Under the pieces are notes generated by a model. That model was not told the DNA's origin. It did no database searches and saw only the letters and a program-made list of their open reading frames with translations. From Cystobacterineae bacterium (lineage in GTDB: Bacteria; Myxococcota; Myxococcia; Myxococcales; Myxococcaceae): a stretch of 64,000 nt of DNA. Where the stretch lies: the NCBI GenBank assembly GCA_009782175.1, contig WRKR01000008.1, positions 1 to 64,000 on the forward strand, in the 5' to 3' direction. Of the stretch, positions 1-64,000 are shown in pieces (the first letter of the stretch is position 1; every line of letters begins with the position of its first letter). The position numbers and the translations under genes were made by a program.

Positions 1-2
1 AC

Positions 3-155
3 CGCATTCTCGACCACCTGGTGCAAACCCTCTCTCCGCACAAAGCCACCATTGAGGGCCATTGGTTTGTGCGCGGCGGCATTAACACTCAAATTATTTG
101 CCACTATGAGAAGGCGCCCCCACCTGCGCACGCGCCACAAGCCCCTCTCCCATGA
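3..155 (+). CDS. queF: NADPH-dependent 7-cyano-7-deazaguanine reductase, C-terminal end (partial)
   Basis: Only the last 50 codons are present; the gene enters from the left edge and ends at TGA 153-155. The reading frame contains GHWFVRGGINTQ, which matches the C-terminal V-x-G-x-F-x-x-RGGI pattern of type I QueF enzymes, preceded by a helix like the usual LLDDL stretch (here RILDHLVQ). QueF reduces preQ0 to preQ1 in queuosine biosynthesis in the cytoplasm. The tail after the RGGI motif is Pro/Ala-rich and longer than usual. The last 62 bp overlap the 3' end of the convergent manA gene. The catalytic Cys/Asp part lies outside the window, so the call rests on the tail alone. Confidence 0.6.
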   Translation, partial: RILDHLVQTLSPHKATIEGHWFVRGGINTQIICHYEKAPPPAHAPQAPLP

Positions 156-1332
156 GTATATAAGGGCCCTCATCCGCCGCCACAAAGGCAGCGTGCCCAC
201 GGCCAAGGCGCAATACCCCCTCGGGGCCCTGCGCGGCCAACTCCCCCTCCACAACCAACAACAGCTCCGCTCCACAACGCCGGGGCGCACAGGGCGCAGA
301 AGGAGACACCCTCAGCAAGGAGAGGCAAAACTCGGACACCGGCGCCTCAAATACATGCTCCTCCCCGGCCTGAGGCAAAGCCTTCTGTATATGGGGTATA
401 AAACGCTCAAAACACAGCACGGACAACAGCGCCTCTATGTCCACCCGCTTGGGGCTGAGGCCTCCACGCAATACATTGTCCGAGTTGGCCATAATTTCTA
501 CGCCCATGCCGCGTGTATAGGCATGCAAACACCCCGCCGGTATATAGAGGGCCTCCAGGGGCTCCAAACATATAAGGTTGAGGCATAAACTCCCCAATAT
601 GCCCATGTCCTCCGGGTATTCCCCCAGCAAACGCAAAGCCAGGGCCGCCTTCTGTGCAAAAGCAGCACCTCCTGCCTTAACACCCTCTGCACCAGCTTCT
701 GCACCAGCCTCTGCTGCCTCGGCCATGCGCAAAAGCCCCAAGCGCGCCTGGGCCAGCAAGGCGGGGCGCTGGGCCTTTGGCCAACGCAAAAGCCTCTCAA
801 AAAAACCGCGCAGGGCCAGGGCCTCGTCTGCCTGGCGCAGCAGGGCCACGGCCTCTTGCAAGCTGGGCAGGGCCAGGGCCTCAAACAGCTGCAACAAGCG
901 CGCGGGTGCCTCAAAGCCCACCAGGGCCTCAAAGGGTGTTAGTGCGCACAGCAACTCGGGCTTGTGGTTGGCATCCTTATAGTTGCGCGCCTCCTGCGGC
1001 AGGTGAAGGGCCTCCTCCTCGCGGTGGCCTTGGCGGGCCTGCGCCGCGTTGGGGTGGGCTTGCAAAGAGAGGGGCTTTTGTATGGCCAGCACTTTCAGCA
1101 GAAAGGGCAAACCGCGCCACCCCGGGCCCACAGCCTCGGGCCTGCGCGCAATATAGGCCCCCAGAGGCATTAACTCGCCTCCACATAACAGTTGAGAGTT
1201 GCCTAGGGGGTGGGCCCCTACCCATAACTCAGCCTGGGGAGTTGCCGAGGGGGAGGCCCTCCCCAAAAACGCAGGCAAAGCCACGTGGGAGCCCCAGGCA
1301 TACTCCTTTATAATGTTGTGCAACACATGCAT
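94..1332 (-). CDS. manA: Mannose-6-phosphate isomerase, class I
   Basis: This 412-residue cupin enzyme interconverts mannose-6-P and fructose-6-P and feeds GDP-mannose and polysaccharide synthesis. Visible family features are the N-terminal IIKEYAWGS, the zinc-ligand motif QAHPN, the HKPEL segment with the ligand Glu, and LHAYTRG with the ligand His, followed by EIMANSDNVLRGGL. The frame is open upstream to 1497, but those residues are low-complexity Pro/Gly/Arg and do not look like this family; ATG 1332 (MHVLHNIIKEYAWGS) gives the normal start. A poly-Ala/Glu stretch sits mid-protein. The gene is convergent with queF and divergent from kdsB across about 240 bp. Confidence 0.88.
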   Translation of the reverse strand: MHVLHNIIKEYAWGSHVALPAFLGRASPSATPQAELWVGAHPLGNSQLLCGGELMPLGAYIARRPEAVGPGWRGLPFLLKVLAIQKPLSLQAHPNAAQARQGHREEEALHLPQEARNYKDANHKPELLCALTPFEALVGFEAPARLLQLFEALALPSLQEAVALLRQADEALALRGFFERLLRWPKAQRPALLAQARLGLLRMAEAAEAGAEAGAEGVKAGGAAFAQKAALALRLLGEYPEDMGILGSLCLNLICLEPLEALYIPAGCLHAYTRGMGVEIMANSDNVLRGGLSPKRVDIEALLSVLCFERFIPHIQKALPQAGEEHVFEAPVSEFCLSLLRVSPSAPCAPRRCGAELLLVVEGELAAQGPEGVLRLGRGHAAFVAADEGPYILMGEGLVARAQVGAPSHSGK

Positions 1333-1572
1333 AGGCGCTTTCTGGCTTGAGGCCCCTTGGGCTGCAAGCTTCTTTTTTTCTGTGCCACACGTTTCTGTGC
1401 ATTCTGCGCGCCCTGGGCTTAAAAAATGCCCGCCCCCGGGGAGGGGGGGCACCCTCGGGGCACAAAAGGGCTCCACAAAGGGCCAGGGCCAACGCACTTA
1501 AAACTGCCTCAGGGCAGGCTTTAAGTGTAGCATTTGCCCTGCACTTTAAAACCAGGCCCCTCAGGCCCCCTT

Positions 1573-2331
1573 ATGCCTATGCCTCCTGCCATTGCCATTA
1601 TACCCGCTCGCTTTGCCTCCAGGCGCTTTCCCGGAAAACCCCTGGCCCTGCTTTTGGGCAAGCCCATGCTGCAACATGTGTTTCAGCGCTGCCAGGAGAG
1701 TGGCATTTTTCAGGAGGTTTATATAGCCACGGAGGATCAGCGCATTGCCCAGGCCGCCGCGCAATTTGGGGCTAAAACCCTTATTACCTCGGCAAGCTGT
1801 TTGACGGGGACAGAGCGCATTGCCCAGGCCCTGGAGCAAATTCCCTGCTCCAGGCAAACGCTGCTGGTTAACGTGCAGGGGGATGAGCCGGCCTTGCCTC
1901 CCGAGGCTTTGCGCCACCTGGTGCAGCACTTTGAGGAGGGCTTCCACATGGCCACGCTGGTGCGCCCTCTCCAAGCCGAGGAGGCCACCAACCCCAATGT
2001 GGTTAAAGTTGCCTTCTCCTCCCGGGGCCGCGCCCTCTATTTTTCCCGCGCCCTTATACCCTATGCGCAGCCTCCCGCACCCCCTCCTCAACGCTGGGCA
2101 CATATGGGCCTTTATGCCTATAGGAAAGCGGCCTTGTTGCGCATGGCCCAACACCCCCCCTCCCTCCTGGAGCAAAGTGAAGCCCTGGAGCAATTGCGCG
2201 CCTTGGAAATGGGCCTCTCTTTGCTCTGCATTCCCTGCGCCTTCTCCAGCGTCGCCGTGGACAGCCCGGACGACCTGCCCCGCGCGGAAATGGCCCTTCA
2301 ACACCTGAAGCTGAGGCCAAGGCCATGTTAG
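1573..2331 (+). CDS. kdsB: 3-deoxy-manno-octulosonate cytidylyltransferase (CMP-KDO synthetase)
   Basis: The enzyme activates KDO with CTP for lipopolysaccharide inner core assembly in the cytoplasm, so the organism is expected to have an LPS-bearing outer membrane. The 252-residue product has IIPARFASRRFPGKPLA at the nucleotide-binding N-terminus, TGTERIAQA, NVQGDEP and the EALEQLRALE segment near the C-terminus, all in family order and at the usual length of about 250. The frame is open from 1534, but ATG 1573 (or 1579, two Met codons in MPMPP) directly precedes the conserved AIAIIPAR strand. The next gene's ATG (2325) overlaps this stop codon, suggesting translational coupling. Confidence 0.92.
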   Translation: MPMPPAIAIIPARFASRRFPGKPLALLLGKPMLQHVFQRCQESGIFQEVYIATEDQRIAQAAAQFGAKTLITSASCLTGTERIAQALEQIPCSRQTLLVNVQGDEPALPPEALRHLVQHFEEGFHMATLVRPLQAEEATNPNVVKVAFSSRGRALYFSRALIPYAQPPAPPPQRWAHMGLYAYRKAALLRMAQHPPSLLEQSEALEQLRALEMGLSLLCIPCAFSSVAVDSPDDLPRAEMALQHLKLRPRPC

Positions 2332-3347
2332 CCCTTAAGCCGCTTCCTACACCCAAGCCCTCGCCCATGCGCCTGCTGCTGTTGGCTCTCTCTCTGCTCC
2401 TTGGGGGCGCCGCCCCCACGGCCAGGGCTCTGCCTAAAAATACCAAAGCCTCCTCCAACAAAACCAGGTTTGAGCAGGTGGCCATCCAAAAAAACAGCCA
2501 ACACTGCAAAAGCAGTTTCCGCATTCAAATACACAGCCTTCAACTCCTTGAGGCCCCCAGTGCGCTAAAGCCCCTCGTGGAAACACAACTGCACCGCTGG
2601 TTGCGCTGGGGATTGGAGGCCGAAACCAGTGCCTCCACCCTGCCGGAAGCCTGGGCACAAGAGGAGTTGGAGCGCTATGAGCGGCAGGAGTGTGAGGCCG
2701 AGCTGCAAAATGCTCCAACCCCCTGGGAGAGAACGCTGACAGCCAGCCATTTTTTCGAGGACGAGCGCTGGCTGGTGCTGAGCTTTGAGGTTGTGGCCTT
2801 CGAGGGCGGCGCCCATGAGAGCCGCCAAAAACAATTTGTCACCTGGGATAAGGAGACATACACACCGCTGACTTTGGCCGCCTTCGCACCTGAGCCTGAG
2901 GCTCTCCTCAAGGTGGCTGAAGCCGAATTCCGCAAAGCACGAAAGCTGGGCGCAGAAGAGGAATGGGAGGCCCATGGCTATTGGTTTGAAAAAGGACAGT
3001 TTCGCCTCAGTGAGCAGTTTGCCCTCACCGAGTGCGGCTTGCTGCTTTATTATAACACCTATGAGGTTGCTGCCTATGCGCAGGGCCCCATTGAGGTGCT
3101 CATCCCCCTGGACAACTTAAAAGCCCTCACGCCACTCCCTCTGCCCTCTAAACCCTGGGCCAAAGCCTTCGCCCATTGCCCCTATGCCCTGCCTCCTCCT
3201 CCACCCGCACCCAAAACAACGCCTAAACCCACAAACAAAACAACAGCCAAAACAACAGCCAAAACAGCACCCAAAACAGCGCCTAAACCAACACCTAAAA
3301 CAGTGCCTAAACCGGGCGCTGCAACCACGCCCAAGCCCATGCCCTGA
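2325..3347 (+). CDS. Secreted DUF3298/RsiV-type protein with Pro/Thr/Lys repeat tail
   Basis: A 340-residue product has an N-terminal hydrophobic signal sequence (RLLLLALSLLLGGAAPTARA). A later start at 2367 would give a shorter, classical signal. The middle matches the DUF4163/DUF3298 pattern: GGAHE followed by a VTWDKET strand, then FALTECGLLLYYNTYEVAAYAQG and IEVLIPLDNL. Such domains occur in anti-sigma factor RsiV and in PdaC-like envelope proteins. After about residue 285 the protein becomes a low-complexity tail of imperfect TPKPT, KTTA and KTAPK repeats, probably a wall- or periplasm-spanning spacer. It overlaps the kdsB stop by 7 bp. Function and ligand are unknown. Confidence 0.75.
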   Translation: MLALKPLPTPKPSPMRLLLLALSLLLGGAAPTARALPKNTKASSNKTRFEQVAIQKNSQHCKSSFRIQIHSLQLLEAPSALKPLVETQLHRWLRWGLEAETSASTLPEAWAQEELERYERQECEAELQNAPTPWERTLTASHFFEDERWLVLSFEVVAFEGGAHESRQKQFVTWDKETYTPLTLAAFAPEPEALLKVAEAEFRKARKLGAEEEWEAHGYWFEKGQFRLSEQFALTECGLLLYYNTYEVAAYAQGPIEVLIPLDNLKALTPLPLPSKPWAKAFAHCPYALPPPPPAPKTTPKPTNKTTAKTTAKTAPKTAPKPTPKTVPKPGAATTPKPMP

Positions 3348-3504
3348 GCATATTGCCACCTCCAGGGCCAGCCCCATTCCCCTGGCTTTCTTTTTCCTCA
3401 ACACCGCCTTTCTCTTGCCTTAACACAGCGGGAGGCACGGCTGTGCGGGCAGGCCTTCCACAGGCCGGCATGGCTCAAGCTGGGCTTGGTTTGGCGCAAC
3501 GGGT

Positions 3505-4647
3505 TTATTGCTCGCTGGGCCTGAAAACCAGAGGTTTTTGATCAGGCCAAAAAACAACGGCGCGCGCGCTGTCTGAGGCCCAAATTAACTCTCCATTTTT
3601 GAGGTTATAGAGGCGAGGCCAGGCCCCTGTGTTTTTCTCCGCCACGAGGAGCCATGCCTTGTGGGCGAATATGGCTACAATGTTTTCAAGGCCAAAGCCA
3701 AGCCCTGAGAGGGGAAAGAGGGTTTTCTCCTTCGGCTGGTAGAGGAGAAGGCCACTGGTATAAGCAAACTCTCCTGCCACTGTCCAAGAGTAGAGGTTTC
3801 CATAGAGGGTGGGGAGTTTTTCCCAGCCTACCCGCTCGTCATCCACATTTTCGGGCATCCACGGGGCAAAGGCAGCATCCCTTAACCCTTTCTCCCTGGG
3901 GTAGCCCAGCACATGGAGCAACTCATGCGCTATGGGGCCAAGCTCTGCATATATTTCCAGGGCTTTTTCCCCCATGGCATAGTCCCACCCCGTGGTTGTC
4001 CACTTGGACTCTATGCGCTTCCAAGCCCCTTGGTGCAACAGCCAAGCATGGGCCAGTGAGGGCATTCCCTCTATGCCTTCTAGCTCCCTCTCTGGCAGCT
4101 CCACCAAAAACGTTTCTTCACCCCAACTCAGCTTGAGGGTTTTTTCTCCTCTTTCCATGGCCTCAAGCATGGTTGTCTCCAGCGCCCCGGAAACCTCCAG
4201 AGACAAGGCCACAATGCCCTGGTTGCTCCAGCCAAAAAACATGAGCTCCCCGAGCAGGTGCTGCGTGGAGGGCAGCTCCACAACCTTTCCCGTTGCCAGC
4301 TCCACCTCAAAGGCCCTCAACACAATGTTTTCAGCCTCGCCCTCGCCTCTCTTGCTGTCCATGGAGAAAAACCTCGGGTTGAATGAAACCACCGCATGCT
4401 GCAAATTTTTGCTCCAAGCCACATCCGCCCCCAGGCATGGGGCGGGGAATTGGGCAATGGCCCTCTCCTTAAACCCGGGGAAGCGCAGGCGCTTCCATAT
4501 ACAGCCCTCCTCATTTTTTTCCAGCAGGGACAACTCGCCATCCACGGAGGCATTCATCTGCACGGGTGCAGAAACTTTCAGCGGCCTCGTGCAGGCAAGG
4601 CCCAGCAAGGGCAAGGCAACACAACAATATACCCAAAGGCTTCTCAT
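3505..4647 (-). CDS. Lipoprotein of unknown function
   Basis: From ATG 4647 the product is 380 residues with a clear lipoprotein signal (MRSLWVYCCVALPLLGLAC, lipobox LGLAC). The frame extends to 4704 without convincing coding. The body is rich in short beta-type segments such as GNLYSWTVAGEFAYTSG and WPRLYNLKNGELIW, which suggests a propeller-like fold, and it holds an AHELLHVLG stretch. That stretch contains HE-x-x-H (HELLH), resembling a metalloprotease signature, but I see no other protease features. It lies between convergent or unrelated genes with no operon partner. I do not recognise the family. Confidence 0.7.
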   Translation of the reverse strand: MRSLWVYCCVALPLLGLACTRPLKVSAPVQMNASVDGELSLLEKNEEGCIWKRLRFPGFKERAIAQFPAPCLGADVAWSKNLQHAVVSFNPRFFSMDSKRGEGEAENIVLRAFEVELATGKVVELPSTQHLLGELMFFGWSNQGIVALSLEVSGALETTMLEAMERGEKTLKLSWGEETFLVELPERELEGIEGMPSLAHAWLLHQGAWKRIESKWTTTGWDYAMGEKALEIYAELGPIAHELLHVLGYPREKGLRDAAFAPWMPENVDDERVGWEKLPTLYGNLYSWTVAGEFAYTSGLLLYQPKEKTLFPLSGLGFGLENIVAIFAHKAWLLVAEKNTGAWPRLYNLKNGELIWASDSARAVVFWPDQKPLVFRPSEQ

Positions 4648-4789
4648 CCACTCTCTCCGGGAAAACCCTATAGCGGGTGCACTTGAGGCGCGCTCCAACC
4701 TCAAAGCGCTCCAGGCAACCTATGCGCCTCCCGCCCATAAAGCAACGCCCCTGTGCCCACCTTTGCCACCCTGCTCTGAGGGCCAGGCC

Positions 4790-5902
4790 TTAATATAAAG
4801 TCATCAGCTGGCTGCCCGTATAATAGTGTTGCAAAATTTCCACATGGGTTTTTCCGCTTTCGGCCAGGCGTTTGGCCCCCCACTGGCACATGCCGGCGCC
4901 GTGGCCATAGCCCTCTCCTGTGAGGGCATAGCCCCCCTTCTCCTTGGTTATGCGGAATTTCAGGCTGCGTATGCGTGTGGTGCCCAGGCGCCGCCTAAAC
5001 TCTGCGGCTGGAATGCTTTTGCCGCCCACCAGCAGGGTTTTATAGCGCCCTGTGGAGCTGGTGAGGCCCGGTGCCAGGTGGCCGTTGGCGAGGGCAAAGG
5101 TTTTTTTCAGCTCGGCCTCGCTGAGGTGGGCTTGCCAGCGGGCGGCTTTGGTATTGTGGCAAGGGCAGGCTCGTGCCTGCAAATAGGGCAACTCGCGCGT
5201 CAGCGCCTCTTTGCCCGTTTCTGTCAGCCCGCCACAGGAGGCGTGGAAATAGGCCTCTATGGCCTCTATGCCAAACAGCAACACCTGGCCGCGCGTTTTC
5301 AGCACGGCCTCGCGGGTTTTTTCGTCCTCGGCAGAAAGGCCGCCATATACTTGGTGCAGCACGGAGGCGCCCAGGTGCTGTATATGGCCCAGGCGCTGCA
5401 GTTTTTTTTGCAAAGCATAGGTACGTGCCGCCACAGCCTGGGCTTTGAGGGCTTCCATGGGGAAGCTTTTGGGCATCTCTTTTCCCAATACCCCCATTAA
5501 ATACTCCTCCAGGGGCAAAATGTTGACGGCCAGCAAGCCTTGGTTGTTGGCAAAAATTTCTACCTGCCCCCGCAAGGCCATGCCGCTGAGCACCAGGGGC
5601 AGCCTCCCCACCTCGCTGCTTTTTTTTCCGGCCCCCAAGAGGAGGCTTTGCGCTTCCATGGGCTTTGCGTTGAGCCACAGCTTTCCACGCTGGTGGCTGA
5701 AGTGTGCAAGCCCTCCTTTTAACTCTTTCCAGCGGGGCTCCTCCTCCGTTTCTGCGGGTGAGGGAGCAAACCACAGCCTTTCTCCCTGCACCACCAGGGC
5801 CCCTTGCTTCTCTTTTATGGCAATGCGTATGGTTTCCTCGGCCTTTGCGCCAAAGGCCCCCCAACTCAACAAGGCAAGCAGCAGATGAAAAGCGCAGCGC
5901 AT
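4790..5902 (-). CDS. SpoIID/LytB-domain secreted protein
   Basis: This 370-residue secreted protein (signal MRCAFHLLLALLSWGAFGAKA) belongs to the SpoIID/LytB family, which in Bacillus cleaves glycan strands as a lytic transglycosylase and in Gram-negatives sits in the cell envelope. Visible hallmarks are NILPLEEYLMGVLGKEMP, FPMEALKAQAVAARTYAL, the Cys-bearing YFHASCGGLTE, and the C-terminal GYGHGAGMCQWGAK. The catalytic Glu equivalent is the E in GKEMP. The frame is open to 6001, but the residues before Met 5902 are basic and outside a normal signal. The organism need not sporulate; many delta-type bacteria have such proteins. Confidence 0.85.
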   Translation of the reverse strand: MRCAFHLLLALLSWGAFGAKAEETIRIAIKEKQGALVVQGERLWFAPSPAETEEEPRWKELKGGLAHFSHQRGKLWLNAKPMEAQSLLLGAGKKSSEVGRLPLVLSGMALRGQVEIFANNQGLLAVNILPLEEYLMGVLGKEMPKSFPMEALKAQAVAARTYALQKKLQRLGHIQHLGASVLHQVYGGLSAEDEKTREAVLKTRGQVLLFGIEAIEAYFHASCGGLTETGKEALTRELPYLQARACPCHNTKAARWQAHLSEAELKKTFALANGHLAPGLTSSTGRYKTLLVGGKSIPAAEFRRRLGTTRIRSLKFRITKEKGGYALTGEGYGHGAGMCQWGAKRLAESGKTHVEILQHYYTGSQLMTLY

Positions 5903-6130
5903 ATGCCGCAGCCTAAACCAAAAGCCCAGGAGGACAATTTTTCCTCCTTTGCGGCCTCTCTTTCCCCAGGGCGGCTTTCTTCTCATGGTGGCGTTTTTCA
6001 CCTCAGGGGAGTTAAGTATATAAGCTCTCCTGGGCTACAAAGGGTTGTGTTGTGCAAAAGCGCTTGGCTTTTGGGGGGCGGCTGCTACGGTGCTAACACT
6101 CACAACAGGTTTTGCTATGGAGAAAAAAAC

Positions 6131-7084
6131 ATGCGTATAAAAATAGGGGCAGCCTTTGCCCTGTGCATTGCCTTGGGCCTGGGTTGTGCTTCGGCCTCCA
6201 AAGGGGGTTTGGCGAGGGCGGACATAAAACTCCACGCTGAGGGCCATATGCCTTTGGGCACAGCCAAAATATGGCCGCTTTCAGACGGGGAGGTGCGGCT
6301 TAAGCCTTCGCTGTTTCAGGGCATTCCCTCAGAGGAAAAGCTGAAAGCCCTGGGGGTTGAAATTGAGGAGGAGGAGTTGCCCACCTCTCTCAACGCCTAT
6401 TTTATTGAGTGGGGAGAGAGCCGCATTCTCGTGGATGCGGGGGCGGGCGTTTTTATGGGGCCTGGTGCGGGGCATGTGGTTTCGGCTTTGGCTGAAAGAG
6501 GCATTGCGCCGGAGTCCATTGATGCGGTGTTGCTGACGCACTTGCATGGGGACCATTTTGGTGGCCTCATAGAGGGTGAGGCGCCTCGTTTCCCCAATGC
6601 CACCCTTTGGGTGCACGAGACGGAGTTTCTGTTTTGGACCAACCCTCAGCTTGTGGACTCTCGCCCCGAGGAGCAGCGTGAAGGCTATGCTGAGCTCCAA
6701 CAAGGTGTTTTGTTGTTTGCCAAAACCTTAAACCACAAACTCAAAACTTTTAATGCGGAGCAGGAGTTGTTTCCGGGCCTTCGGGCCATGCCCGCACCCG
6801 GGCATACGCCGGGGCACACGGCGTTTATGTTGGAGTCCGAGGGCCAAAAGCTGCTTATTTGGGGAGATTTAGCCCACAACATTCAGCTGCAAACGGCTTT
6901 CCCCAAGGCCTATCCCCTTTTTGATGTTGAGCCTGAAGTGGCCATAGCAACGCGCCTTCAGTGGATGAAAAAAGCAGCCGATGAGGGCTTTTGGGTTGCC
7001 GGCATGCACCTGCCCCACCCCGGCATAGGCCGCCTGGAAAAAGCCGGGGAGCAGTTTCGCTTCGTCCCCATGGCCAAAGAATAG
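6131..7084 (+). CDS. MBL-fold metallo-hydrolase lipoprotein
   Basis: The 317-residue product starts at ATG 6131 behind a purine-rich GGAGAA site and begins with a lipoprotein signal (ALCIALGLGCASAS). The metallo-beta-lactamase fold is shown by LLTHLHGDHFGG (metal ligands), APGHTPGHTAFML, a GD in LLIWGDLAHN, and a late His in GMHLPHPG. The order and spacing resemble lactonase-type or general MBL hydrolases of about 300 residues. Membrane anchoring in the periplasm suggests an envelope or extracellular substrate. The frame is open far upstream (to 5804), but that part is antisense to the SpoIID-like gene. A strong intrinsic terminator follows the stop. The substrate cannot be told. Confidence 0.85.
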   Translation: MRIKIGAAFALCIALGLGCASASKGGLARADIKLHAEGHMPLGTAKIWPLSDGEVRLKPSLFQGIPSEEKLKALGVEIEEEELPTSLNAYFIEWGESRILVDAGAGVFMGPGAGHVVSALAERGIAPESIDAVLLTHLHGDHFGGLIEGEAPRFPNATLWVHETEFLFWTNPQLVDSRPEEQREGYAELQQGVLLFAKTLNHKLKTFNAEQELFPGLRAMPAPGHTPGHTAFMLESEGQKLLIWGDLAHNIQLQTAFPKAYPLFDVEPEVAIATRLQWMKKAADEGFWVAGMHLPHPGIGRLEKAGEQFRFVPMAKE

Positions 7085-7101
7085 GGGAGCACAGCTTTAA
7101 A

Positions 7102-7130
7102 GCCCGCCCGAGGGGGCGGGCATTTTTTTT
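7102..7130 (+). terminator. Intrinsic terminator after the MBL hydrolase gene
   Basis: An 8-bp perfect GC-only stem (GCCCGCCC, 7102-7109, with its complement at 7114-7121) and a 4-nt loop are followed by CA and eight T residues. It sits 17 bp after the stop codon at 7084. A run of ten G follows the T tract at 7131-7140. Confidence 0.85.
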
Positions 7131-7150
7131 GGGGGGGGGGATTTTCCACA

Positions 7151-7198
7151 GAGCTTGCACAACACAATATTTCAGCAACTCCCCAGGAGCCAAGCTTT
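7151..7198. repeat. Dispersed repeat of about 47 bp, copy 1
   Basis: The segment starting GAGCTTGCACAACA and continuing through TCAGCAACTCCCCA and GAGCCAAGC is repeated with a few changes at 28318-28364. Both copies are intergenic. I see no terminal repeats or coding capacity. Confidence 0.6.
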
Positions 7199-7269
7199 GT
7201 CTGCGTGCTTTCTCTTGAGGTTTATTTCGTGCGCCTCAGCCTATGGGCAAAGTTTCCGCTTGAAGGGGT

Positions 7270-9792
7270 TTATTCCAGGGGAATGGCGCGCAGGCTTAAG
7301 GGGTTGTTGCTGTGCTCTGCCTTAATTTCAAAGGCTATGGGCTCGGACTGTTTTCCTCCCGCCTTCAAAATGAGGGTATGTTTCCCCTCCGGCAGCAACA
7401 TGGGGTTAGCGAAGCCGATGGGGGTGCGGAAAGCCGTTTTCTTCCCATTGATCCACAGGTCGGCGCCATTGGGAACGCTCGTCACCACCAGTTTGCCGCG
7501 TTTGCTAGACCCTGGCGGCGGTCGTGGGGGTGTTGGCTGTTGTACTGGTTTTGGCACCAGGGCAACATCCCAATAGACGGTTTCCTCACGCGCCGTATTG
7601 TTAATGCTCTGGGTGAGCACCTCATAGCCTGACTTGCGGAAGCTGATTTTATGAGCGCCTTTCATGGGCAAAACCAGTTTTTTCAATGCGGGGGTCGTCC
7701 CTTGCAGCCTGCTTCCCAAAAGGACTTGGGTGCCCGAAGGCAACTCCCCTCCCAGCTGGAGTACAAAAGTTTCTTGCACGGGCGGTTTTGGCACTGACTT
7801 GGGCTCTGCCTTTTGGGGGTCTGCCTTTTTGGGGCCTGTGGGTTCGGTTTTTGTAGTTTCGGTTTTTGTAGTTTCGGTTTTTGTGGTTTCGGTTTTTGTG
7901 GTTTCGGTTTTTGTTGTTTCGGTTTCTGTTTGTTTGGGCTCTGTTTTTTCTTCCCCTGTGTTGGCGGCCACTTGTATGCCGCCTGGTTTTGTTTCCACGG
8001 CTTCCAAGGAAATTCTCATAAAAGAGTCTTCCTTTTTGAAAATTTCCAGGGTGCTGAGGTTCCCTGGGCGCACGCGGTAGTTTTTGTCTGCGGAGTGGGC
8101 TTCCACTTTATAGAGGCCTTTAGGCAGGGGAATGGTTTCGTTTTTCACCACAAAACGGTGCTCGCGCTCATCGGCAAGGTTTTTCAGTGTTATTTCTATG
8201 GGAATGCCCTCGGGGTTAGGCATCACCACCAAGCGTCCCTGGGCGGACGAGGTGCCTATAAAAACAAACAATACGGCCCAGAGCCCGCCCAGGCCTGCCA
8301 CCACCACACCCAACCATAGCCATGCTTTATACTGTGAGTTTGCCGTGGAAGGTGGAGGCCCAACGCCCGTGTCTTCATCGGAAGCAAAGGGTGTTTGGAG
8401 TTTGCTGGTTATGGAGACGGCGAGGGCTTGGGTGTGGAAAGCCGCTGGACGTTCTGCCGTAATATCGGGGGCGACGGCTTGTCCGCCGACCATGGTTTCT
8501 CCCGTATAAACGGGAACTTTGTTGTCCAGGAGTTGAATGGGGGCCGGGCTTTCTCCGGAGAAAGTCTGTGCGGGCAAAGGTGCTAAACTGTCGTCATAGG
8601 CCTGAGGCTGTGCATGATAGTCATATTCTCCTTCAGCACGAGAAGGCTCTCCAAACTCTAAAACCTCGTCAGGTGGAACCATCTGCGTCATGTCTGGATC
8701 AAACACAGGCTTGGGGATTTTTTTTTGGCCGGAGGGTGTTTTGAGCGAGGCATTGCCCTTGCGGTAGTTGGCGGCCGTCTCTGGATACATGGGTAGCTCT
8801 TCCAGAGCCAGTGCCGCGGGCGCGCCCAGCCCGCCATAGTGCTTGAGCTTGTTGGTTTCGCGCAAATATTCATCGGAAAACATGTCTTTCAATATGAAAG
8901 AAAGGTGTTTTTCTGAGAATTTGCCCTCATTCGTAAAACTAAAAGGCTCCAGCTCCTCCTGCAATTCGTTGGCCCACTGATAGCGCTCGTCCACCTCTCG
9001 CTCCAAGGCACGCAAAATTATTTTTTCCAGAGCCAGAGGAATGTTGGCATTGGCTTGGCGCGGGGGACGAAATTCAACACGGCGGACTTTGTCAATGGTA
9101 GAAGAATCGCTCTCCGCGACAAAAAGCTTTTCGCCCGTCAACATCTCATAGAGTATAACGGCTGCCGCAAAAACATCACTGCGGCGATCTACAGGCCAGC
9201 CATAGGCCTGCTCCGGGCTCATATAGCCGAATTTTCCTTTAATAACCCCCACTTCAGTTTTCGTAGAGCGAATGGCTGTTTTCGCAATGCCAAAGTCAAT
9301 CAGTTTGACGGCGCCTTCATAGCTGAGCAAAATGTTTTGAGGGGAAACATCGCGGTGGACAATGTTGAAGTCATTCCCATGCACATCCTGCTTTCGGTGG
9401 GCATAGTCCAGGCCCTCGCACATTTTGGTGGCAATATAGGCGGCCATGGGGATGGGCATGTATTCTTTGCGACGACGAAAGCGCTCCAGGACACTTCTTA
9501 AGTCTCTCCCGGAGACATATTCCATGACGATATAATAAGTCTCATCACTGCCTTTTAAGTCATGAATGTGGACAATGTTGGGGTGGTTCAGCTGTACGCT
9601 GATGCGCGCTTCATCAAAGAACATCTTAATGAATTCCTCGTCCTCAGCCATGGTGGGCAATATCTTCTTAACCGCAAGAATTTGCTCAAAACCACCTACA
9701 CCAAAAGTTTTAGCAATAAAAACTTCGGCCATACCGCCAATATTGACCCGCTCCAAAAGGAGGTATTTGCCGAGCACCAGAGGTTTCTTCAT
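7270..9792 (-). CDS. Membrane Ser/Thr protein kinase with PEGA-like C-terminal domains
   Basis: The 840-residue product has an N-terminal Hanks-type kinase: Gly-rich loop VNIGGMAEV (16-24), Lys in AVKKI (about 42), Glu in DEARIS (61), HRDVSPQN (146-153), DFG (166-168) and SPEQ (192-195). HRDVSPQN is typical of myxobacterial kinases. A Pro-rich linker leads to one membrane helix near residue 500 (WLGVVVAGLGGLWAVLFVF). The periplasmic part has beta-rich PEGA-like units (KLVVTSVPNGADLWINGK and LPEGKHTLIL) and a run of five to six TKTET repeats near residue 655. It is probably a signalling kinase sensing the envelope. It stands alone, with a long repeat-bearing region upstream. The 3' end faces the MBL gene terminator. 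Confidence 0.93.
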   Translation of the reverse strand: MKKPLVLGKYLLLERVNIGGMAEVFIAKTFGVGGFEQILAVKKILPTMAEDEEFIKMFFDEARISVQLNHPNIVHIHDLKGSDETYYIVMEYVSGRDLRSVLERFRRRKEYMPIPMAAYIATKMCEGLDYAHRKQDVHGNDFNIVHRDVSPQNILLSYEGAVKLIDFGIAKTAIRSTKTEVGVIKGKFGYMSPEQAYGWPVDRRSDVFAAAVILYEMLTGEKLFVAESDSSTIDKVRRVEFRPPRQANANIPLALEKIILRALEREVDERYQWANELQEELEPFSFTNEGKFSEKHLSFILKDMFSDEYLRETNKLKHYGGLGAPAALALEELPMYPETAANYRKGNASLKTPSGQKKIPKPVFDPDMTQMVPPDEVLEFGEPSRAEGEYDYHAQPQAYDDSLAPLPAQTFSGESPAPIQLLDNKVPVYTGETMVGGQAVAPDITAERPAAFHTQALAVSITSKLQTPFASDEDTGVGPPPSTANSQYKAWLWLGVVVAGLGGLWAVLFVFIGTSSAQGRLVVMPNPEGIPIEITLKNLADEREHRFVVKNETIPLPKGLYKVEAHSADKNYRVRPGNLSTLEIFKKEDSFMRISLEAVETKPGGIQVAANTGEEKTEPKQTETETTKTETTKTETTKTETTKTETTKTEPTGPKKADPQKAEPKSVPKPPVQETFVLQLGGELPSGTQVLLGSRLQGTTPALKKLVLPMKGAHKISFRKSGYEVLTQSINNTAREETVYWDVALVPKPVQQPTPPRPPPGSSKRGKLVVTSVPNGADLWINGKKTAFRTPIGFANPMLLPEGKHTLILKAGGKQSEPIAFEIKAEHSNNPLSLRAIPLE

Positions 9793-9885
9793 TAAAGACC
9801 GGACCTGAATAAGCTACCCTGAATAAGCTGCCTTGCGCAAAACACAGCAGCTTAAAAATACAACGAGACAATACAACGCGCTGCA

Positions 9886-10077
9886 GACCATGCCACAAAC
9901 AAGGCCACAAACAATGCCACAGACACTGCCACAGACACTGCCACAGACCATGCCACAGACCATGCCATAGACAATGCTATAAACAATGCCACAGACAATG
10001 TCATAAACAATGCTGCAGGCCATGCTGCAGGCAATGCTATAGACACTGCTATAGACATGGCTATAGACAATGTTACA
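9886..10077. repeat. 16-unit, 12-bp tandem repeat
   Basis: Sixteen consecutive 12-bp units with consensus GACAATGCCACA run without a phase slip between the divergent kinase gene (start 9792) and the gene starting at 10315. Variation is concentrated at positions 4 and 8-12. Because 12 is a multiple of 3, frames on both strands stay open, which creates spurious Cys/Val-rich (minus) and Ala/Thr/Asp-rich (plus) reading frames. The plus frame has no usable start. The region probably holds both divergent promoters. Confidence 0.9.
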
Positions 10078-10314
10078 GACCACAGAGCTGTTGTCGACAT
10101 GTTGCCGACGACACACCAGAGGCTGATTTAACTATGCCTTGCGAAATAGGTCAAACCCCAATGCATGCGCTGCCTCTGCACAGGGCACTCTGCTGTGTTA
10201 TAGAGGCTTAAGTCAAACGTGGAGCATGCTGTGTGGATTTAGAACACATGGCCCAGCTTGAGGCTAGAAAAGCTGTTTCCCAAACCCAGCCTCAGCGGCT
10301 ATGCTCCAAGGCAG

Positions 10315-10860
10315 ATGCGTTATGAATTTTTGCTGCAACAACAAGATGCTCCTTATGTTTTTGAAGACATAGAAAAACAACTGTGCGCCCAAGGGGCCCT
10401 CGCACAAGCCGACGGCAGCTGGCTGTGGCCTCTCGCGCCGACCATGGATTGTTGGGTGCGCCGCGTCCGGGAAGGGGAGCGTTGTTTCCACGCCTTGGGC
10501 TTGTCCATGGACAGCAACTCTGAAAAGGCCCTGGAGGCTTTTGAGAAGCTTTTGGGCTTTGCGCAAAGCCAGGGCCTCAAGCTGATAGATGCGCAACAAC
10601 TCAAAGAAGTGACCGAAAAAGACGAGGCTTCCTTTTTGACACAATATGGGCGCCTATTGGAATACACCGACAGTTATGGGGATAAGGTTTTTGCACACAA
10701 GCCTTCGCTGACATGGGGCACCTCCTCGGCCTTGGACGCCCACAAAACCACCAAGGGGTTGTGGACAGGCCGTGGCCTCTGGGTGTTTTTGGGGCTTTTG
10801 CTGTTGGCGGCTTTTGTCTTCTACAATGTGGCGAACAAGCTTTTGGCCTTCCTCCCCTAA
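10315..10860 (+). CDS. Tail-anchored protein of unknown function
   Basis: From ATG 10315, which has AAGGCAG just upstream, the product is 181 residues. A soluble, mixed alpha/beta N-terminal part (MRYEFLLQQQDAPYVFEDIEK) is followed by a single C-terminal membrane helix (GLWVFLGLLLLAAFVFYNV) and only a few residues after it, so it is probably anchored with its bulk in the cytoplasm. The frame begins at TTG 10258, but that start lacks a clear ribosome site. It lies 45 bp before ftsY in the same direction and may be cotranscribed. I do not recognise the family. Confidence 0.7.
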   Translation: MRYEFLLQQQDAPYVFEDIEKQLCAQGALAQADGSWLWPLAPTMDCWVRRVREGERCFHALGLSMDSNSEKALEAFEKLLGFAQSQGLKLIDAQQLKEVTEKDEASFLTQYGRLLEYTDSYGDKVFAHKPSLTWGTSSALDAHKTTKGLWTGRGLWVFLGLLLLAAFVFYNVANKLLAFLP

Positions 10861-10905
10861 AGCAAAAATTCCCAAACCCCCTTCTTTTGGGTATGGCCTT
10901 AGCCT

Positions 10906-12330
10906 ATGGAAACTCTTTCAGACGCTGCACCCGCTTTGTGGTGGCCGTGGGTTTTGGCGGCGGCAGGCGCATTGCTGCTGCTTATAGGCCTCAGCTTCCT
11001 GTGGAAACGCAAACAACAGGCCCGGCGCCAAAAACAGCTTGCCCTCCAACAGCAGGCGGAGCTGAGCGCCTCGCACACAGCCCCTGCTGCCTTGCCGCAG
11101 CTGGAGAAACGCACAACGGAGGAGCCTTTAAGCCAGGCAGAGCTGCTCCGCGCAGAGCGCCAACACCTTGAAGCCCAAGCCCAAAAGCTTAAAGAGAAGG
11201 AAGCGCGCGAAGCGCTGGAGGCGCAGGCCAAGGCCTTAAAAGCGCAGGAGGAGGAGGCCAAACGTTTGGCCTATAGGCAGAAGAAGGAGGCCGAGGCCGA
11301 GGCCAAAGCAGAAAAGCTGCGGCAAGAGGCGGCTGAGGCACAGCAGAGGGAAGAGGAGGCGCGCGTTGAAAGGCAGAGGCAAGAGGAGGAGGAGCGCGCC
11401 AGGGTGGCCCAAGAGGCGGGAAAAACACTGGCCGAAGGGCTCTCCAAAACCCGCAAAGAGGGTTTTTTGGCAAAACTCGGCGGGCTTTTTGGGGGTGCGC
11501 CGCGCAGTGTGGATGCGGCCTTGCTGGGAGAGTTGGAGGAGCTTTTGTTTTCGGCGGACATCGGCGTGCATACGGCCTCACGGCTTTTGGCCAGCATAGA
11601 GGGGAAGGCGAAAAAGCAGGCCTTGGCGGATTTGGAGGCGGTACGGACATTGCTGAAAGCAGAAATGGCCGATATTTTAAACTTGCCCCCCCCACCCCCC
11701 AGCCCCGGGGAGGGGCCTGAGGTGTGGATGGTGGTAGGCGTTAACGGCTCCGGCAAAACCACCAGCATAGGCAAGCTGGCCGCACAGGCCAAAGCCCAAG
11801 GGAAGAAAGTGGTGCTGGCCGCTGCGGACACCTTCCGCGCGGCGGCGGCGGAGCAGTTGGATATTTGGGCTGAGCGCAGCGAGGCCCTGTTAATAAAGGG
11901 GAAGGAGGAGGCCGACCCGGCGGCGGTGGCTTTTGAAGGGGTGAAGCGCGCCAAAGAGGAGGGGGCCCACCTGGTTATTATAGATACGGCAGGTCGGCTG
12001 CACACCAAACAGCCCCTCATGGAGGAGCTGAAAAAAATCCACCGCGTATTGGGCAAAGCCCAAGCCGGAGCCCCCCACCAGGTGTTGTTGGTGTTGGATG
12101 CGACCATGGGACAAAATGCCATAACCCAGGCCAAGCAATTTTCCCAAGCCGTCGCCGTCACGCAAATAATATTGAGCAAGCTGGATGGTACCGCCAAAGG
12201 GGGCGTGGTTATAGGCATTTGTGACGAGCTTAAATTGCCCGTAGGCTTCATCGGCATAGGCGAGAGGGCCCAGGACTTAAGGCCTTTTGTGCCTGCAGAG
12301 TTTGTTGAAGCTCTGTTTGAGGAAAGCTAA
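10906..12330 (+). CDS. ftsY: Signal recognition particle receptor FtsY
   Basis: FtsY is the membrane-associated GTPase that docks SRP-ribosome complexes at the Sec translocon. The 474-residue product has an N-terminal membrane helix (VLAAAGALLLLIGLSFLW), then a long Glu/Ala/Arg-rich coiled coil to about residue 180, then the NG domain: GVNGSGKTTSIGKLA (P-loop), DTFRAAAAEQL, IDTAGRLH, LDATMGQNA, SKLDGTAKGG and IGIGERAQDLRPF. This is complete and in family order. A real transmembrane anchor rather than only an acidic A domain is seen in several delta-type FtsY proteins. The next gene starts about 27 bp downstream, so the two may be cotranscribed. Confidence 0.96.
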   Translation: METLSDAAPALWWPWVLAAAGALLLLIGLSFLWKRKQQARRQKQLALQQQAELSASHTAPAALPQLEKRTTEEPLSQAELLRAERQHLEAQAQKLKEKEAREALEAQAKALKAQEEEAKRLAYRQKKEAEAEAKAEKLRQEAAEAQQREEEARVERQRQEEEERARVAQEAGKTLAEGLSKTRKEGFLAKLGGLFGGAPRSVDAALLGELEELLFSADIGVHTASRLLASIEGKAKKQALADLEAVRTLLKAEMADILNLPPPPPSPGEGPEVWMVVGVNGSGKTTSIGKLAAQAKAQGKKVVLAAADTFRAAAAEQLDIWAERSEALLIKGKEEADPAAVAFEGVKRAKEEGAHLVIIDTAGRLHTKQPLMEELKKIHRVLGKAQAGAPHQVLLVLDATMGQNAITQAKQFSQAVAVTQIILSKLDGTAKGGVVIGICDELKLPVGFIGIGERAQDLRPFVPAEFVEALFEES

Positions 12331-12357
12331 AGCTTGTCGAAAAAGGAGTTTTTGCAC

Positions 12358-15300
12358 ATGGGAATTTCTTCGCCACCCCCACCGCAGCCGCAACTCAACA
12401 TCAGCCAGGTGTTTGCGGAGAAGGAGTTGTTTTTAACCGGTGTGACGGGCTTTTTGGGCAAAGTCACTTTGTCCATGCTGTTGGACAAATATGGCGAGGT
12501 ACTCAACAAGGTTTATGTGCTGATACGCAAAGGCTCTCTCAACAATGCGGAGCGCCGGTTTATGGAGCGCGTGGTACCCAGTGAGCCCTTTGCCCCTTTG
12601 CGTGAAAAATATGGTGAGCAGGGAGCCCTTGAGTTTTTTGCCAAAAAATGCAGCGTTATAGAGGGCGATATTACGGACGCATGGCTGGGGATGCCTGAGG
12701 CCCAGGTGGAGGCGCTTCGCGGAAAAATAACGGCACTGATCAATTGTGCAGGCCTGGTGAGTTTCAACCCCTCTTTGCAGGTGGGCTTGGATGCCAATGT
12801 GAAGGGGGTGCAGCACGCCGTGGCGTTTTGCCAGGCACTGCACATTCCGCTGGTGCACGTTTCGACGGCTTTTGTGGCTGGGGAGCGCTCAGGCTTGGTT
12901 TTTGAGAATGAGCCTGTGGTGGGTTATTTCCCCAAAAAAGCGGAACTCAAGGAGGCGGAGTTTTCTCTGGAGCAGGAGCTGAAGGATTGTGCCAAGGCGG
13001 TGGCGCGCGTGCGTGAGATGGCCGAGGACAAAGCCCTGAGCACTCAGTTTCAGGAGCGCGCACAAAAGCGACTGGAGAAAGAGGGGAAAGACTTTGAGGA
13101 CGCGCGCACGCTGCGCATGGCCATTAACCGTGAGCGCCGGCTTTGGGTTTCTCTGCAGCTGACGGAAATTGGCATGGAGAAGGCCAAGTTTTGGGGTTGG
13201 CCCAACACCTATACGTATACCAAGTCTTTGGGGGAGCAGGTTATTGCACAGGCGGCTGATTTGCCCTTTGCCATTTTGCGCCCCTCCATTGTGGAGAGTG
13301 CCTTGCGCTTTCCTTTCCCCGGTTGGAACGAGGGGTTTACGACCTCTGCGCCTTTGTGTTTTGTGTTGCTGAAGGGACACCGCAGCGTCCCCGCCGGAAA
13401 GCAAACCATTTTGGATATGATTCCTGTGGATTTGGTGGCCAGCTCCGTTATAGCGGCCACCGCCCAGGTGATGGCCACCCCGGGCCAACGCATTTTCCAC
13501 CTGGCCTCCGGAGACTCCAACCCCTGTTTTGCCTCGCGCACCGTAGAGTTGGTGGGCCTCTATAGACGCAAATATTTTAGAGAGCGCAAATCCGGCAATG
13601 CGTTTGTGAACCGGATTAAGGCGCGCCTTGAGCCCAAAACGGTGAACCTCAACTCTTTCAACATGAGCTCCGCGCCTCTCTTTATGCGCGCAAGTGAGAA
13701 GGCCAAAGCCTGGTTGGAAGAGATGAAGCCCACCTGGGGAATGCCCACCGTTTTGTCCTGGGTAGAAAGGGCGCAAAGCAAGTTGGATGGTGTGGTCGAT
13801 CAGGCCGAAGCGGTGCAAAACATTATTGACATTTTTCTGCCCTTTATTTGGCAGCACCGCTATTTGTTCCGCTGTGACAACACGCGAGCGTTGTTTGCCT
13901 CTTTGAGCCTGCAGGACAGGAATAAAATTTTTTGGAGCCCAGAGAAGTTGGACTGGCGCAAATATATATTGGAAACACACCTCCCGGGCCTGGAGAAGTG
14001 GGTATTCCCCAACTTGGAAGAAGAGCGAAAAAAACGCAGGGCCATGGCCCCCTACCGCGACTTGTTAGAGCTTTTGGATGCTTCTGCCTTTGCTTTCCAC
14101 CACCGTGTGGCTTTCCGCTATATGGGCCCAGAGGGAGAGCAAACCCGGTTTACGTTTGGGGAAGTCCGCCACTATGCAGGGCGCGTCGCCTCTCGTTTGG
14201 CTGCAGAAGGCATAACCCCCCAAACACAAGTGTTGCTCCTTTCAGAAAACCGACCGGAGTGGCCCATTTCCTATTTTGGAATTTTGCTGGCCGGCGCAAC
14301 AGCCGTGCCTTTGGATGCGGATTTTTCCCTGGAAGAAATACTCAACATTGCAGAGCGCTCCAAGGCCGGCGCCTGTTTGTTTTCCGAAGAGGTTTTTAAG
14401 CGGCTCCCCACCCTCTGTGAGGCGCTGACCACCCTCCATGTGCGCTGCATAAGCCTGGCCGATGGCATGGCAGGCGCAGGCCCAAAGCCACCTCGGCCCA
14501 AACTTGGCGGGAGCGAGGTGGCCTCGCTGTTGTTTACTTCAGGCACAACAGGGACGCCCAAAGGCGTCATGCTGACGCATGAAAATTTCACCTGGCTTGC
14601 GGCCAAACTGGCCAGTGTTTTTGAGCTGCGTGCAGGAGATGGCTTGTTGTCTGTTTTGCCCCTGCACCACAGTTTTGAGTTTTCTGCAGGCCTGTTGGTG
14701 CCTTTTGTTTGCGGGGCAGAGGTGAATTATTTGGATGAGCTGAGCAGCGACAAAATTTCCGAGGTGCTCGACAGCAAACGCATAACAGCCATGGTAGGGG
14801 TGCCAGCCGTATGGCAATTGTTTGACAGGAAAATTGCGCAGGAGCTGGCGCAAAAACCGGCGGTGGTTGAAGAGGTGATGGAGGTGTTGTTGGAGTTTAA
14901 CCGCCAGCTGAGAGACTACCGTGACATGAACCTGGGCAAACTTTTGTTTTGGCCGGTGCACCAGAAGCTGGGTGGACGCATGCGCTATTTGGTTTCTGGC
15001 GGCTCAGGCTTGCCCCAGGAGCTGCATGAAAAATTCCACGGCCTTGGTTTTGCACTTTCCGAAGGCTATGGGTTGACCGAGTCCTCGCCTGTGCTGACCA
15101 TTTCCAAGGCTGAAAACAAGTTGGTTTCAGGCACAGTGGGGCGCGTGTTGCCGGGCATTTCTCTCAAAATTTTAAACCCGGACCATGAAGGCGTAGGAGA
15201 GGTGTTGGCCAAGGGCCCCAACATTATGGCGGGCTATTTTGAAGACCGCGAGGCCACCGATGCGATATTGAAGGGGGGTTGGCTGCACACGGGGGATTTG

Positions 15301-16734
15301 GGTTATTTGGATGCGGATGGGCGCCTTTTTTTGGTGGGCAGACAGAAGGACGTTATTATTGATGCGAATGGCAAAAACGTCTACCCGGACGAGTTGGAGG
15401 TGCTTTATGAGAAGCACCCGCTGATTAAGGAGCTTTCCATTTTGGGTTTCCCTTCAGAAGAGGGTGCCGAGAAGGTGGCCTGCCTATGCGTCCCCGAGGT
15501 AAAAGAGAGGGAGCGCGCAGAAGCCACGCGAGAGCTTGAAGAGCATTTTAGAAAAATTTCCAGTGCCTTGCCTCTCTATAGGCGCGTGAAGGCGCTCTAT
15601 TTTTGGGACGGCGTTTTGCCGAGGACAGCCACGCGCAAGGTGAAGCGCAAGGAGGTGCTTGAAATACTCAAGCGCCTTGAAGCCCAAAGCCAGACATTGC
15701 TGCGGGCGCGCCGAGGCAAAGAGGTGTTGAATGAGCACATGGAAAGCCTGGTGCAACTCATTGCCCAAACCTCGCAAAAACCCACCCGTGAGATACAGCT
15801 TTCTTCCAAACTTGTGGATGATGTGGGCATGGACTCGCTGATGTTGAGTGAGTTGACGGCGGCATTGGAGCAGGCGGGTTGGACAAGCCAGGGGTTGGAC
15901 CTCACCAAAATCCAAACGGTGGAGGATTTGGGGCGCGCCCTGCACTCGGGTCGCCGCAGAGAAGCGGCCCCCAAACCCCCTGTGCCCAAGCGGCAGGAAG
16001 AGACAGGAAAAGGGTTTAATGACTTTCAAATTTCCGATGTGGTATCCACCACGGGGCGCAAACTGCTCGGCTTGGGCCAACGGGCGCTTTATGAGCGGAT
16101 GTTTAACCTCCATGTGGATGGCAAACCTTTTATTCCGCAGAACAGAAACTTTTTGGTTGTGGCCAACCACAGCAGCCATTTGGATATGGGCCTGGTGAAA
16201 TTGGCTTTGGGAGAGCACGGTGAGCGCCTGGTAACCTTGGCGGCGCGCGACTATTTTTTCAACCGAAGCCTCAAGCGGTTTTATTTTGAAAACTTCACCA
16301 ACCTCATTCCGATGGAGCGCCAGGGCGCCTTGCGCGAGTCCCTGCGCTATGCGACAGAGTCCTTAACGCAAGGCTATAACCTGCTCATTTTCCCCGAGGG
16401 GACGCGCTCCAAAACGGGAGAGATACTCGAGTTTAAACCCACCGTGGGCTATTTGTCCCTGACGGCCAACGTGGATGTATTGCCCGTTTATATTTATGGC
16501 TCCTTCAACGCCCTGCCCAAAGGAAGCCTCTTGCCCAAAAGCAAGGAATTGGAGGTACGCATTGGCCCCGCCTTGTGCGTGCAAACCATGTCCACCCATG
16601 TGGCGAGCATGGTGCGCTCCGAGGCCTACCGGTGGATTGCGCGCGTTGCGGAGGAGGCGGTGCGGCAGTTGGCGCGGGGGAAGGTTTTGGATTTGGAAAA
16701 CATGGATGAAAAACAAGCGGAGAAGTTGAGATGA
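12358..16734 (+). CDS. Four-domain acyl reductase / acyl ligase / carrier / acyltransferase (ElbD-like)
   Basis: The 1458-residue multienzyme has in order: a fatty-acyl reductase type SDR domain (LTGVTGFLGK near 27, YTYTKSLGE near 287); an AMP-forming acyl ligase (LLFTSGTTGTPKG near 720, GYGLTESSP near 900, the hinge GDLGYLDADGR, and a late Lys region near TATRKVKR); a phosphopantetheine carrier site (DVGMDSLML, Ser near 1160); and a PlsC-type acyltransferase (NHSSHLD near 1270, FPEGTRSKTGE near 1345). This architecture resembles Myxococcus xanthus ElbD of ether-lipid biosynthesis (recalled, not searched). ATG 12358 follows AAAAAGGAG; a TTG at 12334 is an alternative. The downstream SDR gene overlaps by 4 bp. 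Product specificity is inferred. Confidence 0.88.
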   Translation: MGISSPPPPQPQLNISQVFAEKELFLTGVTGFLGKVTLSMLLDKYGEVLNKVYVLIRKGSLNNAERRFMERVVPSEPFAPLREKYGEQGALEFFAKKCSVIEGDITDAWLGMPEAQVEALRGKITALINCAGLVSFNPSLQVGLDANVKGVQHAVAFCQALHIPLVHVSTAFVAGERSGLVFENEPVVGYFPKKAELKEAEFSLEQELKDCAKAVARVREMAEDKALSTQFQERAQKRLEKEGKDFEDARTLRMAINRERRLWVSLQLTEIGMEKAKFWGWPNTYTYTKSLGEQVIAQAADLPFAILRPSIVESALRFPFPGWNEGFTTSAPLCFVLLKGHRSVPAGKQTILDMIPVDLVASSVIAATAQVMATPGQRIFHLASGDSNPCFASRTVELVGLYRRKYFRERKSGNAFVNRIKARLEPKTVNLNSFNMSSAPLFMRASEKAKAWLEEMKPTWGMPTVLSWVERAQSKLDGVVDQAEAVQNIIDIFLPFIWQHRYLFRCDNTRALFASLSLQDRNKIFWSPEKLDWRKYILETHLPGLEKWVFPNLEEERKKRRAMAPYRDLLELLDASAFAFHHRVAFRYMGPEGEQTRFTFGEVRHYAGRVASRLAAEGITPQTQVLLLSENRPEWPISYFGILLAGATAVPLDADFSLEEILNIAERSKAGACLFSEEVFKRLPTLCEALTTLHVRCISLADGMAGAGPKPPRPKLGGSEVASLLFTSGTTGTPKGVMLTHENFTWLAAKLASVFELRAGDGLLSVLPLHHSFEFSAGLLVPFVCGAEVNYLDELSSDKISEVLDSKRITAMVGVPAVWQLFDRKIAQELAQKPAVVEEVMEVLLEFNRQLRDYRDMNLGKLLFWPVHQKLGGRMRYLVSGGSGLPQELHEKFHGLGFALSEGYGLTESSPVLTISKAENKLVSGTVGRVLPGISLKILNPDHEGVGEVLAKGPNIMAGYFEDREATDAILKGGWLHTGDLGYLDADGRLFLVGRQKDVIIDANGKNVYPDELEVLYEKHPLIKELSILGFPSEEGAEKVACLCVPEVKERERAEATRELEEHFRKISSALPLYRRVKALYFWDGVLPRTATRKVKRKEVLEILKRLEAQSQTLLRARRGKEVLNEHMESLVQLIAQTSQKPTREIQLSSKLVDDVGMDSLMLSELTAALEQAGWTSQGLDLTKIQTVEDLGRALHSGRRREAAPKPPVPKRQEETGKGFNDFQISDVVSTTGRKLLGLGQRALYERMFNLHVDGKPFIPQNRNFLVVANHSSHLDMGLVKLALGEHGERLVTLAARDYFFNRSLKRFYFENFTNLIPMERQGALRESLRYATESLTQGYNLLIFPEGTRSKTGEILEFKPTVGYLSLTANVDVLPVYIYGSFNALPKGSLLPKSKELEVRIGPALCVQTMSTHVASMVRSEAYRWIARVAEEAVRQLARGKVLDLENMDEKQAEKLR

Positions 16735-17759
16735 ACATTCTGGTTACAGGTGGAACAGGTTTTTTGGGAGCTCATCTGTTGCCGTTGTTGCTTGCGGATG
16801 GGCACAAAATATTGCTTTTGGGCAGGACAAAGCCCAGCAACGCGCTGCCTGGCGGCATAGAGTTTAGGCAGGGGGATTTGAAGGACAGGGCATTGGTGCG
16901 CTCCGCCATTGAGGACATGGATGCGGTTTACCATTTGGCTGGGCGCGTGAGTTTTCGCGACAAGGAAGCTCGGCAGATGTATGAGCTGCATGTGGACTGC
17001 ACGCGGGAGATGCTGCATGACATTTCCAAGTTAAAGAAGAAGCCACGCTTTATTTTAATGTCCACTTCAGGGGCGATAGCGGTTTCCAGGACGGAGTGCG
17101 TGTTGGATGAAGGGGCAGAATACCCCATTGAGGTGGTGGGGCGATGGCCTTATTATTTGTCCAAAATTTATGAAGAGAAGTTGACGCTGGAGTTGTGCAG
17201 GAAACACAAAATTCCGCTGGTGGTTTTAAACCCGAGTTTGTTGATGGGGCCTGGGGATGAGCGTCTTTCCTCGACCTGGACGGTTGCGAAGTTTTTGCAA
17301 GGGGACATTCCCTCTGTGCCCAATGGCGGCATTTCCATTGCCGACGTGCGGGATGTAGCCCAGGTATGCTTTAACGCCTTGAGGAAAGGGGAGCTTTATG
17401 GCCGCCATTTAATGGGCATAAACTTAAGCATGAAAGACTTTTTTGAGCGGATTTCCAGGCTTTCAGGGGTGGCCATGCCCCTCTTTCAGCTGCCCAAGAG
17501 GTTGAATATTTGGGGGGCGAAGCTGCTGGGGAAATGGGCCGACTGGAGGGGGAAGGAGCCCCTGTTGGATGCCCAAGAAGTAGACATAGGGGAGCACTGG
17601 TTTTGGTTAGACAGCAAGAAAGCAGAGCGCCTGCTCGACTATAAACCGCATGATGTTTATGAGACTTTGCAAGACACCATTGCTTTTATTTTGCAGCGCA
17701 TGCCCCCTGGACACCTGGTGGGCACCAAAGGGAGACTCGAAAAAACGCGTGGAGAATAA
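16731..17759 (+). CDS. NAD(P)-dependent epimerase/dehydratase-family (extended SDR) protein
   Basis: The 342-residue extended SDR has the N-terminal nucleotide-binding motif VTGGTGFLGAHL, a DLKD segment, HLAGRVSF, an active-site Ser region (MSTSGAIAV) and Tyr-x-x-x-Lys in YYLSK. Family members act on sugar nucleotides, steroids or lipid-linked substrates. Its ATG lies inside the TGA of the elbD-like gene (ATGA overlap), so translation is coupled and the two proteins most likely work on the same lipid. In myxobacteria a similar SDR gene accompanies elbD (recalled). The substrate is not evident from sequence. Confidence 0.88.
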   Translation: MNILVTGGTGFLGAHLLPLLLADGHKILLLGRTKPSNALPGGIEFRQGDLKDRALVRSAIEDMDAVYHLAGRVSFRDKEARQMYELHVDCTREMLHDISKLKKKPRFILMSTSGAIAVSRTECVLDEGAEYPIEVVGRWPYYLSKIYEEKLTLELCRKHKIPLVVLNPSLLMGPGDERLSSTWTVAKFLQGDIPSVPNGGISIADVRDVAQVCFNALRKGELYGRHLMGINLSMKDFFERISRLSGVAMPLFQLPKRLNIWGAKLLGKWADWRGKEPLLDAQEVDIGEHWFWLDSKKAERLLDYKPHDVYETLQDTIAFILQRMPPGHLVGTKGRLEKTRGE

Positions 17760-17862
17760 AGTGTGTTTTTTTCACCCCGCAGGCCCCCGCTGGAGGGAAA
17801 AAACAAAACAAACCCGCCCGGCCAGGCAAAAAAACATTTTTTAACTCCCCCGCCTCAGCGGA

Positions 17863-17900
17863 CAAAAAAAACCAGCCACCTCTAGGTGACTGGTTTTTTG
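17863..17900. terminator. Bidirectional intrinsic terminator
   Basis: An A-rich left arm continuing into ACCAGCCACC, a 4-nt loop TCTA, and GGTGACTGGT followed by a T run form an imperfect hairpin with A/T tracts on both sides. It lies between the convergent SDR gene and the beta-barrel gene and can serve both strands. Confidence 0.8.
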
Positions 17901-17926
17901 AACTCCCTGGGTTGAACTCCCTTGGC

Positions 17927-18958
17927 TTAGAGCGCGAAGGGCAAGTCCACTTGGATGAGGTGATATTTTTGGTCGGCAATTTCTCCCATAATGCCCATGG
18001 CATAGGAGATGGCCGGCCTGAAGAAGGTTTTCTCGCCAATTTTGAAATTGCCTCGAAGACCCAAAGCCACCGTCATGTTTTGTATGCGCGTATCATAAAT
18101 GTCCTGTGTCGTTTGACTATAATTTGGGTGGTCGCTGTCTCCAGCATCTCTAATGCCGTGCGGAGGCTTGAGCCAGCGTTGATAGCGAAGCTCCACACCT
18201 GCAGACAATTGCGGGATGATGGAATAGCCCACAAAGAGGCCGGCCACGAGGTTTCGTTTGACCACGTCGGTTTGGTTGGAGTTGCCGCCTTCTCCGCGGA
18301 CGCGCATAATCTCCAAATAGGTGAGCTCCAGTTGCAGCGTGAGGCCATGTGCCACATAGGCAATGTCCACACCGGGAATGACGGCCACATCGTTCACCGC
18401 AAACAGCGCATTGTCCATGGCCGAGCGGACCATCATGCTGCCTGCATTGGTGGCCCTTGCGGCGATATCACCATTGTTTCCACCGCCGGAGCCGATGGGG
18501 GCTGTGGCGCCCAAATAGAAGGCTGTGCGCAAATCCCCATCCATAAATTTAGGCGTATAAGTGAAAAACAAGAGGCCATTGGTCAGCGCATAACCATTTT
18601 TGGCATTGGGATGGGCATCCTTGTCCGGGAAGTTATTGGTAACGCCAATGCGTGCCAAAATGCCAAAGTCCTGAGCAAAGGTATAGCCCGCATTCAAAAT
18701 GGAAACTTCTTTCATGCCTTTCTGGCCATTGGGCACTTTGGCCGAGTCACCCGTGCCGTCATGCAGTGCGAGGACATTGTCTAAACGCACCACATTGCTT
18801 GCGGAAATGGGCCTCAAATGGAAAGGCAGGGTATAAGGTGCTGCTGCTTTTTTCTGGGGAGCAGGAGCGGGTGGAGGAGCCTCTGCTTCAGCCTCCACTT
18901 CAGGGTTTGCCCAAGCGATGAGAGGTATCGCAACCAATAATCCAAGAAGCTTTTTCAT
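17927..18958 (-). CDS. Outer-membrane beta-barrel protein of unknown function
   Basis: The 343-residue product has a Sec signal peptide (MKKLLGLLVAIPLIAWANPEV), a short Glu/Ala/Pro-rich linker, and then alternating amphipathic strands typical of outer-membrane barrels (for example LNAGYTFAQDFGILARIGV and TAFYLGATAPIGSGGG). It ends in a C-terminal segment LIQVDLPFAL, with an aromatic residue near the end as in BAM substrates, although not at the last position. It looks like a transporter-type or structural barrel. It is monocistronic: a terminator lies beyond the stop and a 559-bp gene-free region lies upstream. Confidence 0.75.
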   Translation of the reverse strand: MKKLLGLLVAIPLIAWANPEVEAEAEAPPPAPAPQKKAAAPYTLPFHLRPISASNVVRLDNVLALHDGTGDSAKVPNGQKGMKEVSILNAGYTFAQDFGILARIGVTNNFPDKDAHPNAKNGYALTNGLLFFTYTPKFMDGDLRTAFYLGATAPIGSGGGNNGDIAARATNAGSMMVRSAMDNALFAVNDVAVIPGVDIAYVAHGLTLQLELTYLEIMRVRGEGGNSNQTDVVKRNLVAGLFVGYSIIPQLSAGVELRYQRWLKPPHGIRDAGDSDHPNYSQTTQDIYDTRIQNMTVALGLRGNFKIGEKTFFRPAISYAMGIMGEIADQKYHLIQVDLPFAL

Positions 18959-19517
18959 ACATTCCTTTCAATCAAAAACGAGTCTTTCTGGTGAAGACGT
19001 TATGGAGTGGCAACCCTCCGCTCCTCCGCAGGCAGACTGCATATGTGCCTGACAACACGCCATATATCCGTGACAGAATATTATTCCTAAGCTGAAAAGC
19101 AAAAAAACGTTTGAAGATGACTTCCACTGCTAGACATTTTTGCTCTTTAAGGTGGAAGAACAGGCCTTGCCCTCTTGAAAATGTTTCACCTCCATCCACG
19201 CAAGAGTTGTTTTGCCCTAGGCAGCAAAGAAAGCAAGTATTCTCCACCATTTTTTGCTTTAAGCCGCCCAACAAGGCCCGCACAACCAGCCTCCCAAGCC
19301 CCCCAACACAGCGAGCCTCTCTAAAAAAACCAGCAATAACAACAATATAATTGGCCTTGGCTGAAAGGGAGGTGCATTTCTATTTGACGAGAGGTTGATG
19401 TGAGACTAAGGCCTTTAAGCCAGCCCCCTGGGGCATGAGCCTCTAGGCTCTGCATAGCGTTACTTTTCCAGAAGTGTTGTAACTGTTGTTTAAATTCGAA
19501 CTAGGAGTCAGTGGTTT
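18959..19517. other. Gene-free interval
   Basis: A 559-bp stretch between divergent genes. Short ORFs on both strands lack ribosome sites and family features. It probably holds the promoters of the beta-barrel gene (left) and the small lipoprotein gene (right). I see no RNA gene or repeat in it. Confidence 0.5.
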
Positions 19518-19865
19518 ATGAAACGTTTTTTAGTAGCTGTTGTTGGTATGGCATTGATGGCTTGCACCAGCATTGAGGTAGCCAAAGTGTCCGGCAGTGA
19601 GATTATGACAGGAGAGGGCGAGGCCATTGCCGTCATTCAGGCTTCTTCTCTGGGTTGGACATTTTTTTGGCATTTGGTGACGGTTGTTGAGAGCGACCTT
19701 GACGAAGTGGTGAACAAAATGTTGGTAGCAGAGGCCAAGAAGATGGGAGCCAACAAGGTGGATTTGAAGGGTGCCTCCACAAGCCCCCGCAGTGGTATTT
19801 TTGGCTTGTCAGCCATCCTCATGGGCATGCCCAGCTCAGGAGCCGTGGGTGTTGCCGTTAAATAA
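19518..19865 (+). CDS. Small lipoprotein of unknown function
   Basis: The 115-residue product has a lipoprotein signal MKRFLVAVVGMALMAC (lipobox LMAC) and a compact domain: EAIAVIQASSLGWTFFWH, an alpha helix VVNKMLVAEAKKMGANKVDL, and a Gly/Ser-rich C-terminus. The helix followed by a GANKVDL strand resembles small TRL/RcsF-like periplasmic lipoprotein folds, but the resemblance is loose. ATG 19518 has an AGGAG site (ACTAGGAGTCAG) upstream. The gene is followed by a terminator and so is a single unit. Confidence 0.8.
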   Translation: MKRFLVAVVGMALMACTSIEVAKVSGSEIMTGEGEAIAVIQASSLGWTFFWHLVTVVESDLDEVVNKMLVAEAKKMGANKVDLKGASTSPRSGIFGLSAILMGMPSSGAVGVAVK

Positions 19866-19891
19866 CCCCTCATAGCAACAACAAACACAAG

Positions 19892-19922
19892 AAAGCCCTT
19901 CTTCAGACAGAGGGGCTTTTTT
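19892..19922 (+). terminator. Intrinsic terminator after the small lipoprotein gene
   Basis: A 7-bp stem (AAAGCCC, 19892-19898, with GGGCTTT, 19913-19919) and a 14-nt loop end in a T tract. It begins 26 bp after the stop codon at 19865. Confidence 0.8.
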
Positions 19923-19976
19923 GTGGGCTTGGCACCTTGAGGTGTGGGCCCCTATTGCCGAGAAGGAAGCCTGTTT

Positions 19977-20801
19977 ATGCCTGGGAAAGCGTTGTGGATG
20001 TACGGGGTGTTGTGCACGGTGTTGTGCACGGTGTTGAGCACTCTTGCCTGCAAGAAAGAGCCTTCGGGCTTGCCCAACTCTTATGAGATGATGCAAAAAA
20101 TGGGTGCGAGGGAGAAGGCACTCTCTTCTTTTTCCATTGAGGTATATACCGAAGAGGCGGGAGCCCCGGTGGAGCATAAGCTTTGGTTTCGCGCCCCGGA
20201 GTTGATGCGCATAGAGGTGAAGCAACCTCAGCAAATGCGTTTCAGCTTTGACGGGCAAAACCATTATGCCTTAAATCCGCTTTCCAAAAAACTCACCATC
20301 CTCTCTTTGCAACTCTCTACGGCGGAGCGCAAAATTGCACTCTCCAAACTGTTGGGGGCCTTTGTGCCTGAAGGCTTTCAGGTGCCCAAAGTGGTGCCCA
20401 AAAACTTGAAACAAAGCTGGCTGCACACCCCAAGCCCCCAGCATGCGTTGCGCCTGGAAAACCATGTGAGTGACGGCAAGGACGCCGCCAACATTGTCTA
20501 TGTGGTACGCTGGCCCTCCTTGGACTTTCTCAAAAAAGAGGTTGTTATAGAGGGGCACACAGTGGAGTTTTCCATGCAGGAAGAGCATTGCATGCCGGAA
20601 CACCATTTGTGCCTGCCCTCCGTTATTGCCGCACAACGAGAAGGGGAAGCGCCTTTGCTGCAAAAAATAAAACTGCTCTCTTTGCAGGAAGCTTTGAGCA
20701 ATGAGCAATTTATTCTGGAAGCCCCCGAGGGTTTTTCCGTGGAGCGGCACAGCTTTTCTTCATTGAAGGAGCTAGAGTTGTTTTTGGGAGCATCCCCCTA
20801 G
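19977..20801 (+). CDS. LolA-like lipoprotein of unknown function
   Basis: From ATG 19977 (GAGAAGGAAG upstream) the product is 274 residues with a lipoprotein signal ending in a lipobox before CKKEP. The signal core is an internal duplication, VLCTVLCTVLST, produced by a 12-bp tandem repeat in the DNA. The mature part has the order of a LolA/LolB-type half-barrel: EKALSSFSIEVYTE, HKLWFRAPELMRIEV, FSFDGQNHYALNP. Such proteins bind lipids or lipoproteins in the periplasm. The sequence match is of pattern only. It converges on rapZ, overlapping its stop by 4 bp. Confidence 0.7.
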   Translation: MPGKALWMYGVLCTVLCTVLSTLACKKEPSGLPNSYEMMQKMGAREKALSSFSIEVYTEEAGAPVEHKLWFRAPELMRIEVKQPQQMRFSFDGQNHYALNPLSKKLTILSLQLSTAERKIALSKLLGAFVPEGFQVPKVVPKNLKQSWLHTPSPQHALRLENHVSDGKDAANIVYVVRWPSLDFLKKEVVIEGHTVEFSMQEEHCMPEHHLCLPSVIAAQREGEAPLLQKIKLLSLQEALSNEQFILEAPEGFSVERHSFSSLKELELFLGASP

Positions 20802-21682
20802 GGCGTGGGCCCATTGTGTGAAATATCCCTGTCCCAGAGGTGCGCCGTCCACGGCCCGTTTTGGAAGGTGTTGAAAAGCGCTTGGGCAATGGCCACAGAG
20901 CGGTGCTTGCCCCCTGTGCAGCCTATGCAAATGGTGACATAGGATTTGCCCTCATCGGCATATTTGGGGAGCATATAGCCCAGGAAATTTTTCAGAAGCT
21001 GAAAATAGCTTTGGGCCTCCTCATTGCCAAAAACATAGTCCGCAACCTCCACCTCCCGCCCTGTTAAGGGGCGAAGCTTGGGTACAAAATGCGGGTTTTT
21101 CAAAAAACGCACATCAAAAACCAAATCCGCCTGAGAGGGAATGCCAAAACGAAAGCCAAAGGACATGAAGTTGAGGACAAAACTGGACGTGGCCGTCCCC
21201 GAAAACATGCGCCTTAAGGTGGCCTTCAACTCGTGCACGCTAAAGCTGCTGGTGTCCACATAGCGGGTGGCACGGCTTTTGAGCCATGAGAGTTTTTCAC
21301 GCTCCCTCAAAATGCCTTCATGCAACCGCAAATCCATGGCCAGCGGGTGCCGGCGACGCGTTTCAGAATAGCGGCGCAGCAATACCTCGTCCGAAGAGTC
21401 CAAAAAGAGAATGTCCACCTCTTTCCCCGAGGCGCTGAGGGTTTCAAAAACTTCAGGAGCACCCTCAAGGAAAGGGCCTTCGCGCACATCAACCACAAAG
21501 GCCAGCGGACGCGTCTCCTTCGCCTCCTGTGCCAAAGAAACTGCACTGGGCAACAGCGGTGAAGGCAAGTTGTCCATGCAAAAATAGCCCATGTCCTCCA
21601 ATGCGCTGATGGCCGTGGATTTGCCCGAGCCTGACATTCCAGAAATAACAACAATGCGCTTGTTGAGCTTGTCTGCTTCCAC
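20798..21682 (-). CDS. rapZ: RNase adapter protein RapZ (nucleotide-binding, YvcJ family)
   Basis: The 294-residue product has a P-loop at the N-terminus (VVISGMSGSGKSTA), DNLPSPLLP, a LDSSDEVLLRRYSETRRRHPL segment (a Walker-B-like region), and the C-terminal signature ICIGCTGGKHRSVAIA. In enterics RapZ directs glucosamine-6-P-dependent RNA decay; in Gram-positives the homologue YvcJ is encoded near hprK-like genes. Here it lies 32 bp downstream of hprK on the same strand, the classical PTS-linked neighbourhood, so the pair is probably one transcript linking carbon or phosphate state to envelope precursor synthesis. Confidence 0.93.
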   Translation of the reverse strand: MEADKLNKRIVVISGMSGSGKSTAISALEDMGYFCMDNLPSPLLPSAVSLAQEAKETRPLAFVVDVREGPFLEGAPEVFETLSASGKEVDILFLDSSDEVLLRRYSETRRRHPLAMDLRLHEGILREREKLSWLKSRATRYVDTSSFSVHELKATLRRMFSGTATSSFVLNFMSFGFRFGIPSQADLVFDVRFLKNPHFVPKLRPLTGREVEVADYVFGNEEAQSYFQLLKNFLGYMLPKYADEGKSYVTICIGCTGGKHRSVAIAQALFNTFQNGPWTAHLWDRDISHNGPTP

Positions 21683-21714
21683 GTTGGTTGTTTCCCTCAG
21701 GCAAAACCTCTCCT

Positions 21715-22698
21715 CTAAACAATAGGCTCCTCGTCGGCGCTGTCAAGGGCATTGGGCGGTGGCTTGGGTGAGAGTATGCGCTTGCGGAGGTTGTGGACAA
21801 ATTTTCTGGCGGAGTGGTGCCCCTGGACTTTCAACAAATGGTTTCGCGCTGCAACCTCAATAATGGTGCTCAGGTTGCGCCCCGTGCGCACGGGCAAGGC
21901 CACCTCAGGCAGAGAAATGCCCAAGAGGCGCCGGGTTTTTTCTTCTGTCCCCAGCCTGTCAAAGCTGTTGTCATTGCCCCACTCCTTTAACTCAATAATT
22001 AAGTCAATTTTCTTGCGCGGCCGCACAGAAGAGACGCCAAACAAGTCCTTAATGTTAATAATGCCCAAGCCGCGAATTTCAATGTGGTGCATTAACCTCT
22101 CGCTGACATGGCCATAGACGCTGCCCTCGCGACGCCTCCTCAAAAACACCATGTCATCGGCAACCAGGCGGTGCCCCAGGCTGACCAGGTCGAGGGCCAA
22201 CTCGCTTTTGCCTATGCCACTTTCACCCAGCAAGAGGACGCCTACACCATAAATGTCCAAGAGTACACCGTGGATGCTGCCCGTGGCCGACAGCGCCTCC
22301 TCAAGGAAGCTTTGGACTTGCATAATAAACTGCGAGGACTGCAACGGTGTTTTGAAAAGAGGCAAACGCGCCTTGGAGCAGCCCCTTTGCAAAGAGGCCG
22401 GAATGGACAAGCCCTTGGTGACGACAATGCAAGAAACTTTGGCCTTCCACAATATTTGGAGCGCCTTCTCCTGCTCCGCAGCACGGAGGGTTTTAAGGTA
22501 GCTCAACTCCGTATTCCCAAAAATTTGTACGCGCGAGTGGTGCAACACCTCCAAACCCGTCAACGCCAACCCCGGCTTTTGTATGCGCGGGTTGGCAATG
22601 GGACGCCAAAGGCCGGCCTTGCCTACCACCAAGGTGAGTTTTAACTCCTTGGCCTCTGGCTCTAAAAAACGCGAAACAGGAATTTCTGTGGGTGCCAT
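21715..22698 (-). CDS. hprK: HPr(Ser) kinase/phosphorylase
   Basis: HprK phosphorylates and dephosphorylates a Ser of HPr in response to metabolites. The 327-residue product has an N-terminal domain (VSRFLEPEAKELKLTL, TLRAAEQEKA), then the catalytic domain: GVGVLLLGESGIGKSELAL (Walker A), HRLVADDMV, and the signature EIRGLGIINIKDLFGV. The C-terminal helix and EEPIV tail are present. The frame extends to a TTG at 22791, but ATG 22698 (MAPTEIPVSRF) gives the family length of about 320. The unused stretch upstream holds a 14-bp duplication and a 22-bp triplication that may be part of the promoter. rapZ follows at 32 bp. Confidence 0.93.
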   Translation of the reverse strand: MAPTEIPVSRFLEPEAKELKLTLVVGKAGLWRPIANPRIQKPGLALTGLEVLHHSRVQIFGNTELSYLKTLRAAEQEKALQILWKAKVSCIVVTKGLSIPASLQRGCSKARLPLFKTPLQSSQFIMQVQSFLEEALSATGSIHGVLLDIYGVGVLLLGESGIGKSELALDLVSLGHRLVADDMVFLRRRREGSVYGHVSERLMHHIEIRGLGIINIKDLFGVSSVRPRKKIDLIIELKEWGNDNSFDRLGTEEKTRRLLGISLPEVALPVRTGRNLSTIIEVAARNHLLKVQGHHSARKFVHNLRKRILSPKPPPNALDSADEEPIV

Positions 22699-22831
22699 GC
22701 CCCTAGCTTCTTTGTGCACTTGTGCGAAGTCAAGAAAGCGGGCGGTGGCAGCCTTTTTTGCACAACACAAGAGCAGGGGTTTCTCCTGCAAAACTTCTCC
22801 TGCAAAACAAAGCCGCCCTCGTTAAACTTTT

Positions 22832-22895
22832 TTTAAGCTGTGTGGCGGAATTTTAAGGCTGTGTGGCGGGATATTTAAGGCTGTGTGGCAAAATA
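22832..22895. repeat. Three-unit tandem repeat upstream of hprK
   Basis: Units at 22832-22851, 22852-22873 and 22874-22895 share TTTAAGGCTGTGTGGC (first unit lacks one G); the last two are 22 bp long. The array lies 134 bp before the hprK ATG, between hprK and the small gene at 22960. A 14-bp duplication (TTCTCCTGCAAAAC) lies closer to hprK. Confidence 0.85.
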
Positions 22896-22959
22896 AAAGT
22901 GCGGTACGAAAAATCCACAAATTGGACTTCACCTCCAAACTGAGTGAAACACAACACGC

Positions 22960-23229
22960 ATGGGTGAGTTGATAGAGTTAACATTGCTGTGGGAAGCCAA
23001 GCGTTTGCTGAAAACGCAACTGCATGCCGGAGGCCTTGAGGCTTTTTTGTCCAAAAACGGCAGACAGTGGTTCCAAATTGCACCTGAAAAAATAGAAGCG
23101 CTGCTGGTGTGTGCCCAAAACAACGTGGCCACCCCACCCTCGGCCAAGGCCCTGGAGTTGGCGCGCAGAGAAATACGCAGGGAGTTAATACGCCAGGTCG
23201 CCTGCGCCATGGTGCAAACCGGTTTTTAG
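22960..23229 (+). CDS. Small protein of unknown function
   Basis: The 89-residue reading frame has a helix-rich, charged composition (TLLWEAKRLLKTQL, PSAKALELARREIRRELIRQV) and codon use like the native genes, which supports real coding. It has no signal or membrane helix. It lies divergently from hprK, 262 bp from its start. Its stop codon (23227-23229) is 2 bp before the MITE at 23232, so the element may have landed at its 3' end. I do not recognise a family. Confidence 0.55.
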   Translation: MGELIELTLLWEAKRLLKTQLHAGGLEAFLSKNGRQWFQIAPEKIEALLVCAQNNVATPPSAKALELARREIRRELIRQVACAMVQTGF

Positions 23230-23231
23230 CT

Positions 23232-23391
23232 TAGACCGCTTCCACTTTGACATGATCTCTTCGTTGGACTCGTTTTTGTTCGGGTCATGCACTTAAGTGC
23301 ACTCCCCTCACAAAAGCCTCGCCCGCCTCGACCTCATGTCAAATTGAAACCGGTCTGGAGAATCAAATCAGTTCTAAGTAAAACCAGTCTA
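23232..23391. mobile_element. MITE-like element, full 160-bp copy
   Basis: A 160-bp element has a TA at each end and imperfect terminal inverted repeats (AGACCGCTTCCACTT on one end, GACTGGTTTTACTT as the complement of the other). It contains the palindrome TGCACTTAAGTGCA. In reverse orientation it differs from the copy at 50466-50625 at only about six positions by eye, and both are exactly 160 bp. It has no coding capacity. It lies between a small gene and the aminotransferase; the open frame from 23287 runs through it, so that upstream start is not real. Confidence 0.85.
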
Positions 23392-23466
23392 GAGCGCCTC
23401 ACCTCAACCCGCCTGCACCCCGCAAAAGGGCTTGCCTCCCAGAGAAAGCTTGGCTTTGCTTGCGCC

Positions 23467-24615
23467 ATGCCACGCCTTGCTTTCTCCCAACGCACAGCCT
23501 TTGAAGCCCAACCCAACCCCTGGGCCTTGGCCCTGCAAAAAGCCAGGCGCAAAGGCCGCCTGTATACCGCCCTTATAGAAAGCAACCCCACGAAGGCAGG
23601 GCTGAGCCCCCACACCCGCTTGCCCCCCTCCACCGGCTATACCCCTCATGCCCAGGGCCTGGCCTCGGCACGCAAAGCCCTCTCCAAAGCCCTGGGCCAC
23701 CCCACACTCTACCCCAGGCTGTGTTTAACCAGCGGCACCAGCGAGGCCCTGGGGCTGGCCTTTAAACTTTTAGGGGATATGGGGGATGAAATAGTGGCAG
23801 GCATGCCCGGCTACCCCTTGGTGCAAACACTGGCCACTTTTGAGGGGCTGCACTGTATACCCTTCCCTCTGCGCCTGGAAGGAGAAGCCTTCCGCTGGGA
23901 TATTCCCCTCCTGGAAAAACAACTCAGCCCCCGCACCAAGGCCGTGCTGGCCACCCACCCCCAGGCCCCCACAGGCTGCTGCTTGCTGCGCGAAGAGGTG
24001 TTGGCCCTGGAAGCTTTGTGCGCCAAACACGGCCTGGCCCTCATTATAGACGAGGTGTTTGCCCTCCCACAGCACAGCCTCGCGGGGCACCCGTGGAAGT
24101 GCCTCACCTTTTTGCTGGGGGGCCTCTCCAAAGGCTTGGGCTTGCCCCAACACAAACTGGCATGGACGTGGGTGCTGGGCCCCAAAGCCCTGGCCCACAA
24201 AGCCCTTCAACGCTGGCTTTGGGTGGCCGACGCCTATTTGTGCCTGGCCACCCCCGTACAAAAGGCCCTGCCCACCTGGCTGCCCATGGCCAAAGCCTTT
24301 GAGCAGCGCGTGGAAACACGCTGCAAAAACAACCACGCCTGCCTGGCCAAACTCCGGCCCCAGGGCGCCGCGTGGAGCCTGTTTGCACGGGAGGCAGGGT
24401 GGACGGCCGTCCTGCGTATACCCATAAGCCCCAAGGAGGAGCCTTTAACCCTGCAGCTGCTGGAGGCCGGGGTGGCACTGTGGCCAGGTTATTTTTTTGA
24501 GTTTCCAGTGCCAGGCTTTGTGGTGGCCTCTCTGCTGGCCCCAGAGGCCGCTTTTGAGGAGGCCGCCCGGCATATGGTGCAGGTGTTTGAGGCCCTGTGG
24601 GGGCAAACAACATAA
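23467..24615 (+). CDS. PLP-dependent aminotransferase (class I/II fold)
   Basis: From ATG 23467 the product is 382 residues. The N-terminus FSQRTAFEAQPNP then LIESNPTKAGL matches fold-type I enzymes that start FSRRT...NPT. The later LTSGTSEALGLAFKLL, GYPLVQTLATFEG, ATHPQAPTG, IIDEVF and LLGGLSKGLGLPQ are in order: Asp of IIDEVF contacts the PLP ring, and the PLP Lys is in GGLSKGLG. Length and motifs fit an aspartate/aromatic-type aminotransferase. The frame is open from 23287, but that stretch lies inside the MITE. The HIT-protein gene follows 85 bp later. The substrate is not known. Confidence 0.88.
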   Translation: MPRLAFSQRTAFEAQPNPWALALQKARRKGRLYTALIESNPTKAGLSPHTRLPPSTGYTPHAQGLASARKALSKALGHPTLYPRLCLTSGTSEALGLAFKLLGDMGDEIVAGMPGYPLVQTLATFEGLHCIPFPLRLEGEAFRWDIPLLEKQLSPRTKAVLATHPQAPTGCCLLREEVLALEALCAKHGLALIIDEVFALPQHSLAGHPWKCLTFLLGGLSKGLGLPQHKLAWTWVLGPKALAHKALQRWLWVADAYLCLATPVQKALPTWLPMAKAFEQRVETRCKNNHACLAKLRPQGAAWSLFAREAGWTAVLRIPISPKEEPLTLQLLEAGVALWPGYFFEFPVPGFVVASLLAPEAAFEEAARHMVQVFEALWGQTT

Positions 24616-24700
24616 ATGCTGGGCCCACCCACACTCCAAGCCCACACTTTTAAAAAAACGGCTAAGCTTGGCCCCTATACCCAAACCCAGGGAGGGGAGC

Positions 24701-25057
24701 ATGCCCAAGCTGTTTGAAAATTGTTTGTTTTGCAAAGCGGTACGCGGTGAGTTGCCCATAAAAAAACTCTATGAGGACGAGGAGGTGCTGGGTTTTGCTG
24801 ACGCACACCCCCAGGCCCCCCTGCACGCGCTTTTTATTCCCAAACGCCATGTGGCCAACGCCGACGCGCTGACAGAGGCGGACGGCCCCCTCGTGGGCCG
24901 CCTGGCTTGGGCCGCCGCAAGCCTCGCACGCCAACAGGGCCATGCGGACAAGGGCTACCGCCTCGTGCTCAATTGCAATGCCCATGGCGGACAAACCGTT
25001 TTCCACCTCCACCTCCACCTTTTGGCCGGTAGGCCCATGGCTTGGCCACCCGGCTAA
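24701..25057 (+). CDS. HIT-family nucleotide hydrolase
   Basis: The 118-residue protein begins at ATG 24701 behind GGAGGGGAG. It has the N-terminal zinc Cys pair of the histidine-triad family (ENCLFCKAVRGELP), the DAHPQAPLHALFIPKRH strand and the HIT triad HLHLHLL near the end, so it is a complete HinT-type purine nucleoside phosphoramidase. HIT proteins hydrolyse AMP-lysine and AMP-amine bonds. The gene lies just downstream of the aminotransferase in the same direction and may be cotranscribed. Confidence 0.93.
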   Translation: MPKLFENCLFCKAVRGELPIKKLYEDEEVLGFADAHPQAPLHALFIPKRHVANADALTEADGPLVGRLAWAAASLARQQGHADKGYRLVLNCNAHGGQTVFHLHLHLLAGRPMAWPPG

Positions 25058-25179
25058 CACCCCCCCCTCGGAAGCCCCGCATTCCACGCTTGGGCCCTTG
25101 GCCTTATTTTAGTACACTGGGCCCGTTTTAAAAGTGGGGGGTTTTGCGGCCTTCCTGCCTCCACCCCAAAGGAGCTTCC

Positions 25180-27783
25180 ATGCAGCCTCTCAAACCTGCT
25201 TTTTTGGCACTGCACCCAGCACGGCGCACAACACTGAGCCCTATGCTTTACCCAACGCTGTGTTGGGCCCTATGCCTGCTCGGCTGCCTCACCCCAGAGG
25301 GGCCTCCACAGGGTACCACCCGCACAGCCGCGCTCAGCCCCCACCGGCAAGCCGCCCCCGCATACGCTGAAAATACGGTGGAGCAACTCCTCAAAGCCGC
25401 TGAGCGGGGAAGCGCCCAAGCCCAATTTAAACTGGGTGAGGCCTACCTCGAGGGCTTAAAGCTGCCCTTAAACCATAACAAGGCCCGCCACTGGTTAGAA
25501 AAAGCGGCCGACCAGGGGCATGCGGAAGCTCAGCTGCGCCTGGGCTTCATCCACTACCAAGGCCTGGGCGTCCTCGAGGACAAAGAGCTGGCTGAGGAGT
25601 GGCTAAGCAAAGCCGCAGAGGCCTTTAGAGAGCTGGCAGGCGAGGGAAGCGCGGAAAACGAGGAGAAGGCCAAAGCCCAACTCCAACTCAGCTCCATGTA
25701 TGCCCAGGGCCTGGGCCTGCCCAAGGACAAAAAAAAGGCTGAAGCCTGGCTTAAAAAGGCCACCCCCTGGCTGATAAGCGCCGCCACCCAAGGGCATGCG
25801 GAAGCCCAATTTAAACTGGGCACCATGTATTATAATATGCACGAGGGCATTCCCCAAAACCTCGAGGAAGCCGAGGCCTGGCTCAGCAAAGCCGCAGCCC
25901 AAGGGCATGCCGAGGCCCAATATGAGCTGGGCTTAATGCATTATTTGGGCTGGGGCATTCCCAAAAACCATGCAAAGGCCGTCCAATGGCTCAGCAAAGC
26001 CGCCAAACAAGGGGAGCTGGGCGCCCAATTCCAACTGGGCAAAATGTATTATGAGGGAAAAGGCGTCCCCAAAAATGCCGAAAAAGCCGAAGCCTGGTAT
26101 ACCCAAGCCGCCACCCAAGGAGGGGCCGAAGCCCAATATAGGCTGGGTGAAATATATGGGGGCATGGACATTCCCCAAAACCATGACAAGGCCAACTATT
26201 GGTTTGTGCTGGCCGCAAGGCATTTTATGGCAGCCGCCATAGAAGGGGATGTGTGGGCCCAATTCAGGCTTGGCCAAATGTATTATGGGGGCAAAGGCAT
26301 TTCCCACAACCTGGAGCAAGCCGAAATGTGGTATACAAGGGGCGCCAGCCTGGGGGGGCCCAAAGCCCAATTTAAACTGGGGGAACTCTATTATGGGGGC
26401 CGAGAAATTCCTCGAAGCCATGAAAAAGCCCTCGAGTGGTATGAAAAAGCCGCCACCCAAGGCCATGTGGAAGCCCAATTTGAGCTTGGCCGCATGTATT
26501 ATGAGGGCAAAGGCACGCCCCAAAACACCGAAACAGCCGAAGCGTGGCTCAGCAAAGCCGCCACCCAGGGCGGGGCCAAAGCCCAATATAGGCTTGGCCT
26601 GAGCTATGCCCAGGGCAAAGGCCTCCCCAAAAACGCCAAAAAAGCCAAAGCCTGGCTCAGCAAAGCCGCCGCCCAAGGGCATGTGGACGCCCTGTTTGCA
26701 CTGGGCCACATGCATTATGAGGGCGAGGGCTCTGCCAAAAACCTCGAAAAAGCCGAAGCCTTTTATATAAAAGCCGCCACCCAAGGGGGCCCTGAAGCCC
26801 AACACAAACTCAGCGACATGTATTTTGAGGGCAAAGGCATTCCCCAAAACCTCAAAAAAGCTGAAGAGTGGCACATAAAAGCCGTCAACCAGGAAGACGT
26901 GGAAGCCCAATTCCAACTGGCCGAAATGTATTATAGAGGCTTTAAAATGCCCGAGGACGAAAAAAAAGCCTTAGAGTGGTATGAAAAAGCCGCCAACCAA
27001 GGGCATGTGGAAGCCCAGTTTAAATTGGGCCACATGCATTATGAAGGCAAAGGTACTCAGAAAAACCTCAAAAAAGCCGAAGAGTTATATATAAAAGCCG
27101 CCAGCCATGGAGGTGTGGAAGCCCAATTTAAACTGGGCAGCATGTATTTTGAGGGCAAAGGCATTCCCCAAAATACAGAAAAAGCGGAAGCATGGCTGGA
27201 AAAAGCCGCCAACCAGGGGGGGGCTAAAACCCAATATAAGCTGGGTGAAATGTATTATTGGGGCCAAAGCATTCCTCAAAACCATACAAAAGCGCTACAA
27301 TGGTTAAGCAAAGCCGCAGCCCAGGGGCATGTGGAAGCCCAGTTTAAACTGGGTGAAATGTATTTTGAGGGCAAGAGCCTTCCCAAAAATGTTGAAAAAG
27401 CAGAAGAGTGGTATGAAAAAGCCGCCAACCAGGGGGGGGCGGAAATACAATTTAAACTGGGTGAAATGTACCACAGGGGTGAAGGCATCCCCCGAGACAA
27501 GGGAAAAGCAGCCCAATGGTTTTCTAAGGCCGCTCAACAACTTATAAAAGCCGCCCGACAAGGAGAAGTAGAAGCCCAATTCAGGGTCGGCCACATGTAT
27601 TATGAGGGCAAGGGCCTGCCCAAGGACGACAGCAAAGCTTTTTTATGGTTTGAAACCGCCGCCAACCAGGGGCACGCGAGGGCTCAACTCAAGCTGGGCT
27701 TTATGTATTATGGCGGCGAAGGCACCCCCAAAGACGAGCAAAAAGCCGAGGCCTGGTTTAAAATAGCACGAGACAACCACTGA
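25180..27783 (+). CDS. Sel1-repeat lipoprotein with 21 repeats
   Basis: From ATG 25180 (AAAGGAG upstream) the product is 867 residues. A signal (LCWALCLLGC) suggests a lipoprotein, though the long N-region is atypical. The rest is about 21 Sel1-like alpha/alpha repeats of 36 residues with the usual AEAQFKLG-Y-G-G-KN-KA-W-KAA-QGH pattern; a few repeats carry 6-13 extra residues. Such solenoids bind partner proteins. The DNA of the repeats is highly alike, so unequal crossing over could change copy number. It is surface- or periplasm-facing. It has no obvious partner gene. Confidence 0.9.
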   Translation: MQPLKPAFLALHPARRTTLSPMLYPTLCWALCLLGCLTPEGPPQGTTRTAALSPHRQAAPAYAENTVEQLLKAAERGSAQAQFKLGEAYLEGLKLPLNHNKARHWLEKAADQGHAEAQLRLGFIHYQGLGVLEDKELAEEWLSKAAEAFRELAGEGSAENEEKAKAQLQLSSMYAQGLGLPKDKKKAEAWLKKATPWLISAATQGHAEAQFKLGTMYYNMHEGIPQNLEEAEAWLSKAAAQGHAEAQYELGLMHYLGWGIPKNHAKAVQWLSKAAKQGELGAQFQLGKMYYEGKGVPKNAEKAEAWYTQAATQGGAEAQYRLGEIYGGMDIPQNHDKANYWFVLAARHFMAAAIEGDVWAQFRLGQMYYGGKGISHNLEQAEMWYTRGASLGGPKAQFKLGELYYGGREIPRSHEKALEWYEKAATQGHVEAQFELGRMYYEGKGTPQNTETAEAWLSKAATQGGAKAQYRLGLSYAQGKGLPKNAKKAKAWLSKAAAQGHVDALFALGHMHYEGEGSAKNLEKAEAFYIKAATQGGPEAQHKLSDMYFEGKGIPQNLKKAEEWHIKAVNQEDVEAQFQLAEMYYRGFKMPEDEKKALEWYEKAANQGHVEAQFKLGHMHYEGKGTQKNLKKAEELYIKAASHGGVEAQFKLGSMYFEGKGIPQNTEKAEAWLEKAANQGGAKTQYKLGEMYYWGQSIPQNHTKALQWLSKAAAQGHVEAQFKLGEMYFEGKSLPKNVEKAEEWYEKAANQGGAEIQFKLGEMYHRGEGIPRDKGKAAQWFSKAAQQLIKAARQGEVEAQFRVGHMYYEGKGLPKDDSKAFLWFETAANQGHARAQLKLGFMYYGGEGTPKDEQKAEAWFKIARDNH

Positions 27784-28019
27784 GAGCCCAAGCCTGCCCC
27801 TCCATGCCCCCCAAGGCTGCTTTGCCCGGCTGCTCAACCCCGCCCTCACCTCCTCAACAAAGTGCAGGGAATGGAGCGAGCAAACACGCCTTCTCGCCTC
27901 ATTCCCGAAGCAGAGCAGCTAAGCCGCACACAGCAAAACAGCCGAGCCAGACAAGTCTCATGTAGCGCAGGGAATGCCCCCATGCACGGGGCCAACCGCA
28001 GCATCAGCCAAGCTTTCCA

Positions 28020-28047
28020 TGGCTTCATGTTGACGGCTTCATGTTGA
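28020..28047. repeat. 14-bp tandem duplication
   Basis: Two perfect direct copies of GGCTTCATGTTGAC in a gene-free stretch (27784-28664). Confidence 0.8.
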
Positions 28048-28143
28048 CGCGTTGCATGAAGGCTTCTCCTGAAAAAACCCAAGAAAAACCAGCTTCCCCC
28101 TGTGTTCTGAGTCCCATAGAAACCCTACAACAGAGCACCCACG

Positions 28144-28245
28144 GTGTGAGTTCAGGCATAGTGTCAGTTCAGGCATAGTGTCAGTTCAAGCACGGTGTCA
28201 GTTCAAACACGGTATGAGTTCAAACACAGCGTGAGCTCAAGCAAG
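28144..28245. repeat. Six-unit 17-bp iteron-like tandem repeat
   Basis: Six head-to-tail units of exactly 17 bp, consensus GTGTCAGTTCAAGCACG, begin at 28144 and end at 28245. Units differ at a few positions, with more change at the right end. There is no spacer, so it is not a CRISPR. It lies 15 bp before a perfect parS palindrome. Confidence 0.92.
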
Positions 28246-28260
28246 CTGTTGCCGAGGGAA

Positions 28261-28276
28261 TGTTTCACGTGAAACA
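28261..28276. other. parS centromere site (ParB binding)
   Basis: TGTTTCACGTGAAACA is a perfect 16-bp palindrome and fits the parS consensus TGTTNCACGTGAAACA of the chromosomal ParB/Spo0J family. It is the only such site in the window and lies in a gene-free region beside the 17-bp repeats. No parA or parB gene is in the window, so this is a distal site of a chromosome-segregation system, which clusters near the replication origin in many bacteria. ParB loading here is an inference. Confidence 0.88.
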
Positions 28277-28317
28277 GGGTGTTGAGTCCCCTATTTGAAA
28301 AAAGGACATTATTTATT

Positions 28318-28364
28318 GAGCTTGCACAACAGAAATGTCAGCAACTCCCCACGAGCCAAGCCTT
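28318..28364. repeat. Dispersed repeat of about 47 bp, copy 2
   Basis: Begins GAGCTTGCACAACA and continues with TCAGCAACTCCCCA and GAGCCAAGC. It is the second copy of the segment at 7151-7198, with a handful of substitutions. Confidence 0.6.
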
Positions 28365-28415
28365 CCGTTGGGTTTTTGGAAGCTCTGTCCGGAGGCAAGC
28401 TATGCTTGCCTGGTC

Positions 28416-28597
28416 TAGACCGCTTTTACTTAGAACTGATTTGATTCTCCAGACCGGTTTCAATTGAGGCGAGCTAAAGCTCGCCTGCACTCCGCTCCAT
28501 GAATGAAGAAAAAGCATGCTTTTTCTTCATTCCCTCCGCTCCGCTTGGGCATGAGGTCGAGGCGGGCGAGGCCTAAGTCCCGAGGGGAAGGCGCGAT
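28416..28597. mobile_element. MITE-like element, truncated copy
   Basis: The left end is intact (TA then GACCGCTTTTACTTAGAACT), followed by a palindrome centred on AAAGCATGCTTT that spans 32 bp (28501-28532). The right terminal repeat is missing: similarity to the 60962 copy stops near GGAAGGCGCGA, 28590-28597. The DUF1697 gene ends 68 bp beyond. Confidence 0.75.
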
Positions 28598-28664
28598 GAG
28601 CAAGCTCCCTCCCCCCTCCTTTTTATATCCGCGAAGGCTTGTGGCAACCCGCCCAGGCATATTT

Positions 28665-29228
28665 TCATTCGTTGTTTTTTGTGCTCATCAATTCCAAAAG
28701 TTTTGTTGTCGTATTCCAATTCCGAATGGTAATGTTTTTATAAACAGGTGTTTGAATAATTTTAGACAAATAACTTCTGCCCATTTGGCTTCTAAGGCCT
28801 GAAGTATAAATGGCATGTTTTCCTGCCTGCAAAAAGTCTATGCCTTCACGCAAGCGGACAAAAGACACAACTTCATTTGCCGTTGTTGGGGGCAAAAGAA
28901 ACCATAGATCATAACGACATTTCTCAGGTTCTGCGCCAAAATTTTGAGGTGCATTTTCAACTGTTTCTGCCAACTCATCCGCACGAAGGAGCAGCGTTTT
29001 TATTTCGAAAGAGAAATATTTTTGCAGCTGATTTTCAATTTTTTTCGTTAATTTTATTTTGTCGCGTTCCTGTGCTTGGAAAATAACATTGCCACTTTGA
29101 ATATAGGTTTTTAGGTTAAAAAACCCCATATCCACAAAGGCTTGCTTCAGCCGATCCATTTTGACAATGTTTTTTCCACCAACATTAATCCCTCGCAATA
29201 ATGCAACATATTTGTTCGAATGTATCAT
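28665..29228 (-). CDS. DUF1697-family protein
   Basis: The 187-residue product begins MIHSNKYVALLRGINVGGKN, and has LKTYIQSGNVIFQA, the DUF1697 signature, then ETVENAPQNFG and a C-terminal NWNTTTKLLEL. Function in the family is unknown; homologues are common as integron cassettes. Base composition is visibly AT-richer than its neighbours, a sign of recent acquisition. The alpha/beta hydrolase gene lies just upstream on the same strand, with 1 bp between them, so they are probably cotranscribed. A truncated MITE lies just beyond its end. Confidence 0.85.
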   Translation of the reverse strand: MIHSNKYVALLRGINVGGKNIVKMDRLKQAFVDMGFFNLKTYIQSGNVIFQAQERDKIKLTKKIENQLQKYFSFEIKTLLLRADELAETVENAPQNFGAEPEKCRYDLWFLLPPTTANEVVSFVRLREGIDFLQAGKHAIYTSGLRSQMGRSYLSKIIQTPVYKNITIRNWNTTTKLLELMSTKNNE

Positions 29229-29229
29229 A

Positions 29230-30201
29230 TTAGATCAGCGTGTCCCTGGGGTAGTTTGTGGTTTTTGTCGGGGTTGAATTTTTCTTGATAAAATCTCTTA
29301 TTGCCTCGCTCACTTCTCCACCATGCCCGCTAATCAAATGGCCACCCGTTTCAAAAATAGCGGTTTCTGCGTGAATGCGAGCGAGGAGCTTTTCTATATT
29401 CTCGTATTTCACCATTGGGTCATCTTTTGCGTGAATAAGCAGAATAGGAGCTTTAATTTTTTCAACAGGATACTCGTCATAATGAAGTAACATGTCGGTA
29501 TTTGTGAGCTCAGTATCCGCGGCAATACCCTGTTTTCGGGGAGTTAGCGGGAGCATTGTCTTGTACAAATCCTCGTTCACTTCCGATCCAAACATGGACT
29601 TAAAAATAAACCTGAAATATTTCATGAAAAACCACATGGGGAAGTCATTCGCCATCATTTTTGGAGGTCCTGTCATTCCGATTTCCTTGGCGCTTCTTAT
29701 TTTCACCGGCACGCCGGACGATAAAAGAATCAGCCCTTTCACCCTTTCGGGGTAATTGAGCACGAACCGAAATCCAGCGGCACCGCCAGCAGATGTAGTT
29801 AAAATCCAAGCCTGTTGGATCCCCAATTCATCAAGCAGCTCCTTGAAAACCTTGGCTTGGTTTTCTGGCGTTGGATTTTTCGGCAGTTCCGAACCGGGAT
29901 AGCCAAAGCGGGAGATGGATATTTTTTGACAATCATCTCCCAGCAGCTGCCTTAAACTGCTCATTCCTTGATCGTATCCACCGAAGATGCCGTGCGAGAC
30001 CAGCACAACTTCGCCTTTCCCTTCGCCTATGTATGACATTGTTCCAAATTCGGTATTTAGCGTTTTTGGATGATAAAGTTCTAGTCCTTCATAGGCCACT
30101 TTCATGTCATGACGATATTGGACAGCGATAACAGTGCAAAATAGAGTGGTTATTGCCAACAAAATGATAGCTATCCACATTTTTTTATGCCTCCACATCA
30201 T
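29230..30201 (-). CDS. Alpha/beta hydrolase with N-terminal membrane helix
   Basis: The 323-residue protein has an N-terminal hydrophobic helix (MWIAIILLAITTLFCTVIAV) and a hydrolase domain: SHGIFGGYDQG (oxyanion region), the nucleophile elbow ILTTSAGGAAG, an acidic residue in HAKDDPMVK, and the catalytic His in GGHLISGHGGE. The elbow T-x-S-x-G departs from the usual G-x-S-x-G. Substrate is unknown. It is AT-rich and has the DUF1697 gene 1 bp downstream. The pair probably arrived together. Confidence 0.85.
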   Translation of the reverse strand: MMWRHKKMWIAIILLAITTLFCTVIAVQYRHDMKVAYEGLELYHPKTLNTEFGTMSYIGEGKGEVVLVSHGIFGGYDQGMSSLRQLLGDDCQKISISRFGYPGSELPKNPTPENQAKVFKELLDELGIQQAWILTTSAGGAAGFRFVLNYPERVKGLILLSSGVPVKIRSAKEIGMTGPPKMMANDFPMWFFMKYFRFIFKSMFGSEVNEDLYKTMLPLTPRKQGIAADTELTNTDMLLHYDEYPVEKIKAPILLIHAKDDPMVKYENIEKLLARIHAETAIFETGGHLISGHGGEVSEAIRDFIKKNSTPTKTTNYPRDTLI

Positions 30202-30290
30202 CTGCCTATGTCTATTTCAGCATAAAATAGAAACAGACAGACAAACTGTCTTGCACAAAAGAAACCTTTTGAAGCTTATATAGGCACCTC

Positions 30291-31487
30291 ATGCACCCCC
30301 CTTTTTTCCTCTCAACCCTCTTGTGCCTTATGCCCATTTTCGCTTTTGCTGCACCACCCCAAAAGACGGCCGAAGAGGCCATAAACGCCTTCGCTTGTGA
30401 CATGTTTGCTCAGCTTAAAAAGCAAGAGGGGAACCTCTTTTTTTCCCCCTTAAGCATGGCCTATGCGCTGGCCTTCACCGGAGCGGGTGCGCGTGCACAA
30501 ACGCTTGCGCAAATGCAGCGGGTTTTGCGCGCCTCGCTTGACAACCCACAAGGGCATGAGGCTTTCGCCAAGCTCATGCAGCGACTGAATGCGGCGCAAA
30601 ATGATGCGCAGGTGCGCGTGGAAATGGCCAACGCGCTGTGGCCAGCCCAAACCTTTTCCATGCACACCGCATATGTGGAGGTGGCGAAAAAATATTATGA
30701 GGCCCCCATTTTCCCCGTGGACTATGCGGACAGCGCGGGCGCGGCCAAGCAAATAAATACCTGGGTTGAGGAAAAAACCAAAGGGCACATACGCAACTTG
30801 CTAAACCCGGAAGACATAAACGCCGCCATGCGCCTTGTGTTGACAAATGCCGTCTATTTCAACGGCCGCTGGCTGCTTCCCTTTGAAGCCAGGCAGACAA
30901 GGCCGGGCATTTTCCACGCGCCTGGCAAAGAGGCAGAGGTGCCTTTCATGTACCAAAAGGACAGCTTTAAATATGGGCAAGTGGAGGGCCTGCAAATGTT
31001 GGAGCTGCCCTATAAGGGCGAAGCCTTTTCCATGCGGGTGCTTTTGCCTGAGGACAAGCCGGGGGCGCTTGAAAAGCTGGAGAAGGCGCTTTCACCAGAG
31101 CGCCTCGCACAGTGGACGAAGGCGCTTCGCTTGCAGGAGGTGAGGGTTGTGTTTCCAAAACTCAAACTGACGTGGGGGGTGCAGGACTTGAAAGAAGCAC
31201 TTGTCGCCTTGGGCATGCGCGATGCTTTTGTGCTGGGGAAGGCCAATTTCAGCGGAATGAGTGCAGAGAAGGACTTTCTCATAAGCAAGGTGTTGCACAA
31301 GGCCACCCTGGAGGTGGACGAGGGCGGCACGGTGGCGACAGCCACAACAGCCTTTCTCGGGACAATGGGAGGAATGCCCCCACCCGCCCCGGAATTTCGC
31401 GCGGACAGGCCTTTTCTCTTCCTCATTCTCGACAACACAAAAGGCACCCTCCTCTTTGTGGGGCGCATAACAAACCCTTTGCAATAG
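30291..31487 (+). CDS. Secreted serpin
   Basis: Serpins inhibit serine proteases by a suicide conformational change. The 398-residue product has a signal peptide (MHPPFFLSTLLCLMPIFAFA) and the serpin core: GNLFFSPLSMAYALAFTGAGA, INTWVEEKTKGHI, LVLTNAVYFNGRW, and the hinge EGGTVATATTAF, which fits inhibitory serpins (small residues at P12-P9), followed by a reactive loop with the bond near GTMGGM and the end FLFLILDNTKGTLLFVGRITNP. Codon use is native-like although it lies among AT-rich accessory genes. A bacterial serpin is uncommon; it may protect against predator or host proteases. The P1 residue cannot be fixed by eye. Confidence 0.9.
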   Translation: MHPPFFLSTLLCLMPIFAFAAPPQKTAEEAINAFACDMFAQLKKQEGNLFFSPLSMAYALAFTGAGARAQTLAQMQRVLRASLDNPQGHEAFAKLMQRLNAAQNDAQVRVEMANALWPAQTFSMHTAYVEVAKKYYEAPIFPVDYADSAGAAKQINTWVEEKTKGHIRNLLNPEDINAAMRLVLTNAVYFNGRWLLPFEARQTRPGIFHAPGKEAEVPFMYQKDSFKYGQVEGLQMLELPYKGEAFSMRVLLPEDKPGALEKLEKALSPERLAQWTKALRLQEVRVVFPKLKLTWGVQDLKEALVALGMRDAFVLGKANFSGMSAEKDFLISKVLHKATLEVDEGGTVATATTAFLGTMGGMPPPAPEFRADRPFLFLILDNTKGTLLFVGRITNPLQ

Positions 31488-31769
31488 GCCAGTTTCAATT
31501 TGACATATTCATTGTCAGCCGTGTTGCAGCTTGGCGTTGAGTCCCTCCAAGCCGCGGATAATAACGGCAATGTGCTAGACCGAACGAGGGTTAAATGGAG
31601 CTGCTGCGAGCCAGATTTTGCGCACATATTCCCGCACGGCTTCTCAAACAACATGGCCTCCTTCGGCCGTCCTCGACGTGCTTAAGGCACGCCTGCTGCA
31701 CAACTTCCACGGCCCCCTCCAGCGCCAAGGCTGTCAGGCTGCCGTCGGGAAAAATTATAATATAACCAG

Positions 31770-32416
31770 TTGGAGACAATGATGGTTCTAAAAAATGTGG
31801 AAGCAATTCCTGCAACAGATCCGAGTGGAATAATAAAGTTACGTGATAGTATATATGCTGCTGATTTGTTTATTGTTGCTGCATCTCACCTGAAGCTTTT
31901 TTCGTGGATAAGTCTGAATAAGCCGCCGAGCATGAGTGAAATATGTGCTGAATTTAAAATTAAAGAGAGGCCAACAGATGTTATGCTGACTCTTTTAAAG
32001 TCATATAACCTAATAACTGAGAAGTTTGGCAGGTTTTATTTAACAGAGCTTGCGCAGGAGCATTTGGTTGATTCTGCGGAAAGGGAGATTTTCCAAAAGG
32101 TTTTGATGTTCATCTTTATTCAAATGTTCTTCACGACTGGGATGGGGATGATGTGAAGACATTGCTTGAAAGATCGTATGATAGTTTATTACCGGGAGGT
32201 ATGCTCTTGGTGCATGATGCACATATGAATGCTGAAAAGACTGGACCTGTTGAAATAGCGGAATATTCGGTACTCATCATGAGTTCAACAAGAGGGAAAT
32301 GCCACTCGGTGAAAGAAATAGAGGGCATGCTCATGGGTGCAGGGTTTTTGAATGTGGAGGTTATACAAACGGTTGCAAAACGAAGCATCATTAAAGCAAA
32401 GAAAAACGGTGTCTAA
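31770..32416 (+). pseudogene. O-methyltransferase with its catalytic core deleted
   Basis: The N-terminal part (MVLKNVEAIPATDPSGIIKLRDSIYAAD... to about 32080) is the dimerisation winged-helix domain of plant-type O-methyltransferases. The frame then ends in MGMM (stop 32154-32156). In the +2 frame the C-terminal part reads GDFPKGFDV, then SNVLHDWDGDDV, then LLPGGMLLVHDAH to the stop at 32416, which is the C-terminal end of the same family. The intervening Rossmann core with the SAM-binding glycine loop, of roughly 100-130 residues, is absent and the frames do not match. One gene was thus cut by an internal deletion near 32080-32095. AT-rich, probably transferred. Confidence 0.75.
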
Positions 32417-32516
32417 GAATAGGTTATAGATGGTTTAAAGAACAAAGCGAAGCGGTGGAGGAGCCGTCCGCCTCAACCGCACGCACAGGCTTTTTATGCG
32501 CCGGAGGACAACAGCC

Positions 32517-33284
32517 TCAGCCTCCCCGCGCCATCAGCGCGAATACGCCCCAGCCCAGGTATTCACGCTGATATTTGACATAGCGTTCTGGTTCCGAAGT
32601 CAGCTGGGCTTGAACAACTTTTGCGAAGTCGTCCTTGGGGTTCGCGTCGAGCCATCGGCGCATGGTGAGCCACTTGGCAGCCTCATACCTGTCCCAACTG
32701 TCCTGGTTTGCCAGAACCATTTCGACAAGCTCATAGCCGAGCTCCCCAAAAGACGCGAGAAGCTCTGGCAGGATGAGAAAGTCGGAGATGGAAATGGGCT
32801 CGCTATGCTCGCTATCGCACCCCCTAGCAACCTCTTCCGTTGGCGGCAACTGCCGCCAATAGGGCTCTCCTATCAGGATGAGTCCTCCGGCGCACAGGCT
32901 TTTTGCCAGAAGGTGGATGGTGCCGGCGACGCCCCCGCCAATCCACGTAGCGCCGATGCAGGCGGCCACATCGGCTTTTTTGTCGGCGACATAGCCGGCA
33001 GCGTTGCCGTGGATGAATTCGACTTGGTTGGCGACGCCGAGCTCCTTCGCACGGAGTTTTGCTTGCGCGGTGAACAAGGGGCTCATGTCAATGCCGGTGC
33101 CGATAATTCCATGGTCGCGTGCCCAGGTGCACAGCATTTCTCCGGAGCCGCTGCCCAGATCGAGCATTCGGACTCCCGGTTTCAGGTGCAAGGCCGCGCC
33201 GAGGGTGGCGAGTTTTTCAGGTGTGAAGGGGTTGTGGATGCGGTGAGCACTTTCGCTGATGTTGAAAATCCGTGGAATGTCCAT
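32517..33284 (-). CDS. Class I SAM-dependent methyltransferase
   Basis: From ATG 33284 the product is 255 residues with motif I MLDLGSGSGEML, an acidic residue in IGTGIDMSP, and post-motif segments such as EFIHGNAAGY and LAKSLCAGGLILIGEPY. The fold is methyltransferase_25/11 type; such genes often sit in gene cassettes. It has higher GC than the surrounding AT-rich genes, so origin may differ. It is antisense in orientation to the cassette genes on its right. The target is unknown. Confidence 0.85.
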   Translation of the reverse strand: MDIPRIFNISESAHRIHNPFTPEKLATLGAALHLKPGVRMLDLGSGSGEMLCTWARDHGIIGTGIDMSPLFTAQAKLRAKELGVANQVEFIHGNAAGYVADKKADVAACIGATWIGGGVAGTIHLLAKSLCAGGLILIGEPYWRQLPPTEEVARGCDSEHSEPISISDFLILPELLASFGELGYELVEMVLANQDSWDRYEAAKWLTMRRWLDANPKDDFAKVVQAQLTSEPERYVKYQREYLGWGVFALMARGG

Positions 33285-33405
33285 TGCAGAAACACCTTGT
33301 AGGTGCGAATATAACGAAAAGCAAGCGTTGGGGTGGCATATGGGCATTATTGTAGAGGCTCACCGCCACATATTAACCGTCCGAAAGGACATAAAAATAA
33401 TTATA

Positions 33406-33804
33406 ATGGAAAAATTAAGCAAAATTCTGGTGGTTGTTGGAGGTATTAACTTCCTGTTTTTTGGATTATTTCATATATCTTTTTGGTTTGCACCTCCTCC
33501 GATTGATTGGAAAAACGAACTCATAAAATTAAGTGAAATGAACAGCAATATAATGCAAATGCTAAATATCGGAATATCCGTTTTTTTGTTGGCATTTGGG
33601 TTTTTGATGCTTTTTTATCGCATAGAAATTTTAAAATCCGCATTAGGCAGGGCTTTGTTGGTTATCTTTTCGTTATTTTGGCTTGCAAGGTTAGTTGGCG
33701 AGTTTGCCTTTCCGGGGGGTTCTATAATATTTGGATTCATATTGCTCTTATGTGTGCTGATTTATCTGATACCCGCAATAAGTATGAGAACAAAGAAGCA
33801 CTGA
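33406..33804 (+). CDS. Small four-helix membrane protein (cassette gene)
   Basis: From ATG 33406 the product is 132 residues with four hydrophobic helices (SKILVVVGGINFLFFGLFHI, LNIGISVFLLAFGFLMLFY, GRALLVIFSLFWLARLV, SIIFGFILLLCVLIYLI). It is AT-rich. The stop codon (33802-33804) adjoins an attC-like site, so it is the first cassette in the cluster. The frame extends to 33259 but that portion is not supported. No specific function can be given; small membrane proteins are frequent cassette cargo. Confidence 0.7.
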   Translation: MEKLSKILVVVGGINFLFFGLFHISFWFAPPPIDWKNELIKLSEMNSNIMQMLNIGISVFLLAFGFLMLFYRIEILKSALGRALLVIFSLFWLARLVGEFAFPGGSIIFGFILLLCVLIYLIPAISMRTKKH

Positions 33805-33932
33805 CCGCCAACTGGCGGTTTGGCGCAAGGGTGGCATGACCCATGCATAAAAACAATGAAAAATTAGGTAGTTATATCACGTATTCACGGCAGTGGAAGC
33901 CGCCGCTGCGCCAAGGCGCTCGGGCGTTATTG
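33804..33932 (+). other. attC-like integron recombination site 1
   Basis: A site of about 129 bp has a left arm ACTGGCGGTTTGGCGCAAGG and a right arm GCTGCGCCAAGGCGCTCGGG that base-pair with mismatches and an extra base, and it ends with a GTTATTG (GTTRRRY-like) core. It directly follows the stop of the four-helix gene. The arms and the middle are conserved with sites 2 and 3. Confidence 0.82.
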
Positions 33933-34045
33933 CAAGCGGGAGACCGCGCGGTGGACAGGGATGAGCGACTTGAAAGAAAGTACAATTCGACAATGAAATA
34001 GAAAATGGGAAGTTTAAAAATTTAATTAAAAAGAGAAATAAAAGT

Positions 34046-34462
34046 ATGTGGACAACAGAAGTAAATCGCAAAACGACAGCGACAAAAGAACAGATTTGGA
34101 AACTTTGGGCAGACGTTCCTCATTGGAATGTTTGGGACAAAAATTTGGAAACTTCCGAACTTTTTGGAGGGTTTCAAACAGGAACAAAAGGAGCCTTGAA
34201 AGCAGTCGGCGGACCGAAAACAAAATTTGTGATGACTGAATGTACCGAGTTCAAGTCTTTTACAAATAGCAGTTTTTTGCCGCTCTGCAAAATGGACTTT
34301 ATTCATACAATGACCGAGACAAAAGACGGACTTGAAATTATTCATAAAATTGTAATGACAGGTTTGATGACTTTTTTCTTTTCAAAAGTTATTGGTAACA
34401 AAATCAAAGTCGGACTTCCTGTGGCAGTTGAAAAACTCATTGAAGTTGCAGAAATGAGATAA
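34046..34462 (+). CDS. SRPBCC-family (START-like) protein (cassette gene)
   Basis: The 138-residue product is MWTTEVNRKTTATKEQIWKL, then WADVPHWNVWDKNLETSELFG, GFQTGTKGALKAVGGP and a long C-terminal helix. This is the polyketide-cyclase/SRPBCC pattern, a ligand-binding barrel. It is AT-rich and bounded on both sides by attC-like sites (1 and 2), so it is a single-gene cassette. SRPBCC genes are common cassette cargo. Ligand unknown. Confidence 0.85.
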   Translation: MWTTEVNRKTTATKEQIWKLWADVPHWNVWDKNLETSELFGGFQTGTKGALKAVGGPKTKFVMTECTEFKSFTNSSFLPLCKMDFIHTMTETKDGLEIIHKIVMTGLMTFFFSKVIGNKIKVGLPVAVEKLIEVAEMR

Positions 34463-34498
34463 ATAATGGAAGGAATAGAGTTGGAACCGTAGAAATGC

Positions 34499-34632
34499 CA
34501 GCACATAACTGGCGGTTTGGCGCAACGGCGGCATTAACTCAACAGAAAAAACAATGAAAAATTGAGCATTTGTCGCCTGCAACAACGGCAGTGGAAGCCG
34601 CTGGTGCGCCAAGCCGCTGGGACGTTGTATGC
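34499..34632 (+). other. attC-like integron recombination site 2
   Basis: A site of about 134 bp begins with ACATAAC (RYYYAAC-like core) and an arm reading TGGCGGTTTGGCGCAACGG, and ends with GTGCGCCAAGCCGCTGGGA followed by GTTGTAT (GTTRRRY-like core). The two arms form an imperfect hairpin. It follows the SRPBCC gene by about 37 bp. Confidence 0.85.
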
Positions 34633-34703
34633 AAACAGGCGAGAGTGCAGTCGAGAAAGCTGTGAGAATGACAACAGAGTAGAGTAGTAATCGAAAAAGT
34701 AAT

Positions 34704-35261
34704 ATGAACGAAATAGAATTACAGTTACCAACGCTGCAACATAAGATAGCAGCAGAAAATTTCAAAAGAGAATTTTTGGAAATGCAGGAACCTGTCATAT
34801 ACGGGAGTGCATTGTTTGACAAAATGGACTATGAGCAATGGTTGACACTTAATACGAATAATCGTCAAGAAAGCACCGTTAGTATTGGTTGGGTTACAGC
34901 GACTACACTTTTTGCTGTTAGGAAACGAGACTTGAAAATAGTTGGCGTGATTGATATTCGGCACAATTTGGGAAATGAGTTTTTGGCGCAATATGGAGGT
35001 CATATGGGCTATTCAGTCCGTCCAAGCGAGAGAAAAAAGGGTTATGCGACAGAAATTTTGAAAATGGGAATTGAATACGCAAAATCGTTGAATATTGAAA
35101 AGTTAATGATAGCGTGTTTTTCAGATAACATACCGTCTATCAAAACGATAGAAAAGTGTGGCGGTGTCTTATCCGAGACAAAACCCTACACAGGTGGACA
35201 ACCCATAAATATTCCCAACTCGGAAGAAAAAATTGTAAACGTTTATTGGATTGACATATGA
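34704..35261 (+). CDS. GNAT-family N-acetyltransferase (cassette gene)
   Basis: The 185-residue product has the GNAT acetyl-CoA loop pattern GYSVRPSERKKGYATEIL and MIACFSDNIPSIKTIEKCGG in the conserved C-terminal part, and VGVIDIRH in the preceding strand. It is AT-rich and lies between attC-like sites 2 and 3 as a single-gene cassette. The target may be a drug, peptide or metabolite; nothing in sequence decides it. Confidence 0.9.
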   Translation: MNEIELQLPTLQHKIAAENFKREFLEMQEPVIYGSALFDKMDYEQWLTLNTNNRQESTVSIGWVTATTLFAVRKRDLKIVGVIDIRHNLGNEFLAQYGGHMGYSVRPSERKKGYATEILKMGIEYAKSLNIEKLMIACFSDNIPSIKTIEKCGGVLSETKPYTGGQPINIPNSEEKIVNVYWIDI

Positions 35262-35300
35262 ACTTTTTCGCCCTTTTTGACAGAGAGACGGAAAAATGCC

Positions 35301-35432
35301 TGACACACAACTAGCGCCTTGGCGCAACGGCGGCACCAACCGCACAGAAAAGTCAGTGGGAAATTAAACGTTTATCGCCCCCATCAACGGCAGTGGAAGC
35401 CGCCGCTGCGCCAAGCCGCTGGGACGTTGGCA
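35301..35432 (+). other. attC-like integron recombination site 3
   Basis: A site of about 132 bp begins with ACACAAC and the arm TAGCGCCTTGGCGCAACGG and ends with GCTGCGCCAAGCCGCTGGGA and GTTGGCAGC. It has the same middle and right arm as sites 1 and 2, including CGGCAGTGGAAGCCGCCG. It follows the GNAT gene by 39 bp. Confidence 0.85.
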
Positions 35433-35491
35433 GCAATGCGGGCGGCAGTGCGCTGAGACAACGAAACACGAATGATGAATTGCAGAAAAAT

Positions 35492-36130
35492 ATGACAATT
35501 TTCCAATATGGAGAGGAAGAAGTCGAATATTTAAAGAGAGCCGACAAAAAGTTAGCGGCTGTTATTGACCAAGTAGGTATGATACAAAGAGCAGTCAACC
35601 CCGACCTTTTTTCTGCACTTCTACATTCTATTGTTGGTCAGCAAATTTCAACCAAAGCGCACCAAACCATTTGGGAACGAATGAAAAAAGAATTAGGGGA
35701 AATTTCACCTGTTGTCATTGATAGTCTGCCATTAGAAAAAATACAACAATTTGGCATTTCATTCAGGAAAGCGGGCTATATCAAATCAGCGGCGCAAAAA
35801 ATTATAACCAAAGAGTTTGATATACACGCGCTTCATTCAATGTCTGACGAAGAAGTTTGTGCCAAACTTTCCGAATTAAACGGTGTTGGCCTATGGACAG
35901 CCGAAATGTTGATGATATTTTCAATGCAACGCCCCAATGTGTTAAGTTATGGAGACTTGGCAATTCTTCGAGGACTGCGAATGGTATATCACCACCGAAA
36001 AATTGACAAAGAAAAATTTAACAAATATTGGAAACGCTATACGCCTTATGCCTCGGTTGCAAGTTTGTATTTGTGGGCAGTAGCAGGTGGAGCAATTGAC
36101 GGTTTTGCACCTAAAAAAACAAATAAATGA
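35492..36130 (+). CDS. DNA-3-methyladenine glycosylase/AlkA-like HhH-GPD protein (cassette gene)
   Basis: The 212-residue product has SIVGQQISTKAH, helix-hairpin-helix LNGVGLWTAEML and the catalytic-Asp segment VLSYGDLAILRG, which are the AlkA/HhH-GPD features for excision of alkylated bases. From ATG 35492 the frame is AT-rich. It follows attC-like site 3 by 60 bp. The stop (36128-36130) overlaps the ATG at 36127 of the next frame, but that gene's better start is at 36184. A DNA-repair gene as cassette cargo is plausible but unusual. Confidence 0.88.
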   Translation: MTIFQYGEEEVEYLKRADKKLAAVIDQVGMIQRAVNPDLFSALLHSIVGQQISTKAHQTIWERMKKELGEISPVVIDSLPLEKIQQFGISFRKAGYIKSAAQKIITKEFDIHALHSMSDEEVCAKLSELNGVGLWTAEMLMIFSMQRPNVLSYGDLAILRGLRMVYHHRKIDKEKFNKYWKRYTPYASVASLYLWAVAGGAIDGFAPKKTNK

Positions 36131-36183
36131 TAACGATATGGAACGGGAAAACGAACCGATTGAAAAAAGAAAAAACCAACGAT

Positions 36184-36831
36184 ATGAACAGTGACATAAA
36201 CAACCCAAACCCAAATACAAAATATCCTGTGCCAAATATTGATACGGTTTGTTATATAAAGCCGCTTATCAAAAATCCGAATGTGATTGTTGGCGATTTC
36301 ACATATTTTAGTGATGACGAAAACCCCGAAGATTTTGAGCGGCATATCACGCATTTTTATGATTTCTATGACGACAAGTTGATTATCGGAAAATTTTGTC
36401 AGATAGCCAAAGGGGTTATTTTTATGATGAATGGCGCAAATCATAAAATGAATGCGTTTAGCACTTATCCATTTTATATTTTCGAGGGTTGGGGTGCAAA
36501 AATTCCGCCAATTAACGAATTTCCATTAAAAGGCGATACCGTTATTGGTAACGATGTTTGGATTGGCGAAAATTCTACGGTTTTAGCAGGTGCAAAAATT
36601 GGAGATGGTGCAATTATTGGTGCTCATAGCGTCGTGGCAAGCGATGTAGAGCCATATACTATTGTGTGCGGAAATCCTGCAAAACCAATACGCAAACGCT
36701 TTGACAAAGAAACTGTTGACTTTTTGCTCAAACTGCAATGGTGGAATTGGAGTATTGAGAAAATAAAACAAAATATTGATATTCTTTCAAACGCAGACAT
36801 GGAAAAATTGAAAACCATTGAATACCCATGA
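36184..36831 (+). CDS. Xenobiotic acetyltransferase, Vat/CatB hexapeptide type (cassette gene)
   Basis: The 215-residue product is a left-handed beta-helix acetyltransferase: NPNTKYPVPNIDTV and KNPNVIVGDFTYFSD at the start, the His-bearing segment NGANHKMNAFSTYPF (catalytic His region of Vat/CatB enzymes), and hexapeptide turns DTVIGNDVWIGENS and AKIGDGAIIGAHS, ending CGNPAKPIRKRF. This family acetylates streptogramin A or chloramphenicol, but many members have no proven drug substrate. ATG 36184 matches the family N-terminus; ATG 36127 overlaps the previous stop. AT-rich cassette cargo shared with the AlkA-like gene. Confidence 0.88.
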   Translation: MNSDINNPNPNTKYPVPNIDTVCYIKPLIKNPNVIVGDFTYFSDDENPEDFERHITHFYDFYDDKLIIGKFCQIAKGVIFMMNGANHKMNAFSTYPFYIFEGWGAKIPPINEFPLKGDTVIGNDVWIGENSTVLAGAKIGDGAIIGAHSVVASDVEPYTIVCGNPAKPIRKRFDKETVDFLLKLQWWNWSIEKIKQNIDILSNADMEKLKTIEYP

Positions 36832-36841
36832 ATTAGACAAA

Positions 36842-36890
36842 AAATGCCAGCCTGCAACGGGTGGTTGGGCGAAATTGGGGTTATCAACCG
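36842..36890 (+). other. attC-like half site (partial)
   Basis: After the acetyltransferase gene, CAACGGGTGGTTGGGCGAAA resembles the left arm of the preceding sites (compare CAACTGGCGGTTTGGCGC). A right arm is not found; the stretch runs into the 3' end of the GLUG gene. Probably a truncated or diverged site marking the right edge of the cassette cluster. Confidence 0.4.
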
Positions 36891-36892
36891 GT

Positions 36893-38668
36893 TTATTCCC
36901 AAAAGAGAAGGGGATAGCCGCCGCCAGCGGGCATCTTCCATGTTGAAGAAAACTCCCAACCAAGGCCGCCCGGTGCAGGCTCAGCATAGGTGGACAATGC
37001 CCTCAATGCCTCGCTTGTCTTGGCCTCGCCATTTTCAGCAGAATCGCCAACTGGGTTGCCGTCCAAACCCAGCAGCCCTTCCCACGCAACATTGCTCTCC
37101 ACGGTAGCCCCGCCAATAAAACCCACCACGCGCCCCCAGTGCCCTGTGGCCCCTGTAAGGTGGATGGAAGAGTTTATGGCGACGCAGTGGCTTAGGGTGG
37201 TGCGCTCCCGCATGTCTCCTGCAATGCCGCCTGCACTGTCTCTCGCACGGATCTCCCCCGTGCTATAGCTGTTGGTTATGGTGCTGTCGTCCTCTATAAG
37301 CCCCACAATGCCGCCTGCACTCACCCTTTCCGCTTCATCAGCTGCAGCTGTTGCCGGCCCTGTGCTATAATTGTTGCTTAGGGTACTTCGGGTTACGTAG
37401 CCCGCTATGCCGCCAGCACGCAATTGCGCATGCACTTCCCCCACGTTGTAGCTGCTGCTGAGGGTGCTTCCCCATATCTTCCCCGCAATGCCGCCTGCAT
37501 AGTCGGCACCCCTCGCCTTTCCCGTGTTATATGTTTTGGTTATGGCGCTGTGGCTCATGCGTCCCACAATGCCACCGGCAAAAGTCGCCGCAATGTTTCC
37601 TGTGTTGTAGCTGCCACTTATGGTGCTTTCCCCATCCATGTCCCCCGCAATGCCGCCTGCAACTCCAGCCACCAGCTCCAGCTCCCCTGTGTTATGGCTG
37701 TTGGTTAGGGTGCTGTTTTCCCACATATGTCCGACAATGCCGCCTGCACAGCCCTGGCCACTCAGCTCCACTGCGCTATTGCTGCCAATGAGGGTGCTTT
37801 CCCGCATTTCCCCCACAATGCCGCCGGCTACGCCCTCTCGAACATCTCCCCACACCTCAACCCTCCCGGGTGCACTCACTTTCCCCGTGCTATAACTATT
37901 GCTTAGGGTGCTTGCTACCATGTTTGCCGCTATGCTGCCCACAATATGCTCTCCGTGCAGCTCCACATTTTCCAGTGCAATGTTGCTGAGCTGGGCGCCG
38001 TTGAGGTAGCCAAACAAGCCGACGTTGTCTTCTGTTCCGCTGCGAATTGTCAAATGCTCTATTGTGTGGCCCTTGCCGTCGAAGCTGCCGGTGAAGGGGC
38101 TGTCCTCTGTGCCTATTGGCACCCAGTTGCTTTGGTTTGTCGCAGGAGGGGGCAGCCTGAGGTTTTCTGTCAGTTGGTAGTGCAAAGTTAACCCATGGGG
38201 GGTGCGGGCATAGGTGTTGAAGGCTTCCATGTTCTCCTGCTCCACCGGAATGGGGCGGTTTTTTTCCTGTCCATCCATAATGGAAACGTGGGTGCTTGGG
38301 GTTTCGTCGGCATGGGTTGTACCTGTCAAGGTGAGGTGGATGCTCGCCAAGCCCTCGGCAAACGTTGTTTCTCCGTCATAACGGACGGTGACAACAAAGT
38401 TTTTGCTGCCCTCTGCAAAGCTGCTTTCCACCCCAAACGAGAGCCCTGTCACCGGGCCTATGCTCAACTCTGCCTCTTCTGCGTCAGCGCTGTTAAGCAC
38501 AACACTAAAAGTGGTGGAAGTATTGAGGGGTGAGAGCGTTTTGGCTTCAGGCACAATGTGAATGCTGTGCTCAACAAGGCTGGGCACCTTGGGCTCCTCT
38601 GGGGAGCAAGCACTCCAAAATATGCCCAACAGCAGGGTACACAGCATGCCAAGGCGAGAGTGTTTCAT
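36893..38668 (-). CDS. GLUG-motif repeat lipoprotein
   Basis: From ATG 38668 the product is 591 residues with a lipobox in LLGIFWSACSPEEP. After a Ca-beta-like N-terminal domain (HIVPEAKTLSPLNTSTTFSV) there are about a dozen GLUG-like repeats with AGGIVG, AGGIAG and STLSNSYSTG, which form a beta-helix seen in surface-associated proteins and adhesins. The repeats have degenerate DNA. It reads toward the cassette cluster and its last codons overlap the junction. Function is inferred to be surface binding. Confidence 0.85.
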   Translation of the reverse strand: MKHSRLGMLCTLLLGIFWSACSPEEPKVPSLVEHSIHIVPEAKTLSPLNTSTTFSVVLNSADAEEAELSIGPVTGLSFGVESSFAEGSKNFVVTVRYDGETTFAEGLASIHLTLTGTTHADETPSTHVSIMDGQEKNRPIPVEQENMEAFNTYARTPHGLTLHYQLTENLRLPPPATNQSNWVPIGTEDSPFTGSFDGKGHTIEHLTIRSGTEDNVGLFGYLNGAQLSNIALENVELHGEHIVGSIAANMVASTLSNSYSTGKVSAPGRVEVWGDVREGVAGGIVGEMRESTLIGSNSAVELSGQGCAGGIVGHMWENSTLTNSHNTGELELVAGVAGGIAGDMDGESTISGSYNTGNIAATFAGGIVGRMSHSAITKTYNTGKARGADYAGGIAGKIWGSTLSSSYNVGEVHAQLRAGGIAGYVTRSTLSNNYSTGPATAAADEAERVSAGGIVGLIEDDSTITNSYSTGEIRARDSAGGIAGDMRERTTLSHCVAINSSIHLTGATGHWGRVVGFIGGATVESNVAWEGLLGLDGNPVGDSAENGEAKTSEALRALSTYAEPAPGGLGWEFSSTWKMPAGGGYPLLFWE

Positions 38669-38899
38669 CAAAACCTCATGGTGAAGGAGGGCATTGGTGG
38701 CTTTGTGTTTTTTGGCATTTCCCATGTTGGAATACCATTCTATACAGCTTCAGTTCCTCTCCTACAACGCCACCTCCTCTCCTGCAACTCAATGTGTTGT
38801 ATGGTGTACAAAGCCCTGAACAATGCCGGGGAGGTACCATTTGGAATGAGAGCCATGCTTTCCTGACGGAGCCTGGACAGGAGTGCTGCCTGGCCGCAC

Positions 38900-39199
38900 T
38901 TGAGGCAGCCCCACCGCCATAGGTGCCCACGTGCACATTGGCAGAGCTCTATAGCCAACGAACCGAGCAACGCCATTGCCATAGCCAACTATGCGAAAAT
39001 AAACATTCCAACTGCCTATGCCTATGAGGGCATGTGGCTGCGTTCCCCGGGCGATCTGCCCAATACAGCGGCCTCTCTAAGCAACAGTTTTAATACGTCT
39101 ATTCCCGGAAGGGTTTTTCAAGACGCATTAGATGGGCGTGGGCTTGTCTATCCAGCTGTATGGGTGGACGAATACATTTTCGCGGATGACTCTCCCTGA
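38900..39199 (+). pseudogene. DUF6273-type surface-domain fragment
   Basis: The frame has IANYAKINIP, MWLRSPGDLPNTAA and VYPAVWVDEYIF, the order of the C-terminal part of the DUF6273 (major-paralogous) domain of surface proteins, which reads YAK...WLRSPG...A...RPAVWVD. Upstream the frame is broken and no start or full N-terminus is seen, so it is a degraded 3' remnant. The start coordinate is only the limit of the open frame. It is native-like in composition. Confidence 0.45.
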
Positions 39200-39398
39200 A
39201 AATAAAACCGGCCTAAGGCCCCTATTTCAGGTTTAGGCATCTGCCCAGGTCGGTTGTTGTGTTGTGGGCTGTGCAAATTTTGCTGTCAGAGCAGGGGTTG
39301 TTGTCAACGCATTCGGGTTGACAGCTGCTGCCAATGTCCAAAAAAATGTAGATGAACTCACCAGTGAGCTGCCGTTTCATGGCGGCTTGGGTGCAAGC

Positions 39399-39908
39399 TT
39401 AGGCGGTTGTGCTCAAGCTCCCCGGCACGTGTTTGCGAACAAGCGACAGGAATTGCTCGTGTTGTTCAGCGCTTGAGAACACTCGCGTAGGAATAACGGT
39501 GTACATTCGAGGTCCGTAGATGAGGAGGAGGATGCGCTTATTCTCAAGGACATGCGTATAGTGGCTCCAGGCCAGCTTGGACTCTAGCGAGCTCGTCTTA
39601 AAGTGAATTCCGGAATCCGAAAAGCTCAGATGGTATTTTTCCAAGAACTTGGGGTTGCGTTTGAAGAAGAACCGAATTTGGAGCGTGCGAAACGACAGCA
39701 GGTTGAACCACTCAAGGAGGGCCAGAGGGAAGCAAGCCACAGTCCACCAGCTTAGGCCGATCAGCGAAATGAGGAGGACGCCGAAGAGGAGCAAGAGGAT
39801 GGCAACCCCCTTGTCTACCTTGGACCAGAAAGTAGAACGATAATAGAGGCGATCTGCTGCCAGGTGCTCGGCCAACCTGTTATCAAATTCGAGAATGACG
39901 GGGTTCAT
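39399..39908 (-). CDS. YcxB-like membrane protein
   Basis: From ATG 39908 the product is 169 residues with two adjacent membrane helices (GVAILLLLFGVLLISLIGLS and WWTVACFPLALLEWFNLL) and a C-terminal cytoplasmic part with the YcxB pattern: FSDSGIHFKTSS, AWSHYTHVLENKRILLL, MYTVIPTRVFSSAEQHEQF. YcxB-family function is unknown. The codon use is mixed. It lies beside a degraded region and upstream of topB. Family assignment is fair, role unknown. Confidence 0.75.
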   Translation of the reverse strand: MNPVILEFDNRLAEHLAADRLYYRSTFWSKVDKGVAILLLLFGVLLISLIGLSWWTVACFPLALLEWFNLLSFRTLQIRFFFKRNPKFLEKYHLSFSDSGIHFKTSSLESKLAWSHYTHVLENKRILLLIYGPRMYTVIPTRVFSSAEQHEQFLSLVRKHVPGSLSTTA

Positions 39909-40091
39909 GATCGTGCTCTGCGTGCCTGACGTCAAAATTCAAACCAAAATTGAAGTAGCCAATGTATGCGCCACAATATGAGGCCGGGCCTAAAAACCAT
40001 CAAAGTTTCCTTTTTTGCTGAATTGCTTTCAACCTTTTTCCAATGAAAACTTCAATCCACCCCATGCTGAATGGTTAGAAAGGAGAGTGTT

Positions 40092-42131
40092 ATGCGACTT
40101 TTTATTGCCGAAAAACCCTCCGTAGCCAAAGCCATTGCCGGGGAGCTGGGTATCAGTGGCAAGGGGGATGGTTATATCCAATGTGGCAACACCCTTTTAA
40201 CGTGGTGCTTTGGGCATATGCTGGTGTTGGCGGAGCCTGATGAATATACGCCGGATGATCTGCCGCGCGGCAAATCCGGCAAGAAATTTTGGCGCGTGGA
40301 AGAGTTGCCCATCATCCCCAAAACATGGCTGCTCAAACCTAAAGCTGAGGCCCAAAAGCAGCTGGCTGTTATTGGCAAGTTGCTCAAAAAAGCCGAAGTC
40401 ATTGTCAACGCTGGCGACCCCGACCGCGAGGGACAACTGCTTGTTGACGAGGTGCTGGAGCATTTTCAAAACAGCAAACCCGTGCGCCGCTTTTGGGTGT
40501 CGGCGCAAGACGCTGTTTCCATTAAACGTGGGCTGGAGGCCTTAAAGGACAATGCTGCTTTTCACGGCTGGGCTGAGGCTGCTCGAGGGCGACAACAGGC
40601 CGATTGGTTGATGGGGATGAACCTCAGCCGTGCTTTTACGCTGCGCGCTCAGCGCGGTGGCTCGCGCACCTTGCTCACTGTGGGCCGCGTGCAGACACCA
40701 ACGTTGGCTCTCGTCGTCGCGCGTGACAGAGACATTGAGGCTTTCAAGCCAGTGCCTTTTCACACCATAAAGGCTGTGGTGCAGCATGCCCATGGCAGCT
40801 TTAGCGCTGCATGGAAAGCAAAGGAGGAGCAGGTTGGTTTGGACAGCGAAGGCAGGCTTGTTGACACTGCCCTCGCCGATGCTTTGGTGGCCGCCGTCAA
40901 AAACCAAGCAGGCCATATTGTTGCTTATAAGCAAGAGGCGAAAAAGCAAAACCAGCCGTTGGCCTTTGCCCTCTCTGATATAACAGCCCTGGCCTCATCC
41001 AAGTTGGGTTATAGCGCCGAGGACACATTAAAAGCCTGCCAGGCGCTTTATGAGACGCACAAACTCACCTCATACCCGCGTACAGATTGCGCCTATTTGC
41101 CCAACTCCCAGCACGCCGATGCTCCCCACATTTTGGAGGCCATTAAACACGTCAACCCCGAGCTGGCTGAGCTGGTGGATGGTGCAGATCCACGCATTCA
41201 ATCGAAAACCTGGGATGACTCAAAGGTGAGTGCCCACCATGGCATTGTCCCCACCATGCACAAAGCAAACAAAGCCAACCTCAATGAGCGCGAGCGCAAC
41301 ATTTATGAGTTTATTGTGCGCGCATATGTGGCACAGTTTTATCCGCTGCATGAATATATGCAAACCACCGTGGGCCTGGAAATTGCGGGCGAAAACTTTG
41401 CCGCCAGCGGCAAGCGGGTTATGCGCAACGGCTGGCGCGAGGTATATACGGTGCTTGAAGAGGAAACCGCAAACAACCCTACACAGGCATTGCCTCCGAT
41501 CCGGCAGGGCGACGCTATAACTTGCACAGAAGCTATTCGGCGAGATGCCAAAACAAAACCACCACCGCGCTTTACGGAGGGCACGCTCATTCGCGCGATG
41601 GAGAACATCCACAAATTTGTCAATGACGCGGAACACAAAAAAATGTTGAGAGAAGGTGACGGCATTGGCACGGCGGCCACGCGCGCGACCATTATTTCAG
41701 AGTTGAAGCGGCGCGGGTTTTTGTCATTGAAGGGCAAACAGCTTATAAGCACAACGCTGGGGCGAAGCGCCGTTGATGCGCTGCCGGATCTTGTCAAAAG
41801 CCCTGTGCTCACCGCACTCAATGAGCGCATGTTGAAAGGTATAGAGCAGGGCACTGCCAACTTTGCTGAATTTGTTTCCAAGCAAGAGGCTTTCATTCGA
41901 GAGCAAGTAGCCCTGGCCAACGACGGGGCTGTGAGTGAGCGGGCCTCTGTCTCTGCACTCTACAAATGCACGGCCTGCGCCAGTGGCTTGGTTCGACGTG
42001 CCTCAAAAAACAAAAAAGGGCACCATTGGTGGGGGTGCAGCCATTTCCCCGCATGCAAACAAAGCTATTTCGACCTCAAAGGCCAACCCGACTATAGCAG
42101 TGGTCGCAACGGCCCATCCAAGCAACCCTGA
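40092..42131 (+). CDS. topB: DNA topoisomerase III
   Basis: Type IA topoisomerase, relaxes and decatenates DNA. From ATG 40092 (AGGAGAG upstream) the product is 679 residues: TOPRIM EKPSVAKAIA and the acidic DPDREGQLL, LMGMNLSRAFT, GRVQTPTLAL, the active-site Tyr segment TSYPRTDCAY, EGDGIGTAATRATII, and one C-terminal zinc-ribbon-like Cys set (CTACASG with WGCSHFPACK). Length and single zinc unit resemble TopB/TraE-type enzymes. No partner genes are visible. Convergent with purC, 95 bp apart. Location beside accessory genes allows a mobile origin, but nothing proves it. Confidence 0.94.
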   Translation: MRLFIAEKPSVAKAIAGELGISGKGDGYIQCGNTLLTWCFGHMLVLAEPDEYTPDDLPRGKSGKKFWRVEELPIIPKTWLLKPKAEAQKQLAVIGKLLKKAEVIVNAGDPDREGQLLVDEVLEHFQNSKPVRRFWVSAQDAVSIKRGLEALKDNAAFHGWAEAARGRQQADWLMGMNLSRAFTLRAQRGGSRTLLTVGRVQTPTLALVVARDRDIEAFKPVPFHTIKAVVQHAHGSFSAAWKAKEEQVGLDSEGRLVDTALADALVAAVKNQAGHIVAYKQEAKKQNQPLAFALSDITALASSKLGYSAEDTLKACQALYETHKLTSYPRTDCAYLPNSQHADAPHILEAIKHVNPELAELVDGADPRIQSKTWDDSKVSAHHGIVPTMHKANKANLNERERNIYEFIVRAYVAQFYPLHEYMQTTVGLEIAGENFAASGKRVMRNGWREVYTVLEEETANNPTQALPPIRQGDAITCTEAIRRDAKTKPPPRFTEGTLIRAMENIHKFVNDAEHKKMLREGDGIGTAATRATIISELKRRGFLSLKGKQLISTTLGRSAVDALPDLVKSPVLTALNERMLKGIEQGTANFAEFVSKQEAFIREQVALANDGAVSERASVSALYKCTACASGLVRRASKNKKGHHWWGCSHFPACKQSYFDLKGQPDYSSGRNGPSKQP

Positions 42132-42226
42132 GAGAGGCCAGTGCTCAGGCACTCAAGCCAACGCCTCGTTTGGGGGCGCCAGGCTATGGGTTTTGAGGCA
42201 TAGAGCAGTGGAATAGGCAGATAGGT

Positions 42227-43180
42227 TTAAAGCAGGCCTTTTTGGCGCAGGTTTTTTTCGACGCGGGCATATACATTTTCGGCGACGAGGGGCAGGGGTT
42301 TGCCCGTAAGGGTGTGGAAAGCGTCCAAATAGGAGTGAGCGAGGGCTATGCGGAAGCTGTCGGGAATGGCAGGTGGGGGGCCGTCGCCTTTATAGTGCAT
42401 TTCTTCAAGCAGCCAGCGGCGCAGAATTTCTTTGTCCAGCATTTCCTGAGGGAGGCCTTGGTTGAAGGAGGCCTCATAGCTTTCCTTGCGCCAATAGCGG
42501 CTGGAGTCCGGCGTATGCATCTCATCAATCAGCAAAAGCTTTCCTTGTGCGAGGCCAAACTCATATTTGGTATCCACCAGAATGAGTCCGCGCTGAGCGG
42601 CCAGGGTTTGGCCTGCTTCAAACAAAGCCAGAGCGGCCTCCTTGGCCTGGGCCAAGTGTTTGGCGGACATGAGTCCGCTTGAGCTGATTTTTTTTTCCGG
42701 GAGGGGCAAGTCATGCTGTCCGGCAGCCGCTTTCGTAGAGGGGGTGAGGAGGGGTTTTTCAAAGCGTTGGTTTTTTTGGAGCCCAGGGGGGAGCTCCAGT
42801 GCATAGGGGTCGTTGCCGGCGGCATAGTCGCGCCAGAGGCTGCCTGTCAAAAAACCGCGCACCACAAATTCCACGGGGAAGGGCTCTGCTTTTTTGACAA
42901 TGCTGACGCAAGCATCAGGGCTATCCAAGAGGTGGTTGGGCACCAACTCCCGGGTATGTTGAAACCAGAAGAGGGAGAGTTGGTTGAGCAAATCCCCTTT
43001 AAAAGGCAGCGTAGAAAGCACCGAGTCAAAGGCTGAAATTCTATCCGTGGAGACGAGGAGGAGGCTGTCTGAGCGCACATAGACGTCGCGTACTTTGCCG
43101 CGATAGAGGCTCCCCAGCTGCGGCCACTCGGTTTTTTCAAGGGTGAAGGCCAGTTGTTTGCGCAAAATTTCAGTTGTCAT
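42227..43180 (-). CDS. purC: Phosphoribosylaminoimidazole-succinocarboxamide synthase
   Basis: PurC joins CAIR and aspartate to SAICAR in purine synthesis. The 317-residue product has YRGKVRDVY (nucleotide-binding Gly-rich), VSTDRISAFD, PVEFVVRGFLTGSLW, KYEFGLAQG, LIDEMHTPDSSRYW and the C-terminal LAHSYLDAFHTLTG, all in family order and complete. The longer plant/yeast-type length of about 300 fits. A small lipoprotein gene lies 24 bp upstream in the same direction, so they may be cotranscribed. Confidence 0.95.
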   Translation of the reverse strand: MTTEILRKQLAFTLEKTEWPQLGSLYRGKVRDVYVRSDSLLLVSTDRISAFDSVLSTLPFKGDLLNQLSLFWFQHTRELVPNHLLDSPDACVSIVKKAEPFPVEFVVRGFLTGSLWRDYAAGNDPYALELPPGLQKNQRFEKPLLTPSTKAAAGQHDLPLPEKKISSSGLMSAKHLAQAKEAALALFEAGQTLAAQRGLILVDTKYEFGLAQGKLLLIDEMHTPDSSRYWRKESYEASFNQGLPQEMLDKEILRRWLLEEMHYKGDGPPPAIPDSFRIALAHSYLDAFHTLTGKPLPLVAENVYARVEKNLRQKGLL

Positions 43181-43206
43181 AAAAAAGCCAAAAGGAGACA
43201 GGAGAC

Positions 43207-43767
43207 TTAAGGTGCGGACTCCAGAGAAGCAGCTGCCAGGGAGACGAAAGCGGGGTTAAGCCTCAAGCTACCTTCTATATAGGCGGCAGCATAGGGAGAT
43301 CTAGGCACTTTTTGCACATGCACCTCACCTTTCATCTGCCATTGAGCCAGCAGGCTTAAAGCCAAACAGTGTGCAAGCTCTCTCTCGGACAACCCGCGCC
43401 ACTCTTCCCGGGGAATGTCGCTCCAACGCTCTCTGCGCTCATCCACCTTCAGCACCACCTCCAAAGGCTCTTCCTTGGACAACTCCACATTTAAACAATG
43501 GGCAAGCTCCAGTGGGCCTTCTGCGGCCACAAAACCTTCAGGCATAAGGAGGGGAAAGAGGGGTTGGACATGAGAAGGGCCCTGGGCCTGCTCCCTCGCT
43601 TGGCCAAGCAACTCTTCCCAGAGGGCCTGCCGCGTGGACAAAGCCTCATATTCCAAAATTTCAACAGGAGAAACGAGTGCTTTCTCCAGAGAAAGGGAGG
43701 GTGAAAAAGCAGACACACCCTCTCCACAGGCAACCCAAAGCCCCCAAGCAAGAAGCAGGCATGTCAT
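43207..43767 (-). CDS. Lipoprotein of unknown function
   Basis: From ATG 43767 the product is 186 residues with signal TCLLLAWGLWVACGEG (lipobox WVAC). The body is helix-rich and acidic (EYEALSTRQALWEELLGQ, ELSKEEPLEVVLKV) and ends in a small beta/alpha part with PYAAAYIEGSLRLNPAFVSLA. I find no known domain. It is directly upstream of purC with a short gap and probably shares its transcript. The frame extends to 43812 without clear coding. Confidence 0.65.
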   Translation of the reverse strand: MTCLLLAWGLWVACGEGVSAFSPSLSLEKALVSPVEILEYEALSTRQALWEELLGQAREQAQGPSHVQPLFPLLMPEGFVAAEGPLELAHCLNVELSKEEPLEVVLKVDERRERWSDIPREEWRGLSERELAHCLALSLLAQWQMKGEVHVQKVPRSPYAAAYIEGSLRLNPAFVSLAAASLESAP

Positions 43768-43875
43768 TCTTCGTCTTAGCACACTCGCAATTATAGCGGC
43801 AAGTGAAGGCATAGGCCAGGAAAAGTGTCAGCCTGTGCAGTGAGGTGCCAAGCCTATAACAGCTCAGAGCAAAGC

Positions 43876-43907
43876 AAACCCTGTACACCCAAAGGCATAC
43901 AGGGTTT
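43876..43907. terminator. Hairpin between the NHL lipoprotein and the small lipoprotein genes
   Basis: A perfect 10-bp stem (AAACCCTGTA, 43876-43885, with TACAGGGTTT, 43898-43907) and a 12-nt loop are followed by a T run on the plus strand. It lies about 57 bp beyond the stop of the minus-strand NHL gene, where the minus-strand T run is weak. A termination role is plausible but not proven. Confidence 0.5.
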
Positions 43908-43930
43908 TTGAGGTGGAGTTGGGGAATTTT

Positions 43931-43974
43931 CTTTCTTGTTTTTTATTTTGAACTTTCTTGTTTTTTATTTTGAA
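43931..43974. repeat. 22-bp tandem duplication covering the NHL gene's stop codon
   Basis: Two perfect 22-bp direct copies (43931-43952 and 43953-43974), each reading CTTTCTTG, a T-rich middle and TTTTGAA on the plus strand. The stop codon (43965-43967) lies in the second copy. Confidence 0.92.
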
Positions 43975-45086
43975 AATGTGACTTTGCAGATGCGCCTGTG
44001 GTCCGTCAAATAGAAGTTGCCTGCCTTGTCCCTCACTATCTCTTTGGTGCATTCGCTATGGCTCCCCGGCAGAAAGGCGATGGTGCTCACCACTCCCGCT
44101 GGTGTTATTTTGCGGATGCGGGGGACTTCGCCACTCTCTATGAGATAGAGGTTGCCTGCCTCGTCGAAAGTGAGGCTGTCAGGAGAACGGAAGGTTGCAG
44201 CGCTTCCCGTGCCGTCGATAGAGCTATTTTCGGGGTTTTCGCCGCCGACAAAGAGGCTCAGCGCTCCTGCTTGCGTCACCTTGGAAATGCGGTTGTCCCC
44301 CGTCACATAGAGGGTGCCCGCTGTGTCTATTGCGAGGCCAAAACCGCGCAGAAGATCAAAGCCACCGCTGTAAATGGTGCTCACTTCTCCCTGCGGCGTC
44401 ACTTTGCGGATGTGGCCTTTGCCACCGCCATCGTCCATCACATAGAGGTTGCCTTGCGTGTCTATGGTTATGGCCCCAATATTCATGAACTGTGCCGTGT
44501 TTCCTGGGCCGTCGCGAATGACATATTCGCTGTCGATGAATTCGCCGCTGCCGGCAAGGGTGCTCACCATGCCCTGCGGCGTTATTTTGCGGATGCGGTA
44601 GTTGCCGTCATCCGTCACATAAAGGTTGTCTGCTGCGTCTATGGTTATTCCCATAGGCGTATCAAACCGTGCAGCAGCTCCAACGCCGTCGGCATAGCCA
44701 CGGCTGCTGCTGCTGTCGTCTTTGGGTGTGCCGTCGCCGGCAAAAGTGCTAACCACTCGCTCTGGCGTCACTTTGCGGATGCAATGGTTATCGGTATCCG
44801 CCACAAAGAGGTTGCCCGCCTTGTCCATGGCCATTCCACGAGGCGAATCAAATTGTGCGGCAGCTCCAACGCCGTCGGCATAGCCCCTCCTGTCGCCGGC
44901 AAAAAAGCTTAAGTTGGCTTTGTCCGGCTCCGGTTCAAGAATGCCGTCAATAATGTCGTCGTCCTCCTCGCTTCCGCAGGCCACAAAGCCCAGGGCCAAA
45001 GCCACAAGGGACAAAAACACCCCATAAGAAACGAAACCCCTTTTTTGGCCAACAAGCCTTTGCTTCTCCTGTTTCCCAACACGCAT
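43965..45086 (-). CDS. NHL-repeat lipoprotein 1
   Basis: From ATG 45086 (AGGAGAAGCAC upstream) the product is 373 residues with a lipobox in ALALGFVACGSEEDDD. The rest is a beta-propeller of NHL repeats: SPRGMAMDKAGNLFVADTDN, HCIRKVTPE, LYVTDDGNYRIRK, SKVTQAGALSLFVGG. Such propellers bind proteins or polysaccharide outside the cell. The 3' end carries a tandem duplication that includes the stop codon. Two related proteins are at 51084 and 53678. Confidence 0.88.
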   Translation of the reverse strand: MRVGKQEKQRLVGQKRGFVSYGVFLSLVALALGFVACGSEEDDDIIDGILEPEPDKANLSFFAGDRRGYADGVGAAAQFDSPRGMAMDKAGNLFVADTDNHCIRKVTPERVVSTFAGDGTPKDDSSSSRGYADGVGAAARFDTPMGITIDAADNLYVTDDGNYRIRKITPQGMVSTLAGSGEFIDSEYVIRDGPGNTAQFMNIGAITIDTQGNLYVMDDGGGKGHIRKVTPQGEVSTIYSGGFDLLRGFGLAIDTAGTLYVTGDNRISKVTQAGALSLFVGGENPENSSIDGTGSAATFRSPDSLTFDEAGNLYLIESGEVPRIRKITPAGVVSTIAFLPGSHSECTKEIVRDKAGNFYLTDHRRICKVTFSK

Positions 45087-45461
45087 GTGCTTCTCCTGGT
45101 TTTTTTCAAATGCCATTGTATTTTCTAAACTCTTGTTTCCTGGACCGTTTCAAAGTTAAATTGATTCTCTTTTTTTCTGAGCTCTTGTGTTGCCAACTCA
45201 TTGTTATAAAGAGAAGGGTGCCCCGCTGCTGTATTGCTGCTGTGTTTCTTGGTTTTAGCTATATTCTGCTCCCCCATTCTATATTTTTATTTTTGGAATG
45301 TATAGCCTTATTTTCAAGCATTTAAACAACTGTTTTCACCACCTCAACCACTGAAACCCACAGAAAGTTTTTGTTGACATAACTGCTGCTCGCAGTAAAA
45401 ATTTAAACCCTCACACACAATGTATAATATCCAACGAAGAACGATAAAGCGGATAACAACA
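45087..45461. other. Gene-free AT-rich interval
   Basis: A 375-bp stretch between two divergent genes. It is AT-rich and must hold promoters for both, but I see no repeat, RNA or convincing ORF. Confidence 0.5.
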
Positions 45462-46175
45462 ATGAAAAATACATTCCTCATGCCAAGCCTTTTTGTGCTC
45501 GTCGCGGTTGGGTGTGGGCATGGGCAACGCGGCTTGCAAGGGCAAAACAGCGAAGTGCTATATTCCGCTGAGCACGGTGCAGAAAGCAAAACAAGGTGGT
45601 TAACGGATTCTGATTTTGAGAGCTGGGGAGAATATCAAGCTTATCTCAGGAATGAAATTCTCAAAAGAATGGATAACCAAATACTCAAAGAAAGCTTTCT
45701 TCAGGAAATGTATATCCGAAATGTGGTCCGCATTTCAAATGATGAGTTATTTGTTTTAATACCTTTCAATTTGCATTCATTGGATTGTGGAGCGCCTGAT
45801 TGTTATTCGACAGATGTCAGTTTTAGTTTTAAATTGGGAAACACATTGCGCTTTCCTGAAATATTAGCATTTCAGGAACACGAGCATGGTTGTGTTCCTC
45901 AAGAAACAACATTGTCGGGCCATTTTCAAAAAATAGAGAACACTGAGCAATACCTCATCTATCATTCAGAAGAGCACAAAAGAACATTGGTTTTGCTCAA
46001 TAACCCCTTGCGCCGCACAGCAGCATATTATTTCAGGAATGCTGAAAGGGACACCCTAAGCGGCCAAAACCTATTTGAGATAATTGAAAACTACAGCGAC
46101 GACGAGCCGCAGGACTTGGAGCTTCTGAGAAGCTGGGTTTTGACAACCCCGGAATATTCACTTTTTCTCCCCTAA
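45462..46175 (+). CDS. Lipoprotein of unknown function
   Basis: From ATG 45462 the product is 237 residues with a signal ending in VLVAVGCGHGQ (lipobox). The body has EILKRMDNQILKESFLQEMYI and a conserved-looking cysteine pair in SLDCGAPDCYST. The base composition is AT-richer than that of the native genes, which suggests a different origin. It is followed by the lipoprotein family genes at 46458-50435. No known domain is recognised. Confidence 0.7.
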   Translation: MKNTFLMPSLFVLVAVGCGHGQRGLQGQNSEVLYSAEHGAESKTRWLTDSDFESWGEYQAYLRNEILKRMDNQILKESFLQEMYIRNVVRISNDELFVLIPFNLHSLDCGAPDCYSTDVSFSFKLGNTLRFPEILAFQEHEHGCVPQETTLSGHFQKIENTEQYLIYHSEEHKRTLVLLNNPLRRTAAYYFRNAERDTLSGQNLFEIIENYSDDEPQDLELLRSWVLTTPEYSLFLP

Positions 46176-46457
46176 ACCCAGGCCGGATGGGGTTGAGGTT
46201 TGGAATGCTCGCCCTGCTAGCCCATGCTTGGGCTGGCGCACATGGGCAGATCCTCTCTGAATTCTCGAATTCCCATAGGTTCCAAGCAGCCCACCTCCGC
46301 CTCGGCATGCGCTGCAATGTTATGCAACACCTCCTGAAAATTCTGAAAAGAGCAGCAAGCTGTCTGTGCTGCGTCAGCTTTGTTTTTGAAACAAAGTGGA
46401 GCTTGGGGCGTCTTCTATAAGTGTGGTGTATCAGCGGAACAATGTGAAAGGAAGGCG

Positions 46458-47030
46458 ATGCACAAAAACCAAAGCCATGTGTGGGTGTTGAGTGCGTTGT
46501 TGGCCGCGTTGCTGGTGGGGTGTGCGAGTTTGGGCAAAAACCCCGTAGGTGGCTTGGCAGCGCAGCACAACGTGTCCATGGATGAGGACGAAGAAGCCAA
46601 CGCGTGGGCTCCCGTTTGGGCGCTGATAAATCTAGAAGAAAAAGTGGAGAGAATCATCACCGGAGAAGGGTTATGGATCCATGAGGACCGTCGCGAGTGG
46701 ACAGACAAAAACGGCGTGCGCCGCATAGAGGTGGATGGTCCACCGCACCACCCCTATTCCTATGCCGTCGAAATAGCTCCCGATGGAAGCAAAGCCTTCT
46801 TCCATGGCAATGGAAACCCCATGAAGATGATGGAAGAAACGCCCGGCAGTCGAATTTATCTCATTGATCGCAACGGCAACGGCGTTTTTGACGAGCGCGT
46901 CACCATCCGGTTATTCAGCAAAACGAAAACCGAACATGAACGGACCGAATATGTTTTTATGCAGAGAACACCCGATGGGACTTGGGGGAAGTACCTAAAT
47001 AGAATCATAAAGACAACCATCCGTCATTAG
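46458..47030 (+). CDS. Lipoprotein, family A copy 1
   Basis: From ATG 46458 (AAAGGAAGG upstream) the product is 190 residues with signal VLSALLAALLVGCASLG. It has EEKVERIITGEGLW, WTDKNGVRRIEVDGPPHHPYSYAVEIAPDGSK (in segments), and a C-terminal RIYLIDRNGNGVFDERV, which fits a small Ca-binding-like EF turn DRNGNGVFD. It is paralogous to the gene at 49809 and to the degenerate copy at 47177. Function unknown. Confidence 0.8.
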   Translation: MHKNQSHVWVLSALLAALLVGCASLGKNPVGGLAAQHNVSMDEDEEANAWAPVWALINLEEKVERIITGEGLWIHEDRREWTDKNGVRRIEVDGPPHHPYSYAVEIAPDGSKAFFHGNGNPMKMMEETPGSRIYLIDRNGNGVFDERVTIRLFSKTKTEHERTEYVFMQRTPDGTWGKYLNRIIKTTIRH

Positions 47031-47176
47031 TGGCGAAGCAAATCCGCTTGGCAGAGAGAGAAGGGTGGTGTGAAGAATCAACGTTGTGAATGAATTTGGC
47101 GGAGGAGAAGAGGAGAAGGACAATGAGAAGAGGCGATGTTGTGGATGAACTTGGTGTCGAGAAATGAAGAAAGGCG

Positions 47177-47467
47177 ATGAAAAGAAGCAGTGTGGTGGTG
47201 TTGAGTGCGTTATTGGCCATGTTGTTGGGGGCTTGCGAAAGCCATGGGAAAGACGACGACGGTGGCATTTCATAGGTGCTGGAAGTCTGGGAGAAAAAAG
47301 TCCAAAGAGCGCTGGCTGGGCTTCCAACCGACTTCGATGGCGATGGTTTTGAAGAATATCTGCAGTGGACCGACAAAGACGGTGTCATCCACAATGCTTC
47401 TGATTGTGTTGCGAACTGTCATGTAAGTTTAGCATGTTTTACGGGCATTTGTCACCCTGTCGAATGA
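47177..47467 (+). pseudogene. Degenerate copy of the family A lipoprotein
   Basis: The frame starts MKRSSVVVLSALLAMLLGAC (a lipoprotein signal) and meets a TAG after GGIS (about 32 codons). In the same frame it resumes with VLEVWEKKVQRALAGL and FEEYLQWTDKDGVIHN, which parallel EEKVERII and the WTDKNGV region of the copy at 46458. The rest has lost the C-terminal RNGNGVFD part. It has an in-frame stop and is truncated. Confidence 0.7.
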
Positions 47468-47547
47468 GCACTCCATCCCATTTCAAATGGATATATTGGG
47501 CGGTGAGTTGGTGCCATGGAATACCGCGTTGAAAAAAGGGGTTGTTG

Positions 47548-49761
47548 ATGCGGAAGCAGAAAGCGTTGAGTTGGGTGTTGTTGTTGGCATGCTTTGGGTG
47601 TGCTGTGAAGCGAGGCGCTGATCCTCATGCCGTGGTAGAGGTGGAAGAAAAAGCCCAGCCCAACGCTGAAGCCCCAAGCTCGACAGTGCCAAGCATTCAA
47701 ATCAGCCTGGTGGGCGAATCTCTGGATGCTCGCAACCGCACACAAAACCCCGCTCCCAAAATTCAAGTGGATGTCCATGGCGCCGAGTTTGAAGCGGAGT
47801 TTCAGTTGGTCGAGCACAAGGGCGAACAATTGCCTTTGTCATGCGTCGCCATCGAAACAGGACTCGCCAAAAAGCAACATCAGCGCTGGGAGTGCGTGCC
47901 GACAGCTCTCGCCGAAGGAAACTACCGCCTGAGAGTCGAAGCCCATGGCAAGCATGGCAAGGCGATCAAAAAATTCTCGTGGAGTTATGACACAACGCCT
48001 TTGGATGTGAGCATCCGCATAGAAGACAAAGAAGTGTGGGGAAGAGACGACGCGCTCTATGTGCAACTAGAGCAACTCGATTGGGGGAACAAATATGCTC
48101 ATGAGGCTATAGATCTAGATCAAAGCGAGCTGTTTGCGGGTGAAGGCCGACAGCATCGCGCCGCGCACGCAGCTTGCCCTCGAAGTTTGCCCGCCAAACC
48201 TCATTCCCAGTGTTTCAAAGTGTCGCTTTCTGCCTTGCCGGATTTGCCGCATGGGCCTTATCAATTGAGTTTGACTGCTACGCTCGCAGACGAAACAGGC
48301 AACCGCAGAAGCCGCACGCAAAGCTTTGAGGTGCGCATCAGCCGCGAGTTGTGGAGTTTAGCATGGGGGCCAGGCCGCGCTATAGGGAGTTTGGCCGCGC
48401 GCCCTGCTGTGACGCGTGAGGGTTTGTTGTTGATGGTGACAAATAGAATGAATGAATGGGGGTTGAAATTTTTTATCATCGCCATCAACGCAAAAGGGGA
48501 AGAAGTGTGGAGAACCAAAGAGTCCGGTATTGGAGAGCAGTTGATGCTTGGCAACCACCGAGGTATGGACGTGGTGGTGGCCAATTGTGCCAACAGAAGA
48601 GACGGGTTTTGGGTTTTCGATGCAAAAACAGGGGAAGCTTTGTTGAAAACTTGCTCGAAACTCGGTGCAAATTTTTCAAATTTGGCACTCTTGCGAGGGG
48701 GGCCCGGCAAAGACTTGGTGGTGGTGCGGGGGCGTCGTTTGGAAGACACTCGCAACGCCGACGACAAAGATGACAGCAATGTCGACAATAATAGCGACGA
48801 CAAAGACAGCGGCGATGACGAAGACAACAACGAAGACACATATATCATCCGCGACACCTATGCTCTGGAGGCTTGTCGCTTTTCCAATAGATTGAACACT
48901 TGGAGTGTGGATTGCCGCCCATCTGAACCTCTGCAGCAAACAGGAAGCTATTTCGCAGGAAAAATTTTGGTACGTCAAATGCCCGAAGGTGTCGTCAGGG
49001 TATTTTTGGACTCTCTAGAGCGCTATTGGTGCGCACTGGAATGGAAAAACGGTGGTTGGAGTCGAGGCTGTGTCGATGAAGGCCCTGTCGCTGTTCCTGC
49101 TTTGGAACAACCGAACCGGCTGCAAGTGCAAGTTTTGGACTCTGAGCGCCTTTGGGTTAAATACGAGGGAAAGTGCACTCCGTTGAGTCAGCGTTTTGAG
49201 CAGAACACGCGCTCAACCTCAGACGCGAAAAAACTTCTTTTGTCGGGAACAGAGCCTGTGTTGGTGGATGCCGGCGGCGAGCTGATAGGGCTGACAAAGT
49301 CGATGTGTGAGGTGGATGAAAAAAAGTTGCAATATGTGCTTCGACGCTATTCTGTTGCCGGCAACTTGCTTTTCACGAAAAAAATGCATGCCTCCAACGA
49401 AGGCAATTCTGACTATGCTCGCAACAGCAACATTGGGCTCATGGAAGGAAGCACTCTGCTGCTTCCAAGCAAAGGCAGGGGTGTGTTGTGCTTGAAGGCC
49501 GATTTGAGTGATTGTTGGGCAGGAATGAATGCAGACGTGGATGCGAGTGGAAGCTTGCTGGGCGTCTTGCCCTTGTCCCCCACGCGCAGTGTTGCCGTTT
49601 TTGGTTATAAGGAAGGTTTGAGAAATTTGATTGCCGGCTTTCTCATCGACGCACCCGGCCTCAAGAAAGACGCGCCCTGGCCCATTTTTGGGCATGACTT
49701 GTGCCGCAGCTTTAATGCCAGCGTGCCTGTCGACAACTGCTGGGATGGGCCCAGGCTTTAA
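47548..49761 (+). CDS. Large lipoprotein with propeller-like region, unknown function
   Basis: From ATG 47548 the product is 737 residues with signal LSWVLLLACFGCAVK. After an N-terminal region of beta segments (an Ig-like pattern: EAEFQLVEHKGEQLPLSCV, GNYRLRVEAHGKHGK) there is a likely PQQ-type propeller (WSLAWGPGRAIGSLAARPAV, KGEEVWRTKESGIG, VFDAKTGEALLKTC), then a low-complexity Asp/Asn run (DDKDDSNVDNNSDDKDSGDD) near residue 410, and more strands. It sits between two paralogous lipoproteins, suggesting a surface complex. No enzyme motif seen. Confidence 0.8.
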   Translation: MRKQKALSWVLLLACFGCAVKRGADPHAVVEVEEKAQPNAEAPSSTVPSIQISLVGESLDARNRTQNPAPKIQVDVHGAEFEAEFQLVEHKGEQLPLSCVAIETGLAKKQHQRWECVPTALAEGNYRLRVEAHGKHGKAIKKFSWSYDTTPLDVSIRIEDKEVWGRDDALYVQLEQLDWGNKYAHEAIDLDQSELFAGEGRQHRAAHAACPRSLPAKPHSQCFKVSLSALPDLPHGPYQLSLTATLADETGNRRSRTQSFEVRISRELWSLAWGPGRAIGSLAARPAVTREGLLLMVTNRMNEWGLKFFIIAINAKGEEVWRTKESGIGEQLMLGNHRGMDVVVANCANRRDGFWVFDAKTGEALLKTCSKLGANFSNLALLRGGPGKDLVVVRGRRLEDTRNADDKDDSNVDNNSDDKDSGDDEDNNEDTYIIRDTYALEACRFSNRLNTWSVDCRPSEPLQQTGSYFAGKILVRQMPEGVVRVFLDSLERYWCALEWKNGGWSRGCVDEGPVAVPALEQPNRLQVQVLDSERLWVKYEGKCTPLSQRFEQNTRSTSDAKKLLLSGTEPVLVDAGGELIGLTKSMCEVDEKKLQYVLRRYSVAGNLLFTKKMHASNEGNSDYARNSNIGLMEGSTLLLPSKGRGVLCLKADLSDCWAGMNADVDASGSLLGVLPLSPTRSVAVFGYKEGLRNLIAGFLIDAPGLKKDAPWPIFGHDLCRSFNASVPVDNCWDGPRL

Positions 49762-49808
49762 CTTAAACGGTGGGGTGTTTCGGACTTCACTTGCAACAAG
49801 GAGAGAGA

Positions 49809-50435
49809 GTGAGCAAAAGGCATGCGGCATTGTCGGGCATATTGTTAAGCGCGTTGTTGGCAGCGTTGCTGGGTGGCTGCGCAAGCCTGGGAAAAAAACC
49901 TGCGGACAACTTGGCGGCAGAGCACAACGCGGCCGTGGTGGAGGAAGGGGGGGCGTCCACAAACAATGCGGAGGGTGCCAGGGAGGAGTTCAGCTGGGGC
50001 GACATAATGCGTCTGCTGGAGCGAAAAGAAGACATTGAAGAGGTTTTGAGCGGCAGGAAATGGATGAGTTTTCGTGAAAGCCAGGTGGAATATCGCCAAT
50101 GGACGGACGAGAGGGGCGTATACCGCGTAGGAATAAAAGGGGAAGCGCGCCACCCCCTTCCCTATGTTTTTGAAATACACCCGGATGGCAGACAAGCCAT
50201 CTCCTATGGCGAGGTTTCAGGCAGAAAAAACCCCCTGAAGATGGTGGAAGAAAAACCCGGCAGCCATGTTTACCTCATTGACGTCAACGGCAACGGTGTT
50301 TTTGACAGGCGCGCCACCCTTGTTTATGAGGACAATGAAACCCGCTTGGGGCAGTCGGATTGCATTTTCGAGAAGAAAACTTCCGATGGAGCTTGGGAGT
50401 TAGAGGAAAAAATAAACCGCTGGGTGGGGCATTGA
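49809..50435 (+). CDS. Lipoprotein, family A copy 2
   Basis: From GTG 49809 (AAGGAGAGAGA upstream) the product is 208 residues with signal ILLSALLAALLGGCASLGKKP. It has RKEDIEEVLSGRKW, YRQWTDERGVYRVGIKGEARHPLPYVFEI (in segments) and HVYLIDVNGNGVFDRRATL, paralogous to copy 1 at 46458. It lies 47 bp after the large lipoprotein gene and may share its transcript. A MITE follows 30 bp after the stop. Function unknown. Confidence 0.85.
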   Translation: MSKRHAALSGILLSALLAALLGGCASLGKKPADNLAAEHNAAVVEEGGASTNNAEGAREEFSWGDIMRLLERKEDIEEVLSGRKWMSFRESQVEYRQWTDERGVYRVGIKGEARHPLPYVFEIHPDGRQAISYGEVSGRKNPLKMVEEKPGSHVYLIDVNGNGVFDRRATLVYEDNETRLGQSDCIFEKKTSDGAWELEEKINRWVGH

Positions 50436-50465
50436 ATGTATTGAGTGCCGCACCCACTTCACCCC

Positions 50466-50625
50466 TAGGCTGGTTTTACTTAGAACTGATTTGATTATCC
50501 AGACCGGTTTCAATTTGGCATGAGGTCGAGGCGGGCGAGGCTTTTGTGAGAGGAGTGCACTTAAGTGCATGACCCGAACAAAAACGAGCCCAACGAAGAG
50601 ATCATGTCAAAGTGAAAGCGGTCTA
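50466..50625. mobile_element. MITE-like element, full 160-bp copy
   Basis: Begins TAGGCTGGTTTTACTTAGAA and ends AGTGAAAGCGGTCTA; TA at each end. It is the reverse-orientation match to the copy at 23232, with about six differences by eye, and holds the palindrome TGCACTTAAGTGCA. It lies 30 bp beyond the stop of the family A lipoprotein and 65 bp before tRNA-Arg. No coding capacity. Confidence 0.85.
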
Positions 50626-50690
50626 GGGTGTCCTCAAAAGTGCTGACTTTGGGTGGGTATGTTGATGGGTTTTGTTGGAGCATTGCTTTG

Positions 50691-50764
<74 letters not shown>

Positions 50765-51011
50765 TTCCTTCGTGCTCGCCGCTTAACACACAAACCCCAA
50801 AGCGTGCACTTCATTGTATGAAAACCACCCCACAAAAACGAATTTTTGATCCATTTCAAGAAAAATATTCAAAGAAAATACCAGAGTTTTTCAACACGGC
50901 TTTGTTGGGGTGCCCGCTGGTGAAACAGCTACGCTTCTGCCTCCCGCCTTAGGGCGCAATGGCTTTGGTGCGGGCTATGCCGGTTGCTGTTGTAGCTTCG
51001 CAGCTCAGTGT

Positions 51012-51099
51012 TAAACGTTATTCAAACGTGGTTTAAACGTTATTCAAACGTGGTCTAAACGTTATTCAAACGTGTTTTAAACGTTATTCAAACGTTATT
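51012..51099. repeat. Four-unit 22-bp tandem repeat covering an NHL gene's stop codon
   Basis: Four 22-bp units (51012-51033, 51034-51055, 51056-51077, 51078-51099) start TAAACGTTATTCAAACGT with variable last four bases. The stop codon of the NHL gene (51084-51086) is in the last unit; its C-terminal ITFE codons are part of the unit. Confidence 0.94.
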
Positions 51100-52475
51100 T
51101 TGCGGATGCGTTTGTCATAATAGTCCGTCACATAGAGGTTGCCATCCGTGTCTATGGCTATGCTGTGGGGGGAATAAAATTGTGCTTGGCTCCCCAGGCC
51201 GTCGACATAGCCTCCTCCTTCATCGGTTCCGGCAAGGGTGCTGACTTCTCCTGCGGGTGTTATTTTGCGGATGCGGTTGTTGTGGGTATCGGCCACATAG
51301 AGGTTGCCTAAAGCATCTATGGCCAGGCCAAGGGGGTTGTTAAACTCTGCCTCGTTGAGTGGGCCGTCGGCATGGCCTCCTTCAGCTTTTCCGGCCAGGG
51401 TGCTGACTTCTCCCGCGGGTGTTATTTTGCGGATGCGGTGGCTGTCTGTCACATAGAGGTTTCCTGCTGCGTCTATGGCCATAGCGGCAGGCCTATTCAA
51501 CTGTGCAAGGGCTCCTATGCCGTCTGCCTCACCCTGGGTGCCGCTGCCGGCAAAAGTGCTGACTTCTCCTGCGGGTGTTATTTTGCGGATGCGGTGGTTG
51601 CCAAAATCGGCCACATAAAGGTTCCCCGCAGCATCTATTTGCATTCCGAAGGGGTGAGCAAAGCGTGCCTCGCTGCCTATGCCGTCGGCAAAACTTTCAA
51701 GGCCTGAGCTGTCCGCTCCAGCAAAGGTGCTTATTTCTCCGTGAGGGCTTATTTTCCGAATGCGGTGATATAGGTAGTCCGTCACATAAAGGTTGCCTTG
51801 TAGATCGATGGCAATGTCACGAGGCAAGCCCAGCAGCGCAGCGCCGTTGACGAAGGTGCTGCTTTCTCCATCCGGTGAAATTCTCCGAATGCTATAGTCC
51901 AGCGTGTCCGCCACATAAAAATGACCATCCGCACCGATGGCAATGCCGCGAGGCTGAACCCATGAGCTGCTGTTGGAGCCTGGCAAGCCACCCGCAAAAG
52001 TGCTGACAAAAGCCGTAGGCACATAGGTGAAGGCCACCTCAGAAACAGCTGTTTGGCTGCCGGTGGTGACAGAGACGAGGCCGGTGCAGTGTTTGTTTTG
52101 GGGCACTTCAATGGTTATTTCATTCGGCCTGGCAGAGAGGATGTTGGCGGCGACCCCATTCAGCGCGACGCTGTTTTCAGCAAGAACAGCGCTAAAGTTT
52201 TCTCCGCGAAGGGTGAGGGTGGCGCCAAAGGCTGCCTCGCTGGGGCTGAACTCTACAATGCTTGGGGCAATACGTGGGACAGCGTTTGGGGCGGTTTTGT
52301 CGTCGCAAGGGTTGTTGGGGCAAAGCGTCTCTTCGCTGCGGTTAATAGGGTTGCTGCTGTTGTTACTGTCGTTGTTGTCATTGCCGCTGTTGTCATTGTC
52401 GTTGTTTTCACAACTTAAAAGAAGACTCAGCGCGAGGAGGAAGGGCAGTGCTATATAAAGTTTTTTTTTCATCAT
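51084..52475 (-). CDS. NHL-repeat lipoprotein 2 with IPT/TIG domain
   Basis: The 463-residue product has a lipobox in LPFLLALSLLLSCENN, an Asn/Asp-rich linker, one IPT/TIG domain (FSPSEAAFGATLTLRGENF, ITIEVPQNKHCTG), then NHL propeller repeats such as GIAIGADGHFYVADTLD, GNLYVADFGNHRIRKITP and AGEVSTLAGKAEGGHADG. It ends at DYYDKRIRKITFE. The 3' end overlaps a four-unit tandem repeat. DNA repeats are close to those of the genes at 43965 and 53678. Confidence 0.9.
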   Translation of the reverse strand: MMKKKLYIALPFLLALSLLLSCENNDNDNSGNDNNDSNNSSNPINRSEETLCPNNPCDDKTAPNAVPRIAPSIVEFSPSEAAFGATLTLRGENFSAVLAENSVALNGVAANILSARPNEITIEVPQNKHCTGLVSVTTGSQTAVSEVAFTYVPTAFVSTFAGGLPGSNSSSWVQPRGIAIGADGHFYVADTLDYSIRRISPDGESSTFVNGAALLGLPRDIAIDLQGNLYVTDYLYHRIRKISPHGEISTFAGADSSGLESFADGIGSEARFAHPFGMQIDAAGNLYVADFGNHRIRKITPAGEVSTFAGSGTQGEADGIGALAQLNRPAAMAIDAAGNLYVTDSHRIRKITPAGEVSTLAGKAEGGHADGPLNEAEFNNPLGLAIDALGNLYVADTHNNRIRKITPAGEVSTLAGTDEGGGYVDGLGSQAQFYSPHSIAIDTDGNLYVTDYYDKRIRKITFE

Positions 52476-52819
52476 GGTTTTTATGGAGGTGAAGCCCTGG
52501 TTGAGCCTTTGTTGAGAGGCTCATACACATTGCGGATTTGACAGATGGGAGCGAAAGCCATGGCTTGCGCGGGCCATGGAGAAAAAACACCCTAAGCACT
52601 CAATAGTTATTTCCCCCTTTCATGTGTTTTCCCGCTTCGTCGCCCCCCCCTTTTTTATAAAACGCATAGATGCTAAGCCTGCTGACAAAAGGCAACAGGA
52701 ATATATACCCTGCGAAGCCACCGTTGCAAGGGTTCAACATGGTCTAGTGTTTTTTCTTCAGTGCATGCCTTGGGAAAAACCCTACCCATGGGGGTGGGAG
52801 GTTTTTTAGCGGGAGACTT
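52476..52819. other. Gene-free interval
   Basis: A 344-bp stretch between divergent genes. Nothing beyond short ORFs and a C/T-rich tract is seen; it presumably holds the promoters for the NHL gene and trmJ. Confidence 0.5.
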
Positions 52820-53584
52820 GTGGGGCCAAAGCCCGTTAAACTCTGCCTCATGTGGCCTCCTTTGCTCATATGTCATGAGTTGCAATGCGCAGAAAACCTG
52901 GGCGCCATTGCGCGTTTGCTTGGCAATTTTGGTTTTTCGGGTTGTCGCCTTTCCAGGCCTTGGGTGAAGGACTGGGAGAGTGCCTGCCGCGTGGCGGTGG
53001 ATGCTGCGCATTTGTTGGAGGAGTTTGTTGTTATGCCGAGTTTGGAAGAGGCCCTGGAGGATGTGGTTTATGCCGTGGGCACCAGCTTTAGGGCTTGTGC
53101 CCTACGAAGGCATTCCATAACCCCAGAGGAGGGGATAAAGCGTTTATGGGAGAAAAGCACTCAAGGCAAAATAGCCCTGGTATTGGGTGGAGAGCGCCGC
53201 GGACTTTCAGATGAGGAGTTGGCGCTTTGCCATGAGGTTGTCTGCATTCCCACGCCAGGTACAAAGCCCTCGCTGAATTTGGCCCAGGCAGCAGCCATTT
53301 GTTTGTTTTTGTGCGCGCAACAGGGAAAAGCCCCGCAAGAGGCCCCTATAGAGCCACGTGCACCTTTGGGGTTTTTGGAAAGGCTCAAACAGAAAATGCG
53401 CCATGCTTTGCTGAGTGCCGGGTTTTTAAACCCTCAGGCCCCCCATTATGTGTTTGAGGAGTTGTGGCAAAGCCTTGCCCGCGCCAACCTGTCCCAAAGA
53501 GAAGCCGAGTTGTGGCTGAATGCCTTCAAACATGTAGAGCGCCATAGGCTCCATGTGCCTCCCTCAACGCCCTCCATAAAATGA
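52820..53584 (+). CDS. TrmJ-type tRNA/rRNA methyltransferase (SpoU family)
   Basis: SPOUT-fold 2'-O-methyltransferase. The 254-residue product has ENLGAIARLLGNFGFSG, VYAVGTSFRA, and the trefoil-knot signature IALVLGGERRGLSDEE with CIPTPGTKPSLNLAQA, as in TrmJ/SpoU proteins. The C-terminal helical region (LERLKQKMRHALLSAGFLNP) is typical of TrmJ. Start GTG 52820 follows GGGAGA; a later ATG at 52850 is possible. The stop codon overlaps a 15-bp tandem repeat. tRNA position 32 as target is inferred. Confidence 0.85.
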   Translation: MGPKPVKLCLMWPPLLICHELQCAENLGAIARLLGNFGFSGCRLSRPWVKDWESACRVAVDAAHLLEEFVVMPSLEEALEDVVYAVGTSFRACALRRHSITPEEGIKRLWEKSTQGKIALVLGGERRGLSDEELALCHEVVCIPTPGTKPSLNLAQAAAICLFLCAQQGKAPQEAPIEPRAPLGFLERLKQKMRHALLSAGFLNPQAPHYVFEELWQSLARANLSQREAELWLNAFKHVERHRLHVPPSTPSIK

Positions 53585-53635
53585 CATTCTATAAAATGAC
53601 ATTCCATAAAAGGGCATTCTATAAAAGGGCATTAT
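53576..53635. repeat. Four-unit 15-bp tandem repeat covering the trmJ stop codon
   Basis: Four 15-bp units (53576-53590, 53591-53605, 53606-53620, 53621-53635), from ATAAAATGACATTCT to ATAAAAGGGCATTAT. The stop codon TGA (53582-53584) is in unit 1; the last two codons ATA AAA are part of it. Confidence 0.94.
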
Positions 53636-53664
53636 AGAGTGAAACCCATGGGTGGGGTGACACG

Positions 53665-53683
53665 CTCACTCACTCACTCACTC
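53665..53683. repeat. 4-bp tandem repeat covering an NHL gene's stop codon
   Basis: CTCA repeated four times and then CTC. On the minus strand the run is TGAG; the stop TGA (53678-53680) of the NHL gene falls inside it. Confidence 0.9.
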
Positions 53684-55246
53684 TAATAGTATTTTTCGGA
53701 TGATGTGGTTATGAGAATCGGCCACATAAAGGTTGCCTTGTAGATCTATGGCAATGCCCCAAGGCGTATCAAAGCGTACAGGGGGGCCGGGGTGAGGTGC
53801 TCCAGGGCCGTCATCAGAGCCGGCATAGCCATCGCCGGCAAGCGTAATAACCGTCCCTGCCGGTGTGAGCAGGCGTATGCTGTGGTTGGTGCTGTCTGCC
53901 ACATAGAGGTTGCCGTTTGCGTCTATGGCTATTCCGAAAGGCTCGTTAAACTGTGCCTGGCTACCCGTGCCGTCGATAAAGCCTCTCTCAGCACTTCCGG
54001 CAAGCGTGCTGACTTCTCTTTCAGGTGTTATTTTGCGGATGCGGTTGTTGCCGGCATCCACCACATAGAGGTTGCCTTCTGTGTCTACGGCAATGCCCCG
54101 AGGCATATGAAACTGTGCGGCAACCCCCTCCCCGTCGGCAAAGCCTTCTGTGCCGCTGCCGGCAAGTGTGGAAACCACTCCCTCTGGTGTCACCATGCGG
54201 ATGCGGTGGTTGCTCAGATCGGTCACATAGAGCATGCCGTTTGTGTCTATGGTTATTCCGGAAGGCCAGTTAAACCGTGCATTGCTGCCTGTGCCGTCGA
54301 CATGGCCATATTCGCTGCCGGCAAGTGTGGAAACCAATCCCTCTGGCGTCACCCTGCGGATGCGGTGGTTGCCAGAGTCCGTCACATAGAGGTTGCCGTC
54401 CGCGCCTAGGGTGAGATCTCTAGGCCAAGTAAACTGCGCATGGCTGCCCATGCCGTCGGCATGGCCTATTGCGCCGCCGGCAAGGGTGGTGATATTCCCT
54501 TCGGGTGTTATTTTGCGGATGCGGTGGTTCAGCTCCTCCGCCACATAAAGGTTGCCTTGCATGTCTATGGCAATGCCATAAGGTTGGTTAAGCATACCTA
54601 TGCTGCTGCTCAAGGTGCTGACATTGACGCTGGGCATATAGGTGAACGAAGCGGAGGAGGTGCCTGTTTTTTCACCAACCTTCACTCTAACGGGACCTGT
54701 ACACTGCGTGTTTGGGGGAACCATAACACTTATTGTCTGGGTTGTAGCCGACTCCACACGGGCTTCGCATTGGCCCAGGGTGACGGTGTTTTCTGAAGAA
54801 ACAGGGCTGAAGTTTTTTCCTGTAATGTTGAGCAGGGTGCCACTGCGTGCTTGGGTGGGGGAGAAATGGCTGATGCTGGGGGAGATGCCGGGGTGCATGA
54901 CACTCAGCATTCTGTTGAGGTCGCCGGTGGTGACAATGATGATGGCGCGGCGATCTGCGCGGCTGGCATTGGGGGTTACACTCACATTTACGGTTTGGCT
55001 GCCTTGGTAATATGTCGGCGTAATAGAACACCACTCGGTACAGCCTATACAAAAGAGGCTCCACTCCGTGTTAGAGTTAACCCCAAAACTTTCGGTGCCA
55101 GCCTCTTCCGAGCTGAAATGCAAGTTTTGCTGAGAGAGGCTGAGCGTGGGCACATCCACCACCTCTACAGGCCCGCAGCTTGCAAACATGAGAAGCAAAG
55201 CCACCAAAACACAGAAAACAGAAAAAATTTTTTCCCCGGCACCCAT
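53678..55246 (-). CDS. NHL-repeat lipoprotein 3 with BACON and IPT/TIG domains
   Basis: The 522-residue product has signal CVLVALLLMFASCGP, a BACON domain (FSSEEAGTESFGVNSNTEW, ITPTYYQGSQTVNVSVTP, ADRRAIIIVTTGDLNRML), one IPT/TIG domain (FSPTQARSGTLLNITGKNF), and NHL repeats such as YGIAIDMQGNLYVAEELNH and IRKITPEGNITTLAGG. BACON domains are common in carbohydrate-binding surface proteins of Bacteroidetes and rarer here. It lies beside trmJ in the opposite direction. Surface attachment is inferred. Confidence 0.9.
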   Translation of the reverse strand: MGAGEKIFSVFCVLVALLLMFASCGPVEVVDVPTLSLSQQNLHFSSEEAGTESFGVNSNTEWSLFCIGCTEWCSITPTYYQGSQTVNVSVTPNASRADRRAIIIVTTGDLNRMLSVMHPGISPSISHFSPTQARSGTLLNITGKNFSPVSSENTVTLGQCEARVESATTQTISVMVPPNTQCTGPVRVKVGEKTGTSSASFTYMPSVNVSTLSSSIGMLNQPYGIAIDMQGNLYVAEELNHRIRKITPEGNITTLAGGAIGHADGMGSHAQFTWPRDLTLGADGNLYVTDSGNHRIRRVTPEGLVSTLAGSEYGHVDGTGSNARFNWPSGITIDTNGMLYVTDLSNHRIRMVTPEGVVSTLAGSGTEGFADGEGVAAQFHMPRGIAVDTEGNLYVVDAGNNRIRKITPEREVSTLAGSAERGFIDGTGSQAQFNEPFGIAIDANGNLYVADSTNHSIRLLTPAGTVITLAGDGYAGSDDGPGAPHPGPPVRFDTPWGIAIDLQGNLYVADSHNHIIRKILLE

Positions 55247-55464
55247 TGTTTCCCCTTTTTTGAAAGCAACTTCTTATGTTTTTGGATGAGGACTGCGCTT
55301 TATTCTACTCCAATTGCTTGTTGGGTTTCCAGCCTCCTCTCTAGGCTTTTTTTATATGCTGCAAAGCGTAGGCATTTCCCACACAGCATTTCTCTTGTGA
55401 GGTGCGAAGTGGAGCCGACGAGCTCAAACCCAGCTTGCGAAGCGAGCCTCAAAGCGGACATTTG

Positions 55465-55490
55465 AGCAACTCCACGGAGCAACTCCACGG
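55465..55490. repeat. 13-bp tandem duplication
   Basis: GAGCAACTCCACG occurs twice in a row in the gene-free stretch between the NHL lipoprotein 3 gene and the small gene at 55518. Confidence 0.8.
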
Positions 55491-55517
55491 AGGTTTGGCT
55501 TTGTTAAGGGGGCGCCG

Positions 55518-55775
55518 TTAATGGGGTGCCTTCTGGGTAGGGTTTGGGGCAGAGGGAGTTGGATAGGGTGTAGCCTTTTCCCTAATGAGTTTGTCAATAT
55601 TTGCGCGCTCCGAGGCGGTATAATTTTCCACAGGGAAGGCGTTTTGTGTTGAGGTTTTGTTGATGGCCATGCGGAGTTTTTGCCAAAGGGTTGTACCGTT
55701 AATGGGGAGGGTGCCCATGCCAAGGCCTATGGCCAGGCAGAACAGGGCGAGCAGTGTTGGGCGAAGAAAGCGCAT
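55518..55775 (-). CDS. Small secreted protein of unknown function
   Basis: The 85-residue product has a hydrophobic N-terminus (MRFLRPTLLALFCLAIGLGM) that fits a signal peptide or anchor, followed by about 60 polar residues including ENYTASERANIDKLIREKA and a Pro-rich tail (YPTPSAPNPTQKAPH). No family is recognised. It lies divergently from the CFIATA protein gene. Confidence 0.5.
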   Translation of the reverse strand: MRFLRPTLLALFCLAIGLGMGTLPINGTTLWQKLRMAINKTSTQNAFPVENYTASERANIDKLIREKATPYPTPSAPNPTQKAPH

Positions 55776-55888
55776 GCCTTTTTTTGCCTCAACGGGCTTG
55801 GGTGCGTCAATTTTTGGAAAGGGGTTGTGTGCAATTTAGATGAAGCCCAAGGGAAATATCCGCTGTTTCCAAGCAAGCTTGTTATGTT

Positions 55889-56959
55889 GTGGGGGTGGAA
55901 AAACCGGATTTTGGACGATTGACCATAGAATGCATGTTGTGGGCCTCTTTGCAGCCGGAAGTCCCCGTCTATTTGTGGAAGGGGGATTTGCTGTGGGCGG
56001 AGTTGCCCAAGCGTATTTTGCAGGCGGGTGTTTATGAGCAGAAGCTTGCGGCCTGTGTTGTGGAGACGGACTTGCAAACTGCGGAGCTTGAAGCCCTCAA
56101 AGCCTTAATAGGGGCGCAAAAGGCCACTTTGCTTTTTATGCAGCAAGGGCAATTGGCCGAGGCTGAAGTGCAGCAAGTGCATGCCCGCCAGCTGGAGACA
56201 GAGCTTGCGGAAATGCTTTCGCTGTTTTCCTGGCCCAAAATAGAGCGTCGGCCGGTATATAACCGGGAGACACAGCTTTCCCGTTATGACAGTTTTGACG
56301 AGAGCCGGGGCACCGTGCAGGTGTTTTGTGCATTTAGAGGGTGCAAGAAGCCGCAAACTCTGGAATTTTCGCGCACCAACTCTTGGTATAGCCCCACCTG
56401 CATGGCCTGTGGTCGCTCTTTTTGGGTATTTATTGCGCGTTTGCTCAAGTTGGAGGGGACGAAGAAGAAGGGGCACATGCATTATGTGCTTCATTTGGAG
56501 GATGCCCAGCACAGGAATATACGTGTAGAGTTTGGCGACGGCTCTGGTGAGCTCTGGCAAGTTGTGGAGCGGGACTACCTTGCGTTGCTTTATGCCTGGC
56601 ATGCCCAGGACGCGGCGCAGACCCAAGCCGACGCCAAGGCTGGCACAGCGTCGAAGGCTCAGCTCAATGCTGTTGTCAACCTCACGCGCAAGCATGTTTT
56701 CTGGCTCAGCAAAATAGGCAATTGTTTTATTGCGACAGCTTTTCTCGGCAAGGAGGCGGAGGAGTTGTTGTTGTTCAGACGGTTTCGCGACGAGGTATTG
56801 TTGCGCCATTTTTGGGGGCGCTGGGTGGTAGCGGGCTATTATGCCATGGGCCCCCTTGCTGTACGCCTCCTCAAGACGCAGCCCTCCCTCAAAGCACCCC
56901 TACGCCGGCTGTTGCGGCGCATACACCGCCACCTCCAGTCCACAATGAAAGGCCTTTGA
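55889..56959 (+). CDS. CFIATA-motif protein with zinc-ribbon-like segment
   Basis: The 356-residue product has an N-terminal domain (LWASLQPEVPVYLWKGDLLW, AVVETDLQTAELEALKALIG-like helices), a cysteine set (CAFRGCKK and TCMACGRSF), and a C-terminal CFIATAFLG followed by LFRRFRDEVLLRHFWGRWVV. The CFIATA motif with its RRFRDEVLL tail is common in delta-type proteins but uncharacterised, probably a membrane-association or oligomer element. The start is not certain (GTG/TTG at 55889 is the frame limit). tmRNA lies 200 bp downstream. Confidence 0.75.
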   Translation: MGVEKPDFGRLTIECMLWASLQPEVPVYLWKGDLLWAELPKRILQAGVYEQKLAACVVETDLQTAELEALKALIGAQKATLLFMQQGQLAEAEVQQVHARQLETELAEMLSLFSWPKIERRPVYNRETQLSRYDSFDESRGTVQVFCAFRGCKKPQTLEFSRTNSWYSPTCMACGRSFWVFIARLLKLEGTKKKGHMHYVLHLEDAQHRNIRVEFGDGSGELWQVVERDYLALLYAWHAQDAAQTQADAKAGTASKAQLNAVVNLTRKHVFWLSKIGNCFIATAFLGKEAEELLLFRRFRDEVLLRHFWGRWVVAGYYAMGPLAVRLLKTQPSLKAPLRRLLRRIHRHLQSTMKGL

Positions 56960-57159
56960 GGTGGTTTTGAAGGAAAAGAGGAGAGCGGGAGAATAGAGAA
57001 GGGAGCAGAAGAGGAGAATACAAGAGTGCAAGAGGGTTGAGCTTTGCCCAGAGCTATGGAATAAGGAGAGCTGCAAGGGGAGCAACATGTGAGGCCTAAG
57101 GGCGTGTTCATTGAAAATAAAAGAGTTAAAAGGTGGAGGGCGCGGTTGAGAAGGTTTTT

Positions 57160-57524
57160 GGGGGCGACAAGGTTTCGACGGGGCCTGAAGGTTTTGGGGA
57201 GCGTGCCGAGTGGGCTTTCACACTCGTCAAATACGGAAGCAAAAACACAAAAGCCAACGACAACGTTGAGCTGGCACTGGCTGCCTAAACAGCGCCTTGC
57301 CCGGACTGCTTGCCTTCGCCTGCGGGCAAGAGAGTCTGCAAACCCAGTGGGCTGGCTTTCGCTGCTGCGCCTGGAGAGCAGCGAGGCGAGATATATTCTG
57401 GGATGGCATGTGGTTGCTGCAGGCTGACTTGCAGCCCATGGGCCACAACCTAAAACGTCAGCTACGCACGTAGCGCCTCAACGCCAACATTCCTCGGACG
57501 CGGGTTCGATTCCCGCCGCCTCCA
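57160..57524 (+). ncRNA. ssrA: tmRNA
   Basis: The 5' end GGGGGCGACAAGGTTTCGACG and the 3' end with CGGGTTCGATTCCCGCCG CCTCCA form the tRNA-like domain (acceptor GGGGGCG with CGCCTCC). The frame ANDNVELALAA then TAA is the proteolysis tag; the resume codon is probably GCC at its start. Between lie pseudoknot-type hairpins. The 3' CCA is not encoded. Together with SmpB it rescues stalled ribosomes. The 3' end is a direct-repeat attachment site. Confidence 0.97.
57504..57521 (+). repeat. Attachment-type direct repeat, left copy in ssrA
   Basis: GTTCGATTCCCGCCGCCT, 18 bp within the ssrA T arm and acceptor, is repeated exactly at 59369-59386. Confidence 0.85.
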
Positions 57525-57739
57525 CTTAGGCCTGAGTTTTGAGCTTTCTCAAAGTTTCATTTGAAGTAGGGTTTCAGTATATTTTTTCTAGCGTTTTCTT
57601 CTTTTGCAGCCGAATGTGTTCCACAAGCGGCCACTCCGCCGTGTTCAACGGCTTGGGCTGCCCGACTCAAAAACAGACCAGGCGCTCCAAAAGCGTGCTA
57701 GACTTAAGCATAGAGAACTATGCTTAACGCGGATTTTCA

Positions 57740-59179
57740 ATGAAACATGTTTCAAATCAACAAGTTGCCGACCATCTTAAGCGCTTGAACCCATGGTGGA
57801 CAGGTGCTGGAGCGGATGAAGAGCTGGCGAAGTTGCGTCCACGCGCCTATTTGGAGCCAGTGCATCAGCTGTTGCTGGAGCCAGGGCTGCGTCGTGCGGT
57901 GGTGTTGTTGGGGCCGCGCCGGGTGGGCAAAACCATTTTGATTCGTCACCTGATTATCCGCCTGCTGGCAGACGGTGTTGCTGCGCAACGTATTGCCTAT
58001 GTGGAGATGGACCACCCATTGCTGCACGGGCAGTCGTTGGAGGCATTGGTTCGGCTGATTGAAGAAATTGCGCCCGAAGGCGAGGGCACGCGCTATCTGT
58101 TTTTCGATGAAATTCAATCTCACAAAGACTGGGAGAAGCACCTAAAACCGCTGGTCGACCACCGGCCTGACTTGCGCATTCTCGTGTCTGGTTCCGCAGC
58201 CGCAGCACTCAAGCGCCAAAGCACAGAGTCTGGCGCGGGACGTTTCACGGATTTTCTGCTGCCCCCGTTGACTTTTTCTGAGTATCTGGACTTGCGCCCT
58301 GAGCCTGCAGCCATTTTCGAGGAAGAGCCCGGCACATATATGCTGGAGGACGTCGAGCGATTGAATGAGCAGTTTGTTGATTATGTCAACTTCGGCGGCT
58401 ATCCAGAGTTGGCGCTGTCGCCCCTGGTGCGCAGCAATCCAGCACGTTTCGTCAAGTCAGACATTGTGGACAAGGTGCTGCTGCGTGACTTGCCGCAATT
58501 GTATGGCATCCAGGATATTCAGGAACTCAATGCTCTGTTCACTCTGCTGGCCTTCAACACGTCAGAGGAAGTTTCTTTTGAGCAACTCTCGCAATGCAGC
58601 GGCGTGAGCAAGCTGACCATTCAGAAATATATTGAATATTTGGAAGCTGCGTTTCTGATTCAACGCGTGTTTAGAATCGACCAGGACGGCAAGCGCTATC
58701 AGCGCTCTCGCAGCTTCAAGGTATATTTAACCAATTCAGCTATGTACACCGGCTTGTTCGGCGTCAGAAAACCGGATGAGCCCGAGTTTGGTCACCTGGT
58801 AGAAACAGCTCTGTTCGCGCAGCGCTTCCATGAGGATGCGCGGCTCAACTATGCGCGTTGGGGTGCAAGCGACTATGAAGTGGATTGGGTAGAATCGTCG
58901 TTGGCACTCAAGCCGGTGGCTGCGTTGGAAATTAAGTGGAGCGACAAAAACCTAGGCAGGGCAGACTCCCTCAAAGGCTTGATAAAGTTTGCGAGCAAAA
59001 ATCGTCTTCCAGTAGTCTGGGCCACCACGCGCAGCCAATTTGGCACAACCACCATTGACGGCAGCAAAATCCGCCAGTGGCCCGCAGCCGTGCTGGCCTT
59101 CAGCTATGGCGTGCGCGCAGTGCGAGGGCGTCTGGCAGGTTATGAAGCGCAAGTCAAAGGTGTTGTTGAAGCAGATTAG
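57740..59179 (+). CDS. AAA ATPase with DUF4143 domain
   Basis: The 479-residue product has an AAA_14 P-loop domain (VVLLGPRRVGKTILIRHLI, Walker A; YLFFDEIQSH, Walker B; ILVSGSAAAAL) and a C-terminal DUF4143 part (FEQLSQCSGVSKLTIQKYIE, EYLEAAFLIQRVF, AALEIKWSDK with a PD-(D/E)XK-like nuclease pattern). Such proteins are widespread in mobile islands; role uncertain. It lies alone inside the segment bounded by the 18-bp repeats at ssrA and 59369, which marks it as inserted DNA. Confidence 0.9.
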   Translation: MKHVSNQQVADHLKRLNPWWTGAGADEELAKLRPRAYLEPVHQLLLEPGLRRAVVLLGPRRVGKTILIRHLIIRLLADGVAAQRIAYVEMDHPLLHGQSLEALVRLIEEIAPEGEGTRYLFFDEIQSHKDWEKHLKPLVDHRPDLRILVSGSAAAALKRQSTESGAGRFTDFLLPPLTFSEYLDLRPEPAAIFEEEPGTYMLEDVERLNEQFVDYVNFGGYPELALSPLVRSNPARFVKSDIVDKVLLRDLPQLYGIQDIQELNALFTLLAFNTSEEVSFEQLSQCSGVSKLTIQKYIEYLEAAFLIQRVFRIDQDGKRYQRSRSFKVYLTNSAMYTGLFGVRKPDEPEFGHLVETALFAQRFHEDARLNYARWGASDYEVDWVESSLALKPVAALEIKWSDKNLGRADSLKGLIKFASKNRLPVVWATTRSQFGTTTIDGSKIRQWPAAVLAFSYGVRAVRGRLAGYEAQVKGVVEAD

Positions 59180-59368
59180 GGGCAAGAGCCATCTTCTCCC
59201 CAAAAGTCCGCAGGGGTGACACAGTGTTGGAGGCCAAGAGCGTGTGTCGTGTTGTTCTACTTTGTGAAAAGAGCCGGGTTCCATTTTTGAAAACAAGTGC
59301 TGCTAAGCCCATAGGTAACCAAAGTTCGGCTCTAAAAAAATGCTGCCATATAAAAGCTTTGCTCCCCA

Positions 59369-59386
59369 GTTCGATTCCCGCCGCCT
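59369..59386 (+). repeat. Attachment-type direct repeat, right copy
   Basis: Exact 18-bp copy of the ssrA 3'-end segment at 57504-57521, in direct orientation, after the ATPase gene. The bases either side do not pair as a tRNA-like domain, so it is not a second tmRNA. Confidence 0.85.
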
Positions 59387-59550
59387 ATTTTTTTGGGGGG
59401 GTGACAGACGGTTCGCTGAGTCAGCGGGAGGCAAAAGAGGTGGGTTAAGGCCGCGGACATTTCAGCCTCCTGGGGGGTGATTGCCGACTTGTTAACCACA
59501 AACCTAAGTTGTAGCTCATTTTTGACGAAATATGAGCCGCAACACTTTTT

Positions 59551-59637
59551 ATGTCTCATCGGTGAGACAAAAATCCAGTCTTGTCTCATTTTTAACGTTT
59601 TTCGAGACAAGATTGGCTTTTTATCTCACGAGTGAGA
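59551..59637. repeat. Cluster of GTCTCA/TGAGAC inverted repeats
   Basis: GTCTCATCGGTGAGAC (59551-59566), a CTTGTCTC...GAGACAAG hairpin (59580-59611), and CTCACGAGTGAG at the end of the fic gene share a GTCTC/TGAGA theme. They lie between the convergent ATPase and fic genes. They may be terminators or protein-binding sites. Confidence 0.6.
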
Positions 59638-60757
59638 GATTTTCTGTGCCTTCAGCCGCACACAGCAACGCGTCAAAAGCATAAATGCCGACACGCCCGC
59701 CTCGGCCTTCTTGCAAAATTGACAAAATACCTTCTTTTCTCAACAGCTTGAGAAAACGCGCTGCACTGGGTTTGGGGATGCCCGAGCGACCATAGAAGGC
59801 AGGCGCAGCAAAAATCGGCGATTGGAACAAAAAATCCACAATGCGCATGGCATGCTGGGAATGTGTCAGCTCAGTCACTCGAAGCTTGAGCCTGTCATGC
59901 AACGCCAAAATGGCATGTGCTCTGCGCTCGTTTTCGCCAGCCTGTTCTTGGATGGCCTTCAAGAAAAACATACACCACTCTGTCCATGCCCCATCGCGTG
60001 ACACCGCCCGCAAGCGCTCCTGGTATTCCTGTCGGTTTTGTTCCAAATAGCCGCTGATATAGAAATCCGGACTGCTCAGGAAACGTCGCTCGTGGAGAAA
60101 AAGTGGAATCAGCATGCGGCCCAACCTGCCGTTGCCATCCATGAAAGGGTGGAGCGCCTCGAATTCGAGATGCACGAGAGCCAATTGCACCAACATGTCT
60201 GGCTCATGAGTGCTTTTGAAATAGCGCTCCCACGCATCCATGCCCGCGCACAGGTGCTCAGGCGCGATGGGAACAAAGCTTGCCGTTTCGGGTGTGCAAC
60301 CTGCCGGGCCAATATAGTTTTGCCCAGAGCGATAGCTACCAGGCATTTTGTCGCGGCCACGCACGCCTCGCATGAGTATTTGGTGCGCGCCACGCAAAAC
60401 CTGCTGCGAGAACGGGCGGTGCTTCATCTCATCCACACAGGCGCTCATGGCGTGTCGATAGTTGAGCACTTCCTTTGCATCGTCACGCTTGGATTGAGTC
60501 AAGGCTTCCGAAATGCTGCCTGCTTCAACCTCAAGCACTTCGCTGATGGTCACCTGCGTGCCCTCAATTTTCGAGGACAGCACGGCCTCTTGTGTGGCCA
60601 GCGGCGTACGCAAAATGTGTGCGTTCGGAATGGCAGAGAGCAACCCATCATAGCGAGCCAACCTCGCGCTGGCCGGGCCAATCAACGGAATCAGCCGAGC
60701 CCAGTCCAGAGCCGCAGGTGGAAATTTGTCGAGGTGATAATGCACAGGTGCTGACAT
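59621..60757 (-). CDS. Fic-domain protein (predicted AMPylase)
   Basis: From ATG 60757 the product is 378 residues. It has an N-terminal inhibitory helix SSKIEGTQVTISEV (motif S-x-x-x-E-G, class II Fic), the Fic core HPFMDGNGRLGR, and a C-terminal winged-helix-like part (SGIPKPSAARFLKLLRKEG). Fic enzymes transfer AMP to protein hydroxyls; the inhibitory Glu keeps them silent. The architecture with a C-terminal HTH is common in accessory Fic proteins. The preceding MITE lies upstream at 60962. Confidence 0.92.
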   Translation of the reverse strand: MSAPVHYHLDKFPPAALDWARLIPLIGPASARLARYDGLLSAIPNAHILRTPLATQEAVLSSKIEGTQVTISEVLEVEAGSISEALTQSKRDDAKEVLNYRHAMSACVDEMKHRPFSQQVLRGAHQILMRGVRGRDKMPGSYRSGQNYIGPAGCTPETASFVPIAPEHLCAGMDAWERYFKSTHEPDMLVQLALVHLEFEALHPFMDGNGRLGRMLIPLFLHERRFLSSPDFYISGYLEQNRQEYQERLRAVSRDGAWTEWCMFFLKAIQEQAGENERRAHAILALHDRLKLRVTELTHSQHAMRIVDFLFQSPIFAAPAFYGRSGIPKPSAARFLKLLRKEGILSILQEGRGGRVGIYAFDALLCAAEGTENLSLVR

Positions 60758-60961
60758 TGAGTGCACTCTAATTGCACCGCGCGAACAACGCCACATGCAA
60801 CAACTTCCATAGGCTCTTTGGGTATTTTGTCAGGCCCGCTTTTTCACTTGGAAGGGGAGGTTTTTGTCTGCCGGGTACAGATTTTTGAGTGGTTTTTTAA
60901 CATTTCAAAAGGGGTGTTAGACCTTCTCATGGCTATTCACTCCAAGGGGAAATGTGCCAAT

Positions 60962-61300
60962 TAGTCCGTTTTTACTTAGAACTGATTTGATTTTACAGAC
61001 CGGTTTCAATTGAGGCGAGCTAAAGCTCGCCTGCACTACGCTCCATGAATGAAGAAAAAGCATGCTTTTTCTTCATTCCCTCCGCTCCGCTTGGGCATGA
61101 GGTCGAGGCGGGCGAGGCCCCAATTCCGAGGGGAAGGCGCGAGGGGAGTGCACTTAAGTGCATTCCTTAAGCGAAACCGGAGCCCTAACGGAGCGGAGGG
61201 AATCATTTGAGAAAGCATGCTTTCTCAAATAATTCCCGGAGCGGAGTAGACGAGCGAAGCGAGTCTCACGAAGAGATCATGTCAAAGTGGAAGCGGTCTA
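60962..61300. mobile_element. MITE-like element, expanded 339-bp copy
   Basis: Same TA-flanked ends as the 160-bp copies (TAGTCCGTTTTTACTTAG and AGTGGAAGCGGTCTA) with extra palindromic modules inside. A 32-bp perfect palindrome spans 61047-61078 and a 26-bp one spans 61205-61230, both centred on GCATGC. The right end provides the stop codon of the zinc-protein gene (CTA 61298-61300). Confidence 0.85.
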
Positions 61301-61720
61301 GTCGTCGAGTGCTGGGTGCCAGTGAAAGTCAACGCTCTTGCCATGCCCACGGGGGCATGTCCAAAACCCAGTGGCGGAAACCGACCCATGCTTAGGACAA
61401 TAGAAGCAGCCACAGCCAGCACAGAATCCCGCACCGTCATAGAACCCGGCGGCTCGAATCGCCTCCGCGCTGGGTGCGTTGGAGAACGCTGCCACTATCC
61501 GCTCGGCCCGCTCCAGGTCGATCGCGTCACCCACCCAACCATTGCTGCCGCCCGGCCCGTCATAGAGGAGCTGGTAGCATTCCGATATACGGTATTTGGC
61601 GAACGCCTGCCGCTGGTCCTTCTCCCAGAACGCCCACTCCGTTGGCAACGCATGCGGTGGGATGACTTCAATGGTCGCTGAGGGTTGCTCGCAGATTTTG
61701 CATTTGGGCCTGAACAGCAT
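61298..61720 (-). CDS. Cys/His-rich (zinc-binding) protein of unknown function
   Basis: From ATG 61720 the product is 140 residues: CKICEQPS near the start, then CAGCGCFYCPKHG, and CPRGHGKSV, a pattern of Cys pairs and His that suggests zinc binding. The stop codon TAG is formed from the terminal TA of the MITE plus a G from the element, so the original C-terminus was probably different or longer. Upstream lie paired operator-like sites at 61812 and 61855. Function unknown. Confidence 0.65.
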   Translation of the reverse strand: MLFRPKCKICEQPSATIEVIPPHALPTEWAFWEKDQRQAFAKYRISECYQLLYDGPGGSNGWVGDAIDLERAERIVAAFSNAPSAEAIRAAGFYDGAGFCAGCGCFYCPKHGSVSATGFWTCPRGHGKSVDFHWHPALDD

Positions 61721-61811
61721 GATGTCGGATGGTTTGGGTCGGCCTAACATTGGGGTGATTGTTGGGTTGGCAGTGCTGACATTCGGGTTTTTCGCCAGCC
61801 CCTGCACCCAA

Positions 61812-61831
61812 ATGTCAACAAAACCTGACAT
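61812..61831. promoter_or_regulatory. Operator-like inverted repeat 1
   Basis: ATGTCA-N8-TGACAT. It lies 92-111 bp upstream of the zinc-protein ATG (61720). A second site is 43 bp away (61855). A half site CTGACAT also occurs near 61774. Confidence 0.6.
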
Positions 61832-61854
61832 TGTGTCATGTTTTAAGCAACAAA

Positions 61855-61874
61855 ATGTCAACATTTGCTGACAT
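61855..61874. promoter_or_regulatory. Operator-like inverted repeat 2
   Basis: ATGTCA-N8-TGACAT, the same arms and spacing as site 1, start-to-start 43 bp (about four helical turns), so a dimeric regulator could bind both on one face. Confidence 0.6.
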
Positions 61875-61978
61875 GCCTACGCTGTTGGGCAGCGAAGGCC
61901 GCAAACATGGAGCTTGTTGCAGCGGGTAGGCGGCGATCGCTGGCCTGGCGTCACAACCAAGGGTGTTAAAGCGCTCGC

Positions 61979-62698
61979 CTATTCACAAGTGAGGCCTTTC
62001 ATGGCGGCAAATGTCTCATTTGCCTTCAGGAAGGGCTCGCAAATCTGCTCAGTAACGCCAATTTTATTAAAGTTTTTGCAAGAGCTGTCGTCAGCACCTC
62101 TGACAAGCTCGCAACAGCGGATGGTGCGTGCACATATACTGTTGCCCTCCTTTGCGGAGGCGCTGTTAAGGCCAACTCCGAATACGTTGACAGCCACAAC
62201 CACGGCTGCAACGCCCACACCGAGGATTGCTCCGCCAACACCGATCCACAGGCCCATTTTGGCGCCTTTCGGAACGGCCACGGAGTTGCCGACGGGAACA
62301 GACATGCCTTGGGGTGTGATCACGCTCTCCAGAATGGCGTTTGAGCCGTTTGTGGGATCGACGCGCACCGTGGCCCAAGCCCCGGGTTGGAGGATTGGAA
62401 TCTGCAACTCTGACGCCATGGCGTTGACCATAATCTGCTGGAGTTGAGGTGTGACAGGGTTGTTTTCAAGCTGCACGGTCAGGTTCACTGCAAGAAAGCG
62501 AGATGCCCCTGTCTGCATGCTCATACTGCCCATTTGTATGTTTATAATGCGGGCGCGCACAGGGATGCCTGTGGTACGAAGACGCTCTTCATTCTTGGAT
62601 TGCCCGCCCATCTGCTTGAATATTTTGAGGAATGCGAACAGTACTGATCCAATAAGGAGCACTGCGCCAACGATCATAAAGAGGGTATTGAAGATCAT
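61979..62698 (-). CDS. Two-helix membrane protein, QPGAW domain copy 1
   Basis: The 239-residue product begins MIFNTLFMIVGAVLLIGSVL (helix 1), has a soluble domain GIPVRARIINIQMGS to ILQPGAWATVRVDP and SVITPQGMSVPVG, then helix 2 (GLWIGVGGAILGVGVAAVVVA), and a Cys-bearing tail (CARTIRCCELVRGADDSSC). The ATG overlaps the stop of the lipoprotein gene upstream by ATGA. Its QPGAW region matches that of the gene at 63300. Function unknown. Confidence 0.75.
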   Translation of the reverse strand: MIFNTLFMIVGAVLLIGSVLFAFLKIFKQMGGQSKNEERLRTTGIPVRARIINIQMGSMSMQTGASRFLAVNLTVQLENNPVTPQLQQIMVNAMASELQIPILQPGAWATVRVDPTNGSNAILESVITPQGMSVPVGNSVAVPKGAKMGLWIGVGGAILGVGVAAVVVAVNVFGVGLNSASAKEGNSICARTIRCCELVRGADDSSCKNFNKIGVTEQICEPFLKANETFAAMKGLTCE

Positions 62699-63156
62699 GG
62701 CAGCCCACAAATGCGTTTCGCTTCATCAACAATCGCTAAATATTCCTTGTCCGCGGCGCTGACGGCTTTGGCAGCGGCACCTAAGGACTCGGCAAAGCCA
62801 TTGGGCGGAACCCAGTCGGGTTGCGCGAGCTTGGCTGAGCCGTCACGATACTGGGTTAAACCCTCAATGTGGCTCGTCCTTGCTGCGACAAACCGAGGTT
62901 TCAACTTCGCAAGCGCCTCATTTGTGACTTTCGCAGCATGGATTGCTTCAATCTGACGCTGCATGGCTTCCATGGCCGCGTTACATAAGGCCTCATCCGC
63001 AAACTCACTTTTATCGTTCTTGAAGGCCTTTATTGCGGCGCTGTCGATGATCATAGCGTTGAAGAAGCCCAAACACTCATCAAGCTCTTGCTGGCTCTTG
63101 CCCTTTGAGGTGCAGCTGGCTAAAAACAGCAATATTCCAAACAATGTCCATTTCAT
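62695..63156 (-). CDS. Lipoprotein of unknown function
   Basis: From ATG 63156 the product is 153 residues with signal MKWTLFGILLFLASCTSKG (lipobox LASC). The body is helix-rich (LCNAAMEAMQRQIEAIHAAK, NEALAKLKPRFVAART) and ends KEYLAIVDEAKRICGLP. The stop overlaps the ATG of the two-helix protein by 4 bp (ATGA), so the two are translated as a pair. No family recognised. Confidence 0.75.
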   Translation of the reverse strand: MKWTLFGILLFLASCTSKGKSQQELDECLGFFNAMIIDSAAIKAFKNDKSEFADEALCNAAMEAMQRQIEAIHAAKVTNEALAKLKPRFVAARTSHIEGLTQYRDGSAKLAQPDWVPPNGFAESLGAAAKAVSAADKEYLAIVDEAKRICGLP

Positions 63157-63299
63157 GGTGAAGTTGCCTTGCATGAATGGATAAGGCACACAAGGCATTT
63201 TTGACATTTGTCAGTAAGTGTCTGTGCGTTATATGGTTATTGTCAACCCTCTCCATTTTGGCGTTGAAGCGGGGCTGTTGATCTGATGAAAAGCATGGC

Positions 63300-63947
63300 A
63301 TGACGCCTGAGCATCCGGTGCGTTCGACTTCGCAACCACCGCCACAGCCACCTTCCATGGGGCCGCTGTGGCCTTATCCCACCATAAAAAGGAACAAAAC
63401 TGATGACGAAGACTATGCATCCGGCTGCACATTCATCCAGATAGCCATTCTGCTTCTGCTGTGCAGTCTGTTGGGCATGGGTATTGAGTTTATTTTGTAT
63501 GGATCCGTTGATTTTCTCCCGGAGAAGAACTTTAACTGTAGCTCGTTCCTACCAGGGGTGCCGGTGCTGCTGATTATAGGGGCAGTTTCCATGTTCGAAT
63601 CCAAAAGAGCTTTCAATCGGCTGGTGCGCGAAGGCATCTGCTGTTGGGGGCGGGTGATCAGCGTTGAGCAGACAGACAATATACCAGCTACAACTCGATC
63701 AACGAGCGTGCTCATCCACGTTGAGCTATTTGCTGCCCATGTGGCCAATTGGCAAACTTCTCATTCAGTGCCTGGTGGAACGCGAGTGAACAATAACATG
63801 GGTTTTTGTTGGTCCATAGCTAACTCTAAAATTTCCTATGTGCAGCCAGGTGCTTGGTGTGCGCTCTTGGTTCATCCGCACGACCACTCGAAGGTGTTTC
63901 TCGACGGATTTGCCACCCAGGACGGCCAATTTGTCCCAAAGCAGTGA
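63300..63947 (+). CDS. Two-helix membrane protein, QPGAW domain copy 2
   Basis: The 215-residue product has a Pro-rich N-terminus, helices near residues 45-68 (FIQIAILLLLCSLLGMGIEF) and 85-98 (LPGVPVLLIIGAVSM), then a domain REGICCWGRVISVEQTD to SYVQPGAWCALLVHPHD and FATQDGQFV. This matches, in order and spacing, the soluble domain of the protein at 61979. Divergent from the lipoprotein gene. Function unknown; the two proteins are probably related by duplication or fold. Confidence 0.7.
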   Translation: MTPEHPVRSTSQPPPQPPSMGPLWPYPTIKRNKTDDEDYASGCTFIQIAILLLLCSLLGMGIEFILYGSVDFLPEKNFNCSSFLPGVPVLLIIGAVSMFESKRAFNRLVREGICCWGRVISVEQTDNIPATTRSTSVLIHVELFAAHVANWQTSHSVPGGTRVNNNMGFCWSIANSKISYVQPGAWCALLVHPHDHSKVFLDGFATQDGQFVPKQ

Positions 63948-64000
63948 GCTTTCACCTATCATTTAAACACCATTTAAATATAATTTAAATATAATATATA

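Follow-up and report, generated by a model that had tools for sequence, protein, structure and literature searches.

We analysed a window of 64,000 nucleotides from the genome of a Cystobacterineae bacterium (Myxococcaceae; positions 1 to 64,000 of contig WRKR01000008.1), in which the tmRNA gene is followed by one long gene and then by a second copy of part of its own 3' region. The features of this locus are the following:

57160–57525, forward strand: intact ssrA, the tmRNA gene (ARAGORN; Rfam RF00023, 163.6 bits).
57504–57521, forward strand: proximal attachment repeat GTTCGATTCCCGCCGCCT, within ssrA, running from the T-loop to acceptor nucleotide 70.
57522–59386, forward strand: probable remnant of an island, with a repeat-to-repeat unit of 1865 bp, a foreign cargo gene and no integrase.
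57704–57727, no strand assigned: inverted repeat TTAAGCATAG-AGAA-CTATGCTTAA, immediately before the ATPase gene.
57740–59179, forward strand: gene for an AAA_14 plus DUF4143 ATPase of 479 amino acids (PADLOC PDC-S01, a candidate defence family); no other cargo gene is present.
59369–59386, forward strand: distal attachment repeat, best read as a displaced, 'damaged' ssrA fragment without the last three nucleotides of the gene.

The tag peptide of ssrA is read by ARAGORN as ANDNVELALAA*; the discriminator A is at position 57524 and CCA is not encoded. The two exact copies of GTTCGATTCCCGCCGCCT have the same orientation, with 1865 bp between their starts, and no further exact copy is present in the 2.70-Mb genome than these at 57504 and 59369. 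Genome-wide, near matches occur only in tRNA-Ala and tRNA-Thr genes, with 1 and 2 mismatches. These are genuine tRNA genes, and tRNA genes were rejected as the source of the repeat. No larger tmRNA pseudogene was detected at 59369 with ARAGORN or Rfam. Within the 64-kb window, the remaining exact 18-mer direct repeats that lie at most 2.5 kb apart all fall in a small number of stretches that are dense in repeats and lie away from ssrA. In shuffled windows, about 0.07 matches to GTTCGATTCCCGCCGCCT are expected even when up to three mismatches are allowed, and with only two copies in 2.7 Mb the probability that the repeat arose by chance is practically nil. The first-pass annotation had described an exact duplication, at 59369, of the 18-bp 3' end of tmRNA. 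The exact repeat stands, but it does not amount to the complete 3' end: the distal copy continues from CCT into ATTTTTT where ssrA continues into its final CCA, and thus lacks C71, C72 and A73, i.e. two acceptor bases and the discriminator.

Between the two repeat copies lies a single long ORF, that of the 479-residue AAA_14/DUF4143 protein, and neither an integrase nor an integrase remnant was found within 57522–59386. The earlier description of the segment as carrying the DUF4143 ATPase alone, with no integrase inside, was thus borne out by the ORF list and the integrase search. In GC content the segment (0.525) equals the window (0.528), so that composition lends no support to an island reading. 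A tRNA-type terminator follows ssrA in the two congeners compared, G001 and G002, and is absent after ssrA here. Its absence is consistent with a replaced flank. A search for the native ssrA terminator beyond the distal copy did not find it.

The form of the distal copy can be compared with that of island ends elsewhere in the genus. In this same genome, an integrase gene lies directly behind tRNA-Leu(cag) on contig C19, with the tDNA fragment TTCGAGTCCTCTCCTG 9.8 kb downstream, and another lies directly behind tRNA-Lys(ttt) on contig C28, with the fragment GTTCGAGTCCCTCTCGA 7.4 kb downstream. When these two loci are compared with relatives, synteny extends on the left as far as the tRNA end, but the right flanks differ. 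In the congener G002, a fragment of ssrA itself, GTTCGATTCCCGCCGCC, is found 1.05 kb downstream of the gene. All four fragments (ssrA here, ssrA of G002, tRNA-Leu and tRNA-Lys) begin in or adjoining the T-loop. The break point is exactly 3 nucleotides before the discriminator in the tRNA-Leu, tRNA-Lys and G002 fragments, and one base later in the ssrA distal copy here, where the extra matching base (T, nucleotide 70) may be a chance match of a single base. Related integrases of other genera have left fragments that reach the gene end, as at tRNA-Thr in G189 and tRNA-Asn in G169. Loss of the last bases of such fragments was reportedly first described by Williams in 2003. In the Islander catalogue a tDNA fragment that ends about 3 bp before the discriminator is classed as 'damaged' (PMC4383910). 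Because its break point matches the damaged form of the three sister ends, the distal copy is best read, from the sequences compared, as a damaged tDNA fragment and the mark of an integrase-made insertion rather than a chance match.

A local duplication or a gene-conversion event, with no site-specific recombination, could also have placed an 18-bp copy here. Such an origin would fit with the lack of a syntenic empty site among relatives, and with the DNA after the distal copy, which is unlike a displaced ssrA terminator. The matching fragments elsewhere in the genus already make it unlikely: the break points of the three other tDNA island ends nearly coincide with the one here, and the ssrA locus of G002 has both a fragment copy and the start of an integrase gene. 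We therefore regard it as very improbable.

The recombinases encoded in this genome are two XerC/D-like proteins (named from length and similarity alone), the tRNA-Leu and tRNA-Lys integrases, and a broken integrase at tRNA-Glu (contig C24). The tRNA-Leu and tRNA-Lys integrases both have the domains Arm-DNA-bind_3, Phage_int_M and Phage_integrase. An integrase with ssrA specificity, which the first-pass annotation had proposed to look for elsewhere, was not found in this genome, and none sits at ssrA. The congener G002 is informative in this respect. Behind its ssrA come the terminator, the motif CATACCAACGTTTTGTTGG, GATACCA and then ATGAAACTCACAGACA, an arrangement that matches the tRNA-Leu integrase gene in its leader and start, and the match to that gene stops at once after ATGAAACTCACAGACA, covering the first codons only. 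Because the leader and a cut-off integrase start remain, it can be said that an island of the Arm-DNA-bind_3 integrase clade entered ssrA in the genus and has decayed at that site. In G023, a more distant member of the family, an integrase of the Arm-DNA-bind_3 architecture is present directly behind ssrA. It is thus the sister loci that suggest which type of integrase acted at ssrA here. In the congener G001, no fragment was found behind ssrA within the contig, and the gene is followed by a small protein gene and then by core genes such as one that we take, from reading the sequences, to be typA. In a search for an empty site, the ssrA flanks were compared with those of G001 and G002. The neighbours differ on both sides, and since the flanks are not syntenic, the insertion cannot be read off by comparison.

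Taken together, we consider it highly probable that a tyrosine integrase had placed a genomic island at ssrA and that the segment is its relic, decayed until one intact cargo gene was left. The proposal of tyrosine-recombinase integration at ssrA made in the first-pass annotation is well supported by the fragment form shared with three island ends, by the Arm-DNA-bind_3 integrases beside the tRNA ones and by the truncated integrase start at ssrA of G002. Its suggestion of a decayed island is likewise supported, by the absence of an integrase from the segment and from ssrA in this genome and by the damaged distal end. We infer the original integration event and the order of losses as follows. 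A tyrosine integrase that was probably of the Arm-DNA-bind_3/DUF4102 type would have inserted an island into the T-loop/acceptor region of ssrA, with the island end supplying a new tmRNA 3' end and terminator. The original 3' fragment of ssrA would thereby have been displaced to the far side (59369–59386), where its last bases would subsequently have been lost, a form of damage that is known. Deletions would have removed the integrase and nearly all other island content, leaving the ATPase gene with its own operator, from the proteobacterial gene pool.

The ATPase scores above cut-off for both AAA_14 (111.9 bits) and DUF4143 (74.8 bits) and matches PADLOC family PDC-S01 (PDLC04787) over its full length (E 1.5e-56). 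It shares 75–84% amino acid identity with proteins of Thermomonas, Rhodanobacter, Mariprofundus and many others, mostly gamma- and betaproteobacterial. In comparisons with the well-aligned homologues (L110, L108, L113, L111 and L136), dS is much greater than dN; homologue L109 was left out, its codon alignment being out of register. Judged by its sequence, the cargo gene is intact and came by horizontal transfer from a proteobacterial gene pool. A phage or plasmid origin was considered and rejected: identity is only 22–28% in the phage records listed, no plasmid DNA matched and no close relative was found in viral contigs. The inverted repeat TTAAGCATAG-AGAA-CTATGCTTAA is kept upstream of the 75–84% identical homologues across phyla (loci L108–L136), and probably constitutes the operator/promoter of the gene. 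Since it precedes the gene both here and in the homologues, promoter and gene travel together.

The homologues also give an indication of function, since they are often located within type I restriction operons. An hsdS gene lies upstream of the ATPase homologue at three loci (L112, L115, L124), an HsdR-type gene downstream at four (L113, L115, L118, L126) and HsdM downstream at two (L108, L124). A role of the ATPase in defence or in the control of restriction is likely, the defence role being inferred. Among 60 homologue loci scanned, tRNA genes are rare and tmRNA is absent, and in a comparison of 80 loci no common direct repeat flanks the homologues. Because these homologues have no bounding tDNA repeats, the ATPase gene may have joined as cargo of the island or have arrived later. 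In the latter case a normal island would have received the gene independently, as a single-gene module of the sort often seen beside restriction genes in proteobacteria, and this would be compatible with the decayed-island reading. The conservation of promoter plus gene across phyla, at many unrelated places and without tDNA or flanking repeats, speaks for such a module; however, it requires a second event, and no separate insertion boundary is visible inside the segment. We retain the later entry of the ATPase gene as a tentative possibility.

It was also asked in the first-pass annotation whether the segment could be a minimal satellite mobilised in trans. Such a single-gene unit between ssrA-type sites would be moved by an integrase encoded elsewhere and would be mobile still. 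That one intact gene is flanked by two near-perfect sites would agree with this, as would a second integrase-less ssrA unit, with other content and 1.05 kb long, in the congener G002, and short units (1.5–5 kb) that lie between copies of the ssrA end in relatives with large genomes, e.g. G016. However, the recombinase set of this genome is limited to the XerC/D-like, tRNA-Leu and tRNA-Lys enzymes and the broken tRNA-Glu one, the segment has no satellite genes, and the DUF4143 homologues of other taxa do not occur in such units, being unbounded by tDNA repeats. Viral contigs, phages and plasmids hold no close relative, and the truncated integrase start in G002 points to decay. Moreover, the distal site is damaged, so that excision would break ssrA. 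The computed excision joint (57521/59387) reads ...CGCCTATT, compared with the native ...CGCCTCCA. In a shortened model comprising the acceptor and T-arm, the native end forms the full acceptor stem, at -21.8 kcal/mol, and the excision product takes up a different fold, at -17.1 kcal/mol. According to this model, excision would probably harm ssrA, by depriving tmRNA of its last acceptor bases and breaking the acceptor stem. A satellite that is still mobile is thus not supported, and we hold it to be unlikely. As no integrase sits at ssrA in this genome and excision would spoil the acceptor end of tmRNA, the segment is most likely immobile and fixed.

As a relic of an island, the segment can be set beside several known systems. 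Islander reports tmRNA as the most enriched target in its catalogue and sets length limits of 2–200 kb for tDNA islands (PMC4383910). Like these islands, the locus has an intact tDNA with a 3' fragment downstream in the same orientation, and like their damaged-fragment class this fragment stops about 3 bp before the discriminator. Unlike them, the segment has no integrase and, at 1865 bp, is under the 2-kb limit, as a relic and not an active island. It shares its fragment form with the tRNA-Leu and tRNA-Lys islands of the same genome, which differ in having kept an intact integrase and in being 9.8 and 7.4 kb long. With the proteobacterial PDC-S01/AAA_14-DUF4143 ATPases there is a full-length match and a shared upstream inverted repeat, but several of those adjoin type I restriction genes, whereas the gene here is alone at ssrA and hsd genes are absent from the segment. 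Phage satellites of the PICI type are similarly small, have attachment sites at their ends and have no self-transfer genes, but here there is a single long ORF and no integrase, regulator or packaging gene.

The ssrA segment probably represents an end stage of island decay, in which an attachment scar and one cargo gene are left, in a host genus whose genomes (2.1–2.7 Mb) are far smaller than those of the rest of the family. All four island ends with a fragment in the genus are damaged, and excision would also damage ssrA; for these reasons damaged fragments may help islands to persist, as far as four cases can indicate. Through its cargo, a candidate defence ATPase is connected with tDNA islands as well as with type I restriction genes. 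As a kind, a decayed island at a tmRNA gene with a damaged fragment is ordinary; the present one, with a single horizontally acquired candidate defence gene, is a well-supported example of a locked relic.

More striking than the segment itself are the scattered tmRNA ends of large-genome relatives. The 24-mer GGGTTCGATTCCCGCCGCCTCCAC from the tmRNA 3' end is found in up to 14 copies per genome (14 in G009, 14 in G029 and 12 in G104), and its reversed control gave zero matches. A 17-mer of the tmRNA end occurs 19 times in G009, 25 times in G016 and 11 times in G030. Such ends, of 17–26 bp, are present genome-wide and on both strands in G009, G016, G029, G030, G104 and other large-genome relatives (loci L044–L057 and L090–L107). 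None of the 15 copies away from ssrA in the first scan is a tRNA or tmRNA gene. Tyrosine integrases are located right behind some of the scattered ends (L096, L099, L102 and L104; also in G104, G106 and G130), and SitA5-family polymorphic toxin genes follow at least three (L094, L096 and L106). It has been reported that sitA genes are associated with mobile elements (PMC5562445); that paper does not mention tmRNA, and no paper linking ssrA with sitA in myxobacteria was found in the literature searched. The SitA5 matches and the genome sizes point to Myxococcaceae as the probable family of these genomes. In G047 (contig C82, 13366–20491; L058), a tandem array lies behind ssrA, with further full copies of the tmRNA end about 1.0 and 7.1 kb downstream, and its first unit has no obvious integrase. 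Across the family, small single-gene units, such as kin-discrimination toxins and defence ATPases, could use copies of the tmRNA 3' end as portable landing sites, with a few ssrA-type integrases moving these units in trans. The unit described here would then be one such cassette, locked by its damaged end. We give this idea only a slender chance.

Several further features are found elsewhere in the window. Just right of the distal copy, positions 59624–60796 of the reverse strand encode a Fic_N/Fic protein (PADLOC SoFic, E 5.8e-102), whose homologue in G001 is located elsewhere, behind a tRNA-Leu gene. A repeat of about 45–55 bp is present at 61257–61301, 50573–50627 and 23232–23284. All three copies match one repeat of G001, and the copy at 61257 has matches at many sites in both congeners, G001 and G002. 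Finally, the region 51084–55246 contains two paralogous lipoprotein-like genes with internal repeats, and related DNA is found at many sites in congeners, which suggests an expanded family.
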